64,000 nt of DNA, taken from contig NZ_CP016778.1 in assembly GCF_002288265.1 (NCBI RefSeq), forward strand, positions 620,001 through 684,000, written 5' to 3'. The position numbers were made by a program, and so were the translations under genes. How positions within the stretch are numbered: the stretch's first letter is position 1; the number at the start of each line of letters is the position of its first letter. Source of the stretch: Candidatus Planktophila versatilis (lineage in GTDB: Bacteria; Actinomycetota; Actinomycetes; Nanopelagicales; Nanopelagicaceae). Positions 1 to 64,000 of this stretch are shown one piece after another. The notes under the pieces are model-generated. The model searched no databases. It had not been told where the DNA came from and saw nothing but the letters and a program-made list of their open reading frames with translations.

Positions 1-2
1 TG

Positions 3-1082
3 GCAATGGGCGAGGCAGATGTTCTCTGTTTTGTCGTCGATGCCCAAGTGGGCGCACTCGATGAAGATGATGTATTGGTTCAAGAGTTACGTAAAGCGAA
101 GAAGCCAACAATTCTGGTTGCTAACAAAGTCGATGGTGATAACGATGAATCTGATGCGCATGCGCTGTGGAATATTGGTTTAGGTGAACCGCACTTTGTA
201 TCGGCCTTGCATGGTCGCGGTAGCGGAGATTTGCTGGATTCAATTACCAAGCTCCTGCCTGAAGTAGGTGCGGCACAAGTACAAGATGGCTATCGCCGGA
301 TAGCCCTCATTGGTCGTCCAAATGTGGGTAAATCCAGTTTGCTTAACGCTCTGGCTGGCGAGAATCGTTCTATCGTTGATGATGTTGCGGGAACAACTCG
401 CGATCCAGTGGATGAGCTCATTGAATTCGGCGGAAGTATCTGGAGATTTGTAGATACCGCTGGGCTTAAAAAGCGGGCCAACCAAGCTAGCGGAACAGAT
501 TATTACGCGACCTTGCGAACACAAACTGCCTTGGAACGTTGTGAATGTGCAGTAGTCATCCTCGATGCATCAGTTCCTATCTCCGAGCAGGACCTGAGAG
601 TTATCACGATGGTCGAAGAGGCGGGCAAGGCGATGGTAATCGTCATGAATAAATGGGATTTGGTAGATGATGACCGACGCACTCAGCTTGATAAAGAAAT
701 TGAACGACATCTAGACCAGGTTGAATGGGCGCAGATTGTGAACGTTGCAGCCAAGACCGGATGGCACCGTGATCGACTAGCGCCGGCACTTCGCACAGCA
801 ATTGATTCTTGGGAACGTCGCGTTCCAACTTCCAAACTCAACTCTTTCTTGGGCGCCCTCATTGGTGCGACGCCGCCACCTGTTCGCGGTGGTAAGCAGC
901 CAAAGGTGTACTACGCAACACAGGCCGGCATTGCACCACCTAAGTTCGTGGTCTTCTCATCTGGCTGGATCGAGGCTTCTTATCGTAGATTTATCGAACG
1001 CCGCTTACGCGAAGAGTTCAAATTCCCTGGAACGCCGGTTCAGGTGGCTATCCGCGTGAAGGAACGAGATAAGGAGGCGTAG
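3..1082 (+). CDS. der: Ribosome-assembly GTPase Der (EngA), 5' end outside window
   Basis: Tandem-GTPase protein that acts in 50S ribosome assembly. The reading frame is open to the left edge, so the P-loop of the first G domain lies outside the window. Numbered from the ATG at 6, the first domain still shows its NKVD specificity motif (40-43). The second domain is complete: GRPNVGKS P-loop (103-110), a TTRD switch I, DTAG (150-153) and NKWD (215-218). The C-terminal KH-like domain runs to the stop. The last codons AAGGAGGCG double as the Shine-Dalgarno of the next gene, so the two are cotranscribed and probably translationally coupled. Family length is about 440-460 residues; 358 are visible from the internal Met at 6. 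Confidence 0.97.
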
Positions 1083-1084
1083 CA

Positions 1085-1642
1085 ATGTTGACGATTCCTA
1101 ACGCGCTCACATTCCTGCGATTCCTAGGGATTCCGCTCTTCATCTGGCTCGCCTTAGATCAACGTGCAGATGGTTGGGCCATCCTGGTCCTGATGATTGG
1201 CGGCGCTACTGATTACTTTGATGGCAAATTAGCTCGCGCACTTAATCAAGAATCGCGCTTTGGCGAGATCGCTGATCCCACGATTGATCGTCTCTATATT
1301 GCAGCCACCATCATCGTCTTATACATCAGAGATGCGATTCCACTCTGGGTCATACTTGTCTTGGTAGCCCGCGATGTTGCGATGGCGATACTGGCCCTGG
1401 TGATTCAGATGCGAGGGCTTCCTACGTTGCAAGTGACATATCTGGGTAAGGCAGCGACATTTAATCTGCTCTATGCCTTCCCATTTCTACTTCTAGCGCT
1501 TAACCCGAATTGGTATGGCACCGTTGCCTTCATTTTCGGCTGGGCCTTTACCGGCTGGGGAGTGGCTCTCTATGTAGCCACGGCCATCGGGTATTTCCGG
1601 ACCGGGATAAATAGCATTAGAGTGCGCCCAGAAGTTATCTAG
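1085..1642 (+). CDS. CDP-alcohol phosphatidyltransferase (PgsA-like)
   Basis: Integral membrane enzyme of phospholipid synthesis that moves a phosphatidyl group from CDP-diacylglycerol to an alcohol acceptor, by position probably glycerol-3-phosphate. The complete family signature D-x2-DG-x2-AR-x8-G-x3-D-x3-D is visible at residues 43-68 (D43, D46, G47, A50, R51, G60, D64, D68), with hydrophobic segments on either side. The length of 185 residues is normal. The start follows AAGGAGG with good spacing, 2 nt after the der stop. It sits where M. tuberculosis has pgsA2, upstream of gcvH-garA. The acceptor alcohol cannot be read from the sequence, so no gene symbol is given. Confidence 0.9.
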   Translation: MLTIPNALTFLRFLGIPLFIWLALDQRADGWAILVLMIGGATDYFDGKLARALNQESRFGEIADPTIDRLYIAATIIVLYIRDAIPLWVILVLVARDVAMAILALVIQMRGLPTLQVTYLGKAATFNLLYAFPFLLLALNPNWYGTVAFIFGWAFTGWGVALYVATAIGYFRTGINSIRVRPEVI

Positions 1643-1661
1643 CGGATAGTAGAGGCGCACG

Positions 1662-2042
1662 ATGTCGGTAATTCCAGCAGAATTGCAGTACACAAAAGAA
1701 CATGAGTGGGTAGCACCTACCGAAACTGCACTTCGCTATCGAATGGGCATTACTGACTTCGCCCAGGGCGCCCTCGGTGACATTGTCTACGTGCAAATGC
1801 CGAAAATTGGTGAAAAGGTCATCGCTGATGCGGTGTGTGGCGAAGTTGAATCAACAAAGAGCGTTTCCGAAATCTTCGCACCCCTTACTGGAACCGTTGT
1901 TGCAATTAATGAAACCCTTAGCGCCACACCAGAGCTGATCAACTCCGATCCCTACGGATTGGGATGGTTGGTTGAAATTGAAGTAGGAGCAGAGCCAGCA
2001 GGACTGCTTTCGGCGGCGCAATATGGTGCAATTACCGCATAA
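1662..2042 (+). CDS. gcvH: Glycine cleavage system H protein
   Basis: Lipoyl carrier that shuttles the aminomethyl group between the P, T and L proteins of the glycine cleavage complex. The lipoylation site is K66 in ESTKSVSE, within the typical G-E-V-E-S-x-K context, and the N-terminal YTKEHEW block is canonical. The length of 126 residues is normal. An AGAGG stands a few bases upstream of the ATG. The P protein gcvP lies 2.5 kb downstream on the same strand, separated by garA, ftsR, a nuclease gene and a second MerR gene, as in mycobacteria. gcvT is not in the window. Confidence 0.97.
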   Translation: MSVIPAELQYTKEHEWVAPTETALRYRMGITDFAQGALGDIVYVQMPKIGEKVIADAVCGEVESTKSVSEIFAPLTGTVVAINETLSATPELINSDPYGLGWLVEIEVGAEPAGLLSAAQYGAITA

Positions 2043-2050
2043 ATCTCCGC

Positions 2051-2079
2051 TTGATTTCTCTGCCGCAACTCTCTAGTGT
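2051..2079 (+). promoter_or_regulatory. Predicted garA promoter
   Basis: TTGATT (2051-2056) and TAGTGT (2074-2079) are separated by exactly 17 bp in the gap after gcvH, a good -35/-10 pair. Predicted transcription start is near 2086, giving a leader of about 27 nt that contains the GGGGGTGAG ribosome site. An inverted repeat TGTCA-N9-TGACA (2077-2095) overlaps the -10 and start region and could be an operator. Confidence 0.5.
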
Positions 2080-2112
2080 CACCCTTAAGTTGACATCGAA
2101 GGGGGTGAGTTC

Positions 2113-2568
2113 ATGGCAGAGGCAGATTCAAAGCCTGAGCTAACCAGCACTCTCCACCTGGGACTTCGTCCCGTGGTTGGTGACTCTTCGTCAGAGCTCA
2201 TAAAGGATTATCTAGCAACATCGTCTGCGGAAGAGCGTGCTGTTCTGGAATCCACCTTGGCTGGCGATGGTAAATCTGCAATGGTTCTCATTCATCGCGG
2301 TCCCGGACGAGGTGCCAGATTTCTGGTGACAGACCAGGGAGCAACTATTGGTCGATCAGCGGAAAGTGCAATATTTCTTGATGATGTGACAGTCTCTAGA
2401 AAGCACGCAGCAATTGAAAAATCAGATTCAGGGTTCATCTTTAAAGATACTGGAAGTCTCAATGGCTCATATATCAATAATGAGCCAACCACCGAGAAGC
2501 AATTATCTGTGGGGGATGAGATTCAGGTCGGCAAGTTCCATCTTTTATTTATCACAGCTCCAAAGTAA
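2113..2568 (+). CDS. garA: FHA-domain regulator GarA/OdhI type
   Basis: Small phosphopeptide-binding protein; in mycobacteria GarA and in corynebacteria OdhI inhibit 2-oxoglutarate dehydrogenase and are switched off by Ser/Thr kinase phosphorylation of an N-terminal threonine. The FHA domain spans about residues 57-150 with GR (80-81), S95-R96-K-H98 and N117-G118. The N-terminal phosphorylation motif reads E-L-T-S-T (9-13). Aligned to the mycobacterial ETTS motif, the first threonine is leucine here and the second is kept (T11). The ATG follows GGGGGTGAG. Position between gcvH and the MerR gene ftsR supports orthology with Rv1827. Confidence 0.92.
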   Translation: MAEADSKPELTSTLHLGLRPVVGDSSSELIKDYLATSSAEERAVLESTLAGDGKSAMVLIHRGPGRGARFLVTDQGATIGRSAESAIFLDDVTVSRKHAAIEKSDSGFIFKDTGSLNGSYINNEPTTEKQLSVGDEIQVGKFHLLFITAPK

Positions 2569-2612
2569 AGAGTTTTACAAGACAATTCAAGATCTACTAG
2601 GGGAGAAGTCAG

Positions 2613-3335
2613 TTGAGCGTTCCAGCACGGGCCTACTTAAGTATCGGTGAAGTACTCACTAAGTTGCGCGGCGATTTCGCCGACATCACGATCTCAAAGA
2701 TTCGTTTTTTAGAGTCGGAAGGTCTGATTGAGCCCCAGCGAACACCCTCTGGATACCGTAAATTCACGACAACTGACCTAGAGCGACTTCGTTACGTCCT
2801 GCTAGCCCAACGAGATCAGTACCTGCCACTTAAAGTTATTAAGGAAAATCTAGACGCGCTAGATCGTGGTCTGCAGCCAGCACCTGCCGGAGGAATCCCT
2901 GCTCCGCGTCCAACACTTGGCCTTGCCACAGTCGATGGTGAATTCGCACCGGCAGCATTTGGCGAACAATCCGAGATGCGTTTATCTCGCGAGGAGCTGC
3001 TTGCGGCATCGGCGTTAGATGATGCCCAGTTGGTCGAACTCGAGTCATATGGACTTATTCAAATTCGCGGTCGTCACTATGACGGAGATGCCCTCTCTGT
3101 TGCCCGCGCTGTTGCTGAGATGGCTGGATTTGGAATTGAACCGCGCCACCTTCGCTCCTTTAAATCAGCAGCTGATCGCGAGATTGGATTGATTGAACAA
3201 GTGATCACTCCCTTTACTAGGCAAAAGAGCACGGAGGCAAAAGCTCGCGCCGAGGAAGTTCAGAAAGAGATTGCATCCCTATCTGTTCGACTCCATGCTG
3301 CCTTGGTACGTGGCGGCTTAAATCGTCCTCGTTAA
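2613..3335 (+). CDS. ftsR: MerR-family regulator FtsR (Rv1828 type)
   Basis: DNA-binding regulator; corynebacterial FtsR activates ftsZ. The N-terminal winged helix-turn-helix of the MerR family covers about residues 8-75, including I-R-F-L-E-S-E-G-L-I and S-G-Y-R-K-F. The C-terminal half is helical and ends in a charged coiled-coil-like stretch (residues 190-235). Length is 240 residues. The start is TTG at 2613, chosen because AGGGGAGAAG lies 5-10 nt upstream and the conserved protein N-terminus begins there. Gene order garA-ftsR-nuclease-merR-gcvP is the conserved actinobacterial arrangement. Confidence 0.9.
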   Translation: MSVPARAYLSIGEVLTKLRGDFADITISKIRFLESEGLIEPQRTPSGYRKFTTTDLERLRYVLLAQRDQYLPLKVIKENLDALDRGLQPAPAGGIPAPRPTLGLATVDGEFAPAAFGEQSEMRLSREELLAASALDDAQLVELESYGLIQIRGRHYDGDALSVARAVAEMAGFGIEPRHLRSFKSAADREIGLIEQVITPFTRQKSTEAKARAEEVQKEIASLSVRLHAALVRGGLNRPR

Positions 3336-3355
3336 TCGCATAAGAATTTTCTTTG

Positions 3356-3859
3356 ATGTTTATTCCGGTTGAAGTCGTGGGAGTGCGAATTGAGATGCCC
3401 TCGAATCAACCCATCGTTTTGCTTAAAGAGATTGAAGGCTCAAGATTTCTTCCCATCTGGGTGGGGGCGGTGGAAGCAACTTCTATAGCCTTTGCCCAGC
3501 AAGGGTTGGCAGCGCCTCGTCCGCTGACACATGATTTGATTCGAGATGTATTAGAGCGAGTAGACATCACGCTGGCATCTGTCCATATTACGGCGATAGT
3601 CGATGGGGTCTTCTACGCGGAGTTAAACCTAAGAAATGACAAAGGCGCGCTGCCGGCGCTCTCTGCTCGTCCATCTGATGCCATCGCAATTGCGCTACGT
3701 ACCAAGTCAAACATTTTGGTTGATAACGATTTGCTCGATCAGGTGGGAATCGATATCCCAGAGCAGGTGGCATCAGAGGTTTCGGCAGCGGGGGACCAGG
3801 AGCTTGAAGCATTCCGGGAATTCCTAGATCAGATCAATCCGGAAGACTTCGCCGGCTAG
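3356..3859 (+). CDS. Bifunctional nuclease-domain protein (DUF151, Rv1829 type)
   Basis: Member of the BFN/DUF151 family, whose plant members have DNase and RNase activity; the bacterial role is poorly defined. The recognisable core runs from V-V-G-V-R-I-E through L-P-I-W-V-G, H-D-L-I-R-D-V-L and S-A-R-P-S-D-A-I-A-I-A-L-R. Start is placed at ATG 3356; a TTG at 3353 is in frame just before it. No clear Shine-Dalgarno is present. The product is 167 residues. A weak stem-loop followed by T-rich sequence (3872-3892) after the stop may end transcription. Confidence 0.85.
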   Translation: MFIPVEVVGVRIEMPSNQPIVLLKEIEGSRFLPIWVGAVEATSIAFAQQGLAAPRPLTHDLIRDVLERVDITLASVHITAIVDGVFYAELNLRNDKGALPALSARPSDAIAIALRTKSNILVDNDLLDQVGIDIPEQVASEVSAAGDQELEAFREFLDQINPEDFAG

Positions 3860-3871
3860 ATCAGAAGTCTC

Positions 3872-3892
3872 AACCTCAAGTAGAGGTTTGTT
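3872..3892 (+). terminator. Weak stem-loop after the DUF151 gene
   Basis: AACCTC-AAGTA-GAGGTT forms a 6-bp perfect stem (3872-3888) followed by TGTTT. It is short for an intrinsic terminator and may only attenuate. Confidence 0.3.
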
Positions 3893-3903
3893 TCGTGTCG
3901 GTA

Positions 3904-3937
3904 CTGACTTTCTAGGATTCTCAAGCGTACCCTTGAG
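3904..3937 (+). promoter_or_regulatory. Predicted promoter with embedded inverted repeat, second MerR gene
   Basis: CTGACT (3904-3909) and TACCCT (3928-3933) sit 18 bp apart. A perfect inverted repeat CTCAAG-N6-CTTGAG (3920-3937) fills the end of the spacer and covers the -10. This geometry is what a MerR-type regulator that remodels its own promoter would use, so autoregulation by the downstream gene or by FtsR is plausible. Two CCCCCT repeats (3942-3947, 3961-3966) follow in the leader. Confidence 0.4.
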
Positions 3938-3969
3938 GCAACCCCCTAGACGAAAGCGAGCCCCCTCTC

Positions 3970-4470
3970 GTGACTGAGCAAGAATTTGAAATTGGTTATC
4001 GCGGTGCGACAGCGTGTTCTGCTGCTGGAATTTCATATCGCCAATTAGATTATTGGGCGCGCACCGGTCTTGTTGAGCCTTCAATTCGCACAGCTACGGG
4101 TTCAGGTAGTGCACGTCTCTATGGTTTCCGCGACATCTTGGTACTGAAAATTGTTAAGCGTTTACTTGATGCTGGTGTTTCACTACAGAATATTCGCACC
4201 GCAGTAACTCACTTGCGCGAACGCGGTGTGACAGATTTAGAGCGAATCACTCTGATGAGTGATGGGGCATCTATTTATGAGTGTGCAAGCCCTGATGAAA
4301 TTATCGATCTACTAGCTGGCGGTCAAGGAGTTTTTGGAATCGCTGTGGGCAAGGTTTGGTCTGAGGTTGAGGGTTCTCTTGCCACCCTTGCGGGTGAAGT
4401 AAACGGTGAGACTGTCGTTTCTCAAAATAGTGATGAACTCTCACTGCGTCGAAAGGCGAAAGGCGCCTAA
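3970..4470 (+). CDS. MerR-family transcriptional regulator (Rv1830 type)
   Basis: DNA-binding regulator with an N-terminal MerR helix-turn-helix: A-A-G-I-S-Y-R-Q-L-D-Y-W-A-R-T-G-L-V (residues about 16-33) and a wing ending in R-L-Y-G-F-R-D. The remaining 100 residues do not resemble a known ligand domain; no metal-binding cysteine cluster is present. The start is GTG at 3970. It lies directly upstream of gcvP, as Rv1830 lies near gcvB in M. tuberculosis. Targets are unknown; the inverted repeat upstream suggests it may control its own expression. Confidence 0.85.
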   Translation: MTEQEFEIGYRGATACSAAGISYRQLDYWARTGLVEPSIRTATGSGSARLYGFRDILVLKIVKRLLDAGVSLQNIRTAVTHLRERGVTDLERITLMSDGASIYECASPDEIIDLLAGGQGVFGIAVGKVWSEVEGSLATLAGEVNGETVVSQNSDELSLRRKAKGA

Positions 4471-4524
4471 TACTCATATATTTCGCTCATCTAATTTAAG
4501 GCGATAGGGCCATAGATGAGTTGA

Positions 4525-7383
4525 ATGGGTGGTCACGTGGGCGGTAGTAAAGGTTTTCAAGATCGACATATCGGCCCCTCTGGTGCACAAGAAGAGGAGA
4601 TGCTCTCTGTCCTTGGATACTCAAATCTCAAAGATTTTATCGTCGATGTAGTTCCAGAAAATATCGTCATAGAAAAGAAACTCGCGCAAGTCCTGGATAG
4701 CGCGAAGAGTGAAGTTGAAGTCATTGATGAACTTCGCGCTCTAGCTTCAGAGAACGAAATCTTTACCTCACTTATTGGCACTGGTTATTACGGCACCATC
4801 ACACCACCGGTTATCAAACGAAATGTTTTAGAAAATCCGGCTTGGTATACCGCCTACACTCCTTATCAACCAGAGATTTCGCAGGGTCGCCTGGAGGCAC
4901 TCTTCGCATTTCAAACCGTGATTACCGATATGACTGGTCTTGCGATCTCTAACGCTTCTATGCTCGATGAATCAACCGCGGCAGCTGAAGCAATGACCTT
5001 GGCTAGACGCACCTCTAAAGCCAGTGATGACGCGGTATTTCTGATTGATCACAATGTGCATCCTCAAACCAAAGCGGTAGTAATTACTCGAGCGAAGCCA
5101 CTTGGAATCAAGGTGCTTGAGGTGGATGTTCTCGCTGTAGATCCTTTTCTGAATTTCTTTGGAGTTTTGGTTCAGTACCCGGATACAACTGGTGCGATCA
5201 ATGATTTCAGTGAATTGGCAACGCAGGCACATTCCAAAGATGCGCTAGTAATCGCAGCTACAGATCTGCTTGCACTCACCTTGATCACAGCGCCAGGGGA
5301 GTGGGGCGCAGATATCGCAGTGGGTTCAGCCCAGCGTTTCGGTGTTCCGATGGGATTCGGCGGACCACACGCAGGATTTATGGCGGTGCGTGCTGGACTA
5401 GAGCGAGCTCTACCTGGTCGACTGATTGGTCAAAGTGTTGATGCGCACGGCAATCCAGCATTTCGTTTAGCGCTACAAACGCGTGAGCAACACATCAGAC
5501 GAGATAAGGCGACAAGTAATATCTGCACTGCTCAGGTATTACTTGCCAATATGAGTGCGTTCTATTCAATGTGGCACGGACCAAAAGGTTTGATTGAAAT
5601 TGCCGAGCGTGTTCATGGATTCACCGCAGCTCTGGCAACCGTCGTGGAGAGTGTTAACAAAAGTTACTTTGACACTTTAACTATCAAGGTGGCTGATGCA
5701 GCAGCGGTTCATAAAATGGCAGCTTCCTTGCGAATCAATCTTGGAGTAGTTGATGCAAAGCATGTTCGTATTTCTCTAGATGAAACTATCACTTCAAGTA
5801 AGTTTGCCGAGATTGTAAGTATCTTTGGCGCAAAGGTCGTCTCAGCCCAGGGGAGTGGTATTTCACCGGCCGTTAAGAGAACCTCCACCTTCTTGCAACA
5901 CCCAGTTTTTAATACCTACCATTCAGAAACTTCGATGATGCGTTACTTGCGCACACTTGCAGATCGCGATCTAGCACTTGATAGAACGATGATTCCGTTG
6001 GGTTCTTGCACTATGAAGCTCAATTCCGTCACTGAGATGGAAGCCGTCACCTGGCCGGAGTTCGCATCGCTGCATCCTTTCGCACCAGCAGATCAGAGCA
6101 AGGGATCGCGCAAACTGATTGCTCAACTTTCGAGATGGCTGGTTGAAATCACTGGTTACGACGCAGTGTCGCTGCAGCCTAATGCTGGTAGCCAAGGGGA
6201 GTTCGCTGGCCTGCTCGCCATTCGTAATTATCACGATTCTCGCTCTGAACAAGAGCGCGATATCTGTCTAATTCCTTCCAGTGCTCATGGCACGAATGCA
6301 GCCAGTGCGGTGATGGCTGGAATGAAGGTCGTAGTCATCACCTGTGATGAAGCGGGCAATGTGAGCCTTGATGATCTGAAGTTGAAGATAGCCGAACATG
6401 CAGGAAAGTTGGCGGCGCTCATGGTCACCTATCCATCAACTCATGGAGTTTTCGAATCTGCCATCTCTGAAATCTGCGCATTAGTTCACGAGGCAGGCGG
6501 ACAGGTATACGTCGACGGCGCAAATCTCAATGCACTTGTTGGTCTAGCTCAGCCGGGAAAATTTGGTGCTGACGTTTCGCATTTAAATTTACATAAGACC
6601 TTCTGTATTCCACATGGTGGTGGGGGACCGGGAGTTGGTCCAGTAATTGCTCGTGCACATTTAGCACCGTTTCTGCCTAACCATCCACTTGATGCAACTG
6701 CGGGCCCTACAACAGGTCCAGGGCCTATCTCTGGTGCACCCTTTGGTTCGGCCAGCATCTTGCCGATTTCATGGGCCTATATCCGCCTTATGGGGGGAGC
6801 AGGACTTACTCATGCAACAGAGGTAGCAATTCTTAGCGCTAACTACATGGCAGCGCGTTTAAAGGGCTCCTATCCGATTTTGTATACCGGTGATAAAGGT
6901 TTGATCGCCCATGAATGTATTCTCGATGTAAGGGAGATAACCAAGATAAGTGGCGTCACCGTCGATGACATCGCAAAGCGCCTGATGGACTTTGGTTTCC
7001 ACGCACCGACAATGTCATTTCCGGTTCCAGGAACACTGATGATTGAACCAACGGAATCAGAAGATATTCTTGAGATGAATCGCTTCATTGATGCGATGAT
7101 TGCAATTAAGTATGAAATTGATGAGATTATTGAAGGTAAAGTTGCGGTAGAAGATTCTGCTCTGCGCCATGCACCTCACACAGTGGGGGCAGTGGCATCA
7201 AATGAGTGGGATCGCAGTTATAGCCGCGAACGCGGAGCTTTTCCAGCAACATTTACCGGACTTATTCCTGGTGAACTTATCGGCATGAAGGGCAAGTACT
7301 GGCCCACCACAGGGCGCATAGATGGGGCATACGGGGATAGGAACCTGGTCTGTTCCTGCCCACCGATTGAGTCCTTCGCGTAG
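4525..7383 (+). CDS. gcvP: Glycine dehydrogenase (decarboxylating), P protein
   Basis: PLP enzyme that decarboxylates glycine and loads the aminomethyl group on lipoylated GcvH. It is the long single-chain form (952 residues), with both the N-terminal half (F-Q-D-R-H-I-G-P at about 11) and the catalytic C-terminal half. The PLP lysine is K691 in N-L-H-K-T-F, followed by the glycine-rich [10 protein letters not shown] loop. The ATG at 4525 has no strong Shine-Dalgarno; TAATTT at 4492-4497 is a possible -10. The gene ends 11 bp from the convergent ppm1 stop, with no visible terminator hairpin. No glycine riboswitch is recognisable in the 54-bp upstream gap. Confidence 0.97.
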
Positions 7384-7394
7384 TTGAATCTTCC

Positions 7395-8153
7395 TTACTT
7401 TACATAATGTAACTTATCGGCGTTAGGTCTCAGCCTGCGAGATAGACCCCAGAGCGTGGTCTGCCAGAGTGCTTCCACAACAATCGCCTTACTCATCTTA
7501 GAAACCCCGTTAATTCGCTCCACGAAGGTGATCGGAACTTCAATCTTGATTGCTCCAGCTAAATCACTGGCCATCGCCATCTCGATCTGAAAACAATATC
7601 CAGTTGCTGTCATATCGGTGAGATTTAATGAACGAAGTAGCGAAGTACTGTAAATACGGAAACCGCCGGTGAGATCGCGCAGCGGGATACGAAGTATTGC
7701 CTGGGCGTAGGCAGTACCTGCGCGAGAGAGTAATTGTCGACTCCGAGGCCAGTTCACAACCGAACCGCCGGGCATCCAACGCGTTCCAAGGACAATAGAT
7801 TTAATCCCATTTGCAACTGATTCTGCAGCCGTAAACATTGGAGCTAGATCTTGAACTCGATGTGAACCATCTGCATCCATAGTAACTACATGGGTGTATT
7901 TCTCGTCCTTTAGTACCGCCTGAAATCCCGCATGATAAGCAGCCCCAAGACCGGCTTTGCCGGGCCTTCGGATAACACTCACCCATGAATATCCAAGATT
8001 CTGGGCAATATCTGCAGTTCTATCCGGGGAATTATCATCTAAGACAACCACGTCAAATTGATAACGATTTTGAATAGTGGCAAGAGAATTGAGTAATTCG
8101 ACTATTGAAATGGATTCATTGTAGGTGGGAATCAAGATTACGAAACGACTCAT
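7395..8153 (-). CDS. ppm1: Polyprenol monophosphomannose synthase (GT2)
   Basis: Transfers mannose from GDP-mannose to a polyprenyl phosphate carrier at the membrane, feeding lipid and protein mannosylation. GT-A family 2 fold with V-V-L-D-D-N-S-P-D (38-45), the metal-binding D93-A-D95 and the usual E-R-x-x-G-x-S-K-M near the end. The length of 252 residues equals the catalytic domain alone; no C-terminal membrane segment is present. The start overlaps the lnt stop in ATGA (8150-8153). In mycobacteria these two are a single fused Ppm1 protein; here they are separate but coupled. Confidence 0.92.
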   Translation of the reverse strand: MSRFVILIPTYNESISIVELLNSLATIQNRYQFDVVVLDDNSPDRTADIAQNLGYSWVSVIRRPGKAGLGAAYHAGFQAVLKDEKYTHVVTMDADGSHRVQDLAPMFTAAESVANGIKSIVLGTRWMPGGSVVNWPRSRQLLSRAGTAYAQAILRIPLRDLTGGFRIYSTSLLRSLNLTDMTATGYCFQIEMAMASDLAGAIKIEVPITFVERINGVSKMSKAIVVEALWQTTLWGLSRRLRPNADKLHYVK

Positions 8154-9466
8154 GAAAGAATCCGATTAATCAGAGTTCGAGAATTATTGAGCACCAAAGA
8201 ACCTACCAAAGACTCCTGCGTATTCTCTCCTGTTTGGCTTAACACTCGCCCATTATTATCTATAAAGGCGGACATTCCGACCGTGGAAACACTTAAAATA
8301 GCTCTGGAATGTTCAACTGCTCGTATGCGAGTGATGGCTAATTGTTGCGCACTTTCTGCAGTACCAGCAAAGGTGGCGCTATTAGTCTGCACAATCAACG
8401 CCTTGGAATTTTTAGCCATATCCCGTACCAGATCATCGAGGATGATTTCATAACAAATGATTGGACCAAGTTCAACGCCCGCTACCGTATGAATTACTCG
8501 CTTACTTCCCGGTATAAAGTCATTGACTTTTTTGGCCAGCGGACTGACTAGTTCAGCTAATCCTCGCAGCGGTATATATTCTCCAAAAGGCGTCAGTCCT
8601 CGCTTGATATAAACACTTTCTCTCATTCCATCCTCGCCGAAGAGAATTGAGGCGTTCTGCGGTCCATTAGTAGATTGTTGAACAACTCCAGCAATAATGG
8701 GCGTACTTAAATCACCCGTGAGGGCAGCTATATCAGCTTGAACTTCCGGAAATAGCCGCGGATCTATGTCAATAGCATTTTCTGGCCAAATGATTGCATC
8801 ATATTGGTCTGCAGTTACTCGTCTTGTTACATCTCGATGTAGATCAAAGACCGCCTTTGCTCTGGAGTTAAATCCAAGGCCTACTTCAGGTGTGTTTCCT
8901 TGGATAGCGATGAGGTTTACTTCACCACTCCCCTGTGGATTTGCAGGAAGCAAGAACGCAATGATGAATAAGGCGAGAATTGCCGCGAGATTTTTACCGC
9001 GTATGCGCACCAGAAGAAGAGCTATTGCAAGTGTGAATGCGGAAAGAGCAATGACTCCCCCGATGGCGACTATGGGTAGCGCCGGTGACTCAACCTGACT
9101 AAATGCGATCCGAGTCCAACCAAAGCCACCGAAGGGAAAGCGGGAACGAATCTCTTCCATTGCGAGTAAGGCAAGGGCGCTCCACAGCAGGCGATGAGTG
9201 CGCCGATAGACCCAACCAACAGGGAGATAAAAAAGCGCCTGCAAAGCTGAGAGCAGTAACCATGGGATTGGACCCACGTACTTTCCACTCCAGTAAAGAA
9301 CTATTGCATTGAGAATGAAACCGAAAGCAAGACTATGAAGCATTGGTCTGGAACTACTTCGCAACTTTTGTAGATATAGCGTTAGGCCAATAACTGCTAG
9401 ATACCAGATCCCGATTGGCTCGAAAGCGGCACTAACAAGAAATGCGGCGAAGGCTATCTTTACCAT
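8150..9466 (-). CDS. lnt: Apolipoprotein N-acyltransferase
   Basis: Membrane enzyme that N-acylates the terminal cysteine of lipoproteins. The first 175 residues are hydrophobic segments, followed by a nitrilase domain whose catalytic triad is visible: E229 in I-I-W-P-E-N, K288 in Y-I-K-R-G and C338 in I-I-C-Y-E-I. Length is 438 residues, slightly below typical. The start overlaps the stop of the exonuclease gene (ATGGTAA, 9460-9466), and the stop overlaps ppm1, so exonuclease, lnt and ppm1 form one translationally linked group. It implies triacylated lipoproteins and, with ppm1, possible mannosylation of exported lipoproteins. Confidence 0.93.
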   Translation of the reverse strand: MVKIAFAAFLVSAAFEPIGIWYLAVIGLTLYLQKLRSSSRPMLHSLAFGFILNAIVLYWSGKYVGPIPWLLLSALQALFYLPVGWVYRRTHRLLWSALALLAMEEIRSRFPFGGFGWTRIAFSQVESPALPIVAIGGVIALSAFTLAIALLLVRIRGKNLAAILALFIIAFLLPANPQGSGEVNLIAIQGNTPEVGLGFNSRAKAVFDLHRDVTRRVTADQYDAIIWPENAIDIDPRLFPEVQADIAALTGDLSTPIIAGVVQQSTNGPQNASILFGEDGMRESVYIKRGLTPFGEYIPLRGLAELVSPLAKKVNDFIPGSKRVIHTVAGVELGPIICYEIILDDLVRDMAKNSKALIVQTNSATFAGTAESAQQLAITRIRAVEHSRAILSVSTVGMSAFIDNNGRVLSQTGENTQESLVGSLVLNNSRTLINRILS

Positions 9467-10362
9467 CGCAGAGCCGATATCAATCTATCGACGCTAGCCC
9501 CTAACCCGTACTCCTCTTTGATGGCATAGATTGCAGATAAGTCATCTGGCTTAGCGGGAGTATCTATTTTCATGGAAGGAATGGCCACATCGCGCGCGCA
9601 GTTGACCAGTGTCGGTACAATCTTCAAATAGTCCGCTCCTTCAATAATTTTCTTGGCAAGTGACGCACTCAGTACTTCATGTCCAGCCTTAGCACCAGCC
9701 AGTGCATCTTCTACCGAAGCGAAATTGTTGGCAATCAGGGCTGCACCTTTCTCACCTATCCCCTTTACTCCAGGCAAGCCATCGGAAGGATCTCCTCTAA
9801 ACATGGCAAAGAGGGCATACCTATCCCCTGGTATTCCATACTTGTTGGCAACCCAAGAGCTATCAACTAAGTCATGTTGCGAGATTCCTTTTGCCAGGTA
9901 AACAACTTTTACATCTCGTTTGTCATCAACCAGCTGAAAGAGATCCCTATCTCCCGTCACAATACGAATAGGGCCCTTTTCTCTCACGGCAAAGGTGGCC
10001 ATAACATCATCGGCCTCATAGTCATCAACGCCGACCATCGGAATGCCAAACGCATCTAGTAGGTCCAGTAATACTGGAATCTGCGGAGTGAGAGTCTCTG
10101 GCTCTTCTTCCACTTCACTATCATCCTCAAGTCGATTAGCTTTATATGCAGGAAATAAATCGACTCTCCAGGATGGGCGCCAGTCTCCCTCTATGCAAGC
10201 AACTATTCGGTTGGGTGAATACATACCAATTAAGCGGGCGGTCATATCAAGATATCCGCGAATGGCGTTGACCGGCATTCCGCTCGGAGACAAAAGCGTG
10301 TCCGGCATTCCATAGTAGGCGCGATACCAAAGTGAGGCGCTATCTAGAAGCATGAGCGTCAT
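9460..10362 (-). CDS. 5'-3' exonuclease, DNA polymerase I N-terminal type
   Basis: Stand-alone flap/5'-3' exonuclease of the PolA N-terminal family (Rv2090 type), expected to remove flaps and RNA primers. Metal-binding acidic clusters are visible in V-D-D-Y-E-A-D-D and T-G-D-R-D-L-F-Q-L-V, followed by a helix-hairpin-helix D-G-L-P-G-V-K-G-I-G-E-K. Length is 300 residues, with no polymerase domain. It starts at an ATGA overlap with the helY stop. Whether a full polA exists elsewhere cannot be seen. Confidence 0.9.
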   Translation of the reverse strand: MTLMLLDSASLWYRAYYGMPDTLLSPSGMPVNAIRGYLDMTARLIGMYSPNRIVACIEGDWRPSWRVDLFPAYKANRLEDDSEVEEEPETLTPQIPVLLDLLDAFGIPMVGVDDYEADDVMATFAVREKGPIRIVTGDRDLFQLVDDKRDVKVVYLAKGISQHDLVDSSWVANKYGIPGDRYALFAMFRGDPSDGLPGVKGIGEKGAALIANNFASVEDALAGAKAGHEVLSASLAKKIIEGADYLKIVPTLVNCARDVAIPSMKIDTPAKPDDLSAIYAIKEEYGLGASVDRLISALRW

Positions 10363-12734
10363 AGCTCACCCAACATATAGGAAACAACACCGCGATCTAA
10401 ACGTTTGACACCCTCTTTACATATCGGACGAAGATTCTCTGCGGCGCCACCAATCTGAGTAAGTAAATCAATCAATTGCTTGATGCATCGGACGAAATCA
10501 CCAACCGTCATATCGGTGCCTTTGATAACACTGCTCAGTGAGTGGCCATTGGCCCAGCGATATGCGGCATAACAGAAACCAAAATCGGGCTCACGTTGGG
10601 TCTTCACATCAAACTCATTTTCAATATCCTCAAGTTCCACCCAAATCTTGGCAACAACGGCAAGGGCGTTGGCGACATTTTGGTGTGGCATCTTGGGGGC
10701 ATAGTTTTCAACACTTCGACTCTCATAGATCATCGCGGAGGCAACCGATAAGAGTTCGACCGGAGTTAGATTTTCAAAGACTCCCCTACGAATTGATTCG
10801 GTGAGAAGCAAATCTGATTCAGCATAAATCTTTGCCAGAATCTTGCCTTGCGCTAGTGGCTTTTCACCCTCGATATAGCCAAGATGGGTCAGCACATTAC
10901 AGATTCGGTCGAATGTCTTTGCAATCACGTGAGTGCGATTTTCCACACGAGAACGTAAACCTTCAGATTCCCTGTTCAATCTATCGGCGCGTTCGGCAAA
11001 TCGGGCGTGTGTTTCGCGATCGTTACAGGAGTGGCAGGGATGGGCACGAAGTGCACGCCGCATGGAATCAAGTTCGTTCTCCATCTTTACTCTCTGACGT
11101 TGATCAAAGGTGCGCCGACCATCTCGTTTGCTCAGCAATCGCTCTAGTTCCTTAATATCGATTCGAGTGCGGGCATACTCTGAAAAGTTCCCGAGATGGC
11201 ATTGTGCAGACTCATCTTGCTCTGCTGCAGCAGAATCATTCTTTCGTATCTGTCTGACTAATCCAATAACTGCTCGGTCTGCTTGGAACTGGGCAAAGGA
11301 TGACTCCAGACTTCCTCGCGCACGTTCTCTTCCAAAACGGGCGATGAGATTAATCGACATGTTGTAGGTGGGAGTAAAGGAAGAACGAAGTGGATATGTT
11401 CGAGTTGAAGCTAGCCCCGCTGCGGTAGCAGAATCTACAGTTGGAGACCACTGCACAACGGCGTTACCTTCAATATCAATTCCGCGACGACCTGCTCGAC
11501 CAGTGAGCTGGGTGTACTCCCCGGGTGTAATCGAAACGTGTGCCTCACCATTCCACTTCGTGAGCTTTTCTAAGACAACGGTGCGCGCTGGCATATTAAT
11601 TCCAAGTGCCAAGGTTTCAGTAGCAAAGACCGCCTTGACCAGACCACGCTTAAAAAGATCTTCTACCGCGCCCTTAAAGCTAGGCAACATACCTGCATGG
11701 TGGGCAGCGATTCCACGTTCGAGTGCGGTGAGCCAATCGCGATAACCTAAAACTTCTAAATCCTCTTCGGCTAGGTTCTGCGTGTAACGCTGGGCGGTTG
11801 CAACAATTTCTATCCGCTCTTCAGTAGTTGTTAACTTCACTCCCTCATTCAGGCACTGCTTAACCGCAGCATCACAGCCGACACGGGAGAAGATGAAGGT
11901 AATTGCAGGCAATAAGTTCTCTCGCTGAAGCTTCTCGATAATTTCAGCACGTGATAATCGACTTTCACTATCGTTAAATCTATCGCGCCGTCCTCTGGGT
12001 GCTTTGGTCCGTCGTAGCGCTTCTCGCTCAAGACCTAAAATCTCAGGATTGATTCTTCCTGGTTCGTTAAAGAGATCAATCATCCGATCGCCAATAAGTA
12101 CATGTTGATAGAGCGGGATGGGTCTGATTTCACTGACTATCACCTCGGTGGCGCCACGTATCTCACCGAGCCATTCGCCAAATTCTTCAGCATTGGAGAC
12201 AGTCGCAGAAAGTGAGACCACCTGCACGCTCTCCATGAGGTGAATAAGAACTTCTTCCCACACCGCTCCGCGAAACTTATCGGCTAAATAATGCACCTCA
12301 TCCATCACTACTGATCCAAGATTGGTGAGCGTAGATGAGTTCGCATAAAGCATGTTTCGAAGGACTTCAGTGGTCATCACCAAGATGTCAGCTTCCGAGT
12401 TGATGTTTGTATCACCGGTCAGAAGACCCACACGGTGTTCACCAAAACGTTCTTGAAACTCAGCAAACTTCTGGTTTGAAAGAGCTTTTATGGGTGTTGT
12501 ATAAAAACATTTCCTTCCGCGAGCCAGTGAACTAAAAGCTGCAAACTCTCCTACTACCGTCTTGCCGGCTCCGGTTGGCGCTGCCACGAGTACACCCTTG
12601 CCATCTTCAACGGCTTGACAAGCGGTAATCTGAAATTCATCAAAACCGAAATCAAACTGCTCAATGAATTGGGTTGTGAGGGGGTGAGTCCCTCGCTTCT
12701 TGGCGGCTGCGTATTGCTCCGCCGGCGTGGTCAT
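10359..12734 (-). CDS. helY: Superfamily 2 helicase HelY (Ski2/Mtr4-like)
   Basis: DExH-box ATPase of the Ski2-like group, likely an RNA or DNA unwinding enzyme. Walker A A-P-T-G-A-G-K-T (52-59) and DEVH (145-148) are clear, as are S-A-T (motif III) and Q-L-T-G-R-A-G-R-R-G (motif VI). A long C-terminal helical region of DSHCT type follows. I place the start at 12734, where ATGA overlaps the stop of the lipid kinase; an ATG at 12743 would add three residues and the open frame extends to 12767. Length 791 residues, shorter than the mycobacterial protein (about 900). Order kinase-helY-exonuclease keeps it in the tat-linked block. Confidence 0.93.
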   Translation of the reverse strand: MTTPAEQYAAAKKRGTHPLTTQFIEQFDFGFDEFQITACQAVEDGKGVLVAAPTGAGKTVVGEFAAFSSLARGRKCFYTTPIKALSNQKFAEFQERFGEHRVGLLTGDTNINSEADILVMTTEVLRNMLYANSSTLTNLGSVVMDEVHYLADKFRGAVWEEVLIHLMESVQVVSLSATVSNAEEFGEWLGEIRGATEVIVSEIRPIPLYQHVLIGDRMIDLFNEPGRINPEILGLEREALRRTKAPRGRRDRFNDSESRLSRAEIIEKLQRENLLPAITFIFSRVGCDAAVKQCLNEGVKLTTTEERIEIVATAQRYTQNLAEEDLEVLGYRDWLTALERGIAAHHAGMLPSFKGAVEDLFKRGLVKAVFATETLALGINMPARTVVLEKLTKWNGEAHVSITPGEYTQLTGRAGRRGIDIEGNAVVQWSPTVDSATAAGLASTRTYPLRSSFTPTYNMSINLIARFGRERARGSLESSFAQFQADRAVIGLVRQIRKNDSAAAEQDESAQCHLGNFSEYARTRIDIKELERLLSKRDGRRTFDQRQRVKMENELDSMRRALRAHPCHSCNDRETHARFAERADRLNRESEGLRSRVENRTHVIAKTFDRICNVLTHLGYIEGEKPLAQGKILAKIYAESDLLLTESIRRGVFENLTPVELLSVASAMIYESRSVENYAPKMPHQNVANALAVVAKIWVELEDIENEFDVKTQREPDFGFCYAAYRWANGHSLSSVIKGTDMTVGDFVRCIKQLIDLLTQIGGAAENLRPICKEGVKRLDRGVVSYMLGEL

Positions 12735-13597
12735 AGGGGCCATGTTAGTCCAGCACCTGCGATACATTGCGCCGAAACTGGAACTGGACCTATTCGCTCG
12801 CCGTCGGCGTATGCAATTGCATCAGCGTTGAGTTCGATCTTCTTGGTGCGAAATATCTCAACGGCTGGATGTGTGATGTGAGAGCCGGAAAACACTTTCG
12901 GGAATACCTTTATGAACTCCAACTTACTCACAGGTTTCAGAATCATCACATCAAAGAGGCCATCATCGAGTTTTGCATGCGGGCAGACAAGCATCCCTCC
13001 CCCATAGGATCTCCCATTGCCAATCGCAATCAACATCGCTTTGGTAGTGAAGGTGCGATTGTCGGTAGTAATCTCATATTCGATCGGCGCAAATCTTGGG
13101 AGTTCAAGGGCTATCGCAACGTTATATCGCTGCGGTCCACGAGGCCAGGCCATTGAATTTGCTTTCTCATTAACTACAGAATCAAAACCAGTCGAAAGAA
13201 TTGCAGCAAACCATTCAGAATCAACATTACCTAAGTCAATCGGCGTTGCCGGACTACTGATGACATGATCAAGGTAATTTGTGGAATCTTCTAGTGACCA
13301 ACCCAAAGAACGAACGATGTCATTGCCAGTGCCGGCAGGAATCACTGCAAAGGCAATAGATCGAGGAACTACTAACTGCAAAACAAGATGCGCAAGTCCA
13401 TCACCGCCGATAGAGATGACACCATCGCATGGGTGGGTATCTAAAAAGTGCTCGAGCTCTGCCTTGAGCCCCTTTGCTGAGCGCGATGAGAAGACTTGAT
13501 ACTTCAACTTCCGCTGGGCGAAGTAAGCCGTAACTTTCTCACCAGCCAGCGCGCCCTTGCCATGTCCAGATGTTGGATTGATGGCTAACGCCCACAT
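12731..13597 (-). CDS. Diacylglycerol/lipid kinase family protein
   Basis: Lipid kinase of the DagK/YegS family that phosphorylates diacylglycerol or a related lipid. The nucleotide-binding motifs G-G-D-G (64-67) and P-A-G-T-G-N-D (87-93) are complete, and N-P-T-S-G (7-11) begins the domain. Length 288 residues. The ATG at 13597 is preceded at exactly 6 nt by TAGGCT, so it probably has a leaderless transcript of its own within the tat-helY block. The substrate cannot be deduced; recycling of diacylglycerol is the likeliest role. Confidence 0.87.
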   Translation of the reverse strand: MWALAINPTSGHGKGALAGEKVTAYFAQRKLKYQVFSSRSAKGLKAELEHFLDTHPCDGVISIGGDGLAHLVLQLVVPRSIAFAVIPAGTGNDIVRSLGWSLEDSTNYLDHVISSPATPIDLGNVDSEWFAAILSTGFDSVVNEKANSMAWPRGPQRYNVAIALELPRFAPIEYEITTDNRTFTTKAMLIAIGNGRSYGGGMLVCPHAKLDDGLFDVMILKPVSKLEFIKVFPKVFSGSHITHPAVEIFRTKKIELNADAIAYADGERIGPVPVSAQCIAGAGLTWPL

Positions 13598-13603
13598 AGG
13601 ACG

Positions 13604-13609
13604 AGCCTA
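13604..13609 (-). promoter_or_regulatory. Leaderless -10 of lipid kinase gene
   Basis: TAGGCT followed by 6 nt and the ATG at 13597. It lies in the 16-bp gap after the tatC stop. The same hexamer and spacing precede the prepilin-peptidase gene at 62267. Confidence 0.55.
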
Positions 13610-13613
13610 TCGG

Positions 13614-14429
13614 CTATTCTGTAATTGGGGTTGGTGCAGCGATCTTGGTACTGCCAGTTTCTACATCTTGAACTTTACTATCTCGCTTCTTATCTACAAG
13701 CAGAGCAATCCCAGCTGCCATAAAGTAGAAGAGAATTAAAGGAGCAGACAGTAGAGCCATACTCAATGGGTCCCCTGTTGGTGATAGGGCTGCAACCGCA
13801 AGACAGATAGAAAATATCCATGCGCGCCAGGGTTTGAGGATGGTGCGTCCTCTTAAGAATCCAATCAGGTTAAAGGTGAGTAAGAATACTGGTAGCTCAA
13901 AGGCGAGACCTACGAACAGAATTATTCGGAGAACGAAATCTAAGTAATCATCAAAGCGCACCAAGTTGCTCACCGCATCCGGAGTGAAGCCAAAAAGCGC
14001 TTGTATAGCTATGGGTAGAATCAAGTAACCAAGAGTTGCTCCCATAATGAAGAAAGGGGTGGCGGCTGTGATAAAAAGAAAACTATTGCGCTTCTCTTTT
14101 CTATGAAGTGCAGGGGCAATGAACGCCCAAAGTTGGTAAAGCCAGAATGGAGCGGAGACTATAACTGCAGTCATGAGAGCCACCTTGATCTGCAAATCTA
14201 GCGGACCCAAGACACCACTGATATATAAAGGCCCACAACTTGCAGCTCCTGAAGCTTGGGCTGTTCGCAAATCGCATACAGGTTTAGCTAGGGCAACGAG
14301 AATTGAATTGTAAAAATACCATCCCCCACCAAATGCCACGACAATTGCGATTGCTGAACTCAGAACTCGTTTCCTGAGTTCTCGTAGGTGATCGATGAGC
14401 GGCATCTGCCCTTGTCGTTTAGATGCCAT
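13614..14429 (-). CDS. tatC: Sec-independent translocase TatC
   Basis: Multispanning receptor of the twin-arginine export system that binds the RR signal peptide. It begins M-A-S-K-R-Q-G-Q-M-P-L-I-D-H-L-R-E-L-R-K-R, the conserved cytoplasmic N-terminus. Six hydrophobic segments follow, with F-E-L-P-V-F in the fourth region. The start at 14429 (271 residues) is 4 nt after the tatA stop and has AAGAGAAG upstream; the open frame extends to 14462 but would overlap tatA. No tatB is seen; actinobacterial tatB is normally elsewhere. Confidence 0.95.
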   Translation of the reverse strand: MASKRQGQMPLIDHLRELRKRVLSSAIAIVVAFGGGWYFYNSILVALAKPVCDLRTAQASGAASCGPLYISGVLGPLDLQIKVALMTAVIVSAPFWLYQLWAFIAPALHRKEKRNSFLFITAATPFFIMGATLGYLILPIAIQALFGFTPDAVSNLVRFDDYLDFVLRIILFVGLAFELPVFLLTFNLIGFLRGRTILKPWRAWIFSICLAVAALSPTGDPLSMALLSAPLILFYFMAAGIALLVDKKRDSKVQDVETGSTKIAAPTPITE

Positions 14430-14433
14430 CAGA

Positions 14434-14616
14434 TTACTTCTCTTTTTTGCCGTCTTCTTCAATAACAGAATCGTCAGCCTTCATCTCTTTCATCTCACTC
14501 TTGAAGATTCGCATCGAACGGCCGAGAGAACGAGCAGAATCAGGAAGACGCTTTGCACCGAAGAGGACCAGAACAACAATAAGCAGGATGATGATTTCTT
14601 TTGGACCTAGATTCAT
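14434..14616 (-). CDS. tatA: Sec-independent translocase pore subunit TatA
   Basis: Small single-span protein that oligomerises to form the Tat translocation path. One membrane segment (residues about 7-25) is followed by the F-G-A-K-R-L-P-D hinge, an amphipathic helix and a charged tail ending E-D-G-K-K-E-K; 60 residues in all. AAGGAG stands 8 nt upstream of the ATG. Cotranscribed with tatC directly downstream and with pafCB upstream, the conserved actinobacterial order. Confidence 0.95.
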
Positions 14617-14687
14617 ATTGTGAACTCCTTAGCGTGAGATTTGAACATAGATTACACCAGGTATCTTTGAATGGGTAGGCGAGGAAA

Positions 14688-15614
14688 TCACCCCTCATAA
14701 CGGTTGAGTATCACTTTGGCTCTTTTGGCGAGTTCACTCCGGATCTCTGCTGGGGCGAGAAGTTCGATAGCGCCGCCAGATGCCAACACAGACCTTGCAA
14801 TCCAATGTTGTGAAAACGACGAACTTTCGAAGACGGTTCCAGCTTCCAGGTTAGATTCTTGAAAGCGTTCGGCAACATCTCTAGTTGGCCTCAGCACCTT
14901 TACCGAAAAATCAATTTTCTCGGGATTAACAGGTGGCGCTGTCGAAGGCTTTTTCACCTGCGCTGAAATTGCTGCTTGAATTCTATCTATCCGGAAATGT
15001 CTGAAATCAAGGGCTGTGAAGCAGTACGCGTGCAGGTACAAATACCCCTGACTCTCAAGTATCTCTAGCGGAAGTACGACCCTCGAGGAGACTTCATCCT
15101 TATAGAGCGAGTGATATGAGATCTGCAGTCCACTGCGATGAGCTATCGCTTCCTTTACTGAAGTTGTTACTTCATGGCTGATATCACTTGATGCGGAGAG
15201 CGCTAATGGAAGATTAACAAGGCGGGCGATACGTTGTGAAAGTGAACTAATTGCTTCTATAAGATCTGTTCTTTTGGTCGAAATTGCAGATCGCAGGACA
15301 TCTAAACCAAGAACGAGCGCTACACCCTCTTCGTGTGTGATGGATCGAGGCTTTGCAAGGGTTGGTGCATTTCTAATCGTCACGTAACCAGATTCAAAAT
15401 CTAAATCCATTAGTTCTAGCGGCGTGTAGCCGGGAAGGCCGCACATCCAAAGTGTCGTCAAATCGCTGATCATTTGGTTAGTGGAGACCTCGAACACTTC
15501 GGCCAAATCAACAAGAGAAATACCCTGATGTGTATTGATATACGGAACGAGATCTAGCAATCGAGAAGTGCGCTCTAATGGGCTCACAGCATTCTTTGGC
15601 GCGTTCTTAGCCAT
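14688..15614 (-). CDS. pafC: WYL-domain regulator PafC
   Basis: Partner of PafB in the PafBC activator, which in mycobacteria drives the LexA/RecA-independent DNA damage response. It has an N-terminal winged helix (S-R-L-L-D-L-V-P-Y-I onward) and a WYL domain around G-Y-L-Y-L-H-A-Y-C and F-R-H-F-R-I-D-R-I. Start at ATG 15614 (308 residues), with GGAG 4-8 nt upstream and an 8-nt overlap with the pafB stop; the open frame extends to 15689 but that extension is out of family. Lies between pafB and tatA as in M. tuberculosis. Confidence 0.88.
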   Translation of the reverse strand: MAKNAPKNAVSPLERTSRLLDLVPYINTHQGISLVDLAEVFEVSTNQMISDLTTLWMCGLPGYTPLELMDLDFESGYVTIRNAPTLAKPRSITHEEGVALVLGLDVLRSAISTKRTDLIEAISSLSQRIARLVNLPLALSASSDISHEVTTSVKEAIAHRSGLQISYHSLYKDEVSSRVVLPLEILESQGYLYLHAYCFTALDFRHFRIDRIQAAISAQVKKPSTAPPVNPEKIDFSVKVLRPTRDVAERFQESNLEAGTVFESSSFSQHWIARSVLASGGAIELLAPAEIRSELAKRAKVILNRYEG

Positions 15615-16545
15615 GTGTCTCCAATATATCTTTGAGACTTGAAATGATGATCTCGCGCAGCTCCACTGGCGAATGAACATAGACATCATCTCCGTGCCAG
15701 AGGATCAAGGCAGCCAGAGTTTTCATATCTAGGATCGGAATCTGAATCTGATCCCACTCACCTTTCGACTTCGTCGATGATGCGAGAGCGCGCAGTGAGG
15801 TGCCTTTGCCGCGACGGACATCAATTACTGCGTCGATGTTCTTCACTGTTTCGAATAGACTCTGAGAATCAAAGTTTTCGGGAGTTTCGAACTTCTTAGG
15901 TCCTTTCTTCACGGTAAAAGTTCCGATTACTCGATCAAAACGGAAGGTCCGAACCTCCTCGATACTCTGATCTACTCCAGCTAAATACCAGTGGCCTGAG
16001 CGGGTTGATAGAGCTATCGGAACAATACGTCTATTTTCCACCGTCAAGTCATAGTTTTGGTAAGTAAATTCAAGAATCTGGTGCTCTGCAATAGCGCGCG
16101 TGATCTTCGGAAGATCTAATCCATCATCAGAGAAGAAGGGTATAGAGTCCGGCAAATTTGCTTCATCAACTGGTATTCCAAGTGAATTCAACTTAACCAG
16201 TGCGCGCTGCGCAGCATCATCTAGTGAAGCTCCTTGCCATGCCTGAGCGGCTAAGGACAAAAGAGAAATTTCAAGGGCAGTAATATCACCAAGATCTAGT
16301 TGGTATCTCTCCTGCTTGATGCGATAACCGGCCTCATCATTAAAGAGTGGGTCGAAGGAACCAACTTCTATCTCTATGCCAAGAGAGCGTAGATCATCTT
16401 TATCTCGCTCGAACATTCTCTCTTTAGACTCAAGACTTCCTTCATAGCCCTCAATAGTCCTAAAGATTTCAGATTTAGTAATGAATCTCTTCGTTGCTAA
16501 GAGCGCAATCGTGAGATTAATGAGTCGTTCACTCTTCCGTGACAC
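15607..16545 (-). CDS. pafB: WYL-domain regulator PafB
   Basis: First subunit of the PafBC transcription activator. N-terminal winged helix (S-E-R-L-I-N-L-T-I-A-L-L onward) and a canonical WYL domain containing S-G-H-W-Y-L-A-G and R-T-F-R-F-D-R-V, thought to sense a single-stranded nucleic acid ligand. I place the start at GTG 16545 because AAAGG lies 7 nt upstream; GTG 16554 is an alternative and the frame is open to 16593. It overlaps the trmI stop by about 17 nt. pafA, pup, dop, mpa and prcBA, which neighbour pafBC and trmI in many actinobacteria, are not here. Confidence 0.88.
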   Translation of the reverse strand: MSRKSERLINLTIALLATKRFITKSEIFRTIEGYEGSLESKERMFERDKDDLRSLGIEIEVGSFDPLFNDEAGYRIKQERYQLDLGDITALEISLLSLAAQAWQGASLDDAAQRALVKLNSLGIPVDEANLPDSIPFFSDDGLDLPKITRAIAEHQILEFTYQNYDLTVENRRIVPIALSTRSGHWYLAGVDQSIEEVRTFRFDRVIGTFTVKKGPKKFETPENFDSQSLFETVKNIDAVIDVRRGKGTSLRALASSTKSKGEWDQIQIPILDMKTLAALILWHGDDVYVHSPVELREIIISSLKDILETHG

Positions 16546-17380
16546 CGTAAGCACCTTTTGCCGGACGTCTGCGGCGAGCCAACACTTCAACACCTGGTGC
16601 CATTCGCCTGCTTTGGATAAGGAAACCGGTGTGACCGATCATTCTTTGTTGCGGGCGAACGGCAAGGCCTTCATGATGCCAACCTCGAACAATTGTTTCT
16701 GAACTCTCTGGTTCAGTGAAGTGTCCGTCTGCTTTGAGTGCTTCCGCTGTTGCCGAAAGCTGGGTGGTAGTTGCCACGTAGGCTAGAAATACTCCCCCTG
16801 GACGTAATACCTCGGCAGCCATCGAAACGCATTCCCAAGGAGCAAGCATGTCAAGGATCACGCGATCATATTTCTCGGTAAAGATTTGCTCCTGGACCGA
16901 ACCCACATCTAACTTCCAATTTTTAGGTGGTGCCCCAAAGTAATTTTCAATATTTGCTTGCGCGTTATCGGCAAAATCTTGACGGCGCTCAACTGAATGA
17001 ACAGAACCATTCTCACCTACGGCGCGTAGAAGTGAGAGCGTAAGCGCCCCGCTACCCACACCTGCCTCAAGAACTCGCGCTCCAGGGTAGATATCTGCAA
17101 CTCCGACAATCATTGCTGCATCTTTTGGATACACAATTGTGGCCCCGCGCGGCATAGATAAAACATAATCGGCCAGCAATGGAATGAATGCTGTGAATTT
17201 AAGTCCAGCGGTAGTGCTGACAACTGAGCCTTCGGGTAATCCGATGAGATCATCGTGAGTAATCCAGCCCTTATGGGTGTGCCACTCTTTACCAGGGGTT
17301 ATCGTGAAGGTATATAGCTTTCCCTTGGGATCGGTAAGTTGAATACGATCGCCGGCTTTAAAGAACCCATGTTCAGACAC
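16529..17380 (-). CDS. trmI: tRNA (adenine-58-N1) methyltransferase TrmI
   Basis: SAM-dependent methylase making m1A58 in the T-loop of tRNA. The SAM site E105-A-G-V-G-S-G-A and the downstream I-L-D-M-L-A-P-W motif are typical of the TrmI/Rv2118c group; the N-terminal beta domain precedes them. Length 283 residues. The start is GTG at 17380 preceded 6 nt upstream by TAAGAT, consistent with a leaderless transcript. In mycobacteria this gene borders the proteasome cluster; here it abuts pafB directly. Confidence 0.94.
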   Translation of the reverse strand: MSEHGFFKAGDRIQLTDPKGKLYTFTITPGKEWHTHKGWITHDDLIGLPEGSVVSTTAGLKFTAFIPLLADYVLSMPRGATIVYPKDAAMIVGVADIYPGARVLEAGVGSGALTLSLLRAVGENGSVHSVERRQDFADNAQANIENYFGAPPKNWKLDVGSVQEQIFTEKYDRVILDMLAPWECVSMAAEVLRPGGVFLAYVATTTQLSATAEALKADGHFTEPESSETIVRGWHHEGLAVRPQQRMIGHTGFLIQSRRMAPGVEVLARRRRPAKGAYGVTEE

Positions 17381-17386
17381 AGAGGC

Positions 17387-17392
17387 ATCTTA
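17387..17392 (-). promoter_or_regulatory. Leaderless -10 of trmI
   Basis: TAAGAT, then 6 nt, then GTG at 17380. There is no purine-rich ribosome site in the interval. Confidence 0.55.
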
Positions 17393-17426
17393 GGCGAGGA
17401 ATGACTCCCCGCGCTGGCGCGGGCGG

Positions 17427-17432
17427 TATCGT
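17427..17432 (+). promoter_or_regulatory. Leaderless -10 of RecB-like nuclease gene
   Basis: TATCGT, then 8 nt, then ATG at 17441. It lies in the 60-bp divergent gap shared with trmI. Confidence 0.45.
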
Positions 17433-17440
17433 CGGCGCCC

Positions 17441-18196
17441 ATGGAGCAGTTACGTCTTTCCCCCAGCAGAATGAATGATTTCACCAACTGCCCACAACTC
17501 TATAAATACCGAGCGATAGACCTCTTGCCTGAACCGCCCAGTATTGATGCAGAACGCGGGAAGTTAATTCACTCAGTGTTAGAAGACATCTTTGAACTTC
17601 CTGCTTCGGATCGAACTTTTGAGAGCGCGGTTGATTTACTGCCCGCATCGTGGAGTGCGCAATTGGAGAAAACCCCCGAACTTGGTGCGCTAGTTCTTGA
17701 TGAGAAAGAGTGGATGGACCGTGCGCAGGCGCTATTGACTAACTACTTCTCCCTCGAAAACCCAACAACATTTGAATCAACCTATCGGGAACTGCATTTA
17801 GAGCGAAACATTTCGGATGAGGTTTACCTCCACGGTTATGTTGATCGACTTGATATCGCACCCACTGGTGAGGTGCGGATTGTTGATTACAAAACAGGCA
17901 AATCTCCCAAGCCGGGATGGGAGGAGAAAGCGCTGTTTCAGTTACGTGTATACGCTCTTCTCTACTGGCAGAACCACGGAGTTCTCCCCCGCATGCTTAA
18001 ATTGATTTACTTAGGTGATGTGAAAACTATTGAAAGTCAGCCGACCGAAGCACAGCTGACTTCTACTGAAAAGAAATTGAACAATATCGGCTCTGAGATT
18101 CTCACCGCTATTGAAACTGGGCACTTTCCCACACGGAAGTCTAGATTATGTGACTGGTGTTTCTTTAAAGCAATCTGCCCAGCACACGTAAAGTAG
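17441..18196 (+). CDS. RecB-family PD-(D/E)XK exonuclease with Fe-S box
   Basis: Single-domain nuclease of the Cas4/RecB C-terminal type (Rv2119 family). The nuclease core shows G-K-L-I-H-S-V-L-E near the start and V-D-Y-K-T-G-K at the catalytic DxK. Four cysteines suited to an iron-sulfur cluster are present: C17, C237, C240 and C246, in the N- and C-terminal split arrangement of AddB/Cas4. Length 251 residues. It is a single gene between trmI and metH with no cas1/cas2 nearby, so a DNA repair role is likelier than CRISPR. Its stop lies 7 bp from the convergent metH stop. Confidence 0.88.
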   Translation: MEQLRLSPSRMNDFTNCPQLYKYRAIDLLPEPPSIDAERGKLIHSVLEDIFELPASDRTFESAVDLLPASWSAQLEKTPELGALVLDEKEWMDRAQALLTNYFSLENPTTFESTYRELHLERNISDEVYLHGYVDRLDIAPTGEVRIVDYKTGKSPKPGWEEKALFQLRVYALLYWQNHGVLPRMLKLIYLGDVKTIESQPTEAQLTSTEKKLNNIGSEILTAIETGHFPTRKSRLCDWCFFKAICPAHVK

Positions 18197-18203
18197 TCAA
18201 GAA

Positions 18204-21200
18204 TTAGTTGGCGTTGAAGTACTTCGCTTCTGGGTGATGAACAATAATTGCCGAAGTGCTCTGTTCGGGATGGAGCTGGAATTCCTCCGAGAGTTCAACT
18301 CCAATGCGACCCGGTTCAAGTAATTCACAAAGTTGAGTCTGCTGTTCAATATCAGGGCAAGCTGGATAACCAAATGAGTATCGCGATCCTCGATAACCTT
18401 GATCCAAAATGCCCTGTAGATCTGGTGAATCAAGATTTCGCACGGACATCTCTTCTCGAATACGAGCGTGCCAATGTTCGGCAAGTGCTTCAGTGAGTTG
18501 GACCGAGAGACCGTGTAACTCAAGGTATTCACGATACTTATCGGCTGCAAATAACTCATTTGCGGCCTTACTCACTGTGTTTCCCATGGTAACAACGTGG
18601 AAGGCAACAACATCGGTTTTTCCTGAGTCTTTACTTGCAAAGAAGTCCGCTAAACAAAGTCTGCGATCACGTGATTGACGCGGGAATGAGAATCTCGTTC
18701 TCTCCTGACCGGCCAGAGGACCTTCATGATGCAAAATAATCAGGTCATTACCTTCAGAGACGCATGGGAAATATCCGTATACAACTGCAGCTTCTAGCCA
18801 ACCATTTGACTGGACTTCGTTCAGTAATTGACGAAGACGCGGCCGACCTTCAGATTCAGCCATTACATCGAATTCTCCGCGCGCGCCCTTAAGACCCCAT
18901 TGACCAACGAAGAGTGCACGTTCATCGAGCATGCCAAAATAGTCAGCGAGTGCAATACCTTTAACGATACGTGAACCGAAGAATGGCGCCTTTGGTATAT
19001 CAATATCTATCGCAACATCACTTCGTTGCGTGTCAATAACTTTCGGTTCACTCGACTTAGCTACGGCCTTAACTTTTCGCTCGCGAAGTGCCGGCAGCGC
19101 CGCTCCTTCATCGCCGCGCTTAACAGCCATGATTGCATCCATCAGGCGCAAACCTTCGAAAGCATCTCGTGCATATCTGACCTCTCCTGGGAAAATTGCC
19201 GCCAGGTCTTGTTCGACATAGGCGCGCGTGAGAGCAGCACCCCCAAGAACAATCGGCCATTTCTGATCGAGTCCGCGACTAGTAATCTCTTCCAGATTCT
19301 CACGCATGATGACAGTGGATTTCACCAAGAGACCAGACATACCTACAGCGTCGACATCATGTTCAATAGCCGCGTCAATGATCTGATTGGCAGTCTGCTT
19401 AATTCCAATGTTGACAACTTGATATCCGTTATTCGAAAGAATGATATCTACCAGGTTCTTTCCAATATCGTGCACATCACCCTTAACGGTTGCCAGCAAC
19501 ATCCGCCCACGCCCACCGTCACTGGTCTTCTCCATATGAGGTTCTAGGTATGCCACGGCAGACTTCATCACTTCCGCACTTTGCAGTACGAATGGAAGCT
19601 GCATCTCACCCTTACCAAAGAGCTCCCCAACTACCTTCATGCCTTCTAGAAGATGATCATTAATGATCGCAAGCGGGGCAACCCCCTCACTCATCGCGGC
19701 ATCTAGATCGTCAGTGAGCCCAACTTTTTCACCATCAATAATGCGACGCTCTAAACGTTGGCGAAGTGGAAGTGCGGCTAATTCTGAAGCTCTGATGTTA
19801 CGAGAGGCAGCTAACTCCACGCCTTCAAAGAGTTGGAGGAACTCTTGTAGTGGGTCATAGGTGCAATTCTCGCCATCAAATACTCTCCGGTCATAAATCA
19901 GATCGAGTGCCACTTCCTTCTGGCGCGGTTCGATTCTGGCCATCGGCATGATCTTGGAAGGGTGGACAATGGCCGAATCAAGGCCCGCTTCCACGCACTC
20001 AGAGAGAAAGACGGAGTTGAGTACAACTCGAGCGGCGGGATTAAGGCCGAAGGAAACATTGCTCACACCTAAAGTTGTTTGCACATCGGGATATTCACTC
20101 TTTAAGGTGCGAATCGCGCTAATTGTTTCAAGTCCATCACGTCTGGTCTCTTCTTGACCTGTGGCGATAGGAAAGGTGAGTGTGTCAATCAAAATATCGC
20201 CGACATTCATCGACCAGTTTTCGGTTAAGTCAGCTATCAAGCGACGTGAAACACGCATCTTCCACTCAGCTGTACGCGCCTGGCCTTCCTCATCAATAGT
20301 AAGTGCTACTACCGATGCACCATGTTCTTTGACAAGTGGCATAATTCTTGCAAAGCGTGAAGTGGGACCATCGCCATCTTCATAGTTAACCGAGTTAATG
20401 ACGCTACGTCCGCCGAGTGATTCCAGACCAGCTTTGAGTACTGCCGGCTCTGTTGAATCAAGAACAATCGGAAGAGTGGAAGATGTTGCAAATCGAGAAG
20501 CAATCTCTTTCATATCTCTAGCGCCATCGCGACCAACATAATCAACGGAGAGATCAAGCATATGGGCGCCATCTCGAATCTGATCTCGTGCTATCTCAAC
20601 ACAGGTTGCCCAATCTTCAGTAACCAACGCATCTCTGAAAGCTCGTGAACCGTTGGCGTTGGTACGCTCGCCGATCGCTAGATATGTTTTCTCTTGTCTA
20701 AAAGGAACGTACTGATAGATAGAAGAAGCACCTGGTTCAATAGTGATTTTTCGGGCATCAACTTTCTTGGCAGCCAATTTCTTCACAACGGCCTGCATGT
20801 GGGTCGGAGTTGTGCCACAGCAACCACCAATCAAGGTGATTCCATAGTCATTGACGAAGGTTTCAAGCGCAACTGCTAGCTCTTCTGGCCCTAGCGGATA
20901 CTCAGCACCTTTCTTGCCCAGAATCGGAAGACCGGCATTTGGCATCACTGAGATTGCCACCTGCGAATTCTTCGAGAGATACCGCAAGTGCTCTGACATC
21001 TCGGTTGGTCCGGTTGCACAATTTAATCCGATGAGATCAATATCGAGTGGCTCAAGTGCGTTTAACGCTGCTCCGATTTCAGAACCCAAGAGCATCGTCC
21101 CTGTTGTCTCAACCGTGACCTGCGCGATGAGAATGACATCACGCTTAGCTTCTGTGATCGCTTGTCTGGCGCCATTGACCGCTGCTTTGGCCTGCAATAA

Positions 21201-21716
21201 ATCCTGTGTGGTTTCAATCAGCAACGCATCAGAACCGGAATCAACTAAACCTTTAGAGGCGGTGTAATAAGCCTCTTTCAATTTTTCATATGTTGTATGA
21301 CCGAGGCTAGGTAGTTTGGTACCAGGACCGAGTGAACCAAGAACAAAGCGAGGTTTATCAGAAGTTGAGTAAGCATCAGCGGCTTGTCGAGCAATGACAC
21401 CGCCGGCGTAGGCCAGTTCATAGATCCGGTCTTCAATTCCATACTCGGCCAAGTTCGCCCAGTTTGCGCCAAAGGTATTGGTCTCAATGGCATCAACGCC
21501 GACCTCTAGATAGGCATCGTGCACAGAGCGCACGAGATCTGCGCGCGTCACGTTCAGAATTTCATTGCAACCTTCATGGCCCTGGAAATCTTCTATTGAG
21601 GGATCTGCAGCTTGGAGCATTGTTCCCATCGCGCCGTCGGCGATGACGGTGCCGTGAGCGAGGGCGCGCCGCATGAGGCCATCCATCAGTTTTTGAGGGC
21701 TTTTCTCGCTCGTCAC
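18204..21716 (-). CDS. metH: Cobalamin-dependent methionine synthase
   Basis: Transfers methyl from 5-methyl-tetrahydrofolate to homocysteine through a corrinoid. All four modules are visible in order: homocysteine/zinc domain (with G-L-N-C-A-T-G-P and G-G-C-C-G-T-T-P), pterin domain (A-I-G-E-R-T-N-A-N-G-S), cobalamin cap and binding domain (D-V-H-D-I-G-K-N), and AdoMet reactivation domain near the C-terminus. Length 1170 residues. I use GTG 21716 because TAATCT stands 7 nt before it; ATGs at 21686 and 21674 are alternatives. The 28-bp divergent gap leaves no room for a cobalamin riboswitch. metK lies in another block of the window. Confidence 0.95.
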   Translation of the reverse strand: MTSEKSPQKLMDGLMRRALAHGTVIADGAMGTMLQAADPSIEDFQGHEGCNEILNVTRADLVRSVHDAYLEVGVDAIETNTFGANWANLAEYGIEDRIYELAYAGGVIARQAADAYSTSDKPRFVLGSLGPGTKLPSLGHTTYEKLKEAYYTASKGLVDSGSDALLIETTQDLLQAKAAVNGARQAITEAKRDVILIAQVTVETTGTMLLGSEIGAALNALEPLDIDLIGLNCATGPTEMSEHLRYLSKNSQVAISVMPNAGLPILGKKGAEYPLGPEELAVALETFVNDYGITLIGGCCGTTPTHMQAVVKKLAAKKVDARKITIEPGASSIYQYVPFRQEKTYLAIGERTNANGSRAFRDALVTEDWATCVEIARDQIRDGAHMLDLSVDYVGRDGARDMKEIASRFATSSTLPIVLDSTEPAVLKAGLESLGGRSVINSVNYEDGDGPTSRFARIMPLVKEHGASVVALTIDEEGQARTAEWKMRVSRRLIADLTENWSMNVGDILIDTLTFPIATGQEETRRDGLETISAIRTLKSEYPDVQTTLGVSNVSFGLNPAARVVLNSVFLSECVEAGLDSAIVHPSKIMPMARIEPRQKEVALDLIYDRRVFDGENCTYDPLQEFLQLFEGVELAASRNIRASELAALPLRQRLERRIIDGEKVGLTDDLDAAMSEGVAPLAIINDHLLEGMKVVGELFGKGEMQLPFVLQSAEVMKSAVAYLEPHMEKTSDGGRGRMLLATVKGDVHDIGKNLVDIILSNNGYQVVNIGIKQTANQIIDAAIEHDVDAVGMSGLLVKSTVIMRENLEEITSRGLDQKWPIVLGGAALTRAYVEQDLAAIFPGEVRYARDAFEGLRLMDAIMAVKRGDEGAALPALRERKVKAVAKSSEPKVIDTQRSDVAIDIDIPKAPFFGSRIVKGIALADYFGMLDERALFVGQWGLKGARGEFDVMAESEGRPRLRQLLNEVQSNGWLEAAVVYGYFPCVSEGNDLIILHHEGPLAGQERTRFSFPRQSRDRRLCLADFFASKDSGKTDVVAFHVVTMGNTVSKAANELFAADKYREYLELHGLSVQLTEALAEHWHARIREEMSVRNLDSPDLQGILDQGYRGSRYSFGYPACPDIEQQTQLCELLEPGRIGVELSEEFQLHPEQSTSAIIVHHPEAKYFNAN

Positions 21717-21723
21717 ATGGCAG

Positions 21724-21738
21724 AGATTACCTTAAGGT
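21724..21738. promoter_or_regulatory. Interlocked divergent -10 elements, metH and PAC2 gene
   Basis: On the minus strand TAATCT (21729-21724) is 7 nt from the metH GTG. On the plus strand TAAGGT (21733-21738) is 6 nt from the PAC2 GTG at 21745. Both lie around the perfect palindrome ACCTTAAGGT (21729-21738), which offers TAAGGT on each strand. The complete gap between the two start codons is 28 bp. Confidence 0.55.
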
Positions 21739-21744
21739 GTCGCT

Positions 21745-22608
21745 GTGGAGATTCATCAAATTCCTTCTTTGCGTTCACCAGTGATGGTTATCGCCTTTTC
21801 TGGTTGGAATGATGCTGCCGAAGCTGCAACCGGCGCTCTATCTCACCTATTGGGTTCATGGACTGATCCATCATTTGATGTGGTTCCTGAGTTAATCGCA
21901 GATGTTGACCCAGAAGAGTTCTATGACTTTCAAGTAAATAGACCGATGATTTACGTTGATGAATCAAGTGTTCGTAATCTGACCTGGCCAGGCACGCAGA
22001 TCTATGCACTTCGCACTCCCACACTTGATCATGATTTTATCGTCGTGCGCGGCGTGGAACCATCTATGAAATGGAAGACCTTTACCTCTGATCTGCTAGA
22101 TCTGGCAGAAGATCTTGAGATTGATTTAGTCATCACTCTTGGTTCGATGCTGGCTGATACTCCTCACACACGTCCAATTACTGTCAGTGGAAGTGGCGCA
22201 CATCCAGATATCGCACAGCGTCTAGGTGTTGAGATAAGTAAATATGAAGGCCCAACTGGAATCCTAGGTGTCATTCAGGTCGCGTGTGTACAACGCGACA
22301 TTGACGCAGTCTCCTTATGGGCTGCCGTTCCTCATTACGCCTCAAATTCGCCATCGCCAAAAGCATCATTGGCACTTGTGAATGCACTTGAAGATTTCCT
22401 GCGAATCTCAATTCCGCAAGGCGCACTTCCCGAAGAATCAACTGCCTGGGAGGTTGAGGTAACAGAGATGGCGAAAGAGGACTCCGATGTTGCTGAGTAT
22501 GTGAAAGCTTTGGAAGAGAGCAAGGATGCCTCGGAACTCCCTGATGTCACCGGTGAATCAATTGCGCGCGAATTAGAAAGATTTCTACGTCGGCAAAGCG
22601 GAAATTAG
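21745..22608 (+). CDS. PAC2-family protein (proteasome assembly chaperone fold)
   Basis: Member of the PAC2 family (Rv2125 type), structurally related to eukaryotic proteasome assembly chaperone 2 and to archaeal homologues. The core begins M-V-I-A-F-S-G-W-N-D-A and contains a conserved L-G-S-M-L-A-D-T-P-H-T-R-P loop. Length 287 residues, including an acidic C-terminal tail. The molecular function in actinobacteria is unknown. It is interesting that this gene persists although no proteasome genes are seen at the usual locus. GTG start at 21745, probably leaderless. Its TAG stop overlaps the mshC TAA stop (22605-22608). Confidence 0.85.
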   Translation: MEIHQIPSLRSPVMVIAFSGWNDAAEAATGALSHLLGSWTDPSFDVVPELIADVDPEEFYDFQVNRPMIYVDESSVRNLTWPGTQIYALRTPTLDHDFIVVRGVEPSMKWKTFTSDLLDLAEDLEIDLVITLGSMLADTPHTRPITVSGSGAHPDIAQRLGVEISKYEGPTGILGVIQVACVQRDIDAVSLWAAVPHYASNSPSPKASLALVNALEDFLRISIPQGALPEESTAWEVEVTEMAKEDSDVAEYVKALEESKDASELPDVTGESIARELERFLRRQSGN

Positions 22609-23846
22609 AGCGCTAGTCCAAGCAAGGTATCTAGTGCACGCGAAAGTTCCCCTGCATGCCCGCCGCTCTTTCCATCATTTGTTTCTCTCATCCAACTGCG
22701 AATAATCGTTTGAACTTTCACGGTATCGAGATTATCGCCCAACGCTGAAATTACCGCTGCAATAACCTCATCCGTTAGCGCAACATCTACTCGACTCAAT
22801 TGCAGTCGAAGTTCATCAATTTCAGTCGAAGCTTTAACCAAAATCTCCTTATTCCACATCAGGTCCTGTGAGAATTGATGACCCATCAGCGCCCATCTAA
22901 TCGCCATCGGTTCGACACCTTCTGCAATAAGTTGCGAGACAAAGAGCAAATTTCCCTTTGACTTACTCATCTTCTCGCCATCAAGACCAATCATTCCTGC
23001 ATGTACATAAGTGCGAGCAAATCGTTGGCGCCCAATGATTCGACTTTGAGCCGCGGACATCTCATGATGCGGAAAAATTAGATCACTTCCCCCACCTTGA
23101 ATATCCATTGCAAAGTCATCATGCGTATCAGGCTGCAGATAATGAAGTGCGATGGCACAACATTCGATATGCCAGCCAGGTCGACCCATACCAAACGGAC
23201 TTTGCCAACCAGGTTCACCTTCACGTTGGGCTAACCAGAGAAGTGCATCAAAAGGATTCTCTTTGCCAGCACGTTGTGGGTCTCCCCCGCGTTCGGCGAA
23301 GATGGAGAGCATTTGCTCATCTGTGTAATGAGAACGGGTGCCGAATTCCTCATCTGAATGAATTCTAAAGTAGAGGTCATTTTCGACGCTATAGGTCGTC
23401 CCTGACTCCTGCAATTTCATTATTGAGTCCACTACCAATGGCATTGCCTCGACAACTCCGACATAGTGTTGTGGAGGCAGAACGTGAAGGTCGGCCATAT
23501 CACCACGAAAGAGATCTATTTGAGAGTTAGCCAGATCCTGCCAATCGATACCGTCGCGCGCGGCACGCTCTAACAGCGGATCATCGATATCAGTAATGTT
23601 CTGAACAAAACGAACCTCAGCACCGGTTGCTTTGAGATAGCGATGAATCAAATCGAAAGTGAGATAGGTGGCTGCGTGTCCTAGATGCGTTGCATCGTAT
23701 GGAGTAATGCCGCATACATACATCCGGTAGACAGGCTTCTGCGGAATAGTTTCAACCTGTTGAGTAGCGGTGTTCAGTAGTGAAAGTGGCTGGAGCGAAA
23801 ATCTACTGGAGAGCTTGGGAATGTAAATCTCTGGCCAGGCACGCAT
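22605..23846 (-). CDS. mshC: Mycothiol ligase MshC (cysteine:GlcN-Ins ligase)
   Basis: Joins cysteine to glucosaminyl-inositol in an ATP-dependent step of mycothiol synthesis. It is a cysteinyl-tRNA synthetase relative with Y-V-C-G-I-T-P-Y-D-A-T-H-L-G-H-A (zinc cysteine and HIGH motif) and K-M-S-K-S-K-G-N (KMSKS). The length of 413 residues lacks the tRNA-binding C-terminus, which separates it from CysS. The G-I-T-P-Y-D-A-T form is typical of MshC. The ATG at 23846 is preceded by TAAAGT at 6 nt. The neighbours (SCO1664 family, DUF3090, histidine phosphatase) match the conserved mshC locus, so the organism probably uses mycothiol. Confidence 0.94.
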   Translation of the reverse strand: MRAWPEIYIPKLSSRFSLQPLSLLNTATQQVETIPQKPVYRMYVCGITPYDATHLGHAATYLTFDLIHRYLKATGAEVRFVQNITDIDDPLLERAARDGIDWQDLANSQIDLFRGDMADLHVLPPQHYVGVVEAMPLVVDSIMKLQESGTTYSVENDLYFRIHSDEEFGTRSHYTDEQMLSIFAERGGDPQRAGKENPFDALLWLAQREGEPGWQSPFGMGRPGWHIECCAIALHYLQPDTHDDFAMDIQGGGSDLIFPHHEMSAAQSRIIGRQRFARTYVHAGMIGLDGEKMSKSKGNLLFVSQLIAEGVEPMAIRWALMGHQFSQDLMWNKEILVKASTEIDELRLQLSRVDVALTDEVIAAVISALGDNLDTVKVQTIIRSWMRETNDGKSGGHAGELSRALDTLLGLAL

Positions 23847-23852
23847 ATCGCA

Positions 23853-23858
23853 ACTTTA
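23853..23858 (-). promoter_or_regulatory. Leaderless -10 of mshC
   Basis: TAAAGT, then 6 nt, then ATG at 23846. It lies in the 14-bp gap after the preceding gene's stop. Confidence 0.55.
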
Positions 23859-23860
23859 CT

Positions 23861-24562
23861 TTAAAAAGGGGGCCATGGCACAGCAGGCCAATCTTCACTT
23901 GGAGATGGAAATTTCCCAGACTCCATCAGGCCTTCGATTCTTGAAATCAGGGCGCTAAATTCAATCTCAGTGATTAATCCGTGTAAAACCTCGGACTCAA
24001 TGTGCAACCGAGTGACTAACTCACCGAGGGTGTGTTTCTCGTCGGGAGTGAGTTCGCGCTCAGCAAACTGCCAAATAACGGTTCGCAGTTTGTTCTCTTC
24101 GTGAAATGTGACGCCATGATCACAACCAAGAAGACTGCCATCAACGACAGGCAACAAGTGACCTATTTTTCGATCGGTGTTGTTAATGACGGCATCAAAT
24201 AGAGCCATCCGACGAAGGTTCTCGTTATCCTCCCGGTAGTACAAGGCCAAATCAATTGACTCATCGATATCAATCCACTGCTGCACCATTCCTAAACCGA
24301 ATGGTCCCTCTCGTAATACGGTTGGTGGAACAACTTTCCAACCGGAATATTCACTAATTAAGTAGGAGGCATATTCGCGGTGAGCTAGATTTCCGTCCGG
24401 AAAATCCCAGAGCGGTCGCTCTCCTGCGATGGGTTTATATATGACAGCCATCTTCTCATCGTTAAATGTGCATTCGCCATAGAGAGTGGCATTAGATGCA
24501 TCAACTAATCGACCGGTTACCTCAAGAGTTCCGGCAAGCAGATGTTCAATGACCTTACTCAT
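23861..24562 (-). CDS. SCO1664-family kinase-like protein
   Basis: Conserved actinobacterial protein related to the phosphatidylinositol 3-/4-kinase fold. Visible features are a lysine motif A-V-I-Y-K-P-I-A-G-E-R-P-L-W-D-F-P (ATP anchoring), a catalytic-type loop D-A-V-I-N-N-T-D-R-K-I-G-H and G-C-D-H-G-V-T-F-H in place of the metal-binding DFG. I set the start at ATG 24562 (233 residues), which overlaps the DUF3090 stop as ATGA; the open frame runs to 24631. The substrate is unknown. Always seen beside DUF3090 and mshC, which suggests a shared but undefined role. Confidence 0.82.
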   Translation of the reverse strand: MSKVIEHLLAGTLEVTGRLVDASNATLYGECTFNDEKMAVIYKPIAGERPLWDFPDGNLAHREYASYLISEYSGWKVVPPTVLREGPFGLGMVQQWIDIDESIDLALYYREDNENLRRMALFDAVINNTDRKIGHLLPVVDGSLLGCDHGVTFHEENKLRTVIWQFAERELTPDEKHTLGELVTRLHIESEVLHGLITEIEFSALISRIEGLMESGKFPSPSEDWPAVPWPPF

Positions 24563-25110
24563 CTGCGATAGCCATTCGATCGCGGACATAGATGACCTTT
24601 GAGATCTATCGGTCCACCACAAAATGGACACGGCTGGCGTCCTGCGCCCACCACGATGAAGGCTCGCTTGGAGAATCGATCAGCTTCACTCGGAGTAATG
24701 AGAACCCGCAAAATATCCTGGTCACCTGTTAGATCATCGACATCTATGAACTCTGGATCCTGATCGCTCCCTTCATTAATAGCCTGGAAATCAACTTGAA
24801 TCAAACCTTGCTCTGCATCGAAAGCTAAGCCGATAACGCCGACGCGAAACTCTTCTTCAATGGGAGTACTCAGCGGTGCATCATCTTTCACAAGACGAGA
24901 AAAGCTAAGGCTCGGGTTGTTCTGCTTGATATCTCGGATTGTGTAGAGCAAGCGATCTGCCAGAGCTTGAACCTGCGTCTTTTCGAGCGAAACTGAGATT
25001 AAACGTGAACCACTTTGAGCTTGAATAAAGAAAGTTCGTTCCCCTGGTTGACCTACCGTGCCAACTGTAAATCTCTCCGGTTGTTCAAAGAGAATTACTT
25101 GCGAACTCAT
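24559..25110 (-). CDS. DUF3090-family protein
   Basis: Conserved actinobacterial protein of unknown function (Rv2134c type), 183 residues. The C-terminus carries C-P-F-C-G-G-P-I-D-L-K-G-H-L-C-P-R, a probable zinc-binding CxxC...H-x-C knuckle. The N-terminal two thirds are a beta-rich domain beginning V-I-L-F-E-Q-P-E-R-F-T-V-G-T-V-G-Q-P-G. Overlaps the upstream phosphatase gene by ATGA (25107-25110) and the downstream kinase-like gene by ATGA (24559-24562), so the three are made in fixed proportion. Confidence 0.85.
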   Translation of the reverse strand: MSSQVILFEQPERFTVGTVGQPGERTFFIQAQSGSRLISVSLEKTQVQALADRLLYTIRDIKQNNPSLSFSRLVKDDAPLSTPIEEEFRVGVIGLAFDAEQGLIQVDFQAINEGSDQDPEFIDVDDLTGDQDILRVLITPSEADRFSKRAFIVVGAGRQPCPFCGGPIDLKGHLCPRSNGYRR

Positions 25111-25799
25111 TTCTTCTTTCGCCTGACAGCTCCGGCTCCACCACCCAAGAGCATTTTCTTGGGACGCGCACCCGAGAGCGAGCCTTCTAGGTGTGTGATA
25201 TTGTCATTGAAAAGTATTAATCGTGCACTGTCACCATCATATTCAAGCATGGTAATCGAGGCGGGATCGATTACTAAAGACTGGAAATTATCAAGTTTCA
25301 TCTTCAATAGACTCGCAACCATTGCCTTGATGACATCACCGTGACTCACAAACAAGTGAGTCCCTTTAGATTTTTCTAGCACTGCCTCTTCAACTGAGGC
25401 CACAGCGCGCTTTTGCATGGCAGTCATCCGTTCACCTTGCGGAAATTCAACCTTGCTCGGAGTTTTCTGAATAATCTTCCAGAGGGGTTGCTTAGCTAGT
25501 GAGTTGAGTTTCTTGCCACTCCAACTGCCATAATTCATTTCAATCAGCTTCTCATCGAGAATGAATCTCTTAAGTCCATTGGAGTGTGCAGATTCCAGCC
25601 AAGGTGCCAGCGTCTCCTGACAACGTTGCATCGGACTCATGCGGATCGAATCAAATGAGACTTTTCCAATGCGATCTACCAAGTCAATCGCCTGTTGGCT
25701 CCCCTTTTTACTCAGAGAGATACCAGGCAATTGCCCAGCCAAAATTCCAGATTCATTGGCGATTGAATGTGCATGTCTTAGAAGGATTATTCGCGCCAC
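25107..25799 (-). CDS. Histidine phosphatase family protein
   Basis: Phosphatase of the phosphoglycerate-mutase-like superfamily (Rv2135c type), with the catalytic histidine in L-R-H-A-H-S (H9, RHA in place of RHG) and the second histidine in F-V-S-H-G-D. Length 230 residues with an unusual basic, glycine-rich tail ending R-R-K-K-K. The substrate is not known. It heads a three-gene overlapping set with DUF3090 and the SCO1664-family gene, followed by mshC. The GTG at 25799 lies 7 nt after TAACCT, so the transcript is probably leaderless. Confidence 0.87.
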   Translation of the reverse strand: MARIILLRHAHSIANESGILAGQLPGISLSKKGSQQAIDLVDRIGKVSFDSIRMSPMQRCQETLAPWLESAHSNGLKRFILDEKLIEMNYGSWSGKKLNSLAKQPLWKIIQKTPSKVEFPQGERMTAMQKRAVASVEEAVLEKSKGTHLFVSHGDVIKAMVASLLKMKLDNFQSLVIDPASITMLEYDGDSARLILFNDNITHLEGSLSGARPKKMLLGGGAGAVRRKKK

Positions 25800-25806
25800 A
25801 ACACGA

Positions 25807-25812
25807 AGGTTA
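25807..25812 (-). promoter_or_regulatory. Leaderless -10 of histidine phosphatase gene
   Basis: TAACCT, then 7 nt, then GTG at 25799; part of the 67-bp divergent gap. Confidence 0.5.
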
Positions 25813-25853
25813 TCGCTAAATTTCTAATCACCACTTTTCCGCTATCCCCTTGC

Positions 25854-25859
25854 TAAGGT
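25854..25859 (+). promoter_or_regulatory. Leaderless -10 of aldo/keto reductase gene
   Basis: TAAGGT, then 7 nt, then ATG at 25867. No ribosome site intervenes. Confidence 0.5.
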
Positions 25860-25866
25860 CTGCGTC

Positions 25867-26811
25867 ATGGAGATGAGACGGGCTGGAAATAGTGGCCTCA
25901 CACTCTCTCGGCTGGGTCTGGGCACCATGACATGGGGTCGAGATACCGATACGCACGAGGCGGCAGATCAATGCCGTGCCTATATCGAAGCTGGTGGCAA
26001 CTTCCTTGATACCTCTCCTACCTTTGGCGACGGAGATAGCGAGCGAGTTATTGGTGGACTGATTGGAACGCTCTTTGATCGCGCCGATGTAGTGATTGCT
26101 ACGAAGGCGGGTGTTTCACATCCAGGCGGTGTTCGCACCGTAAATAACTCTCGCACCACACTCATTGCAGAATTAGATAAATCACTATCGCGACTAGAAA
26201 CCGATTATGTAGATATCTGGCAGATTCAGATGTGGGATGAACATACCCCGCTAGAAGACACTCTCTCGGCTCTCGATTACGCATACACATCGGGGAAAGC
26301 TCGCCATGTTGGAGTTTCTAATTTCTCTGGCTGGCAAAGTGCGCGAGCAATAACCATTCAAGAGAGTAATTCCGCAAAAGCACCGATAGTCTCGAATCAA
26401 ATTGAATACTCGCTGCTCAATCGAAGCGCGGAAGAGGAAATACTTCCCTGTGCTCGAGCAACTGGGATTGGGGCTTTAGCCTGGGCGCCCTTGGGTCGTG
26501 GAGTCTTAACAGGAAAGTATCGAACTGGGATTCCCAGTGATTCGCGCGCTGCAGCCCCGCACTTTGTGAAACATGTTGAGCCTTATTTGAATGAGAAGTC
26601 GACCCGAATAGTTGAAGCAGTATCTGTAGCAGCTAGCGGTCTTGGCTACTCCCCGTTGGAAGTTGCTCTCGCATGGGTGCGAGACACCCCTGGAATAACA
26701 AGTGCGATAGTGGGAGCTAGAACTGGTGGCCAACTTCGTGGAATTTTGAAATCCGAAGAAATATCTTTGCCAGATATCGTTCGCAGCGTGCTCGATGAAA
26801 TCTCTGCTTAA
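25867..26811 (+). CDS. Aldo/keto reductase-family protein with altered catalytic tetrad
   Basis: TIM-barrel protein of the NADPH-dependent aldo/keto reductase superfamily, 314 residues. Of the usual Asp-Tyr-Lys-His tetrad, D48 (F-L-D-T-S) and K80 (I-A-T-K-A-G) are present. The tyrosine position is F53 in D-T-S-P-T-F-G-D-G and the histidine position is Q121 in I-W-Q-I-Q. The cofactor-binding C-terminal region (S-A-I-V-G-A-R-T) looks intact. It may bind NADPH without normal carbonyl reduction, or use another chemistry. Convergent with the M20 peptidase gene; the stops overlap by 4 bp (TTAA, 26808-26811). Confidence 0.85.
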   Translation: MEMRRAGNSGLTLSRLGLGTMTWGRDTDTHEAADQCRAYIEAGGNFLDTSPTFGDGDSERVIGGLIGTLFDRADVVIATKAGVSHPGGVRTVNNSRTTLIAELDKSLSRLETDYVDIWQIQMWDEHTPLEDTLSALDYAYTSGKARHVGVSNFSGWQSARAITIQESNSAKAPIVSNQIEYSLLNRSAEEEILPCARATGIGALAWAPLGRGVLTGKYRTGIPSDSRAAAPHFVKHVEPYLNEKSTRIVEAVSVAASGLGYSPLEVALAWVRDTPGITSAIVGARTGGQLRGILKSEEISLPDIVRSVLDEISA

Positions 26812-28145
26812 GCCTGCTCTAGAAATTCCTTCAGTACCTGAACCCCAAAGTGAAGGCCAGAGATTGGCACGCGCTCATCTACCCCGTGGAATAAAGACAT
26901 GAAATCCAAATCTTGCGGAAGGCGCAGTGGGCTAAATCCATAACCGATGATCCCAAGTTCTGATAGCGCTTTGTTATCAGTTCCACCGCTCATGACATAT
27001 GGAACGGGAATACCTTCAGGATCATGGACCAAGATTGCAGCACACATCGCCTCCACCAGGTCTCCTTCAAAATCAACCTCGAGTGCAATATCGCGAGTAA
27101 TGGTTCCTAATTCAATATCTGGACCAATGATTGATTTAATTGTTGAATTAAGTTCATCTTCGTATCCAGGTAAGAATCTTCCGTCAATGACAGCCGAAGC
27201 AGATGCCGGAATTACGTTCTCCTTATATCCAGCTTCCAACATCGTTGGGTTAGCTGTGTTCTGCAACGTTGCTCCCACCATTCGAGCCGTCGGACCAATC
27301 TCTTCCAATAAAGGCGTGAGATCTGCGGGATCGAAAGGCTTGCCCGTTGCTTGCGCAATTTTTTCAAAGAGAATCTTGACTGTCTTCGTATATCTCTGGG
27401 GCCATTGATACCGACCAATCTTGGCTACCGCTTCGGTAATCAAAGTGATTGCATTCTCATCATTTAACATTGAACCGTGACCAGCGCGACCATGTGCGGT
27501 GAGCTTCATCCAGTGAATGCCCTTTTGCGCAGCCTCGATAAAGTACAAACGTTTTCCGCCAGTAACGGTGACTGAGAAACCGCCCACCTCAGAAATGGCC
27601 TCGGTGCACCCAGCAAAAACTTCCGGGTGCTTCGAAGTCATAAACCTGGAACCGTAAGAACTCCCCGCCTCTTCGTCGGCAAAAAAAGCTAAGACAATAT
27701 CTCGTTGTGGTTGAAATCCGGTCCGCGACCATTCGCGAACGACTGTCAAAATCATCGCGTCCATATTCTTCATATCCACTGCCCCGCGACCCCAGATCAT
27801 GCCGTCGCGAATTTCGGCAGCGAAGGGATCTACCGACCATTCATTTGCGTTGGCTGGAACAACATCGAGATGACCGTGGACAACTAAGCCACCCAGTGAA
27901 CTATCTTTTCCAGGTATACGCGCAATCACATTGCAGCGATTGGGAGCAGACTCGTATATATCTGCTTTGATTCCAACTTCAGCGAGTGAGGCAACGACAT
28001 ACTCTGCACATGCCTTTTCATCTCCCTTGCCTTCTCCATAATTTACTGACGGGATTCGAATAAGATCTTGGCAGATAGAGACAACTTCATTCTCAATGGT
28101 GTTCGACTTCTCTGCGCTACTCATGGTCGTATTCTGCCCTTTCAT
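26808..28145 (-). CDS. M20-family metallopeptidase/deacylase (ArgE/DapE/ACY1 type)
   Basis: Zinc-dependent hydrolase related to ArgE, DapE, aminoacylase-1 and carboxypeptidase G2. Metal ligands are recognisable in V-V-H-G-H-L-D-V-V-P, G-A-V-D-M-K, F-A-D-E-E-A-G and L-F-H-G-V-D-E. Length 445 residues from ATG 28145; an ATG at 28124 is an alternative. It matches the Rv2141c group, which lies in the same general neighbourhood in M. tuberculosis. The substrate cannot be told; a dipeptidase or N-acyl amino acid hydrolase is likely. Confidence 0.88.
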   Translation of the reverse strand: MKGQNTTMSSAEKSNTIENEVVSICQDLIRIPSVNYGEGKGDEKACAEYVVASLAEVGIKADIYESAPNRCNVIARIPGKDSSLGGLVVHGHLDVVPANANEWSVDPFAAEIRDGMIWGRGAVDMKNMDAMILTVVREWSRTGFQPQRDIVLAFFADEEAGSSYGSRFMTSKHPEVFAGCTEAISEVGGFSVTVTGGKRLYFIEAAQKGIHWMKLTAHGRAGHGSMLNDENAITLITEAVAKIGRYQWPQRYTKTVKILFEKIAQATGKPFDPADLTPLLEEIGPTARMVGATLQNTANPTMLEAGYKENVIPASASAVIDGRFLPGYEDELNSTIKSIIGPDIELGTITRDIALEVDFEGDLVEAMCAAILVHDPEGIPVPYVMSGGTDNKALSELGIIGYGFSPLRLPQDLDFMSLFHGVDERVPISGLHFGVQVLKEFLEQA

Positions 28146-28194
28146 AGCTCTCTTTTGCGCCCATGGCGCCAGGTTGATATCGTTACCCAGTTAT

Positions 28195-28222
28195 TTCGAC
28201 TCGAGCGCATAAGATTTATCTT
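28195..28222 (+). promoter_or_regulatory. Possible promoter of tRNA-Leu
   Basis: TTCGAC (28195-28200) and TATCTT (28217-28222) are 16 bp apart, ending 17 bp before the tRNA. TAAGAT at 28210-28215 is an alternative -10. The 94-bp gap between the M20 gene and the tRNA holds nothing else I can recognise. Confidence 0.35.
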
Positions 28223-28239
28223 CTAGCGAGCGGGTACTC

Positions 28240-28323
28240 GTCCGGGTGGCGGAATTGGCAGACGCGCTAGCTTGAGGTGCTAGTTCTCGCAAGGGATTCG
28301 GGGTTCAAGTCCCCGTTCGGACA
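28240..28323 (+). tRNA. tRNA-Leu (anticodon GAG)
   Basis: A full cloverleaf can be folded. The acceptor GTCCGGG pairs with TTCGGAC using two G-T pairs. The D arm is GCG/CGC. The anticodon stem CTAGC/GCTAG encloses TTGAGGT with anticodon GAG, reading CUC and CUU. A long variable arm, as expected for leucine tRNA, is followed by the T arm CGGGG-TTCAAGT-CCCCG. The discriminator is A; the CCA end is not encoded. It lies 19 bp upstream of apt on the same strand. Confidence 0.97.
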
Positions 28324-28342
28324 CAGTTACGGTGGTGCAGCT

Positions 28343-28870
28343 ATGGATATCAGTCAAGCACTTGCATTGATTAGACCTATCCCGGATTTTCCTAAGCCGG
28401 GGATTCTCTTTCAGGATATCTCCCCCTTATTGGCCAATCCGGAAGCATTTTCCACCATCATATCGGCCCTCGCCGCTGTTGCAGATGAAATTGACTATGT
28501 GGCCGCACTGGATGCGCGTGGGTTCATCTTGGGTAGCGCGATCGCCCTGGAAAAGAAAGTCGGATTCATCCCAATACGCAAATCTGGAAAATTGCCCTAC
28601 ACAACTTTCTCGCGCAGTTACAGCTTGGAGTATGGCCAGGACGAATTAGAGATTCATACTGATGCGATGGAGCCTGGTTCGCGAGTACTCCTGATTGATG
28701 ATGTTCTAGCAACTGGTGGAACTCTTAAGGCAGCAATCTTGCTCATTCAAGATCTGGGGGCTGTTGTTGTGAGCGCTGCAGTTCTTTTGGAGATTCAAGA
28801 ATTGGCAGGACGCACCAAGATCGCGAGCTTAGATTCTGCTCCCCCCGTGTTCTCACTAGCACAGGCATAA
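28343..28870 (+). CDS. apt: Adenine phosphoribosyltransferase
   Basis: Salvages adenine with PRPP to AMP. The PRPP-binding signature V-L-L-I-D-D-V-L-A-T-G-G-T is intact, and the N-terminal I-P-D-F-P-K-P-G-I-L-F-Q-D-I block is diagnostic for Apt. Start at ATG 28343 (175 residues); the open frame extends back into the tRNA gene, which rules out earlier starts. TACGGT (28328-28333) lies 9 nt upstream, so a nearly leaderless transcript starting just after the tRNA is possible. The acyltransferase gene begins directly after its stop (TAAATG). Confidence 0.95.
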   Translation: MDISQALALIRPIPDFPKPGILFQDISPLLANPEAFSTIISALAAVADEIDYVAALDARGFILGSAIALEKKVGFIPIRKSGKLPYTTFSRSYSLEYGQDELEIHTDAMEPGSRVLLIDDVLATGGTLKAAILLIQDLGAVVVSAAVLLEIQELAGRTKIASLDSAPPVFSLAQA

Positions 28871-30721
28871 ATGCGTCTACCTCAGATTCAAGGACTCAGG
28901 GCGCTTGCGGTAGTCCTGGTTCTGCTTTATCACGCCAAGTTTTTACCAGGTGGATATATCGGCGTCGATATCTTCTACGTCATCTCTGGTTATCTCATCA
29001 CATCTCTTCTTCTTCGGGAATGTGAGAAAACCGATGGTATTTCCTTTGCTAGGTTCTATCTCCGCCGAATAAAGCGATTACTGCCGGCCAGCTCTCTAGT
29101 TCTGATTATCACAGCGCTAGTTTCATGGTGGGTATATCCATCAATACTGCGAGCTGACTTAGGCCGAGATATTGCAGCGGCTTCGCTCTATATCTCTAAC
29201 TATTTCTTTGCCCTCTGGCAAATGGATTATCAGAATTTAGACGCTATTCCCCCAGTAGTAATTCATTATTGGTCATTAGCCGTGGAAGAGCAGTTCTATC
29301 TTCTGTGGCCACTGATTATCTACTTGCTCTATAAGTTCGGTAAGCGGCGAACTGTAGGAATTGGTATCGCAGTAATCACCCTGATCTCATTTCTGTTAAG
29401 TCTGTTTCTGACATCTGCATCTCCCTTGTGGGCTTTCTATTCCTTACCCACGAGAGCTTGGGAGTTAGGTATTGGAGCGCTCGTCCTTTTCTTTCCGGCA
29501 AAGTGGGGAGATTTCCAAGGTTATGCGTGGCTTGCAGTCATTGCCATCGGTTATTCCGCCGCTCGCTTTACCGATGCATCGGCATTTCCTGGAACTGCAG
29601 CGCTTTTTCCCGTACTAGCAACTGCATTCACACTTGCTTCAGTGAAAAACTGGCCAAAAGTAATCGATACTTCTTCACGGTTACCTGTCATCCAATGGCT
29701 AGGAAATATCTCCTATCCCCTCTATTTGTGGCACTGGCCAGTATTGGTAATTCCTAACCTCTACCTCGGGCGTGAGCTTTCCATCATCGAGCGCCTGATA
29801 GCGATAGTTCTGACTCTGATTCTTGCTGACCTTACTCATCGCTTCGTGGAGCAGCCACTTCGTGTGCGGGAGTTTTCTCAAACAAGAATCTTGGCCGGCG
29901 CCACACTGATAACAATTCTCACTCTAATACTCTCCATAATTATCATCAATTCACATAATAATCAGGTCACCCTTAAATCTGGAGAGCAATTTTCACTCGA
30001 ATCAGTACTTGCCCTGCCGAAGATCTATCAGGATGGATGTCATCTTGAAAACGGCCAAATCATTCCACCGGAATGCACATATGGAAAAAGGAATGCAGAG
30101 CGGAAGATTGTCCTATTTGGAGATTCTCATGCGGCACAATGGTTTCCCGCGCTGGAGAAAATGGCGAAAGAAAATGGTTTTGCCCTTACTTCATTTACTA
30201 AATCCGCGTGTCCAGGACCTGCAATACGTAAGGTCAACAAAGGTGGCTACAAGAACTCTGATTGTTCTAAATGGAGAGATAACGTATACAAGAGAATCGC
30301 AGAGTTGAAACCAGAAGCAGTACTGGTATCAGGAATGCAGTACTTTCAAAGACCTGAGGGTTATCAATCTCGCGCCCAGTGGTGGCAAGAGGGACAGCGA
30401 AAGACTCTTCTGGCACTTCGGGGATTAACGCCGAAAGTTATCTATATCGCGGATACTCCACACCCGAAGCAAGACATTCCGAGTTGTCTCTCTTCCAAGA
30501 AGGCCAGGGATTGCGACAACACGGAAAAGACACCCTTAATAACAGTTGATGGATACCTACTTGTAGATCCAACGCCGTGGTTATGTGCAAGAACTTGTCC
30601 CGCAGTTCTGGATGGAATCGTCACCTACCGAGACGCATCTCATATCAGTGTGGAAATGAGCACCGCGCTATCGGCACAGATGGCGAGAGCGCTACGCGCA
30701 CTTGGTCTGGATTTGGGATAG
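28871..30721 (+). CDS. OafA/YrhL-type membrane acyltransferase with SGNH domain
   Basis: Surface-polysaccharide or peptidoglycan O-acetyltransferase type. Residues about 1-370 are an acyltransferase-3 domain with about ten membrane spans, starting Q-G-L-R-A-L-A-V and including L-L-Y-H-A-K (catalytic His) and G-V-D-I-F-Y-V-I-S-G. A final span leads to a C-terminal SGNH esterase-like domain with G-D-S-H-A-A-Q-W and a closing D-A-S-H-I-S block. Length 616 residues. The ATG follows the apt stop without a gap, so expression depends on apt. The acceptor glycan is unknown. Confidence 0.92.
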   Translation: MRLPQIQGLRALAVVLVLLYHAKFLPGGYIGVDIFYVISGYLITSLLLRECEKTDGISFARFYLRRIKRLLPASSLVLIITALVSWWVYPSILRADLGRDIAAASLYISNYFFALWQMDYQNLDAIPPVVIHYWSLAVEEQFYLLWPLIIYLLYKFGKRRTVGIGIAVITLISFLLSLFLTSASPLWAFYSLPTRAWELGIGALVLFFPAKWGDFQGYAWLAVIAIGYSAARFTDASAFPGTAALFPVLATAFTLASVKNWPKVIDTSSRLPVIQWLGNISYPLYLWHWPVLVIPNLYLGRELSIIERLIAIVLTLILADLTHRFVEQPLRVREFSQTRILAGATLITILTLILSIIIINSHNNQVTLKSGEQFSLESVLALPKIYQDGCHLENGQIIPPECTYGKRNAERKIVLFGDSHAAQWFPALEKMAKENGFALTSFTKSACPGPAIRKVNKGGYKNSDCSKWRDNVYKRIAELKPEAVLVSGMQYFQRPEGYQSRAQWWQEGQRKTLLALRGLTPKVIYIADTPHPKQDIPSCLSSKKARDCDNTEKTPLITVDGYLLVDPTPWLCARTCPAVLDGIVTYRDASHISVEMSTALSAQMARALRALGLDLG

Positions 30722-30755
30722 AGAATATTGAGGCGATTCATGGCAGGATTCCCAC

Positions 30756-31403
30756 GTGGCTGAACTGATTTACTACTGCGGAACTATGGATTCGGGTAAG
30801 TCAACCCTTGCGCTGCAAACCGCGCATAACCATAAGTCACGTGGACGCACCGGACTCATCTTTACGAGTAAAGATCGTGCTGGGGCAGGTCTTATTAGTT
30901 CTCGTTTAGGGTTGCAATCTGAAGCAATTGAAGTTGAAACCTCACTGGATATTCATAAATTTGTGGTTGATCATTTATCTGCTGGTGACCGCATCGATTA
31001 CATCATCTGTGACGAAGCTCAGTTCTATCAGCCCGATCAGATAGATGGTTTGGCAAAGATTGTCGATGGGCTAGGTATTGATGTCTATGCATTTGGAATT
31101 CTTGCTGATTTTAGAACCAAGCTCTTCCCAGGATCTGCCCGTCTCGTTGAACTAGCCGATCGTGTAAACACGCTGCAAGTGGAGGCGCTTTGCTGGTGCG
31201 GATCACGTGCTACACATAACGCTCGAACGATAAATGGCGTCATGGTTACCGAAGGTGAACAAGTGGTGGTCGGAGATGTTGGTAAAAGTGATGAGATTGC
31301 CTATGAAGTCCTATGCCGTAGACACCACATGCGCCAAGTCACAGCTCGCGCATCACGAGCCGGTCATATAAGTTCTGACCCATTGCCATTTACTGAAATC
31401 TAA
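30756..31403 (+). CDS. tdk: Thymidine kinase (type II)
   Basis: Phosphorylates thymidine to dTMP in nucleoside salvage. P-loop G-T-M-D-S-G-K-S-T, the D-E-A-Q-F motif, and the zinc-binding cysteines in C-W-C-G and C-R-R-H-H are all visible. Length 215 residues. Start is GTG 30756, with GCAGGA upstream. With apt nearby and the purine permease downstream it forms a loose salvage neighbourhood. Tdk is missing from many actinobacteria, including mycobacteria, so its presence is worth noting. Confidence 0.95.
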   Translation: MAELIYYCGTMDSGKSTLALQTAHNHKSRGRTGLIFTSKDRAGAGLISSRLGLQSEAIEVETSLDIHKFVVDHLSAGDRIDYIICDEAQFYQPDQIDGLAKIVDGLGIDVYAFGILADFRTKLFPGSARLVELADRVNTLQVEALCWCGSRATHNARTINGVMVTEGEQVVVGDVGKSDEIAYEVLCRRHHMRQVTARASRAGHISSDPLPFTEI

Positions 31404-31456
31404 ATCGGAGAAAATAGAGACAAGATGACTACATATGTGATTGCAACATCCGCGCT

Positions 31457-32188
31457 TTAGATCGAATGTAGGACTGTTGCCAGTACTGGCGCAATAACCA
31501 GAGCTGGCAACAGATTTGCAACTGATATCTTCTTGATATTGAGCAGACGTAATCCGATGCCAACCAGCATCAGCCCTCCGCAGATAGTCATCGCATCAAT
31601 TTGATACTGCTCGAGAACAGACCCGGCAAAGAAACCGATAATCGTCCAGAAGCCCTGGTAGATACCAACTGGAATAATCGATGCCATCACGCCGATTCCC
31701 AGGGTGGATGCGAATGCCATTGCGGCAAAGAAGTCGAGTGAAGATTTGAGAATGAGTTGATCTAAACCTTGAGACATGCCATCGCTGACGCTGCCAAGGA
31801 TTGCAAGTGGGCCGATCACAAATAACAGTGAGGCACTGACGAAGCCTTCGACAAAAGGACTATCACTAGATGCCTTAAAGTTCTTTCTTAGATTCTCGCC
31901 AAAGTTCTCAACTCGTTTCTCAATCTTGAGAGCGGTTCCGAGTAGACCTCCGATGAGCATGGATGCCAAAACCAAGAGAAGCGGTGATCCATCCGGAAGT
32001 GAATCCTTGAATTCATTTGACCATAGCGGCAAAAGTGCCGAAGTCGCACCCAATAGGGTGATGAGCCCCAGAACATCAGTAATCATCTTTTGCGATTTCT
32101 TAGGCAGTCGACCACCTAAGGCGATTCCGATAGCCGCACCTACGATGATGGTGAGTAAATTGATTACTGTTCCGAGGCCTACAAACAT
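31457..32188 (-). CDS. DUF554-family membrane protein
   Basis: Polytopic membrane protein of the YdfK/YqgA (DUF554) family, 243 residues with about seven hydrophobic segments and glycine-rich helices such as G-L-G-T-V-I-N and G-A-A-I-G-I-A-L-G-G-R-L-P. Function unknown; a small-molecule transporter is a common guess. It starts at ATG 32188, 6 nt after TATAGT, sharing a 22-bp gap with the divergent gene. The stop region lies 53 bp after tdk. Confidence 0.85.
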   Translation of the reverse strand: MFVGLGTVINLLTIIVGAAIGIALGGRLPKKSQKMITDVLGLITLLGATSALLPLWSNEFKDSLPDGSPLLLVLASMLIGGLLGTALKIEKRVENFGENLRKNFKASSDSPFVEGFVSASLLFVIGPLAILGSVSDGMSQGLDQLILKSSLDFFAAMAFASTLGIGVMASIIPVGIYQGFWTIIGFFAGSVLEQYQIDAMTICGGLMLVGIGLRLLNIKKISVANLLPALVIAPVLATVLHSI

Positions 32189-32194
32189 TCATCC

Positions 32195-32204
32195 ACTATA
32201 GACT
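32195..32204. promoter_or_regulatory. Interlocked divergent -10 elements of two membrane-protein genes
   Basis: Minus-strand TATAGT (32200-32195) is 6 nt before the ATG at 32188. Plus-strand TAGACT (32199-32204) is 6 nt before the GTG at 32211. The hexamers overlap by 2 bp within a 22-bp gap, so any -35 contact must lie inside the opposite coding region. Confidence 0.55.
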
Positions 32205-32210
32205 GCGCAA

Positions 32211-32885
32211 GTGAATCTCGCATCCATCATCAAAAGTCTGCGCCCCCATAAAACTGTCCCCATAACGCCATGGACCGCGCAAGGACTTTGGGACCTCACT
32301 CCCCTGCGAACTGCGATTCTTTTCTTTGGTTTAGCTATTTTCGGTCTCGGTGATTCATTACTTATCCAGGCTGGAATTGGAAATGCTCCGTGGACTGTAT
32401 TTGCCGAAGGTCTGACGCTAAAAACTGGGTTGAGTATCGGATGGGCAACTTTCATTATTAGCGTGTCCGTGATGCTGCTCTGGATTCCACTTAATGAACG
32501 AGTTGGTTTTGGAACAATCTCGAATATCGTCATCATTGCAGCGTTTATTCAAATCGGAACAATCATCTTCCCGAAGCAAGACAATTTCGCCATCGGAGTT
32601 ATCTTTGATCTCATTGGAATCGCACTGGTCGGATTAGGCTCTGCCCTCTACATCACCTGTGGCCTAGGACGTGGTCCTCGAGATGGCGCCATGACCGGGA
32701 TCCACTACAAAACAGGGGTTCGTGTGGGACGCGTACGAATGGGCATTGAGGTCACAGTCTTGATTATCGGCTGGTTCCTCGGAGGCACTGTTGGGCTCGG
32801 AACCGCCCTATTTGCCCTCTTTATTGGGCAATCTGTCGCCATTTTTCTTGGTCTTGTTGCGCGTTTAACCCACAAGTACGTCTAA
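32211..32885 (+). CDS. YczE/YitT-family membrane protein
   Basis: Integral membrane protein of 224 residues with about five spans, resembling the YczE/YyaS/YitT group: G-L-G-D-S-L-L-I-Q-A-G-I-G-N-A-P-W near the first span and C-G-L-G-R-G-P-R-D-G in the middle. No biochemical function is established for the family. The first 30 residues are cytoplasmic and poorly conserved. GTG start at 32211 is supported by the -10 at 6 nt. Followed after 97 bp by the purine permease on the same strand. Confidence 0.83.
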   Translation: MNLASIIKSLRPHKTVPITPWTAQGLWDLTPLRTAILFFGLAIFGLGDSLLIQAGIGNAPWTVFAEGLTLKTGLSIGWATFIISVSVMLLWIPLNERVGFGTISNIVIIAAFIQIGTIIFPKQDNFAIGVIFDLIGIALVGLGSALYITCGLGRGPRDGAMTGIHYKTGVRVGRVRMGIEVTVLIIGWFLGGTVGLGTALFALFIGQSVAIFLGLVARLTHKYV

Positions 32886-32918
32886 GTACCTACTAGCGTT
32901 TAGGCATCCCCCTCGGTC

Positions 32919-32937
32919 TGTGAGCCGTCATTTCACA
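32919..32937. repeat. Inverted repeat upstream of purine permease gene
   Basis: TGTGA-N9-TCACA in the 97-bp gap before the permease gene. It is a candidate operator, but no regulator is identified. TAGCGT at 32894-32899 could be the -10; the gap also contains the AGAAAGG ribosome site at its end. Confidence 0.3.
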
Positions 32938-32982
32938 CGAGGTCGCAAACACCCTCGATAAAAAAATTAGAAAGGTCCATTT

Positions 32983-34473
32983 ATGTTGGATTCCTATTTC
33001 AAGATTAAAGAGCGAGGGTCATCGATAGCCCAAGAGGTTAGAGGTGGGCTAGTTACCTTCTTTACAATGGCATATATCGTTGCGCTCAACCCGCTGATCC
33101 TTGCCACAACTGATGGCGCTGGAGAATTCATCGGTGGCGGAGATCGAACCAACGCAATCATTATCGTTGCCGCTGGAACTGCACTTATCGCCGGAATTTT
33201 GACCATCCTCATGGGAGCTGTCGCGAATTTTCCATTGGCACTTGCTACCGGCCTAGGCTTAAACACCTTTGTCGCTGTTTCAATCGCCAAGAACGCTACC
33301 TGGGCGCAGGCCATGGGCTTAGTTCTCATTGAAGGTATTCTCATTCTCATTCTGGTTCTGACCGGATTTAGAATTGCGGTCTTCAAGGCGATTCCAACGG
33401 CACTTAAGGTTGCTATCTCGGTGGGTATCGGATTGTTTATCGCCCTCATTGGCCTAGTCGATGCCGGATTCGTGCGACGTACTCCAAATGTGGTGTGGGG
33501 AAGCACGAATTCCAAGCCTTCTGCAGTTCCACTAGAACTTGGTGATGGCGGAACACTTGTGGGTTGGCCGATTGTCGTCTTCGCTTTTGGTCTCTTCCTG
33601 ACCATCATCTTGATGATCAAAAAGATCAAGGGTTCCATTCTCATTGGAATCATCTCTTCAACGGTCCTAGCAATCATCGTAGAATCCCAATTTAAAGTTG
33701 GAAATAGCTTCGTCAGTCCTACTGAGTCAAACTCACGAGGATGGGGTTTAAATACTCCTACGCTACCGAAGGACGCATCCGGCTCTCTTAATCTGACAGA
33801 TGCTCCACGTTTTGATTCACTAGGTTTGGGATTCGATGACATCTTTGGAGCGTTCACCAATCCAAAGACTGGTGCTTTGGCAGCATGCCTTCTTGTCTTC
33901 ACGCTATTGCTGGCAGACTTCTTCGACACAATGGGAACTATGACTGCGATTGGAAACCAAGCAGGATTGGTTGATAAGAGCGGCAATGTTCAAGGTGCTA
34001 ATCGCATCCTCGTTGTTGACTCAATAGCTGCCGCCGCTGGTGGAGCTGCTGGTATTTCATCGAACACCAGTTACATTGAATCTGCATCTGGTGTGGGTGA
34101 AGGTGCTAGAACTGGCCTTTCCTCAATCGTGACTGGAATTGCGTTCTTGTTGACAACATTCCTAGCGCCGCTCGTGGCAATTATTCCTTACGAGGCTGCA
34201 ACACCTGCGCTAATCATTGTTGGATTCCTCATGATGGGACAAGTAAAGAACATCGAGTGGGATGACTTGGGAATTGGCATTCCAGCCTTCCTGACCATCA
34301 TCTTGATGCCATTTAGCTATAACATCTCGGTCGGTATCGGAGCTGGTTTCGTTACCCACGTTGTTATTCGCATAGTTCAGGGACGTCGTAAGGAAGTTCA
34401 TCCTTTGCTACTTCTTGTCTCTGGTCTCTTCATGATCTACTTCTTATCATCTCCAATTAATGCCTGGATTTAA
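32983..34473 (+). CDS. NCS2/AzgA-type purine permease
   Basis: Proton-coupled nucleobase importer of the AzgA-like branch (hypoxanthine, guanine or adenine). The protein has 496 residues with about 12-14 membrane segments. The start E-R-G-S-S-I-A-Q-E-V-R-G-G-L-V-T-F-F-T-M-A-Y-I-V is split over the first helix, and F-D-T-M-G-T plus the S-N-T-S-Y-I-E-S-A-S-G motif are family hallmarks. AGAAAGG lies 8 nt before the ATG. Together with apt it indicates uptake and salvage of adenine-type bases. A strong terminator follows the stop. Confidence 0.92.
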   Translation: MLDSYFKIKERGSSIAQEVRGGLVTFFTMAYIVALNPLILATTDGAGEFIGGGDRTNAIIIVAAGTALIAGILTILMGAVANFPLALATGLGLNTFVAVSIAKNATWAQAMGLVLIEGILILILVLTGFRIAVFKAIPTALKVAISVGIGLFIALIGLVDAGFVRRTPNVVWGSTNSKPSAVPLELGDGGTLVGWPIVVFAFGLFLTIILMIKKIKGSILIGIISSTVLAIIVESQFKVGNSFVSPTESNSRGWGLNTPTLPKDASGSLNLTDAPRFDSLGLGFDDIFGAFTNPKTGALAACLLVFTLLLADFFDTMGTMTAIGNQAGLVDKSGNVQGANRILVVDSIAAAAGGAAGISSNTSYIESASGVGEGARTGLSSIVTGIAFLLTTFLAPLVAIIPYEAATPALIIVGFLMMGQVKNIEWDDLGIGIPAFLTIILMPFSYNISVGIGAGFVTHVVIRIVQGRRKEVHPLLLLVSGLFMIYFLSSPINAWI

Positions 34474-34489
34474 TAAGTAGATTTCCTTA

Positions 34490-34527
34490 ATAGGGCTCGC
34501 ATCTAAGGATGCGGGCCCTATTTCTTT
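34490..34527. terminator. Strong intrinsic terminator between permease gene and ung
   Basis: A 14-bp stem with one G-T pair (left arm 34490-34503, loop TAAG, right arm 34508-34521) is followed by TTTCTTT on the plus strand. It ends the permease transcript. On the other strand it is followed by AAGGAAAT, so termination there would be weaker. This is the only clear strong terminator hairpin I find in the window. Confidence 0.85.
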
Positions 34528-35167
34528 ACAGGGACCAATTGATGGGAGAAACTCCCCGGTGTTGTAGTTCTTGATTGACTTGTGAAAAAGGCTTGGTACC
34601 AAAGAACCCGCGATATGCACTAAGCGGACTTGGATGGACACTTTTGATGCTGTGAGTGAAAAGATGTGAAAGCTCCTGTGCGCTCTTTCCCCAGAGAACT
34701 CCAAAGGCACCTTGTACCGCTGCAGCTTGAGCAATCGCACCTGTTATTTGCTGCCAACCAATATCCGCGTGTGCATTACTTTCGCCTACCTTCGTTGTGA
34801 GAACCCGATTAAGAAGTAGAACACCTTGGTCACGCCATGGAGTGAGATCTCCATTTTTCGGACGCTCGATCCCCAGATCGCTGACTAATTCGGTGAAGAT
34901 GTTTCTGAGCGATGCTGGCAGCGGCTGCACATCAGGGTTTACCGAGAAAGCCAACCCATGGGCATTACCCCTGGTGGGATAAGGGTCTTGTCCGACAATC
35001 ACGCATTTGACCGAACTCAAATCCATTTCTAAAGCAGCAAATATTCGATCGTTTCGTGGTGCGATGTCATCGCTGGAGATTGTCTGAAGAATCTTCTCAA
35101 TCTGAGGAGCTAATGGGTCGAGAAGGCCATTCCAACTAGAGTGCACGGGCAAAAAAACGCGACCCAT
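34526..35167 (-). CDS. ung: Uracil-DNA glycosylase (family 1)
   Basis: Removes uracil from DNA to start base excision repair. The catalytic water-activating D61 in G-Q-D-P-Y-P and the H178-P-S-P-L-S minor-groove loop are intact, as is the A-Y-R-G-F-F-G block. Length 213 residues from ATG 35167. This start overlaps the end of the ABC ATPase gene by 32 bp; GTG at 35146 is a later alternative. The stop lies at the edge of the shared terminator. Confidence 0.95.
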   Translation of the reverse strand: MGRVFLPVHSSWNGLLDPLAPQIEKILQTISSDDIAPRNDRIFAALEMDLSSVKCVIVGQDPYPTRGNAHGLAFSVNPDVQPLPASLRNIFTELVSDLGIERPKNGDLTPWRDQGVLLLNRVLTTKVGESNAHADIGWQQITGAIAQAAAVQGAFGVLWGKSAQELSHLFTHSIKSVHPSPLSAYRGFFGTKPFSQVNQELQHRGVSPINWSL

Positions 35168-35924
35168 CGTGACTTACTTCCATCGGCAAATCAAAGACAT
35201 GAGACATATGTTCAGATGTAATCACTTCGTGAATTGGACCTGAGACGGCCGCTAATCCATCTTTGAGAATGAGAGCATGTGTGGTGCCGGCTGGAATCTC
35301 TTCTATGTGATGAGTGACAAGAATCGAAGCTGGAGCTAATGGATCGGATGCGAAGACAGTGAATCTCTTTAAGAGATCCTCGCGCCCACCTAGATCTAAT
35401 CCAGAGGCTGGCTCATCTAGAAGAAGTAACTCTGGGTCAGCCATGAGTGCTCGGGAGATTTGAACGCGCTTGCGTTCACCCTCACTCAAAGTTCCATATT
35501 CTCTATCTGCTAATTCCCGCACCCCAAATGTTGTGAGAAGAGCTACGGCTCTGGATTCATCCCATAGGTCATAGGCCTCATTCCAACGACCAAGAATTGC
35601 GTACGCTGCAGTGAGTACTACATCGCGTACTTTCTCATCGGGCGGAATATCTTCTGAGATAAGTGCTCCACATATGCCGATTCGGGTACGAAGTTCCCAG
35701 ACATCGACCTTGCCGAGCTGCTTATCAAGTAAGAAGACAGTTCCTGATGTAGGAAACATCCTTGTTGCCAATATTTGCAGGAGCGTGGATTTTCCGGCGC
35801 CGTTTGGTCCAAGGACCACCCATCGCTCGCCCGGGGCTATCGCAAAATTCAGCGGGCCCAGAATGTTCTTCTGGCCTCTTCGGACAGAGACATCACGTAG
35901 CTCTAGAACGCGATTATTACTCAT
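35136..35924 (-). CDS. ABC transporter ATP-binding protein (Rv3041c type)
   Basis: Stand-alone ABC ATPase with Walker A G-P-N-G-A-G-K-S-T, signature L-S-E-G-E-R-K-R, Walker B L-L-L-L-D-E-P and the switch histidine in V-T-H-H. No membrane partner is adjacent; the sequence resembles the ModF/YlmA-like soluble group. Start at ATG 35924 (262 residues); the open frame extends to 35948. TATCTT lies 9 nt before the ATG. The divergent serB neighbour is also the neighbour of Rv3041c in M. tuberculosis. Confidence 0.88.
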   Translation of the reverse strand: MSNNRVLELRDVSVRRGQKNILGPLNFAIAPGERWVVLGPNGAGKSTLLQILATRMFPTSGTVFLLDKQLGKVDVWELRTRIGICGALISEDIPPDEKVRDVVLTAAYAILGRWNEAYDLWDESRAVALLTTFGVRELADREYGTLSEGERKRVQISRALMADPELLLLDEPASGLDLGGREDLLKRFTVFASDPLAPASILVTHHIEEIPAGTTHALILKDGLAAVSGPIHEVITSEHMSHVFDLPMEVSHDGSRFFARAL

Positions 35925-35933
35925 AGGTGACAA

Positions 35934-35945
35934 AAGATATATCGT
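35934..35945. promoter_or_regulatory. Divergent -10 elements, ABC ATPase gene and serB
   Basis: Plus-strand TATCGT (35940-35945) is 6 nt before the serB ATG at 35952. On the minus strand TATCTT lies 9 nt before the ATG at 35924. Both are built on the palindrome GATATATC, within a 27-bp gap. Confidence 0.5.
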
Positions 35946-35951
35946 CAATCA

Positions 35952-37211
35952 ATGAATCACTCGCAAATTGCGAACGAAGTGAACGTGATTCGCGATAACC
36001 TCACCCATATGAGCGCCGAGAAGAGTCACTACACAGGTCTTATTCTCGTATCCGGCGTCGACTCCCCCGGAATCACTCGAGCTCTTTTTGAGACCCTGGC
36101 GCCCTTTGCCGTCACCATTTTAGATATCGAACAGGTAGTAATCCGTGAGCGACTTATTCTCACCGCTCTGATCTCACTTAATCCCGATCATGCGCAAGTG
36201 ATTGAGGCAGACCTCAGTGAATGTGCGCAAGTGTTATCCGTTGACATAGCAACCTCTTTCGGCGCCCAAGAGGGCGCGACAATTGCTGCTAAGACAGGGC
36301 TCGTTCACGTTGTGCTTCTCACAACTGAACTACATCCTCGTTCTATTGCCGCGGTAGCCGAAGCAATAACTGCACAAAGTGGGAATATCGAGCGTATTCA
36401 TCGCACCGCTAGTTATCCGATCACTGCAATCGAATTAACGGTATCCGGTGCCAACACAGCCAAACTTCGGCAATCACTAGCTGCGGTATCGAATGAATTT
36501 TCAATTGATATAGCCGTCTCTCCCGGTGGCCTGATGCGCTGGGCTAAGAAATTGGTTGTTTTAGATGTGGACTCAACTCTTATTCAGCAGGAAGTGATTG
36601 AACTACTCGCAGCCCATGCTGGCGTCGAGCCACAAGTGCGAGAGATAACCGAACGCGCCATGCGCGGAGAACTAGATTTCAAGCAGAGCCTGGAAGCAAG
36701 AGTTGCGCTACTTGCAGGACTTCCGGAGAAGGTAATTTCTGATGTGCGCGAGCAGATAGTTCTTACTCCTGGGGCGCGCACTCTGATTGAAACCTTACAT
36801 AAGCTTGGACATAACGTAGCTGTTGTCTCAGGTGGCTTTACTGCGGTCATTGAACCAATACTTAAAGATTTGGGTATCGCCCATTACCGAGCCAATACGC
36901 TAGAAGTCATCGATGGAAAGCTCACAGGTAAAGTCATCGGAGATGTCATCGATCGCGCCGCAAAAGCCGTTGCCCTTCGTGATTTTGCCAAGATTGTTGG
37001 GGTTGAACTAGAGCAGACGATTGCAATCGGTGATGGCGCCAATGATCTGGATATGATTGCAATCGCAGGAATGGGAATAGCATTTAATGCAAAGCCAGCG
37101 GTCAAAGCGGCTGCAGATAGCTCTGTCAGCGCACCATACCTAGATTCTGTTCTCTATCTTCTAGGAATCTCGCGGGAAGATATCGAAGAGGCGGGCGCGA
37201 GCCGGAAGTAA
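35952..37211 (+). CDS. serB: Phosphoserine phosphatase with N-terminal ACT domains
   Basis: Final step of serine synthesis, phosphoserine to serine. Two ACT-like regulatory domains fill about residues 25-185. A HAD phosphatase domain follows, with D-V-D-S-T (nucleophile), a conserved E-L-L-A-A-H-A-G cap and G-D-G-A-N-D-L-D-M. Length 419 residues, similar to mycobacterial SerB2. The ATG at 35952 is supported by TATCGT exactly 6 nt upstream, so the 19-residue N-terminal extension before the second Met is probably translated. The stop abuts that of convergent hisG with no spacer. Confidence 0.95.
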   Translation: MNHSQIANEVNVIRDNLTHMSAEKSHYTGLILVSGVDSPGITRALFETLAPFAVTILDIEQVVIRERLILTALISLNPDHAQVIEADLSECAQVLSVDIATSFGAQEGATIAAKTGLVHVVLLTTELHPRSIAAVAEAITAQSGNIERIHRTASYPITAIELTVSGANTAKLRQSLAAVSNEFSIDIAVSPGGLMRWAKKLVVLDVDSTLIQQEVIELLAAHAGVEPQVREITERAMRGELDFKQSLEARVALLAGLPEKVISDVREQIVLTPGARTLIETLHKLGHNVAVVSGGFTAVIEPILKDLGIAHYRANTLEVIDGKLTGKVIGDVIDRAAKAVALRDFAKIVGVELEQTIAIGDGANDLDMIAIAGMGIAFNAKPAVKAAADSSVSAPYLDSVLYLLGISREDIEEAGASRK

Positions 37212-38057
37212 TTACAGTCTGCAGGCATGAATATCAGTAACCAGAATTCCGCGTGCACCCAGTGCCCAAAGTTCATCCATTAAGCGATTGGTATCTTTAC
37301 GTAGCACCATGGCGCGCACCGCAACCCAATCTGGCTTTTGAAGAGGAGAAATCGTTGGTGACTCCAGACCAGGAGTGATGGCACAAGCCTGATCCACGCT
37401 CTTCTTAGGGATGTCATAATCAAGAAGCACGTATTGTCTTGCGGTCACAACGCCTTGCAAACGACGAATAAGAATCTCTAATTCGGCAGCGGCGGCTGGC
37501 GCTTTGCCTTTAATCAAGATGGCTTCGGAAACCAAGATTGGATCACCGAAGATAGCTAACCCAGCCTGGCGAAGAGTATTTCCAGTACTGACAACATCGG
37601 CTATCAGATCGGCAACTCCTAATCTGATGCTGCTTTCTACCGCACCATCCAGGCGAACGACATCTGCCTTAATCTTCAAATCTGAAAGATGTTTCTGCAC
37701 CAATCCTGGATAGGCCGTTGCTACGCGCTTACCGCTGATAGATGAAAGAGATAGCTTCTCCTGTGCAGGTCCGGCGAATCTAAATGTTGATCCCCCAAAA
37801 TCAAGGGGGAGAATTTCTTGCGCATCTGCACCAGAGTCAATAAGCAGATCTCGCCCCGTGATTCCTGCTTCTAACTCACCAGAGCCAACATAGATCGCAA
37901 TATCGCGTGGGCGAAGATAATAGAACTCAACGCCGTTAGCAGGGTCTATCAGAACCAGATCGCGAGAGTCGGTACGTTGGCGATATCCAGCCTCTTTTAG
38001 GATCTCAATCGAGGCATCAGCAAGTGAACCCTTGTTTGGGACAGCTATTCGTAACAT
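37212..38057 (-). CDS. hisG: ATP phosphoribosyltransferase, long form
   Basis: First step of histidine synthesis, condensing ATP and PRPP. The 281-residue length includes the C-terminal ACT-like domain that binds histidine for feedback inhibition, so it is the HisZ-independent form. The PRPP loop and the D-V-V-S-T-G-N-T-L-R block are clear. AAGGAG stands 4 nt before the ATG. It follows hisE by 18 bp. The other his genes are not in the window. Confidence 0.95.
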   Translation of the reverse strand: MLRIAVPNKGSLADASIEILKEAGYRQRTDSRDLVLIDPANGVEFYYLRPRDIAIYVGSGELEAGITGRDLLIDSGADAQEILPLDFGGSTFRFAGPAQEKLSLSSISGKRVATAYPGLVQKHLSDLKIKADVVRLDGAVESSIRLGVADLIADVVSTGNTLRQAGLAIFGDPILVSEAILIKGKAPAAAAELEILIRRLQGVVTARQYVLLDYDIPKKSVDQACAITPGLESPTISPLQKPDWVAVRAMVLRKDTNRLMDELWALGARGILVTDIHACRL

Positions 38058-38075
38058 GAGACTCCTTGTTTTCCC

Positions 38076-38339
38076 TTAGAGGTACTTATAAATATCAGTA
38101 GGTGTGAGACCCCGGGCGAGCATCATTGTTTGTAGATGGTAAATCAATTGGCTAATTTCCTCGGCTAGAGCCTCATCTGACTCATGTTCAGCTGCTAACC
38201 AGACTTCACCAGCCTCTTCCAGGATCTTTTTTCCGATCGTGTGAACTCCGGCATCTACGGCAGCGACAGTCGCCGAACCCTCGGCGCGTTCAGCCAGCTT
38301 TTGCGCTAACTCAAGCCAGAGTGAGTCAAATGATTTCAT
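38076..38339 (-). CDS. hisE: Phosphoribosyl-ATP pyrophosphatase
   Basis: Second step of histidine synthesis. An all-alpha MazG-like fold of 87 residues with the metal-binding K-I-L-E-E-A-G-E-V and E-I-S-Q-L-I-Y-H-L motifs. The ATG at 38339 is preceded at 6 nt by TAAACT, so hisEG has its own leaderless promoter although it lies in a long same-strand gene row. Confidence 0.95.
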
Positions 38340-38345
38340 AGCGCT

Positions 38346-38351
38346 AGTTTA
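38346..38351 (-). promoter_or_regulatory. Leaderless -10 of hisE
   Basis: TAAACT, then 6 nt, then ATG at 38339. Confidence 0.55.
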
Positions 38352-38379
38352 CTAGAGAGATTACGCACAAGAGGCCGTA

Positions 38380-39039
38380 TTAGTGAAGTGCGGCTTGTGT
38401 GCGCAATTGCTCAACCATCATCGCCGGATCTTGCGCGCTAAAGACTGCGCTGCCGGCTACAAATGTGTCAGCTCCCGCTTCTCGAGCAATCTCGATGGTG
38501 GCAAGTGAAATTCCGCCATCAACTTGCAGCCAGATAGGTCTGCTGCCTATCAATTTTCTCGCTTCTTTGACCTTACTCATCATATTTTCCATGAACTTCT
38601 GTCCACCGAAGCCAGGTTCGACAGTCATGATAAGAACCATATCGATCAGATCGAAGTACTCTGAATAATCGTTGATAGCGGTATTTGGTTTCAGAGCGAT
38701 CGAAGCCCGAGCACCGTGGCTCTTAATCTCCTTCAAAGTACTGCGAATGTCAGAAGTGGCCTCGACATGAATAGTAACGCTGGCAGAACCAGCTTCGGCA
38801 TACTGAATTGCTATCGAATCCACATCTGCAACCATTAAATGCGAATCAACTGGAATTGGGCAGTTCTTAATGATCTCTGTTGCGGCCTGAAAATCAAAGG
38901 TCAAATTGGGAACAAAAACGTTGTCCATGATATCCAGGTGAATCAAATCACTTGCCTGCGCAATCTTGGCAATCTCTGAGTCAAGATGTGCAAAATCAGC
39001 ATTGAGAATACTTGGGGTGATTCGAACTTCATTCGACAT
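38380..39039 (-). CDS. rpe: Ribulose-phosphate 3-epimerase
   Basis: Pentose phosphate pathway enzyme interconverting ribulose-5-P and xylulose-5-P. TIM barrel of 219 residues with P-S-I-L-N-A-D-F, H-L-D-I-M-D-N, T-V-E-P-G-F-G-G-Q and V-D-G-G-I, giving the metal-binding His/Asp set. TAAACT lies exactly 6 nt before the ATG and includes the rsmB stop codon TAA. Confidence 0.96.
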   Translation of the reverse strand: MSNEVRITPSILNADFAHLDSEIAKIAQASDLIHLDIMDNVFVPNLTFDFQAATEIIKNCPIPVDSHLMVADVDSIAIQYAEAGSASVTIHVEATSDIRSTLKEIKSHGARASIALKPNTAINDYSEYFDLIDMVLIMTVEPGFGGQKFMENMMSKVKEARKLIGSRPIWLQVDGGISLATIEIAREAGADTFVAGSAVFSAQDPAMMVEQLRTQAALH

Positions 39040-39045
39040 GGAAGA

Positions 39046-39051
39046 AGTTTA
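39046..39051 (-). promoter_or_regulatory. Leaderless -10 of rpe formed on the rsmB stop codon
   Basis: TAAACT, 6 nt, ATG 39039. The first three bases are the TAA stop of rsmB (39051-39049). Confidence 0.55.
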
Positions 39052-40413
39052 TCTCCTCTTGCGAAAGAGCGCTAAGAACATCGCATCCGTGCCGTGCTTG
39101 CTAGTCCACAGCGAAAGTGACTTATCGCGCGTTGCACCCTCAAGGTTAGAAGGAATAAAAGGCGCGATATCCATTTGCTCTAACTCCGGATGATCTTTAA
39201 GTATCCGAAGGACCTCACCTGAGGTCTCGGAAAAATGTGGACTACATGTTGCATATCCAAATACTCCCCCAGGGTTAAGAACTGAGATTGCCGCATCAGA
39301 CAACTCTCTTTGTAGGACGAGCAAACCTCGCAGGTCTTGCGCAGTTCTTCGCCAACGAACCTCTGGTCTGCGTCGTAGGGCGCCAAGGCCCGTGCAAGGA
39401 ACATCCGCCAGAATCGCATCGTATGTATATCCGTGTGATGCAATCTCTCTACCATCGCCAACCTGAACTGGAAACTTGCCAATCACGTTTTTAACCAACT
39501 TGGCACGCGCCTCAGAAATTTCGTTGGCGGTAAATTCCTGGCCATTCACATTTGCTAGATGAGCAAGTAGGGCCGCCTTTCCACCTGGGCCGGCACATAG
39601 ATCTAGGAGCGAGGAAGAATCCTTAGTTGCAAGTGAGAAGATGTGTGCGACTAACTGCGATCCTTCATCTTGCACTCCTGCCTTGCGATGTCTAATAACC
39701 TCTAGCGTCCCAGGGGCGCCATCGAATCGGGCACCGTAAGGTGAATACTCTGTTGCAACCCCGCCTAAATCAACTAGCTCTGATTGAGTCGAATCCCCCG
39801 GCCAGGCGACCAGTGTTGGCATCGCTGGAACATTATTTACTGCAAGTTCTTCTTCCACCCGATCTAAATCTTTGAGTAGATCGAAGTAGGCCGAAACAAT
39901 CCATTCCGGATGCGAATACCGGATAGCAAGATGCGCAATCGGGTCCGTGATAAATGAAGTGGGTTCAAGCCATTGTTCCAAGGTTTGTGAGCTGACCTTG
40001 CGCAGTATTGCATTGACAAAGGAAGCCTTCGATTCACCAATAACTTTTCGGGCGAGTTCAACAGTTGCCGATACGGCGGCATGGGTTGCTACGCGCATCT
40101 CAAATAACTGATGAACTCCCATCCGGCAGATATCTACGATGCCAGTGTCCACCTCTGATAATGGACGATCCGATACCTGCTGCAAGATGTAGTCATGTCG
40201 TCCTTGAATTCGCAGAGTCCCGTAGAGAAGTTCGGTGACGAAACCCTTGTCTCGCATCTCGAAATTCGAGGCCGACAGGGCTTGTGGCAAGAGCAGATTC
40301 GAGTATCCCCCATTGCGATTAACTTCTGTTAGTAAATCAAAGACCAAAACTCTGGGAGCATCGGGTTTAGGTGATTTAAAGGTATCTCTGCGTGGCTTAA
40401 CCAAAGAGATCAC
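39049..40413 (-). CDS. rsmB: 16S rRNA (cytosine-967-C5) methyltransferase
   Basis: SAM-dependent m5C methylase. An N-terminal NusB-like RNA-binding domain (about residues 15-150) precedes the Rossmann methylase with L-C-A-G-P-G-G-K-A, P-C-T-G (one catalytic Cys) and A-T-C-S-P-H (second Cys). Length 454 residues. The start at ATG 40413 overlaps fmt by 17 nt, so translation is coupled. Known partner order fmt-rsmB-rpe is conserved in actinobacteria. Confidence 0.94.
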   Translation of the reverse strand: MISLVKPRRDTFKSPKPDAPRVLVFDLLTEVNRNGGYSNLLLPQALSASNFEMRDKGFVTELLYGTLRIQGRHDYILQQVSDRPLSEVDTGIVDICRMGVHQLFEMRVATHAAVSATVELARKVIGESKASFVNAILRKVSSQTLEQWLEPTSFITDPIAHLAIRYSHPEWIVSAYFDLLKDLDRVEEELAVNNVPAMPTLVAWPGDSTQSELVDLGGVATEYSPYGARFDGAPGTLEVIRHRKAGVQDEGSQLVAHIFSLATKDSSSLLDLCAGPGGKAALLAHLANVNGQEFTANEISEARAKLVKNVIGKFPVQVGDGREIASHGYTYDAILADVPCTGLGALRRRPEVRWRRTAQDLRGLLVLQRELSDAAISVLNPGGVFGYATCSPHFSETSGEVLRILKDHPELEQMDIAPFIPSNLEGATRDKSLSLWTSKHGTDAMFLALFRKRR

Positions 40414-41302
40414 CGGGGATTAAACGTGCCCCATTTGCCCATTGCGAGGAAGGCATTCTGGATTTACCAGACGGTGTGATGTGACCAATTTCTAAAGCAG
40501 ATGACGCTGTTCCCACATATAACTTCTTGTTTTCAAGAAGGAGAACACCGGGTTCCAATGTAATCTCACTCGCAATGGGAGTATCGATTTTCAAGGTCGT
40601 ATCTCGGAAATTAGTCCAAGCGCCAGGTTGGGAAGTAAAGGCACGGATTTTATTGGCTATGGTAGTTGCCGGTTGAGTCCAATCTATGCGTCCTTCTTCC
40701 TTGCTCAATTTAAGAGCTCTGGTAGCGCTGTGATTCTCTTGTGGCGTGGGCTTCACTCCAGACTTCATGAGTTCTAGCGCGTGAAGAAGTGCCTCCGCTC
40801 CTAACTCTGCCAATTCAACGAAGAGTTCATCACTGGTGATATCGGCATCTAGTGCGAATCGATTCTGGGTATAGATCGGTCCGGTATCCATGCCATCATC
40901 TAATTTAAAGACAGTGACCCCCGAGACTTTATCTCCGGCTTCAATCGCTCGTTGCACAGGTGCTGCCCCACGCCATCTTGGTAATAGTGAGAAATGCAGA
41001 TTGAGCGAACCGTAACGAGGTAGCTCGAATACTCGTTGTGGCAATATGACACCGTATCCAATTGTGATCAGGACATCGGTATTCGCTAAATAGGAATCAA
41101 AGCTGGCATCTCGCTCTGGTTTGTAAACTTCAATCCCATTCTCAGTTCCCCATCCTGAGACAGCTGATTCGCTGAGGCTTTGACCTCGACCGGATGGTCG
41201 ATCTGGTGGCGTGATGACACAGAGCAATTCATGATCAGAGGCAAGAAGTGCATCCAGAGACGGAATCGCTACTTCAGGCGTTGCTGCTACCGCGATCCGC
41301 AA
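40397..41302 (-). CDS. fmt: Methionyl-tRNA formyltransferase
   Basis: Formylates initiator Met-tRNA using 10-formyl-THF. Catalytic N-H-D equivalents are visible in L-N-L-H-F-S-L-L-P-R-W-R-G-A-A-P and D-D-G-M-D-T-G. A C-terminal OB-like domain follows. Length 301 residues. The start is TTG at 41302, immediately after the def TAG stop; no other start fits the conserved N-terminus, which begins R-I-A-V-A-A-T-P. Paired with def, its functional partner. Confidence 0.94.
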   Translation of the reverse strand: MRIAVAATPEVAIPSLDALLASDHELLCVITPPDRPSGRGQSLSESAVSGWGTENGIEVYKPERDASFDSYLANTDVLITIGYGVILPQRVFELPRYGSLNLHFSLLPRWRGAAPVQRAIEAGDKVSGVTVFKLDDGMDTGPIYTQNRFALDADITSDELFVELAELGAEALLHALELMKSGVKPTPQENHSATRALKLSKEEGRIDWTQPATTIANKIRAFTSQPGAWTNFRDTTLKIDTPIASEITLEPGVLLLENKKLYVGTASSALEIGHITPSGKSRMPSSQWANGARLIPGDLFG

Positions 41303-41878
41303 CTAAAGACCCAGTCCACGGTTATCTGACCCGAAGAGACTATGCGGAGATATCTTGATTGTCGGCGATGCTCCAGATTGCCCAGCAAGTCCAAACCAAT
41401 CGGATTCTCTAATCTCCTTCATCGCTATCTTGCGATCTTCATCTGAGAGTCTGTCAATGAAGAGAATTCCATTTAAATGATCTGTTTCATGCTGGAGTGC
41501 TCGAGCTAGAAGTTCTGTGCCTTCGATAGTGACAGGATCGCCATGCATCGTAAATCCTCTTGCAACCGCTCTAAATGCACGAGGGGTTGGAAAGATAAGT
41601 TCCGGGAAACTCAAGCATCCCTCATCACCCTCCTGTATCTCCTCACTCAAATCAAGAGTTGGATTGATGAGATGCCCAATAGCTTCATCGACATCCCAGA
41701 CAAAGACTCGCAGTGGCACACCAATCTGTGGCGCGGCTAGCCCTGCACCAGGTGCATCGAGCATTGTTTCGGTGAGGTCCTTCACAAGCGTTCGCAGCTC
41801 TTTATCAAAGTCGATAACTTCCGAAGCCGGTGTGACAAGAACCGGATCTCCGAAGTGACGAATTTGCTTGATAGACAT
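41303..41878 (-). CDS. def: Peptide deformylase
   Basis: Removes the N-formyl group from nascent proteins. All three metal motifs are present: G-A-G-L-A-A-P-Q-I, E-G-C-L-S-F-P and Q-H-E-T-D-H-L-N-G. The 191 residues include about 30 extra at the C-terminus. TAAGAT is 6 nt before the ATG, giving def-fmt-rsmB a probable own promoter just after the priA stop. Confidence 0.95.
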   Translation of the reverse strand: MSIKQIRHFGDPVLVTPASEVIDFDKELRTLVKDLTETMLDAPGAGLAAPQIGVPLRVFVWDVDEAIGHLINPTLDLSEEIQEGDEGCLSFPELIFPTPRAFRAVARGFTMHGDPVTIEGTELLARALQHETDHLNGILFIDRLSDEDRKIAMKEIRESDWFGLAGQSGASPTIKISPHSLFGSDNRGLGL

Positions 41879-41884
41879 GGCTCA

Positions 41885-41890
41885 ATCTTA
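41885..41890 (-). promoter_or_regulatory. Leaderless -10 of def
   Basis: TAAGAT, then 6 nt, then ATG at 41878; it lies in the 13-bp gap after priA. Confidence 0.55.
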
Positions 41891-41891
41891 C

Positions 41892-43763
41892 CTATCGCGA
41901 GAGCGAATATGGATCAATCCGCAGCGTTGCCAACTTCTTCCTTGTTGCACTTCGTCTTCGTTGGAACTCATGCATCAGTAGAACTAGCGCCTCACCGTCC
42001 TCAAGTGGAGCAAGTAAGAGAATCCGATGTGTAGAGGTGTTCAGAGTTGATGGTCCAAGAATTCTCGTCGACGCTGGAAGGCGACCTTCATCGCGCGACT
42101 TATTTAAGGCTCTGACCAAGGTTGCCGACTCAGTACTATCAATATCAAGTGAGATAGACCTGACGAACGGAGGCAATGAGGCTTCGATGCGCTCTTGCAA
42201 CTCTCGCCGGGAAATTAGAGATGGTTTCCAGGAAGCAAGGGCGCCCACTATGGGATTTGAGTGATTGATAACTAGCAATGCAGATCCCGAAGAGTTCAAT
42301 AGCGCAGCGTGGGTAAAGAATATTTCTCGAGCTCGCTCCTGCGCTCTGAGATCTGATTGATTAAGCAATTTTTCACCGTCGAGAATTACAACAGCGGCAT
42401 ACCCATCGGCCGACATGGGAGCTGATCCCGGAGTGGCAATGACAATTCCAAAATTCAGTTGAAAATCATCGACCATCTTCTCGGCCTCACACAGTGTGAT
42501 TGGAATACCTGGTAGGGCTACTCCGATTTCTTGTGCAAATCGCTCACTCCCACGATTGAGAAGAAACGGCTTAAGCCCGGCACAATACTGACAGACCCAC
42601 TCGGAATAGACATTTGCACACAAGGAACAAGAGATAGCCGTCGTGGCACTCTTCTTCTCTAGCCGACCACCACATGAACACGTAGAGATATTTCGACAAC
42701 TACTACAACTAATTGATTGCGAATATCCCTTTCTGGGTGCGATAAAGAGAATCGGTCCCTGTTTGACCAAGCGGCGGAGCTCGCCAATGATTTTGCCCGG
42801 GAGCAACTCAGAAAATTCCTGTTGAAAAGTATCAGCTCGAATCTTTTGTTTAGCGCCTTTGAATTCAAACCAGCCGATATCGATAAGTCGAGCGACTTCG
42901 GCACTGGGGCTATAACCCACACAGTAGATGGCAACATTCTCATTTCGTGCGCGAAGAATTGCGATGTCACGTGCGTTCCACCCCGGAGATCGAACTTCGA
43001 AGAATTGCTCCGATGATTCATTAAAGATGACGATTGACGCTAAATCTGGACTATCGGCAAAAATGGCGCTTCTGGTTCCGATAATGATCTGAGCCGATGT
43101 TGTTCTGGCACGAAGAAAATTCTCATATCTCTCACTTCGCGGTAGATCTGAATCCAGAATCAGCGCCTCTGGAAAATGCTTGCTTAAACGAAGCACTGAT
43201 CTATTATCTGGAACTATTACCAGGATTGAACCTCTGCTCCGGACGCTTTTGACGTGCCTGGCTAGGGTCTGAAAAGGATCCTGGTATGCGGGTAGTTGAA
43301 GGTACTGACGTACCGATGATTGACCCGGTCTATCAGTATTCTTATCAATCCAGTGCATCTTCTCGACACTTGCGACACGAGGAGGGATTGCAGAACGAAT
43401 TACGTCATAAGGGTGACATGCCCATCTGTGCGAGACGAGTGCAATCAAATCTAAGGAGCGTTTTGAAGCAACCGGAACGCGGGAAACCACCTTAGTAATG
43501 CTCTTAAGCCTTCGACCCGAAGATATGGCTATGCGTTCTAGAACAAGTGCTTCACACTCTCTGCCATTGAATGGAACCTGAACCCGAACACCCACAGCAA
43601 CCTGCTCGGAAAGATTATCGGGAACTAGATAGTCATAGCTTTGATCTAGATGAAAAACTCCGCTGTCTACCCATAAACGCGCCACAGGATTACCAGTTGT
43701 ACTGATCTCTGGCGCAAGGCGAATTACTTCGCGCTTAAGACGTAGTGGCCTCGTAAGTGCCAC
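41892..43763 (-). CDS. priA: PriA-like primosomal protein without helicase motifs
   Basis: Replication-restart protein by homology, 623 residues. The N-terminal DNA-binding domain (V-D-S-G-V-F-H-L-D-Q-S-Y-D-Y) and the cysteine-rich zinc region (C-S-S-C, C-S-C, C-S-L-C, C-Q-Y-C) are kept. The Walker A GxTGSGKT motif is missing, and the DEEH box is replaced by N-E-S-S. Loss of helicase motifs is a known feature of actinobacterial PriA, so this is the normal form rather than decay. GTG start 43763; TAGGTT, containing the metK stop, lies 11 nt before it. Confidence 0.88.
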   Translation of the reverse strand: MALTRPLRLKREVIRLAPEISTTGNPVARLWVDSGVFHLDQSYDYLVPDNLSEQVAVGVRVQVPFNGRECEALVLERIAISSGRRLKSITKVVSRVPVASKRSLDLIALVSHRWACHPYDVIRSAIPPRVASVEKMHWIDKNTDRPGQSSVRQYLQLPAYQDPFQTLARHVKSVRSRGSILVIVPDNRSVLRLSKHFPEALILDSDLPRSERYENFLRARTTSAQIIIGTRSAIFADSPDLASIVIFNESSEQFFEVRSPGWNARDIAILRARNENVAIYCVGYSPSAEVARLIDIGWFEFKGAKQKIRADTFQQEFSELLPGKIIGELRRLVKQGPILFIAPRKGYSQSISCSSCRNISTCSCGGRLEKKSATTAISCSLCANVYSEWVCQYCAGLKPFLLNRGSERFAQEIGVALPGIPITLCEAEKMVDDFQLNFGIVIATPGSAPMSADGYAAVVILDGEKLLNQSDLRAQERAREIFFTHAALLNSSGSALLVINHSNPIVGALASWKPSLISRRELQERIEASLPPFVRSISLDIDSTESATLVRALNKSRDEGRLPASTRILGPSTLNTSTHRILLLAPLEDGEALVLLMHEFQRRRSATRKKLATLRIDPYSLSR

Positions 43764-43774
43764 GGTGTGCAGGT

Positions 43775-43780
43775 AACCTA
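43775..43780 (-). promoter_or_regulatory. Possible -10 of priA on the metK stop codon
   Basis: TAGGTT includes the metK TAG stop (43780-43778). The 11-nt distance to the GTG predicts a leader of about 5 nt rather than none. Confidence 0.35.
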
Positions 43781-44968
43781 TTTAACAGCTGCCTGCAGTT
43801 CGGATACACGATTAGTTACTTCCCATGTGAAATTAGGAAGCTCGCGACCGAAGTGACCGTATGCAGCAGTCTGAGAATAGATTGGACGCTTGAGATTTAA
43901 ATCGCGAATGATTGCAGCGGGACGCAAATCAAAAACAGTTGTCACAGCAGCTTGAATCTTCTGAACCGGAACCGTTTCAGTTCCAAAGGTCTCTACAAAA
44001 ACTCCAACCGGCTGAGCTTTTCCGATTGCATAAGCAACCTGAACTTCACAACGGCGAGCTAAACCTGCTGCAACGACGTTCTTAGCAACCCAGCGCATCG
44101 CATAGGCGGCGGACCGATCCACCTTTGACGGATCTTTTCCTGAGAAAGCGCCACCACCATGGCGAGCCATTCCGCCATAAGTATCGACAATGATTTTGCG
44201 ACCTGTAAGACCAGCATCGCCCATCGGTCCACCAATAACGAAGCGACCCGTTGGGTTGATCAGAATTCTCATATCTTTACGAGGAAGATCAATCTTTGCT
44301 AAAACTGGATCAATTACTTGGGCTATTACCTCGGATGTGAGTTGGCCGGCAACATCAACTTCTTCTGCGTGCTGGCTTGAGATAACAACGGTATCGAGTG
44401 CCAGAGCCTTATCTCCATCATATTCAATGGTGACCTGTGTTTTTCCGTCAGGGCGCAAGTATGGAAGCGCTCCGGATTTTCTCACCTTTGAAAGCTGCTG
44501 TGCTAATTCATGAGCTAGCCAGATTGGCAGCGGCATGAGTTCTTTGGTGTCATCGCAGGCATAACCAAACATCAGGCCCTGATCACCGGCACCTTGAAGG
44601 TCAAGTGGGTCGACCGCAGATGCAACGCGATGTTCAAATGCGTCGTCCACACCTTGTGCAATATCTGGTGATTGCTGACCAATGGAGATCGAAACACCAC
44701 AACTATTTCCGTCAAAACCTTTCACGGAAGAGTCATAACCAATACCGATCACAGTATCGCGAACAATTCCCATGACATCGGCATAGCCATTAGTTGTTAC
44801 TTCACCAGCAACATGAACTTGGCCAGTTGTGATTAACGTTTCAACAGCTACTCGGCTTGATGGATCTTGCGCTATGAGTGAATCAAGAATGGCATCAGAG
44901 ATCTGATCTGCAATCTTATCTGGATGGCCTTCGGTTACTGATTCTGAGGTAAATAGGCGTTTAGACAT
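43778..44968 (-). CDS. metK: S-adenosylmethionine synthase
   Basis: Makes SAM from methionine and ATP. Motifs [22 protein letters not shown] and G-G-G-A-F-S-G-K-D are intact. Length 396 residues, normal. The ATG at 44968 is 6 nt after TAGGTT. It supplies SAM to trmI, rsmB and other methylases, and completes the methionine cycle with metH. Confidence 0.97.
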
Positions 44969-44972
44969 TGGA

Positions 44973-46157
44973 TTAACCTAACTGATGGAGGGCATGGTCG
45001 AGTAGTTCCTGGGCAAGCGTGTCTTTGGTGGTCTTGGCCACTTTATAACTGGCACCAGTGCTGGTGAAAATCTCTCCAAAAGTTGTCTCGCTATTGAAGA
45101 TATCTCCCCCAGAAACATCATTGAGATAGAGGATATCCGCACCCTTAGCCAACATCTTGCTTTGGGCTGCATTTGCGTCATGGGAAGTCTCTGCCGCAAA
45201 AGCCACGACGACTTGCTTGACCTTAACGTCATGAAGACTCTTGAGAATATCCACATTTTCCGTGAGATTGATCGTAGCGAGTGAAGCCTTCTTAATTTTC
45301 GAATCCTGCATCTGTTCAGGACGCGCATCCGCAACTGCTGCCGCCATCACCAGAACATCACACTGCGAAAATTCTCGATGCAAAACCTCGTGCATCTCAG
45401 ATGCCGTTTTCACATGAATAGTTTGAACACCTTCAATATCTGGCAGTGACGCATTTGCCGATACGAGTACAACATCTGCCCCTCGTCGAAGTGCCTGCAA
45501 GGCAACGGCGTAACCTTGTTTCCCAGAAGATTGGTTTCCGATAAAACGGACGGGATCTATTGGTTCCCGAGTACCGCCTGCGCTCACCAGGACTCTCCTG
45601 CCTAAGTAATCAGATTTCACTTGAGCTAAATCCGAGAAAGCTTGCAACATTTTGGCTGTCTCTGGAAATCTTCCTTGGCCCACATCTCCGCTAGTGAGTG
45701 CTCCGACGTCGGGATCTAGGACGTGATACCCACGCTCTCGTAATACTCGCACATTTGCAGTCGTCGCTTGATCACTCCACATATTTGGATGCATTGCGGG
45801 AACTATCAAAACTGGAACGTTAGCTGCCAGGATGACATTAGTCAGAAGATCATCGGCTCGACCTGCCGCAATTCTTGCTATCAAGTCGGCAGTCGCCGGG
45901 GCGATGATGATGAAATCAGCCTTTTTTGCTAACGAGACATGGCGAACTTCTTCTACACTCTCAAAAACTTCGGTAGTGACTGCACGCCCAGAAAGAGCTT
46001 CCCATGTTGCCGCGCCCACGAAATTCAAACTCGAAGGAGTGGGAACGACTGTTACGAGGAAACCAATATCTTGCAGGCGACGCAGTAAATCGCAAGATTT
46101 ATAGGCGGCTATACCGCCGCCAACACCGAGAATTACTTCGCGGCCATGTCCTTGCAT
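44973..46157 (-). CDS. coaBC: Bifunctional phosphopantothenoylcysteine decarboxylase/synthetase
   Basis: Two steps of coenzyme A synthesis in one protein of 394 residues. The N-terminal flavin-dependent decarboxylase (CoaC) shows G-G-G-I-A-A-Y-K-S, the catalytic histidine in V-R-H-V-S-L and P-A-M-H-P-N-M-W. The C-terminal synthetase (CoaB) has [20 protein letters not shown] split across its start. Order gmk-rpoZ-coaBC-metK-priA is conserved in actinobacteria. Confidence 0.95.
44975..44980 (-). promoter_or_regulatory. Leaderless -10 of metK
   Basis: TAGGTT, then 6 nt, then ATG at 44968. Its last base is shared with the coaBC TAA stop. Confidence 0.55.
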
Positions 46158-46174
46158 AACTATTGTGGAGCTAA

Positions 46175-46435
46175 TTAAGCAGTTGGCTCAAGATTTTCGA
46201 TTGTCAGCAAACCTTCGTTAATCTCACGAAGTGCAATCGATAGTGGCTTCTCGTGAACGTGTGTGTCCACAAGTGGTCCCACGTACTCAAGAAGGCCTTC
46301 ACCTAATTGTGAATAGTAAGCATTAATCTGACGTGCACGTTTTGCAGCATAGAGAACCAGTGAATACTTTGATCCAGCCTTATCGAGAAGCTCATCGATA
46401 GGTGGGTTAGTGATTCCGTCCATGTGTGCACTCAT
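46175..46435 (-). CDS. rpoZ: RNA polymerase omega subunit
   Basis: Assembly subunit of RNA polymerase, 86 residues. The core [15 protein letters not shown] and [11 protein letters not shown] motifs are typical. AGGAG lies 8 nt before the ATG, so unlike its neighbours it uses a classical ribosome site. It follows the mihF-gmk fusion gene by 32 bp. Confidence 0.95.
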
Positions 46436-46467
46436 GCATGTACTCCTAAAAAGTAGTATTCGCCGAA

Positions 46468-47340
46468 CTAGGCAGATGCCAATTCTATCAGGCTGGCAAC
46501 CACCTTCTCGACCTCGTCATTTACCAGGACTTTATCGAAGAAAGAGGCTGCAGCGAGCTCTTCCTGCGCCAAGGCTAGACGTGAGGCCCTGCGTTCTGCG
46601 CTATCTGTGCCGCGGCCTTCTAAGCGCGAGACCAACTCCTCCCAACTAGGTGGTTCCAGAAAGACGAGTACTGACTCCGGAATCTTTTCCTTTACCTGTT
46701 TGGCTCCCTCGATCTCGATCTCCAGAAGAACACTTTGTCCAGCACTCAGTGCGGCTTCCACTGGTAATCGTGGTGTTCCATAACGAGCTCCAGCAAATTC
46801 GGCCCATTCTAGAAACTCATTGTTCTTAACTGCTGCATCAAATTGCGTTGCAGTTAAGTAGTGGTAGTCAACACCCGCAACTTCATTAAATCTTGCCGGA
46901 CGAGTTGTCGCAGAAACAATTACTACGAAATCAGAGGCTTCCCGTAACTTCTTGGCGACTGTGCTCTTGCCTACTCCCCCAGGACCAGAGAGAACAATCA
47001 GCTTTCCTCTGCGCAGTGATGTCGGCAATTCAAATTCCTTTAGTAGCGCTGCTCGTTGGTAGCGTCCTAGCCCTTGAATCCGTCTCGTGCTGGAGATCTC
47101 AAGTTTTTCAAGTAACGCTTTACCACGAATTTTACCCACACCACTCTTTGATTCCACCATCTCAAGTACTCGCATCTTGGCAATGACTTCATTGCTCTGA
47201 GCTAAAGCGATAACCTCAGAAATACTCAATTCACCACTTTTGATTCGAGATTTCACTTCAGAGCGCTCTTGTCTAGAAGCCTTCGCTTTCGCCAGGGCGC
47301 TAGCACGCTCGGCGGGAGTCAGTTGCGGCGGGGTACCCAT
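46468..47340 (-). CDS. Fusion of actinobacterial integration host factor (mIHF) and guanylate kinase
   Basis: One uninterrupted frame of 290 residues encodes two normally separate proteins. Residues 1 to about 103 match mIHF, the actinobacterial nucleoid protein: P-P-Q-L-T-P-A-E-R at the start, V-I-A-K-M-R-V near 52, the G-V-G-K-I-R-G-K-A helix-hairpin, T-R-R-I-Q-G-L-G and closing A-A-L-L-K-E-F. After a linker of about ten residues comes a complete guanylate kinase (about 113-290), with P-loop G-P-G-G-V-G-K-S (119-126) and the GMP-binding S-A-T-T-R-P-A-R block. In M. tuberculosis Rv1388 and Rv1389 are separate genes in this place. An in-frame TTG (47028-47026) preceded by AAAGGA could give a separate kinase. 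Confidence 0.92.
47026..47042 (-). promoter_or_regulatory. Possible internal ribosome site and TTG start for the kinase half
   Basis: AAAGGA lies about 7 nt before an in-frame TTG at codon 105, exactly at the junction between the mIHF and kinase domains. It could be a relic of the ancestral separate gmk start, or active. Confidence 0.35.
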
Positions 47341-47346
47341 GTTTTA

Positions 47347-47352
47347 AACTTA
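47347..47352 (-). promoter_or_regulatory. Leaderless -10 of the mihF-gmk fusion, on the pyrF stop codon
   Basis: TAAGTT, then 6 nt, then ATG at 47340. The first three bases are the pyrF TAA stop (47352-47350). No ribosome site is present. Confidence 0.55.
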
Positions 47353-48051
47353 CTGCAGAATATCTTCAGCGATTGTGCGCGCAGCGGTAGTCATAGCTTG
47401 CGCGCCTTGCGCCCACGCCTGTGTGATTGGACGTCCGATAACAACGTAGCTTGCGCCAGCAGCAATCGCTGCTCGAGGAGTCATTGTTCGCTTCTGATCA
47501 TCACCTCTAGAACTACCTTCGGGGCGAACTCCAGGTGTGATGATCTGGGGTTCATCTCCAACGGCAGATCGGATTGCTGCAATCTCAAGCGGTGAACAGA
47601 CGATGGCGCGAGCACCAGCTTCGGTAGACATCTTGGCAAGTGCAACCGCGCTCTCAAGTGCGTTATTTGCGAACCCAATTTCAAAGAGATCCTCCTCCGA
47701 AAGCGAAGTAAGAATCGTCACTGCCGTGACATCGGTAGTCGGAAGCGCTTGTACTGCCGCCGAAATCACCGCGCGTCCACCAGATGCATGAACGGTGAGG
47801 AATCTTGGCTTCAATGATTGAACCGCGGTCGCAGCAGCTCCCACTGTGTGTGGAATGTCATGCAGCTTCAAATCTAGGAAAATATCAGAATCGGTCACAC
47901 CTTTAATACGCCTCACTCCTTCATGGCCGAAGGTGAGGAAGAATTCAAGACCCAACTTATAGACACTGACATGATCCTGGGTTGCCTCTATCCAACGTTG
48001 CGCTGTATCTAAATCCTGCGTATCAACCGCAAGAACTATCGGCGCTTTCAT
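47350..48051 (-). CDS. pyrF: Orotidine 5'-phosphate decarboxylase
   Basis: Last step of UMP synthesis. A TIM barrel of 233 residues, with the catalytic D-L-K-L-H-D-I-P-H-T-V motif and G-V-R-P-E-G near the phosphate site. It is the short E. coli/Bacillus-like form rather than the longer form (about 274 residues) of mycobacteria. Its start overlaps the pyrD stop as ATGA. Confidence 0.95.
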   Translation of the reverse strand: MKAPIVLAVDTQDLDTAQRWIEATQDHVSVYKLGLEFFLTFGHEGVRRIKGVTDSDIFLDLKLHDIPHTVGAAATAVQSLKPRFLTVHASGGRAVISAAVQALPTTDVTAVTILTSLSEEDLFEIGFANNALESAVALAKMSTEAGARAIVCSPLEIAAIRSAVGDEPQIITPGVRPEGSSRGDDQKRTMTPRAAIAAGASYVVIGRPITQAWAQGAQAMTTAARTIAEDILQ

Positions 48052-48989
48052 TGCGTCTCGTCTCTATGTGCATATCCAACGGCTTGTTGCATGGTAGCAA
48101 AACCTCGTGCTGCCAACAGTTCGCGCAGCTCGTTCTGAATAGTTATTAGCGCAGTCGGGTTACCGAAACTGGCAGTTCCTACCGAAATCGCTGATGCTCC
48201 GGCCAGAATAAGTTCGAGTGCATCGCGACCGGAGGAAACACCACCCATTCCTAATATTGGAACGTGAGGGAGCGCAGCATGTACCTGATAGATCGCTCGT
48301 ACTGCAATCGGCTTAATCGCAGGTCCAGATAATCCGCCAGTTTTGCCACCTAAATGCGGTTTCATCGTCTCCAGATTTATCACCATGCCAAGAACGGTGT
48401 TTATCAGCGCCAGTGCATCAGCGCCAGCATCAACTACACCTTTGGCAATCTCTGGCAGATTAGTTACATCAGGCGATAGCTTTGCAATGATGGGAAGTTC
48501 CCCACCAATAGTCTTTCGCACTCCATCAATCACGCGCCTGGAAGCATCGGGATCGCAGGCAAAGACCAAACCTCGGTTTTCCACGTTTGGACAGGAAATG
48601 TTCACTTCTAAAGCACTGATCCCAGAGGCCGATCTAATTTTACGAGCTAGTGTTGAATACTCTTCGATCGTTTCCCCTGCAATCGAAACTACCACTCGCG
48701 CTTTTTGTTCAAGCAACCACGGAAGATCATTTGCAAGGAAGGCATCTATGCCTGGACCTTGGAGCCCGATGGAGTTAAGCATTCCCGATGGTGTTTCAGC
48801 CATACGAGGAGTCGGGCGACCATGACGCGGCTTTGTCATCACTGATTTAGTAACGATTGCTCCCACATCTTTAAGTGCAAAGAACTGTGATAACTCCTTG
48901 CCACTGCTGGCACAACCACTTGCGGTAAAAATTGGGGTGGGAAACCAAGCATTCGCCAGCGTTGTGGACATATCTACCGGAAGGGTCAT
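48048..48989 (-). CDS. pyrD: Dihydroorotate dehydrogenase, class 1B catalytic subunit
   Basis: Oxidises dihydroorotate to orotate. N-I-S-C-P-N-V-E-N-R-G carries the active-site cysteine typical of soluble class 1 enzymes, in place of the serine of membrane class 2. No N-terminal membrane helix is present. Start at ATG 48989 (313 residues), which overlaps the pyrK stop as ATGA; the open frame extends to 49025. It pairs with PyrK to use NAD as electron acceptor. Confidence 0.94.
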   Translation of the reverse strand: MTLPVDMSTTLANAWFPTPIFTASGCASSGKELSQFFALKDVGAIVTKSVMTKPRHGRPTPRMAETPSGMLNSIGLQGPGIDAFLANDLPWLLEQKARVVVSIAGETIEEYSTLARKIRSASGISALEVNISCPNVENRGLVFACDPDASRRVIDGVRKTIGGELPIIAKLSPDVTNLPEIAKGVVDAGADALALINTVLGMVINLETMKPHLGGKTGGLSGPAIKPIAVRAIYQVHAALPHVPILGMGGVSSGRDALELILAGASAISVGTASFGNPTALITIQNELRELLAARGFATMQQAVGYAHRDETQ

Positions 48990-49834
48990 TGGTGCGCCTC
49001 CGGAATACGGCCTACAAGATCCCATTGAACGTGAGAGCCATCCATTACCGGACCATCAATACAAGAGCGCAGCATCGAAGTTGAACCGTCTTCATTTCGA
49101 ACCGGTAGGACACAGGTCATGCAAATTCCAATACCACACGCCATCGATTCCTCAACTGCACATTGATGAATCACTTCAGTATTTGCAACCAATTCAGTTA
49201 TTGCTCGAAGCATTCCCATCGGACCACATGAATAAATCACATCAATACTTCGATTGGAGATGATCTCCAGGAGTGATTCTGTCACTCGCCCTTTCTCTCC
49301 CATTGAACCATCTTCGGTGTAAATCTTGAGCGAATTAACAGAACGCTTACCCTCCATAGGTGCATAAATCTTGGTACCGATACTGGCACCTAGCAACATA
49401 TCAACCTTGCATCCGCGGTTCTTCAGAACATCTGCGAGTCCAAATAGCGGCGCCGAACCATAGCCACCACCAACAAGTAGCGCATTGATTGGCTCTGTTG
49501 GTATTCCAAATGATGTTCCCAGCGGGGCAACGATGTCGAGCTCTGAACCCTCAGGTTGCACACATAACCACTTTGAGCCTGAGCCATGAGGGGCAACGAT
49601 CAGTTCCATCGTTCCGCCGTACTGACTGCTATCGGATACTCGAGAGATTGCAAAAGCACGACGCAAAATCATGCGTGAGCTATCGCCACCAACGCTGATA
49701 GCAACGAAGTTTCCCGGGCGACAACTCTTAACCATCTCTCCCACGTTGATCAGAATCTGGTGATAGGCACCGACTCGTTTATTGGAGTGAATAGTCGCAA
49801 TTTGTTGAACCGCGCTCTTATTGATCGTGTTCAC
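48986..49834 (-). CDS. pyrK: Dihydroorotate dehydrogenase electron-transfer subunit
   Basis: FAD and [2Fe-2S] protein that passes electrons from PyrD to NAD. The FAD/NAD domains contain R-R-A-F-A-I-S-R, G-G-G-Y-G-S-A-P-L and S-C-G-P-M-G-M. The iron-sulfur cysteines are in A-C-G-I-G-I-C-M-T-C and a later S-C. I place the start at the GTG at 49834 (282 residues), in a TAGTG overlap with the carB stop, the same junction type as pyrC/carA and efp/nusB; GTG 49849 is an alternative. Confidence 0.92.
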   Translation of the reverse strand: MNTINKSAVQQIATIHSNKRVGAYHQILINVGEMVKSCRPGNFVAISVGGDSSRMILRRAFAISRVSDSSQYGGTMELIVAPHGSGSKWLCVQPEGSELDIVAPLGTSFGIPTEPINALLVGGGYGSAPLFGLADVLKNRGCKVDMLLGASIGTKIYAPMEGKRSVNSLKIYTEDGSMGEKGRVTESLLEIISNRSIDVIYSCGPMGMLRAITELVANTEVIHQCAVEESMACGIGICMTCVLPVRNEDGSTSMLRSCIDGPVMDGSHVQWDLVGRIPEAHQ

Positions 49835-52800
49835 TACTTGCCCAGCCACTCTTGAATAGGCTTCACCGGCATAGCCCCAGCTTGAATCGCTTTGATGCCT
49901 TCTACTGCGGCGCTAAAGCCAGCTGTTGTGGTGATAATGGGAATCGATCGTTGCACTGATGCGGTTCTAATGGCCCATCCATCTGCACGCGTTCCTCGGC
50001 CCACTGGAGTATTGATTACCAAATCGATATCACCAGCGTTGAGCATCTCAACGATTGTCTTCTCACCCATCGGTCCAGTTCCCTCAGAGTTCTTGCGCAC
50101 ACGCACCACACTCACTCCTGATTGTTCCAATAACTTCGCAGTTCCATCTGTTGCCAGCAATTTAAAGCCTAGTCCGGAGAGTTTACGTGCTGGTTCGATT
50201 CCCGAATTCTTATCCTTATCGGCCAATGAGATGAAGACAGTTCCAGATTTAGGAAGTGGACCAAATGAACTTATCTGCGACTTTGCATAGGCTTCACCAA
50301 AGTTATCTGCAATACCCATCACTTCACCAGTAGAGCGCATCTCTGGTCCAAGAACTGCGTCCACTCCTCGTCCATCGACTCGTCTAAATCGATTCCACGG
50401 CAAGACCGCTTCTTTCACGCTAATGCCCTTTGCGATCGCATCACCCTCGGCTGGCAACATGGATTCAAGACGCAATTGCGCGATTGTTGATCCAAGTGAA
50501 ATCCGCGCTGCAGCCTTTGCTAGCGGCACACCCGTTGCTTTGCTCACAAAAGGAACCGTGCGTGAAGCGCGTGGATTCGCCTCAAGAACATATAAAACCT
50601 TTTCGGCCATAGCGAATTGAATATTAATTAACCCTCGAACGCCAACACCCTGGGCAATCTTAAGAGTCGCCTCCCGAATAGCTTTGCGCTGATCTTCACT
50701 GATAGTCATCGCCGGAAGAACACACGCGCTATCTCCTGAGTGAATTCCGGCCTCTTCGATGTGTTCCATGATTCCACCCAAGAAGAGTTCCTGACCATCG
50801 TAGAGTGCATCAACATCTAATTCGATGGCAGAATCCAAGAATCTATCAACGAGAACCGGATGATCCGGAGTGATATCGGTAGCCCGGGCGATAAAGGATG
50901 AAAGAGACTCATCATCATAGACAATCTCCATACCTCGTCCGCCAAGAACAAAGCTCGGGCGAACGAGAACTGGGTAACCAATACGTTGGGCAATCGAGAG
51001 TGCTTCTAATTGTGTTGCTGCCATTCCAAACTCTGGCGCAGTAAGTCCCTGATCTGCCAAGACTTGGCCAAATGCACCACGTTCTTCCGCCAAATTAATT
51101 GCTTCCGGACTAGTTCCGAGAATCGTAACTCCGGCTGCTTTCAAACCTGCTGCAAGTCCAAGCGGGGTTTGTCCGCCTAACTGGGTGATGACTCCCAACA
51201 CGGGACCGGCAAGAGACTCCGCATGCACAACTTCAAGTACATCTTCTAAGGTCAATGGTTCAAAATAAAGACGATCACTGGTGTCGTAGTCGGTAGAAAC
51301 AGTCTCCGGATTACAGTTGATCATAATCGTTTCAAAATCGGCTTCCCTCAAAGTGAACGAGGCATGGACGCACGAGTAATCAAATTCAATGCCTTGACCG
51401 ATTCGGTTCGGTCCGCTGCCTAAAATAATCACAGCCGGCCTTGTGCGCGGGCGCACCTCAGTCTCTTCTTCGTAACTTGAATAATGATATGGAGTGAACG
51501 CTTCAAACTCTGCTGCGCATGTGTCTACCGTCTTATATACAGGGCGAATATTTTCATGATGACGGGCCTTGCGAATATCTTCCTCCGACACTCCCCGCAA
51601 GCGAGCTATCTGAAGGTCTGAAAACCCCATTGACTTTGCACAACGCATGGAATCAGCAGTTAATCCGCCTGGCTCGGCAATTCGGAGAGCTTCTTGATTA
51701 ATCAATTCAATCTGGCGCAAGAACCAACGATCAATCTTGGTCGATGCGTAAATCTCTTCGATTGATGCCCCGCACCACATGGCGAGCTGAACCTGTTGAA
51801 TTCGATACTCGGTGGGAATCTTCATAGATTCAAGAAGTGAACCTTTTTGGGAGTCCGGGAAGCTCTTTGGGAATGTGAAGGTCGCCTCTTTACGCTCTAA
51901 TGAGCGAAGCGCTTTCATCAACGCTTCTGGGAAAGAACGTCCAATGGCCATTGCTTCTCCCACGCTCTTCATCGTCGTGGTCAAACGAGGATCCGCATCT
52001 TGGAACTTTTCAAAAGCAAATCTAGGAGCTTTCACAACAATGTAATCCAGGGTTGGTTCAAAGGAAGCTGGAGTGACCTGTGTGATGTCATTCTTTATCT
52101 CATCCAGGGTGTAGCCAATAGCTAGTTTTGTTGCAATCTTTGCAATCGGGAAACCAGTTGCTTTGGAGGCCAGGGCGCTAGAGCGTGACACGCGTGGATT
52201 CATCTCAATCACAATGATGCGACCGGTATCAGGATTTACCGCAAATTGGATATTACAACCGCCAGTGTCAACACCGACCTCACGAATAATATCGATTGAG
52301 AGATTGCGAAGTTTTTGGAATTCAACATCAGTCAAAGTAAGCGCTGGTGCCACGGTAATAGAGTCACCCGTATGAACACCCATTGGGTCAATATTTTCAA
52401 TGCTGCAGACAATTACCACGTTATCTGCTCTATCGCGCATAACCTCTAATTCATACTCTTTCCAACCAATAATCGACTCTTCAATCAGAACCTCTGACGT
52501 TGGGCTATGTCTTAATCCAGCCCCTGCAATCTGTCGAAGTGTTGTCTCATCAAAGGCGATTCCTGAACCTAGCCCACCCATAGTAAAAGATGGTCGAATC
52601 ACTACTGGGTAATTTAGTACGGCCACGGCGCCCATGACATCTTCAATGGTGTGACAGATAATTGACTTGGCTGACTCGCCACCAATCTTTTCAACAATAG
52701 TTCTAAAGATTTCGCGGTTCTCACCTCGTTCAATCGCCGCGACATCTGCACCTATGAGTTTGACATTGTATTTAGCAAGTGTTCCTGCCTGGAATAATCC

Positions 52801-53100
52801 AATTGCTGCATTGAGCGCAGTCTGTCCTCCAAGGGTCGCAAGGACAGCATCTGGTCGCTCTTTTGCAATGATCCGCTCAATAAACTCCGGCGTAATGGGC
52901 TCTATATAAGTTGCATCCGCAAATTCAGGGTCCGTCATAATTGTTGCGGGATTCGAGTTCACTAAGATGACTCGAATACCCTCAGCCCGCAGGACTCGGC
53001 AAGCTTGCGTTCCGGAATAATCAAATTCACATGCCTGACCGATAACAATCGGGCCGGAACCAATTACTAAAACACTTTTGATTGACTCATCGCGTGCCAT
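49834..53100 (-). CDS. carB: Carbamoyl-phosphate synthase large subunit
   Basis: Makes carbamoyl phosphate from bicarbonate, ammonia and two ATP. The 1088 residues hold two homologous ATP-grasp halves, a central oligomerisation domain and a C-terminal MGS-like allosteric domain (F-I-S-L-A-D-K-D-K onward). It shares its first codon with the carA stop (TAATG). It feeds both pyrimidine and arginine synthesis but is placed only in the pyr operon. Confidence 0.97.
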
Positions 53101-54227
53101 TACTTGGAAGCCGCCAATCTTGGATATTTAACCATCATGTCTACAAACTGATCAAAGAGGTAAGCCGCATCGTGTGGTCCTGCCGCTGCTTCCGGATGGT
53201 ACTGAACGCTAAAGGCTCCACGATCAAGCAGTTCGATACCTTCCACTACACCGTCGTTCAAACAGATGTGGGTCACTTGACCGAGGCCGTATACAGTGGA
53301 GAAACCTGAATCAGTAGGAGCTTTTAGTGCAAAGCCATGGTTGTGTGCTGTGATTTCAACCTTACCGCTTCGCTTATCAAGTACAGGCTGGTTAATTCCT
53401 CGATGGCCGAACTGTAATTTGTAGGTTTCAAAGCCGAGCGCGCGGCCAAGAATTTGGTGTCCGAAACAAATTCCGAAGATAGGAATCTCCTCAAGCAGAA
53501 GACTTCGTACCAACTCAATAGTTTGCGTCATTGTCGCTGGATCCCCAGGACCGTTGGAGAGAAATACTCCGTCAGGATTGATGGCCAAGATGTCATCGAG
53601 GGTGACGTTATAAGGCATGACATGTACGTCAATTCCACGCTGCGCCATAGCTCGTGGCGTTGCCCCCTTTATCCCCAGATCAATTGCAGCAACGGTGAAC
53701 TTCTTCCCACCCTGCGCTGGGACAACGTAGGTCTTTGGCGTTGAGACATCGGCGCACAGAAAGGAACCAGCCATATCGGCTTGTTTGCGAACTTCCACAA
53801 CCATCTCTTCTCGAGTGAGGTCAAGACCAGAGAATATGCCGACCTTCATTGCTCCTCGATCACGTAGGTGACGAGTGATTGCGCGCGTATCCACCCCTTG
53901 AATGCCCACAATTCCTTGGCTGATCAATTCAGATTCAAGATCTTTCTCACTGCGCCAATTACTGGTAACAGTAGATGGATTTCGAACAACAAAACCTGCC
54001 ACCCAGTATTTGCTTGACTCGTTATCAAAGGTATTCACACCAGTATTACCAATATGAGGCGTTGTCATCACGACAACCTGCTTGTGATACGACGGATCTG
54101 TCAAGGTTTCTTGATAGCCAGTCATACCGGTTTGAAAAACTGCCTCTCCAAATGTCTGACCGGTGGCAGCCCACGACTGACCCTGAAAGATTCGGCCATC
54201 ATCGAGAACGAAGAATGCTTGCGACAC
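53100..54227 (-). CDS. carA: Carbamoyl-phosphate synthase small subunit
   Basis: Glutaminase subunit. A class I glutamine amidotransferase domain has the nucleophile in [11 protein letters not shown] and the catalytic H-P-E at Y-H-P-E-A. The N-terminal half is the CarB-binding domain. Length 375 residues. The start is GTG, in a TAGTG overlap with the pyrC stop, so pyrC, carA and carB are coupled. Confidence 0.97.
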
Positions 54228-55513
54228 TATTTATCCCCTTCGTATGTCAATTTTCCACCAAAGACTGTAGCCATGATTACGCCCGGCAGCTCTAAGCCAT
54301 GGAAGGGAGTATTGCGACTTCTCGATAAAACCAGATCTCGATCCACCCGGTGAGTTGCCGTCGGATTAATCACAGTGATGTGTGCCCTAGCTCCAACGGC
54401 AATCTCCTGACCATGATTTTCATAGCGACCAATCTGGGCCGGGGCAGAACTCATGCGCGCAGCAACCTGTTCCCAACTCATCAGACCCGTCTGCACCATT
54501 GTCTGATTGACTATCGGGAGAGCGGTCTCAAGACCGAGCATTCCAAATGCTGCTTCCTGCCACTCGCATTCCTTGCTCTCGGTCGCGTGCGGTGCATGAT
54601 CGGTTGCCACAATATCGATGATGCCTTGCGCCAATCCCTCACGCAGTGCCATCACGTCTTTCTCAGTTCTTAGCGGTGGGTTCACTTTATATACCGCGTC
54701 ATAACTTCTAGCTAACTCATCGGTGAGTAGTAGGTGATGAGGAGTCACTTCCGCAGTCACTGCTATACCGCGCGCTTTCGCCCAACGAATTATCTCAACT
54801 CCCCCTGCCGTTGTTACGTGGCAGATATGTAAGCGTGCCTGCAGGAAATCAGCCAACAGAATGTCGCGCGCAATAATCGCTTCTTCTGCAATAGCTGGCC
54901 AACCTTTTAAGCCAAGTTGCGATGAAACTATTCCTTCATTCATCTGCGCGCCTTGGGTCAAACGCGGTTCTTGCGCATGCTGGGCGATGACACCGTCAAA
55001 GCCTTTGACATATTCAAGTGCATGTCGCATCACAAGTGCATCTGAGACGCAGTTCCCATCATCACTAAAGACTCGAACTCGCGCCTCTGAGTTAGCCATC
55101 GCACCAATATCTGCCAGATTTTCACCAGCGAGACCTTGCGTCACAGCGCCAACCGGAAACACATCAACTAGTCCCGCTTTTTGTCCTAAGCGAAAGACAT
55201 GTTCAACAACGCTAGCGTTATCTGCAACCGGTGTTGTGTTGGCCATCGCACTTACCGCAACATAACCCCCTTTAGCAGCAGCGGCCGAGCCAGAGAGAAC
55301 TGTTTCCGCACTCTCTTTACCAGGTTCACGTAGGTGAGTGTGTAAATCAACCAAACCGGGAAGAATGATGCAATCTTTAGCATCGATTACTTGTGCGCCA
55401 TCTGGCGTGCTCGGCAAAGTGGCTATTGAGGCAATAACGCCATCTGCGATGCTGATATCAGCCTTAGTTCCGTTAGCGAGGGTTCCACCTTTAATGAATA
55501 GTTTCTGGCTCAT
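54227..55513 (-). CDS. pyrC: Dihydroorotase (type I)
   Basis: Cyclises carbamoyl aspartate to dihydroorotate. Zinc amidohydrolase with D-L-H-T-H-L-R-E-P-G at the metal site, H-I-C-H-V-T-T, and a catalytic D-H-A-P-H. Length 428 residues. It follows pyrB by 2 nt and overlaps carA by one base. Confidence 0.96.
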   Translation of the reverse strand: MSQKLFIKGGTLANGTKADISIADGVIASIATLPSTPDGAQVIDAKDCIILPGLVDLHTHLREPGKESAETVLSGSAAAAKGGYVAVSAMANTTPVADNASVVEHVFRLGQKAGLVDVFPVGAVTQGLAGENLADIGAMANSEARVRVFSDDGNCVSDALVMRHALEYVKGFDGVIAQHAQEPRLTQGAQMNEGIVSSQLGLKGWPAIAEEAIIARDILLADFLQARLHICHVTTAGGVEIIRWAKARGIAVTAEVTPHHLLLTDELARSYDAVYKVNPPLRTEKDVMALREGLAQGIIDIVATDHAPHATESKECEWQEAAFGMLGLETALPIVNQTMVQTGLMSWEQVAARMSSAPAQIGRYENHGQEIAVGARAHITVINPTATHRVDRDLVLSRSRNTPFHGLELPGVIMATVFGGKLTYEGDK

Positions 55514-55515
55514 AG

Positions 55516-56460
55516 TCAGATCTCCAATTCTTGAGTTCCAGCAAGTAACAAGTACAAGATTGCCATTCTGACACTGACACCATTTTTAACCTGCTCCACA
55601 ATCACTGATCGGGCGCTATCGGCGCTCTCAGCTGAAATCTCCACGCCGCGATTCATTGGACCTGGATGCATGACGATAGCGTTTGTTTTCATCTTCGAGA
55701 GTCGATCTTTATCAAGTCCGAAGAAGCGCGAGTACTCACGTGCGTTGGGCAGATACATCTCCGTCATTCGCTCGATCTGGATGCGTAGCATGATTACCGC
55801 ATCAACCTCACCGATGACAGAGTCAAAGTCGTAAGAAACTTCTGCCGGCCACGACGAAACGCCAATAGGAAGCAGCGTTGGGGGCGCCACTAGAACTACT
55901 TTCGCTCCCAACATCGTAAGCAGCACGACATTGGAACGAGCAACACGTGAGTGCAAGATATCCCCCACGATTGCGATCCGAAGTCCAGTTAAATCCTCAT
56001 TTCCCCGTGCGCAATGTTTACGAATAGTAAAGGCATCCAGCAGCGCCTGACTTGGGTGCTCGTGTGTTCCATCTCCGGCGTTAATCACAGAACCAGACAT
56101 CCACTCACCCTTGGCTAAAGTGTGGGCAGCACCGGAGGCGTTGTGTCTGATAATGACCGCATCCGCTCCCATCGCTTGCAAAGTTTGAGCGGTATCTTTC
56201 AAGGACTCCCCTTTACTCAAACTCGAACCCTTGGCAGAGAAGTTGATGACGTCTGCCGATAATCGTTTTGCCGCTGCTTCAAAGGAGATGCGAGTTCTGG
56301 TGGAATCCTCAGCGAAGAGATTGACAATCGTTCTCCCGCGCAAGGTCGGCAACTTCTTCATCGGACCATCAGATGCTCGAGCCAGGGTCTCGGCTGTATT
56401 TAAGATTGAGAGGGCATCGGTTTTTGTCAGATCGTTAATTGATAGTAAGTGGCGCATCAT
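55516..56460 (-). CDS. pyrB: Aspartate carbamoyltransferase catalytic subunit
   Basis: Joins carbamoyl phosphate to aspartate. D-S-T-R-T-R-I-S-F (carbamoyl phosphate loop), K-G-E-S-L-K-D-T and H-P-S-Q-A-L-L-D are all intact. Length 314 residues. No pyrI regulatory chain is nearby. Start overlaps the pyrR stop as ATGA (56457-56460). Confidence 0.97.
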
Positions 56461-56990
56461 CCGGCCACCTCTTCCAGTAGTACTTCATCTGCGCCATCAG
56501 TTTCAACCAGATGCACTTTAATTATCTGTTGCGGTGATGTCGGTAGATTCTTTCCCACATAATCGGCCTTTATTGGCAGTTGACGGTGGCCCCGATCAAC
56601 TAAGACCGCAAGTTGCACCGTCTTTGGTCGCCCTACTTCGCCCAGGGCATCTAGGGCGGCGCGGATAGTACGTCCTGAGAAGAGAACATCATCAATAAGA
56701 ACTACGTTTCGGTTTTCAATCCCCGATGGTGGAATCCGCGTGGGAGCCAGAGCTCGCGGAGCACGCAGTCGCAGGTCATCGCGATGCATGGTGATATCAA
56801 GAGTTCCGCACTCAACCGGGGCTCCTGCGATTGATTCAATCGCGGCAGCGATCCGAAGTGCCAAGTGGGCGCCGCGAGTTGGAATTCCTAAGAGAGTTAC
56901 TGTCTCAGAACCTAAATTTCGTTCGAGAATTTCATGGGCAATGCGGGTAATAGCGCGCGTTATATCTGGCGCAGGCAGGGCAACACTCAT
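56457..56990 (-). CDS. pyrR: Pyrimidine operon regulator PyrR / uracil phosphoribosyltransferase
   Basis: UMP-sensing RNA-binding protein that controls the pyr operon and often has uracil phosphoribosyltransferase activity. PRPP motif [13 protein letters not shown] and the N-terminal [12 protein letters not shown] are typical. Length 177 residues. GGAAGGAG precedes the ATG by 6 nt. The mRNA leader carries a PyrR-binding loop touching this ribosome site, so autogenous translational repression is likely. It heads the eight-gene pyr operon. Confidence 0.96.
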
Positions 56991-57003
56991 CTAAATCTCC
57001 TTC

Positions 57004-57021
57004 CCCGCCTCGCAGGACGGG
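57004..57021 (-). promoter_or_regulatory. PyrR-binding RNA hairpin in the pyr operon leader
   Basis: Read on the minus strand, the RNA forms a CCCG/CGGG stem, a bulged U, a CCU/AGG upper stem and a small G-C-G loop. The core GUCCUGCGAGGC fits the published PyrR-binding consensus ARUCCNGNGAGGYU at all but the flanking paired bases. The ribosome site GGAAGGAG (57004-56997) begins at its last base, so bound PyrR would block translation. TATCAT (57047-57042) is a possible -10. Confidence 0.7.
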
Positions 57022-57041
57022 TCGTTAAAGGATGCGGCGCA

Positions 57042-57047
57042 ATGATA
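57042..57047 (-). promoter_or_regulatory. Possible -10 of the pyr operon
   Basis: TATCAT, giving a predicted leader of about 45 nt that contains the whole PyrR-binding hairpin. No clear -35 is seen. Confidence 0.35.
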
Positions 57048-57101
57048 CCAGCACCAGCAGAGCTCTGTGGATAGCCGGCGCTGCCGTGTCCGCCCAACCC
57101 A

Positions 57102-57107
57102 TACCCT
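57102..57107 (+). promoter_or_regulatory. Leaderless -10 of bldD
   Basis: TACCCT, then 6 nt, then ATG at 57114. The 123-bp gap holds this element and the divergent pyr leader. Confidence 0.55.
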
Positions 57108-57113
57108 CGCTGG

Positions 57114-57608
57114 ATGTATCAACAACCCACAGTGAACGAGATTAACTCCACCCTTCGCGCAATCAGACACTCCAAGTCACTCTCCCTTTCCGATGTGGAA
57201 GCCCTTAGTCAGGGGCGAATCAAGGCTGTTGTTCTAGGTTCATACGAACGAGGAGCACGCTCTTTGAGTGTCAAGCGCGCACTGCAGATAGCCGCGCTCT
57301 ACCAGGTGCCGATTTCGGAGATATTCGGCAACTCTGAAAATAGAGAGCGAAGTTACGGGTCGAAAATCATTCTCGATTTACGCCTTATCAATCACCGAGT
57401 ACAACAAGAAGGGCGAAACGAGATGGCGAAATACACCAATCTCTCTAGGCTGCTGCAGAAAATAGTGCGTACGAGACAAGATTGGAATGGTGAAGTTATT
57501 TCCTTGCGCATAACTGATATTGCAACGCTGGCCATACTCTTCGACGAGAGCGAAGACGATGTGACGAAATGGCTTGAGCGGGAAACGCTCCTACTGAGAA
57601 TTCGCTAA
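57114..57608 (+). CDS. bldD: BldD-type global regulator
   Basis: Orthologue of Streptomyces BldD by sequence and by its place between pyrR and nusB. The N-terminal helix-turn-helix (about residues 8-75) contains L-R-A-I-R-H-S-K-S-L-S-L, S-Q-G-R-I-K-A-V-V-L-G-S-Y-E-R-G and P-I-S-E-I-F. The C-terminal domain keeps the c-di-GMP signature RXD-X8-RXXD exactly: R121-Q-D123, eight residues, R132-I-T-D135. Length 164 residues. In Streptomyces it represses development genes when dimerised by c-di-GMP; here, with no sign of sporulation genes, its targets must differ. Its stop abuts the nusB stop. Confidence 0.92.
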   Translation: MYQQPTVNEINSTLRAIRHSKSLSLSDVEALSQGRIKAVVLGSYERGARSLSVKRALQIAALYQVPISEIFGNSENRERSYGSKIILDLRLINHRVQQEGRNEMAKYTNLSRLLQKIVRTRQDWNGEVISLRITDIATLAILFDESEDDVTKWLERETLLLRIR

Positions 57609-58031
57609 TTAACGGGCGATGCTCGCTTTGATTGTGGAAATTCTTCCCAAAACACCATGAATATATCCCGCTGATTCATCGGTAGAAAGATCCCTGGCCA
57701 GATTTAGTGCTTCATCGATAGCGACCGCATCTTCCACATCATCTGACCAGATAATCTCGTAGATAGCAAGACGAAGAATATTGCGATCGACAGCTGGAAG
57801 ACGATCCATATCCCAGCCTTGGGCATAGGTTGCAATCAGTTCATCGATCTTTCGTCGGTTTTCGGTAATGCCGCCAATGAGCGCTTTTGTGAAATCTCTT
57901 ATCGGCCTTGCATCTGGCCCCTCATCTGGAACATCGCGAAGAACCAATAAATCAGCTGCCGATGAACCACGGATATCTGACTCGTAAAGCAGATCTAACG
58001 TCTGTTTACGAGCTTTACTGCGAGCCGACAC
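57609..58031 (-). CDS. nusB: Transcription antitermination factor NusB
   Basis: All-helical RNA-binding factor for rRNA antitermination. A-R-K-Q-T-L-D-L-L-Y-E-S-D and A-V-D-R-N-I-L-R-L-A-I-Y-E-I are characteristic. Length 140 residues. The GTG start lies in a TAGTG overlap with the efp stop. It is the last gene of the aro-efp-nusB row, converging on bldD with no spacer. Confidence 0.95.
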   Translation of the reverse strand: MSARSKARKQTLDLLYESDIRGSSAADLLVLRDVPDEGPDARPIRDFTKALIGGITENRRKIDELIATYAQGWDMDRLPAVDRNILRLAIYEIIWSDDVEDAVAIDEALNLARDLSTDESAGYIHGVLGRISTIKASIAR

Positions 58032-58591
58032 TAGTTGGCGCGACCCAGATAAGAACCATCGCGTGTGTCAACAAGAACAATCTCATCCTGCTTAATAAAC
58101 AATGGAACCTGAATCTGGATTCCAGTCTCAACTGTTGCTGGCTTTGTTCCACCGGAAGAGCGATCGCCCTGGAGTCCTGGTTCAGTGTAAGTAATTTTAA
58201 GTGGGACGGATGCGGCCAATTCCAGGTAGAGCGGGTTTCCTTCGTGAATCGCCACTATCGCTTCGGTGTTTTCTAGCATGTAATTCGAAGCCTCACCAAC
58301 GGTAGCTGCCGAGATAGTCATCTGATCAAAATTTACGTTATCCATAAATACGAAATCATCACCTTCCTTGTATAGGAAGTTCATCTCACGCTTCTCGAGG
58401 ATCGCAATCTCAATCTTGACACCTGCGTTAAATGTCTTATCCACAACTTTGCCTGTCATTACTTGCTTAAGCTTTGTGCGAACGAATGCTGGGCCTTTGC
58501 CAGGCTTAACGTGCTGAAATTCAACCACAGTCCATAGCTGACCATCGATATCAAGTGTCATGCCATTTTTTAGATCATTTGTAGTTGCCAC
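58031..58591 (-). CDS. efp: Translation elongation factor P
   Basis: Relieves ribosome stalling at polyproline. Three beta-barrel domains in 186 residues; the tip loop K-P-G-K-G-P-A-F carries K32. In actinobacteria this loop is reported to work without modification, and no modification genes are in the window. GTG start 58591 follows a GGGG-type ribosome site; TAAAGT about 60 nt upstream may be a -10. Confidence 0.96.
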
Positions 58592-58655
58592 GATAACCCC
58601 AGTTCATGCCTTCGCCCATCGAAGTGCAATAGAGAGCGAACTTTACCTCATCAAA

Positions 58656-59087
58656 TTATGTAAGAAGTGCCTTCAAGGCGATGAGCGCTAGTACATATGA
58701 ATTAGGCCCAAATCCACCAATAGTTCCATTTGCCACACCGGAAATAACCGAGGTATGACGGAATTCTTCACGAGCAAGCGGGTTCGATAGATGCACTTCA
58801 ATTAAGGGAGCCTTAACCAGGTCTGCTGCATCGCGAATTGCATATGAGTAATGAGTAAAGGCGGCTGGATTAATAATCACCGGGGTGTTGGTATCGGCGG
58901 CTTCATGTAACCACCCAATTATCTCGGACTCATCATTGCTCTGCCGCACATCGGCCTCAAAGCCATGAGTCTTTGCAGCGTTTTCAATATGACTCACCAA
59001 TGCTGGATATGTCATATCCCCGTAGATGGAAGAATCTCGAATATCGAGTCGTCCAAGATTTGGACCATTAAGAACTAATACCTTCAT
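58656..59087 (-). CDS. aroQ: 3-dehydroquinate dehydratase (type II)
   Basis: Third shikimate step. G-P-N-L-G-R-L is present near the start, with the catalytic tyrosine in S-S-I-Y-G-D and H-Y-S-Y-A at the active site. Length 143 residues. Starts at an ATGA overlap with the aroB stop (59084-59087). Confidence 0.95.
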   Translation of the reverse strand: MKVLVLNGPNLGRLDIRDSSIYGDMTYPALVSHIENAAKTHGFEADVRQSNDESEIIGWLHEAADTNTPVIINPAAFTHYSYAIRDAADLVKAPLIEVHLSNPLAREEFRHTSVISGVANGTIGGFGPNSYVLALIALKALLT

Positions 59088-60139
59088 TGGCTAACCTTCT
59101 CATATGCGGCTAGAAGTTGGTCGTCAGTTACCGATTCGACTCTCTCGGTTTTGCCAATCTCGGAAATCACTACAAAACGAATCTGCTTTCCGCGTGATTT
59201 CTTATCTACTCTCATGGTAGCCAGAAGATTTAGCCAATCCCCTTCCAAGTAGCGAACCGGTAGGCCCAACTGACTGAGTACCTTGACGTGTTGATCGACT
59301 AGCTCTTCGTTCATCAAACCCAATGACTGAGCTAGGTGGGCCACATAGACCATTCCAATAGCCACGCACTCTCCATGACGAAGTGAGTACTTGCTCTCTA
59401 ATTCCACTGCATGACCAAAAGTGTGTCCGTAATTGAGAATCTCGCGCTCGAAACTCTCCTTGAAGTCAGCAGAGACTACTGCCGCCTTGACGCTGATTGC
59501 TCTATGGATCAGATCCACTGTAAGTTCACGCGATTCACGAATATTTGCGATGCTCTTATCCGCAATCAAAGCAAGAATCTGTGGGTCACGAATAAATCCG
59601 CACTTAACAACCTCTGCCAGACCTGCTGCAAAATCACGATCACTGAGCGTCGACAACCATTGTGGGTCGATAATCACTTCTATCGGAGAATGAAAAGCCC
59701 CAATCAGGTTCTTTCCAAAATCGCTATTTATGCCGGTCTTACCACCAACTGCTGCATCAACCATTCCTGCCACAGTGGTGGGAACTGCTATCCAATCTAA
59801 TCCGCGTAACCACGAAGCGGCAGCAAAACCGGCGAAATCCGTCACTGCTCCCCCACCGATTGCAACAATCAAATCAGAGCGTGTGAATCCGGCTGATCCC
59901 AACCAATCCCAAACCTTCAGGAGTGTCTCTGAGCTCTTACCTTTCTCCGAATCAGGAATCCCAAAATAAAAAACTTCCGAATCTTGCGCATCAATCTGAG
60001 GGATTGAAGCTTTCATCGATTCTGAGAAAATAACAGCTATTCGTTCGCGCTCTTTGAAATGGGGTGCCAGTGCCTGCAAATAAGGCGTGTCGACTAATAC
60101 CGAGTAGTTACGTTCTGCGCGAACATCAATGCTTTTCAT
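59084..60139 (-). CDS. aroB: 3-dehydroquinate synthase
   Basis: Second shikimate step. NAD-binding G-G-G-A-V-T-D-F-A-G-F and P-T-T-V-A-G-M-V-D-A-A-V-G-G-K blocks and metal ligands in L-R-H-G-E and G-H-T-F-G-H are clear. Length 351 residues. Start overlaps the aroK stop as ATGA. Confidence 0.96.
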   Translation of the reverse strand: MKSIDVRAERNYSVLVDTPYLQALAPHFKERERIAVIFSESMKASIPQIDAQDSEVFYFGIPDSEKGKSSETLLKVWDWLGSAGFTRSDLIVAIGGGAVTDFAGFAAASWLRGLDWIAVPTTVAGMVDAAVGGKTGINSDFGKNLIGAFHSPIEVIIDPQWLSTLSDRDFAAGLAEVVKCGFIRDPQILALIADKSIANIRESRELTVDLIHRAISVKAAVVSADFKESFEREILNYGHTFGHAVELESKYSLRHGECVAIGMVYVAHLAQSLGLMNEELVDQHVKVLSQLGLPVRYLEGDWLNLLATMRVDKKSRGKQIRFVVISEIGKTERVESVTDDQLLAAYEKVSQ

Positions 60140-60642
60140 CCAAGAACCTCAAGTATCTGCGCCACGATTTCACTCTGAGAGCGTCTATTCACGTCAACGA
60201 CTGTATCTGCTATTGCCTCGTAAATAGGCCGGCGCGCTTCCATCAGCGTCTGCCACTGTCCGCGAGGATTATTGAGAAGCAAAGGACGGTCACGATTGAA
60301 ACCGATACGAGGCGCAACATTGGCTAAAGAGATATCAAGATATACAACGTGAGATGAAGTCGCTGCTAGTGCAGATTGTGCCTCAGTAGAAATCGGAGCC
60401 CCACCACCAAGTGCTAACACCGTGTCGCTCGCCTGAAGTTCTTGCTGCAAAATCTCTCTTTCTATGGCACGAAAGGCATCTTCTCCATCCTCGATGAAGA
60501 TTTGTGAGACTGACTTATTCTCTCGTTGTTCAATGACGGAATCTGTATCTCGAAATTCCAACGAGAGTTTATTCGCAAGTGATTTTCCAATTGTGGACTT
60601 TCCCGAGCCCATAGGGCCAATGAGAATTATTCGCGGGGCCAT
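60136..60642 (-). CDS. aroK: Shikimate kinase
   Basis: Phosphorylates shikimate. P-loop G-P-M-G-S-G-K-S-T near residue 10, D-T-D-S-V-I-E and L-G-G-G-A-P are typical. Length 168 residues. It lies 8 bp after aroC, so aroC-aroK-aroB-aroQ are cotranscribed. Confidence 0.96.
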   Translation of the reverse strand: MAPRIILIGPMGSGKSTIGKSLANKLSLEFRDTDSVIEQRENKSVSQIFIEDGEDAFRAIEREILQQELQASDTVLALGGGAPISTEAQSALAATSSHVVYLDISLANVAPRIGFNRDRPLLLNNPRGQWQTLMEARRPIYEAIADTVVDVNRRSQSEIVAQILEVLG

Positions 60643-60650
60643 GGCTTGGC

Positions 60651-61832
60651 CTACTTGAAACGCAGATTCTTCATATAGGACTCGAAATTTCGACGCACTT
60701 CCTGAACTGAGTCACCACCAAACTTTTCAAGAACAGCTTCGGCAAGAACGAGTGCTGCCATCGCTTCTGCTACAACTCCTGACGCAGGAACAGCGCAGAC
60801 ATCAGATCGCTGATTAATAGCCTTAGCAGCCTCACCAGTCTTGACATCAATAGTGTCTAGCGCTTTAGGAACCGTTGAAATCGGTTTCATTGCGATAGAG
60901 ACTCGTAATATCTCACCATTAGACATTCCGCCTTCCGTGCCACCCGCACGATCAGTACGTCTTGCGATGTGGCCATCTTTCGCGCGTTCAATTTCATCGT
61001 GCGCAACTGATCCTCGACGGGTAGCGGTTCTAAATCCATCACCAATCTCAACACCTTTAATCGCTTGAATTCCCATCATCGCAGCGGCAAGGCGGGCATC
61101 TAACCTACGATCCCAATGAACATGTGAACCTAAACCTGGAGGTAGATTGTAAGCAAGTACTTCACAAACGCCACCTAAGGTATCTCCATCAGCATGTGCC
61201 GCTTCAATCTCAGTAATCATCTTGGCACTTGTTGCCGGGTCGGCACAGCGCACGGGATCTTCATCGATTCGAGCCATATCGTTCTCACCTGGCAGTTCAT
61301 AACCGTCAGGAATACGAACACTACCGATAGAAACTACGTGGCTAAGAATCGTTATCCCGACTGACTGTTCTAAGAATTTCCTAGCAATAGCACCAAGTGC
61401 CACACGCGAAGCTGTTTCACGCGCGCTAGCTCGCTCCAAGATAGGTCTTGCGTCATCGAAGTCGTATTTTTGCATTCCTACCATATCTGCGTGACCTGGT
61501 CGAGGTCGGGTCAACGGCGCATTACGAGCTAGGTTCTCAATTTCTTCCAGTGGAACGGGATCTGCTGACATAACTTTTTCCCACTTAGGCCACTCACTGT
61601 TTCCCACCTGTATTGCAATCGGACCACCTTGAGTTAAACCCAATCGGATTCCACCAAGAATAGTTACCTTATCGGCCTCAAAATTCTGTCGAGCTCCACG
61701 ACCCACACCAAGTCTGCGACGGGCTAAATGAAAATCGATATCAGAAGTGGTCACCTGAACATGAGCTGGGACGCCTTCAACAATTGCTGAAAGGGCTTGA
61801 CCATGAGATTCGCCTGCTGTGATCCAACGCAT
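60651..61832 (-). CDS. aroC: Chorismate synthase
   Basis: Last common step to chorismate; uses reduced FMN. The signature [14 protein letters not shown] and [11 protein letters not shown] motifs are intact. Length 393 residues. TACTTT lies about 16 nt upstream, a possible -10. The pathway's first enzyme (DAHP synthase) and EPSP synthase are not in the window. Confidence 0.97.
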
Positions 61833-61877
61833 GTGCCTATTCTTGCAGAAAGTATTGCAAACTCGCTCATTATTTAC

Positions 61878-62267
61878 TCACCGCGTAAACAAAAAGGCGA
61901 GATAAGACGCACATATCGCAGGACCTAGCGCAATATTGCCCCGTAAACGCATTCGGGCCACAACAGTGAGTGCCGTTAGGATTGAAATTGCCACTACGAG
62001 AATAGTTAAATAGGTGGTGATTGAACCACCAGGTATGGCCAGAAGAGCTACCGCCATAAGAAGTTTCACATCCCCTCCACCTAATCCCCCGAAGATGCCG
62101 AGTAGTAACAGCGGCACTATGAAAAGAATCCCTGTGAGAAAGTAGATGTGAAAGTCGCTCTCAATAAAGAGTAAGACCGAGATAAGAACAACTGAGAGGT
62201 TTGTAATTCTGTGATGACGCAGATCAAAGAGGCTGATATATATCGAGAGGAGAAGAATCAGCGTCAT
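61878..62267 (-). CDS. Minimal prepilin peptidase-like protein (A24A)
   Basis: Membrane aspartic protease of the type IV prepilin/TadV peptidase family, 129 residues and about four or five spans. The two catalytic aspartates are visible in F-D-L-R-H-H-R-I and in G-G-G-D-V-K-L-L (GxGD). The N-terminal methylase domain of full PilD is absent. No pilin or secretion genes lie in the window. It sits between aroE and aroC; the ATG has TAGGCT at 6 nt, so it has its own leaderless promoter. Confidence 0.85.
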   Translation of the reverse strand: MTLILLLSIYISLFDLRHHRITNLSVVLISVLLFIESDFHIYFLTGILFIVPLLLLGIFGGLGGGDVKLLMAVALLAIPGGSITTYLTILVVAISILTALTVVARMRLRGNIALGPAICASYLAFLFTR

Positions 62268-62273
62268 GGAACG

Positions 62274-62279
62274 AGCCTA
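62274..62279 (-). promoter_or_regulatory. Leaderless -10 of the prepilin peptidase-like gene
   Basis: TAGGCT, then 6 nt, then ATG at 62267. Identical in hexamer and spacing to the lipid kinase promoter at 13604-13609. Confidence 0.55.
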
Positions 62280-62318
62280 GGTAGAACACTCTCATCACAT
62301 TAACTACCTGTGGATGAA

Positions 62319-63119
62319 CTACGCGCGTAACGCTGTGCGCAAATGTGTCGCTAACTTCTCTCGGTCTAGGCTTTCACCCAGCACCAATTCCAATTGATCG
62401 ATGCCTTGGTAGAGCAAGAGTTCAAGACCACCAATAACTTTGCCACCAGAGTCTCTCCACGCCGCAGCAAGTACTGTCGGCCAAGGTTTATAGATCACAT
62501 CAAATAGGACACCATTCACACCGCCGCGAACAGAATCAGCCAAGAGGTCGGCCGCTCCGGCTGGAGTTGTATTTACAACGAGGTTATAAGAACTTAATTC
62601 AGCACCTGAATTCCAAGAGATGTATTCAAAATTAGATGTAGTCACCGATGACCTCAGTGCCGGAGCTCGCACTGAACTACGACCTAGAACGTGAATCTCT
62701 TTCGAGAAGCCATCCATCGCACCAGCTACCGCACGAGCTGTTCCACCCGCTCCTAGAATCAGTACTCGATTGAAAGTTTGTAGGCCTGCATGGGATAGCG
62801 CTGCAATAAATCCAGAGCCATCAGTAGAAGTCAGTGACCATCCGTCCTTCTTTTTCCATAAAGTATTTGCAGATTGAATCTTGGTTGTTAATGGGTCGCA
62901 TTCAATGGGGAGTAGCAGTACTTCTTCCTTCAAAGGCATTGTGAGAGAGAAGTAATCGAACTCTGCACCGCGCCCTTCAATAAATGATGCCAGCGAACCC
63001 GACGGGACTTCGATCGGCTCATAGCTTCCCTCTATTCCTAAATAGGAGAAGGCAGCGCGGTGCAAGCGCGGTGAAAGTGAATGAGTAATTGGGGAACCCA
63101 ACACAGCTCCTCTAATCAC
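62319..63119 (-). CDS. aroE: Shikimate dehydrogenase
   Basis: Reduces 3-dehydroshikimate with NADPH. S-P-I-T-H-S-L-S-P-R-L-H binds shikimate and the NADP loop is L-G-A-G-G-T-A-R-A. Length 266 residues. The start is GTG, in a GTGA overlap with the mltG stop (63116-63119), the conserved mltG-aroE pair of actinobacteria. Confidence 0.94.
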   Translation of the reverse strand: MIRGAVLGSPITHSLSPRLHRAAFSYLGIEGSYEPIEVPSGSLASFIEGRGAEFDYFSLTMPLKEEVLLLPIECDPLTTKIQSANTLWKKKDGWSLTSTDGSGFIAALSHAGLQTFNRVLILGAGGTARAVAGAMDGFSKEIHVLGRSSVRAPALRSSVTTSNFEYISWNSGAELSSYNLVVNTTPAGAADLLADSVRGGVNGVLFDVIYKPWPTVLAAAWRDSGGKVIGGLELLLYQGIDQLELVLGESLDREKLATHLRTALRA

Positions 63120-64000
63120 TTTTGACTCCTAAACTTTCCAGCCCGTAAATTCTTTTTATACTCATACTTCAATGCATTGAACTGGGCGATATCAGCGGTG
63201 AATCGGGTATCACCTGGCGCCACTGTGATGAAATATAGCCAGTCACCCTCTTGTGGAGTGACCGCCGCGCGCATCGCTGATGCCCCGGGATTATTAATAG
63301 GCCCTGGTGGGAGTCCATATTTTCTATAGGTGTTATAGCTCGATGACAACATGGTCGACTTAGTACTCAAGAAGATATTGCCTCGAGACTGCATCACATA
63401 ATGCACCGTCGAATCAAACTGAAGTGGCATCCCTTTCTTCAATCTGTTGCGCACGACTTGCGAAACCTTCGTGAAGTCCTTCTCCCCGCCCTCTGCCTGA
63501 ATCAAAGAGGCAATGACGAGTAACTGCGCTGGGGTATATCCAGTTTCAGAACTATAAAAACCAGCGTTACGCATTTCTTTCTCAGCACGAGAAACCATTG
63601 AAGCTAGAGCAACATCTGCTGACGTAGTTGATGCAAAACTGTATTGCGCCGGAAAAAGCAAACCTTCTAACTGATCAAAGCCCTTTGGTTTAGTAAGAGC
63701 TGTTAAGGCTGACTTAACTTCTTGGACCTTAAAGCCCGAGCGATACAGCTGAGGCAAAACCTCATTGACCCACATCCCTTCGGAGATGTTGATCAGTCCC
63801 ACGATTCTCTTTGAGTCAAGCAACTGTTCAAGTGAATCCGCTGCACATAAGTTCTTCTGCACTCTATGAGTTCCTGGTGCCACTTTTGCAGCTCTTGCAT
63901 CGGCTACCGCTAAACGAAAGTAGGCCTCTGAAGATTTGATTACCCCAGCACTTGCCAAGGATGCACCGATAGAAGAGCCAGCTTCTCCAGATTCAATTCT
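63116..64000 (-). CDS. mltG: Endolytic transglycosylase MltG (YceG-like), 5' end outside window
   Basis: Cell-wall enzyme that cleaves nascent glycan strands and sets their length. The frame stays open to the right edge, with residues R-I-E-S-G-E-A-G-S-S-I-G-A-S preceding the first visible TTG codon at 63958, so the N-terminus and its membrane anchor are missing. The catalytic glutamate is in I-Q-A-E-G-G, and G-M-P-L-Q-F-D-S-T-V-H-Y is the family hallmark. The visible part covers the LysM-like subdomain and the catalytic core. Confidence 0.94.
   Translation of the reverse strand, partial: RIESGEAGSSIGASLASAGVIKSSEAYFRLAVADARAAKVAPGTHRVQKNLCAADSLEQLLDSKRIVGLINISEGMWVNEVLPQLYRSGFKVQEVKSALTALTKPKGFDQLEGLLFPAQYSFASTTSADVALASMVSRAEKEMRNAGFYSSETGYTPAQLLVIASLIQAEGGEKDFTKVSQVVRNRLKKGMPLQFDSTVHYVMQSRGNIFLSTKSTMLSSSYNTYRKYGLPPGPINNPGASAMRAAVTPQEGDWLYFITVAPGDTRFTADIAQFNALKYEYKKNLRAGKFRSQK

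Follow-up and report, generated by a model that had tools for sequence, protein, structure and literature searches.

The integration host factors of the actinobacteria that have been described, including the mycobacterial mIHF (Rv1388; PDB accession number 6tob) and the Streptomyces sIHF (SCO1480; 4itq, 6bek), are proteins of approximately 105 to 107 amino acids. sIHF is cited as a monomer on DNA (PMC10028186), and mIHF-80 is reported to be a homodimer in solution (PMC3724605). The gene is essential in Mycobacterium smegmatis, yet strains carrying msIHF-EGFP or msIHF-mNeonGreen grow like the wild type (PMC10028186); mIHF therefore tolerates an attached protein. In Mycobacterium tuberculosis, mihF is located upstream of gmk and rpoZ, and its deletion is polar on both of these genes, which had to be supplied (PMC6155035). 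The guanylate kinase (GMK) is a dimer, and its lid and C-terminal tail set its sensitivity to (p)ppGpp; in the same article, which includes the Staphylococcus aureus enzyme (4qrh), GMK is reported to be a (p)ppGpp target in several phyla and not in Proteobacteria (PMC6783271). A review of 100 actinobacterial genomes presents sIHF as a 107-amino-acid protein, and the words "guanylate" and "fused" are absent from its text (PMC4255298).

The window analyzed in this study, a stretch of 64,000 nucleotides in the single-contig genome (1,325,420 bases) of Candidatus Planktophila versatilis, contains mihF and gmk as one open frame. The known mIHF and sIHF proteins align nearly end to end with residues 4 to 103 or 5 to 103 of the fusion protein, whose DNA binding is predicted, and they end where its linker begins. 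The whole kinase domain and its signature residues are common to the fusion and to bacterial guanylate kinases, including those of M. tuberculosis (Rv1389; 1znw and 1s4q) and S. aureus (4qrh). Where the mycobacterial Gmk has a short N-terminal tail, the fusion carries mIHF, and unlike the bacterial enzymes in general, the kinase in the genus of the window has no conserved start of its own. The mihF-gmk-rpoZ cluster of other actinobacteria has the same order, with mihF directly before gmk, but there a stop codon (TAG, TGA, or TAA) interrupts the frame. The preliminary description knew of no report of such a fusion, and none was found in the literature searched here, most subscription papers and all bioRxiv preprints being outside its scope. 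Both parts belong to known families; the novelty lies in their being joined, in the recurrence of the fusion, and in the internal start that survives, as described below.

Frame, domains, and conservation of the fusion gene

The fusion gene is a stop-free open reading frame (ORF) of 290 codons that begins with ATG. Its parts and the neighboring features are as follows.

46468..47340 (including the stop codon), minus strand: mihF-gmk fusion gene, 290 amino acids (ORF; Pfam and NCBIfam profiles)
47032..47340, minus strand: mIHF domain, residues 1 to 103, actinobacterial IHF with an S13-like H2TH (NCBIfam actino_IHF; PDB 4itq and 6tob aligned)
47008..47031, minus strand: linker, residues 104 to 111 (gap between the two profile matches)
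46468..47007, minus strand: guanylate kinase domain, residues 112 to 290, and stop codon (TIGR03263; 1znw aligned; Foldseek 1s4q and 1znw)
47026..47028, minus strand: candidate internal start TTG, codon 105 (AAAGGAA at 47035 to 47041)
46175..46435, minus strand: rpoZ, next gene downstream (ORF and profiles)
47350..48051, minus strand: pyrF, next gene upstream (ORF and profiles)
44973..46157, minus strand: presumed coaBC-like gene, used as a tree marker (ORF)

In the N-terminal half, Pfam H2TH_5 matches residues 33 to 103 with 86 bits (cut-off = 27) and NCBIfam actino_IHF (NF041260) matches residues 5 to 103 with 111.8 bits (cut-off = 60). In the C-terminal half, Pfam Guanylate_kin matches residues 112 to 286 with 141 bits (cut-off = 25.2) and NCBIfam TIGR03263 guanyl_kin matches residues 112 to 288 with 205.4 bits (cut-off = 160.45). 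Both halves thus exceed the curated cut-offs, which bears out the claim of the preliminary description that one frame encodes a whole mIHF and a whole guanylate kinase. The gap between the profile matches is approximately 8 residues and not about ten, as had been stated. NF041260 has the model type "equivalog_domain," so that annotators may already have encountered longer IHF proteins.

The gene is located in a row of genes on the same strand, in which pyrD, pyrF, and rpoZ have profile-based identities. The first two precede the fusion and follow genes that we take from their sequences to be carB-like and pyrK-like, and rpoZ, which starts 32 bases after the stop codon of the fusion and was correctly placed directly downstream in the preliminary description, is followed by presumably coaBC-like and metK-like genes. 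The fusion start (47340) has almost no Shine-Dalgarno sequence (energy = 0.1), even though it is situated only 9 bases behind the end of pyrF, and the median energy of the mIHF starts in the clade of the window is 0.3 (51 loci). Translation of the fusion may depend on coupling to pyrF.

The fusion was matched in 32 of the 36 genomes of the same genus, and all 32 are free of stop codons over at least residues 4 to 288; the 4 genomes without a match are 57 to 82% complete. The same frame, with 99% identity, is found in a second, separately assembled genome of the species. The possibility that a sequencing or assembly error conceals a stop codon near the junction, which the preliminary description had raised, is excluded by these frames, and we regard its probability as negligible. 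In each of the 32 genomes, this mIHF is continuous with the kinase and not a stand-alone protein of approximately 105 amino acids. In the genome of the window, the profile search gave one PF00625 match and the search with the whole fusion protein gave one match; a second guanylate kinase copy was found by neither, and a separate mIHF copy was not visible to the whole-protein search. Since PF00625 has a single match in the genome, the fusion is likely to phosphorylate GMP.

Both halves are under purifying selection in the genus. With pairs of dS 0.1 to 1.5 (others were dropped), the 13 usable pairs of the mIHF half have a median dN/dS of 0.10, and the 28 usable pairs of the kinase half have a median of 0.05. 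In an alignment of 36 fused proteins, i.e., that of the window and 35 from named loci that are nearly all from Microbacteriaceae, the residues Arg23, Lys30, Gly69, Gly90, and Gln95 of mIHF are invariant (36/36), as are Gly119, Pro120, Val123, Gly124, Lys125, Arg147, Arg150, Tyr159, Glu178, Gly188, Thr189, and Glu207 of the kinase. The first five of these kinase residues are in the P-loop (GPGGVGKS, residues 119 to 126), and Arg147, Arg150, Tyr159, Glu178, and Thr189 are residues that we assume to bind GMP. Nine loci of Microbacteriaceae (L079 to L087) have the P-loop GPTAVGKG instead.

The AlphaFold2 model takes the shape of two folded domains (mean pLDDT = 94, pTM = 0.72) with a linker of lower confidence (mean pLDDT = 72, residues 101 to 110); each domain is well predicted, and the pTM value means that the arrangement of the domains is not firmly predicted. 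The top 50 Foldseek matches are guanylate kinases only, with 1s4q and 1znw at the top. Among the solved structures, 4itq (SCO1480) aligns over residues 5 to 103 and 6tob (mIHF) over residues 4 to 103, and the kinase half aligns with 1znw (M. tuberculosis Gmk) and with 4qrh, which is the top match by sequence. A solved chain spanning both halves was not found among the matches listed; the long protein FAP42 (7n6g) matches from residue 61 to residue 265.

One half might be a relic, such that either the DNA-binding tail of a working kinase or the kinase attached to a working nucleoid protein has lost its function. The mIHF half is indeed more divergent in Microbacteriaceae, where tblastn with the mIHF of the window aligned residues 33 to 103 in 2 of the 9 f36 loci and none in the other 7, but the profile search does find mIHF in the named Microbacteriaceae. 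This explanation is highly improbable given the low dN/dS and the invariant residues in both halves and a kinase that is single copy in the genome and essential elsewhere.

Distribution and number of origins of the fusion

In the sample of the family of the window, 189 of the 201 genomes have a match (23 of the family genomes were covered by an additional search), and none of the 12 genomes without a match is 90% or more complete. The matches are divided into 150 in 11 fused genera and 39 in 6 split genera (g29, g33, g34, g36, g38, and g40). Five genomes in which the gene is broken by contig ends (G119, G127, G207, G212, and G213) belong to fused genera and were counted as fused, and the split junctions were read base by base in 18 of the 39 genomes, with the other 21 resting on the genus and the match tables. 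The preliminary description had proposed related small actinobacteria as the place to look for the same fusion and had considered that close relatives might all have two separate genes; the fusion is found there, and the relatives are mostly fused. In two loci of g40 (L035 and L117), gmk begins with ATG immediately after the TAG stop of mihF and in frame with it, so that a single substitution would produce a fusion. The fused loci of g32 (L037, L038, L183, L184, and L185) have a linker that is approximately 12 residues longer than the others and of another sequence.

In the class sample, 339 of 344 genomes have a match. In family f36, at least 15 of 16 genomes have an uninterrupted full-length match (the remaining one, G391, is absent among the matches listed), as do, among the matches listed, at least 2 of the 17 genomes of family f34, both of genus g95. 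The loci of g95 (L088 and L089) are fused, and the other f34 genera that were read (L090 and L091) are split. Beyond the family, at least 15 further genomes of the class carry mihF and gmk in a common frame that is interrupted by one stop codon within the match, and in the two of these that were read (G039 and G287), the stop codon sits between the domains. When named genomes were scanned using an alignment headed by an f36 protein, the best relatives belonged to Microbacteriaceae (Microbacterium, Leifsonia, Curtobacterium, Cryobacterium, Agromyces, and others), and f36 is taken as Microbacteriaceae for this reason. The best 80 of 474 confirmed loci were classified by profile search; they were chosen by their likeness to a fused query, and the proportions are thus not those of a random sample. 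The fusion is present in 64 of the 65 loci of Microbacteriaceae and in 2 of the 3 loci without a family label, and all 12 loci of other named families (6 Micrococcaceae, 2 Cellulomonadaceae, and 4 others) are split. The sole exception among the Microbacteriaceae is L264 (Pseudolysinimonas kribbensis), in which 135 open codons precede the P-loop in the kinase frame, so that its split state possibly results from a frameshift or an assembly slip. The statement that mihF and gmk are two adjacent genes in related actinobacteria holds for the other families read, except for the Microbacteriaceae and one genus of a third family; the presence of the fusion in these two groups was missed in the preliminary description.

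The number of origins was estimated from two trees of five concatenated proteins, both of which include the mIHF and Gmk pieces beside three neighbors. Ten loci lacking the junction or duplicating others were dropped before the counts, and four more, cut by contig ends, were dropped from the tree set. The quick tree contains 68 of the 104 loci left, and the careful tree contains 32 loci taken from the 52 family rows of the quick tree. The quick tree places split genera at the base of the family and leaves the order of three clades open; on its own, it forces three changes over all families, with the forks near the root open. In the careful tree, g29 and g38 are outside, followed by g33 and g36, and a clade of g34 (split), g32 (fused), and g40 (split) is then separated from a clade of the other fused genera (support, 89/83). 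The starred branches of this tree force two changes of the fused state within the family, and a single change was found in 0 of 200 bootstrap trees. A single fusion inside the family is not supported, on these two grounds together with the different linker of g32, whose fusion is probably a separate event.

Because the root is among split genera, the two changes are two gains; a history with a single gain followed by two losses would take three changes. It is therefore most likely that the fusion formed twice inside the family of the window, the re-splitting of g34 and g40 in place of a second fusion in g32 being less parsimonious. Together with the fusions of Microbacteriaceae and g95, four origins in all are most likely.

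Start codons at the junction

Some single genes, such as cheA and clpB, give two products by means of an internal in-frame start. Whether the fused frame might likewise yield a free kinase was assessed at the junctions of 148 distinct fused frames (149 minus one duplicate of the window gene; a few are cut by contig ends), with the ORF start set by a length rule. These comprise 79 frames of the sister clade (clade A; g25, g30, g31, g35, g37, and g39), 64 of the clade of the window (clade C; g1, g26, g27, and g28), and 5 of g32.

In clade A, 72 of the 79 genes (91%) have ATG, GTG, or TTG in two neighboring codons of the linker, and 7 have no start at the junction. Where the first junction codon encodes Leu or Val, it is TTG or GTG in 53 of 68 cases, and the median over 62 Leu/Val columns is 21%. 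Only one of these columns scores higher (100%), and this is the start of the frame itself, which is NTG by construction under the start rule; the next scores 51%, and among 12 variable hydrophobic columns, the next after the junction scores 30%. Conservation of the residue as the cause of the start codon was rejected, as the junction is far above the other Leu/Val columns of the clade. Where the first codon is not a start, all 10 genes of g25 and 5 of 10 genes of g31 have ATG as the next codon. The state of the site (TTG, GTG, ATG, ATG one codon further on, or none) changes at least 15 times on the clade A tree, and the presence or absence of a start changes at least 5 times. The Glu codon located three codons upstream is GAG in 92% of the genes, the highest of 38 Glu columns.

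The pairing of the 72 clade A junction starts with the anti-Shine-Dalgarno sequence is strong (median = −7.3, 83% at or below −5) against a background of all 1040 in-frame NTG codons of the same genes, the junction starts included (median = −2.9, 24%). Among the loci for which flanking sequence was included, the values in the same clade are −6.7 and 83% for the rpoZ starts (n = 12) and −2.9 and 15% for the mIHF starts (n = 13); the real gmk starts of the split genera, with a median of −3.5 and 39% (n = 18), are weaker than the internal starts of clade A. For three of the four genes in this comparison, loci whose tblastn match starts beyond residue 12 were omitted. Clade A thus keeps an in-frame start that is under synonymous constraint and has a Shine-Dalgarno sequence as strong as that of rpoZ, a feature missed in the preliminary description. 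The conserved start, the synonymous constraint, and the Shine-Dalgarno sequence together indicate that clade A should make a free kinase besides the fusion. Similar to cheA and clpB, its frame has a conserved start with a Shine-Dalgarno sequence for the downstream domain; the difference is that this start looks like the old gmk start surviving in the fused frame, and that it is not conserved in the clade of the window.

The 64 genes of clade C have 67 Leu/Val columns, among which none at the junction is conspicuous, and the highest column (63% TTG) is near the C terminus, which demonstrates that a high column can arise without a start. An in-frame NTG is present somewhere in the linker of 55 of the 64 genes, compared with 79 of 79 in clade A, and a linker NTG with an energy at or below −5 is present in 15 of 64, compared with 62 of 79. 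A subset of the genus has ATG after a Glu-Phe pair. The window has TTG at codon 105 behind AAAGGAA, with a duplex energy of −5.7; within the genus, this site was seen elsewhere only in the second genome of the species (L062) and in an 84%-identical relative (L063). Because it is not conserved in the genus, TTG105 is probably unused or weak.

It is unlikely, in our view, that the species of the window also makes free kinase from TTG105, with the fusion then potentially being the minor form. The motif and its TTG are at a place like that of the clade A start, which occurs in 72 of 79 genes at a median energy near that of rpoZ, but the unconstrained junction column of clade C, the scarcity of strong linker NTG codons, and the restriction of the site to three genomes argue against such use. 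With no conserved junction start in clade C, the fusion is most likely the main or sole form in which the kinase of the window is made, although TTG105 leaves room for some free Gmk.

In the other fused groups, the five g32 genes all have NTG at the same position but lack a Shine-Dalgarno sequence at a suitable spacing. In the nine loci of Microbacteriaceae that were read, no start codon is conserved at one place of the linker, and GTG codons are found in the strand just before the P-loop.

Proposed history and significance of the fusion

The preliminary description is partly supported overall: the fusion is real and complete on both sides. We consider it probable that adjacent, co-translated mihF and gmk genes merged into one frame by loss of the mihF stop codon, a mutation that we infer, and that the product is a bifunctional chain. 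The series would run from adjacent genes, through a fused frame with an internal start, to an obligate fusion. In the genus of the window, the full-length product would be one chain with an N-terminal DNA-binding mIHF and a C-terminal active GMP kinase joined by the short linker. The DNA binding of mIHF would automatically place the kinase pool on the nucleoid, and the reported dimeric state of bacterial Gmk would give each kinase-dimer particle two mIHF domains. Such bivalence may not be new, given the reports of a monomeric sIHF on DNA and of a homodimeric mIHF-80 in solution.

Tethering of the kinase and a fixed ratio, both suggested in the preliminary description, are possible roles. The fixation of the fusion is most economically explained if two essential proteins are thereby always made together at 1:1; judged from the sequence, a fixed ratio follows only where no internal start is used. 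The recurrent and long-kept fusion is compatible with plain co-production, for which a signaling role is unneeded. A regulatory role is nevertheless possible. The genome encodes one RelA/SpoT-type protein and one HU-like protein, and the presence of the former, together with the report of GMK as a (p)ppGpp target in several phyla, makes an alarmone link of the fused kinase possible by analogy.

The fusion could accordingly be adaptive, either by tethering GDP synthesis to the nucleoid or by letting mIHF answer GMP, GTP, or (p)ppGpp through the kinase, a reading that we regard as possible but doubtful. It would fit the recurrence (two forced changes in the family, 64 of 65 named loci of Microbacteriaceae, and g95 of f34), the presence of the fusion in all 32 matched genomes of the genus, the RelA/SpoT protein, and the lid and C-terminal tail of GMK, which form an inter-subunit (p)ppGpp switch (PMC6783271). 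On the other hand, adjacent genes in the same frame may merge easily, as the 15 or more one-stop genomes suggest, so that recurrence needs no functional selection, and six genera of the family live without the fusion. Somewhat more doubtful still is the fullest version, i.e., the repeated origin of a nucleoid-bound GMP kinase with a dimer-bivalent mIHF, in which guanine nucleotides or (p)ppGpp would act on chromosome packing and one family would preserve the whole path.

On the preferred reading, that of a stop-loss merger, one chain permanently combines a chromosome-organizing protein with an enzyme essential for GTP synthesis, in a genome in which no separate kinase copy was found. The Microbacteriaceae include cultured species, in which the effect of the fusion is testable. 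The family also has an intermediate stage in which the start of the second gene appears to be kept, and this stage makes it testable how a fusion of two essential genes can avoid a harmful step.
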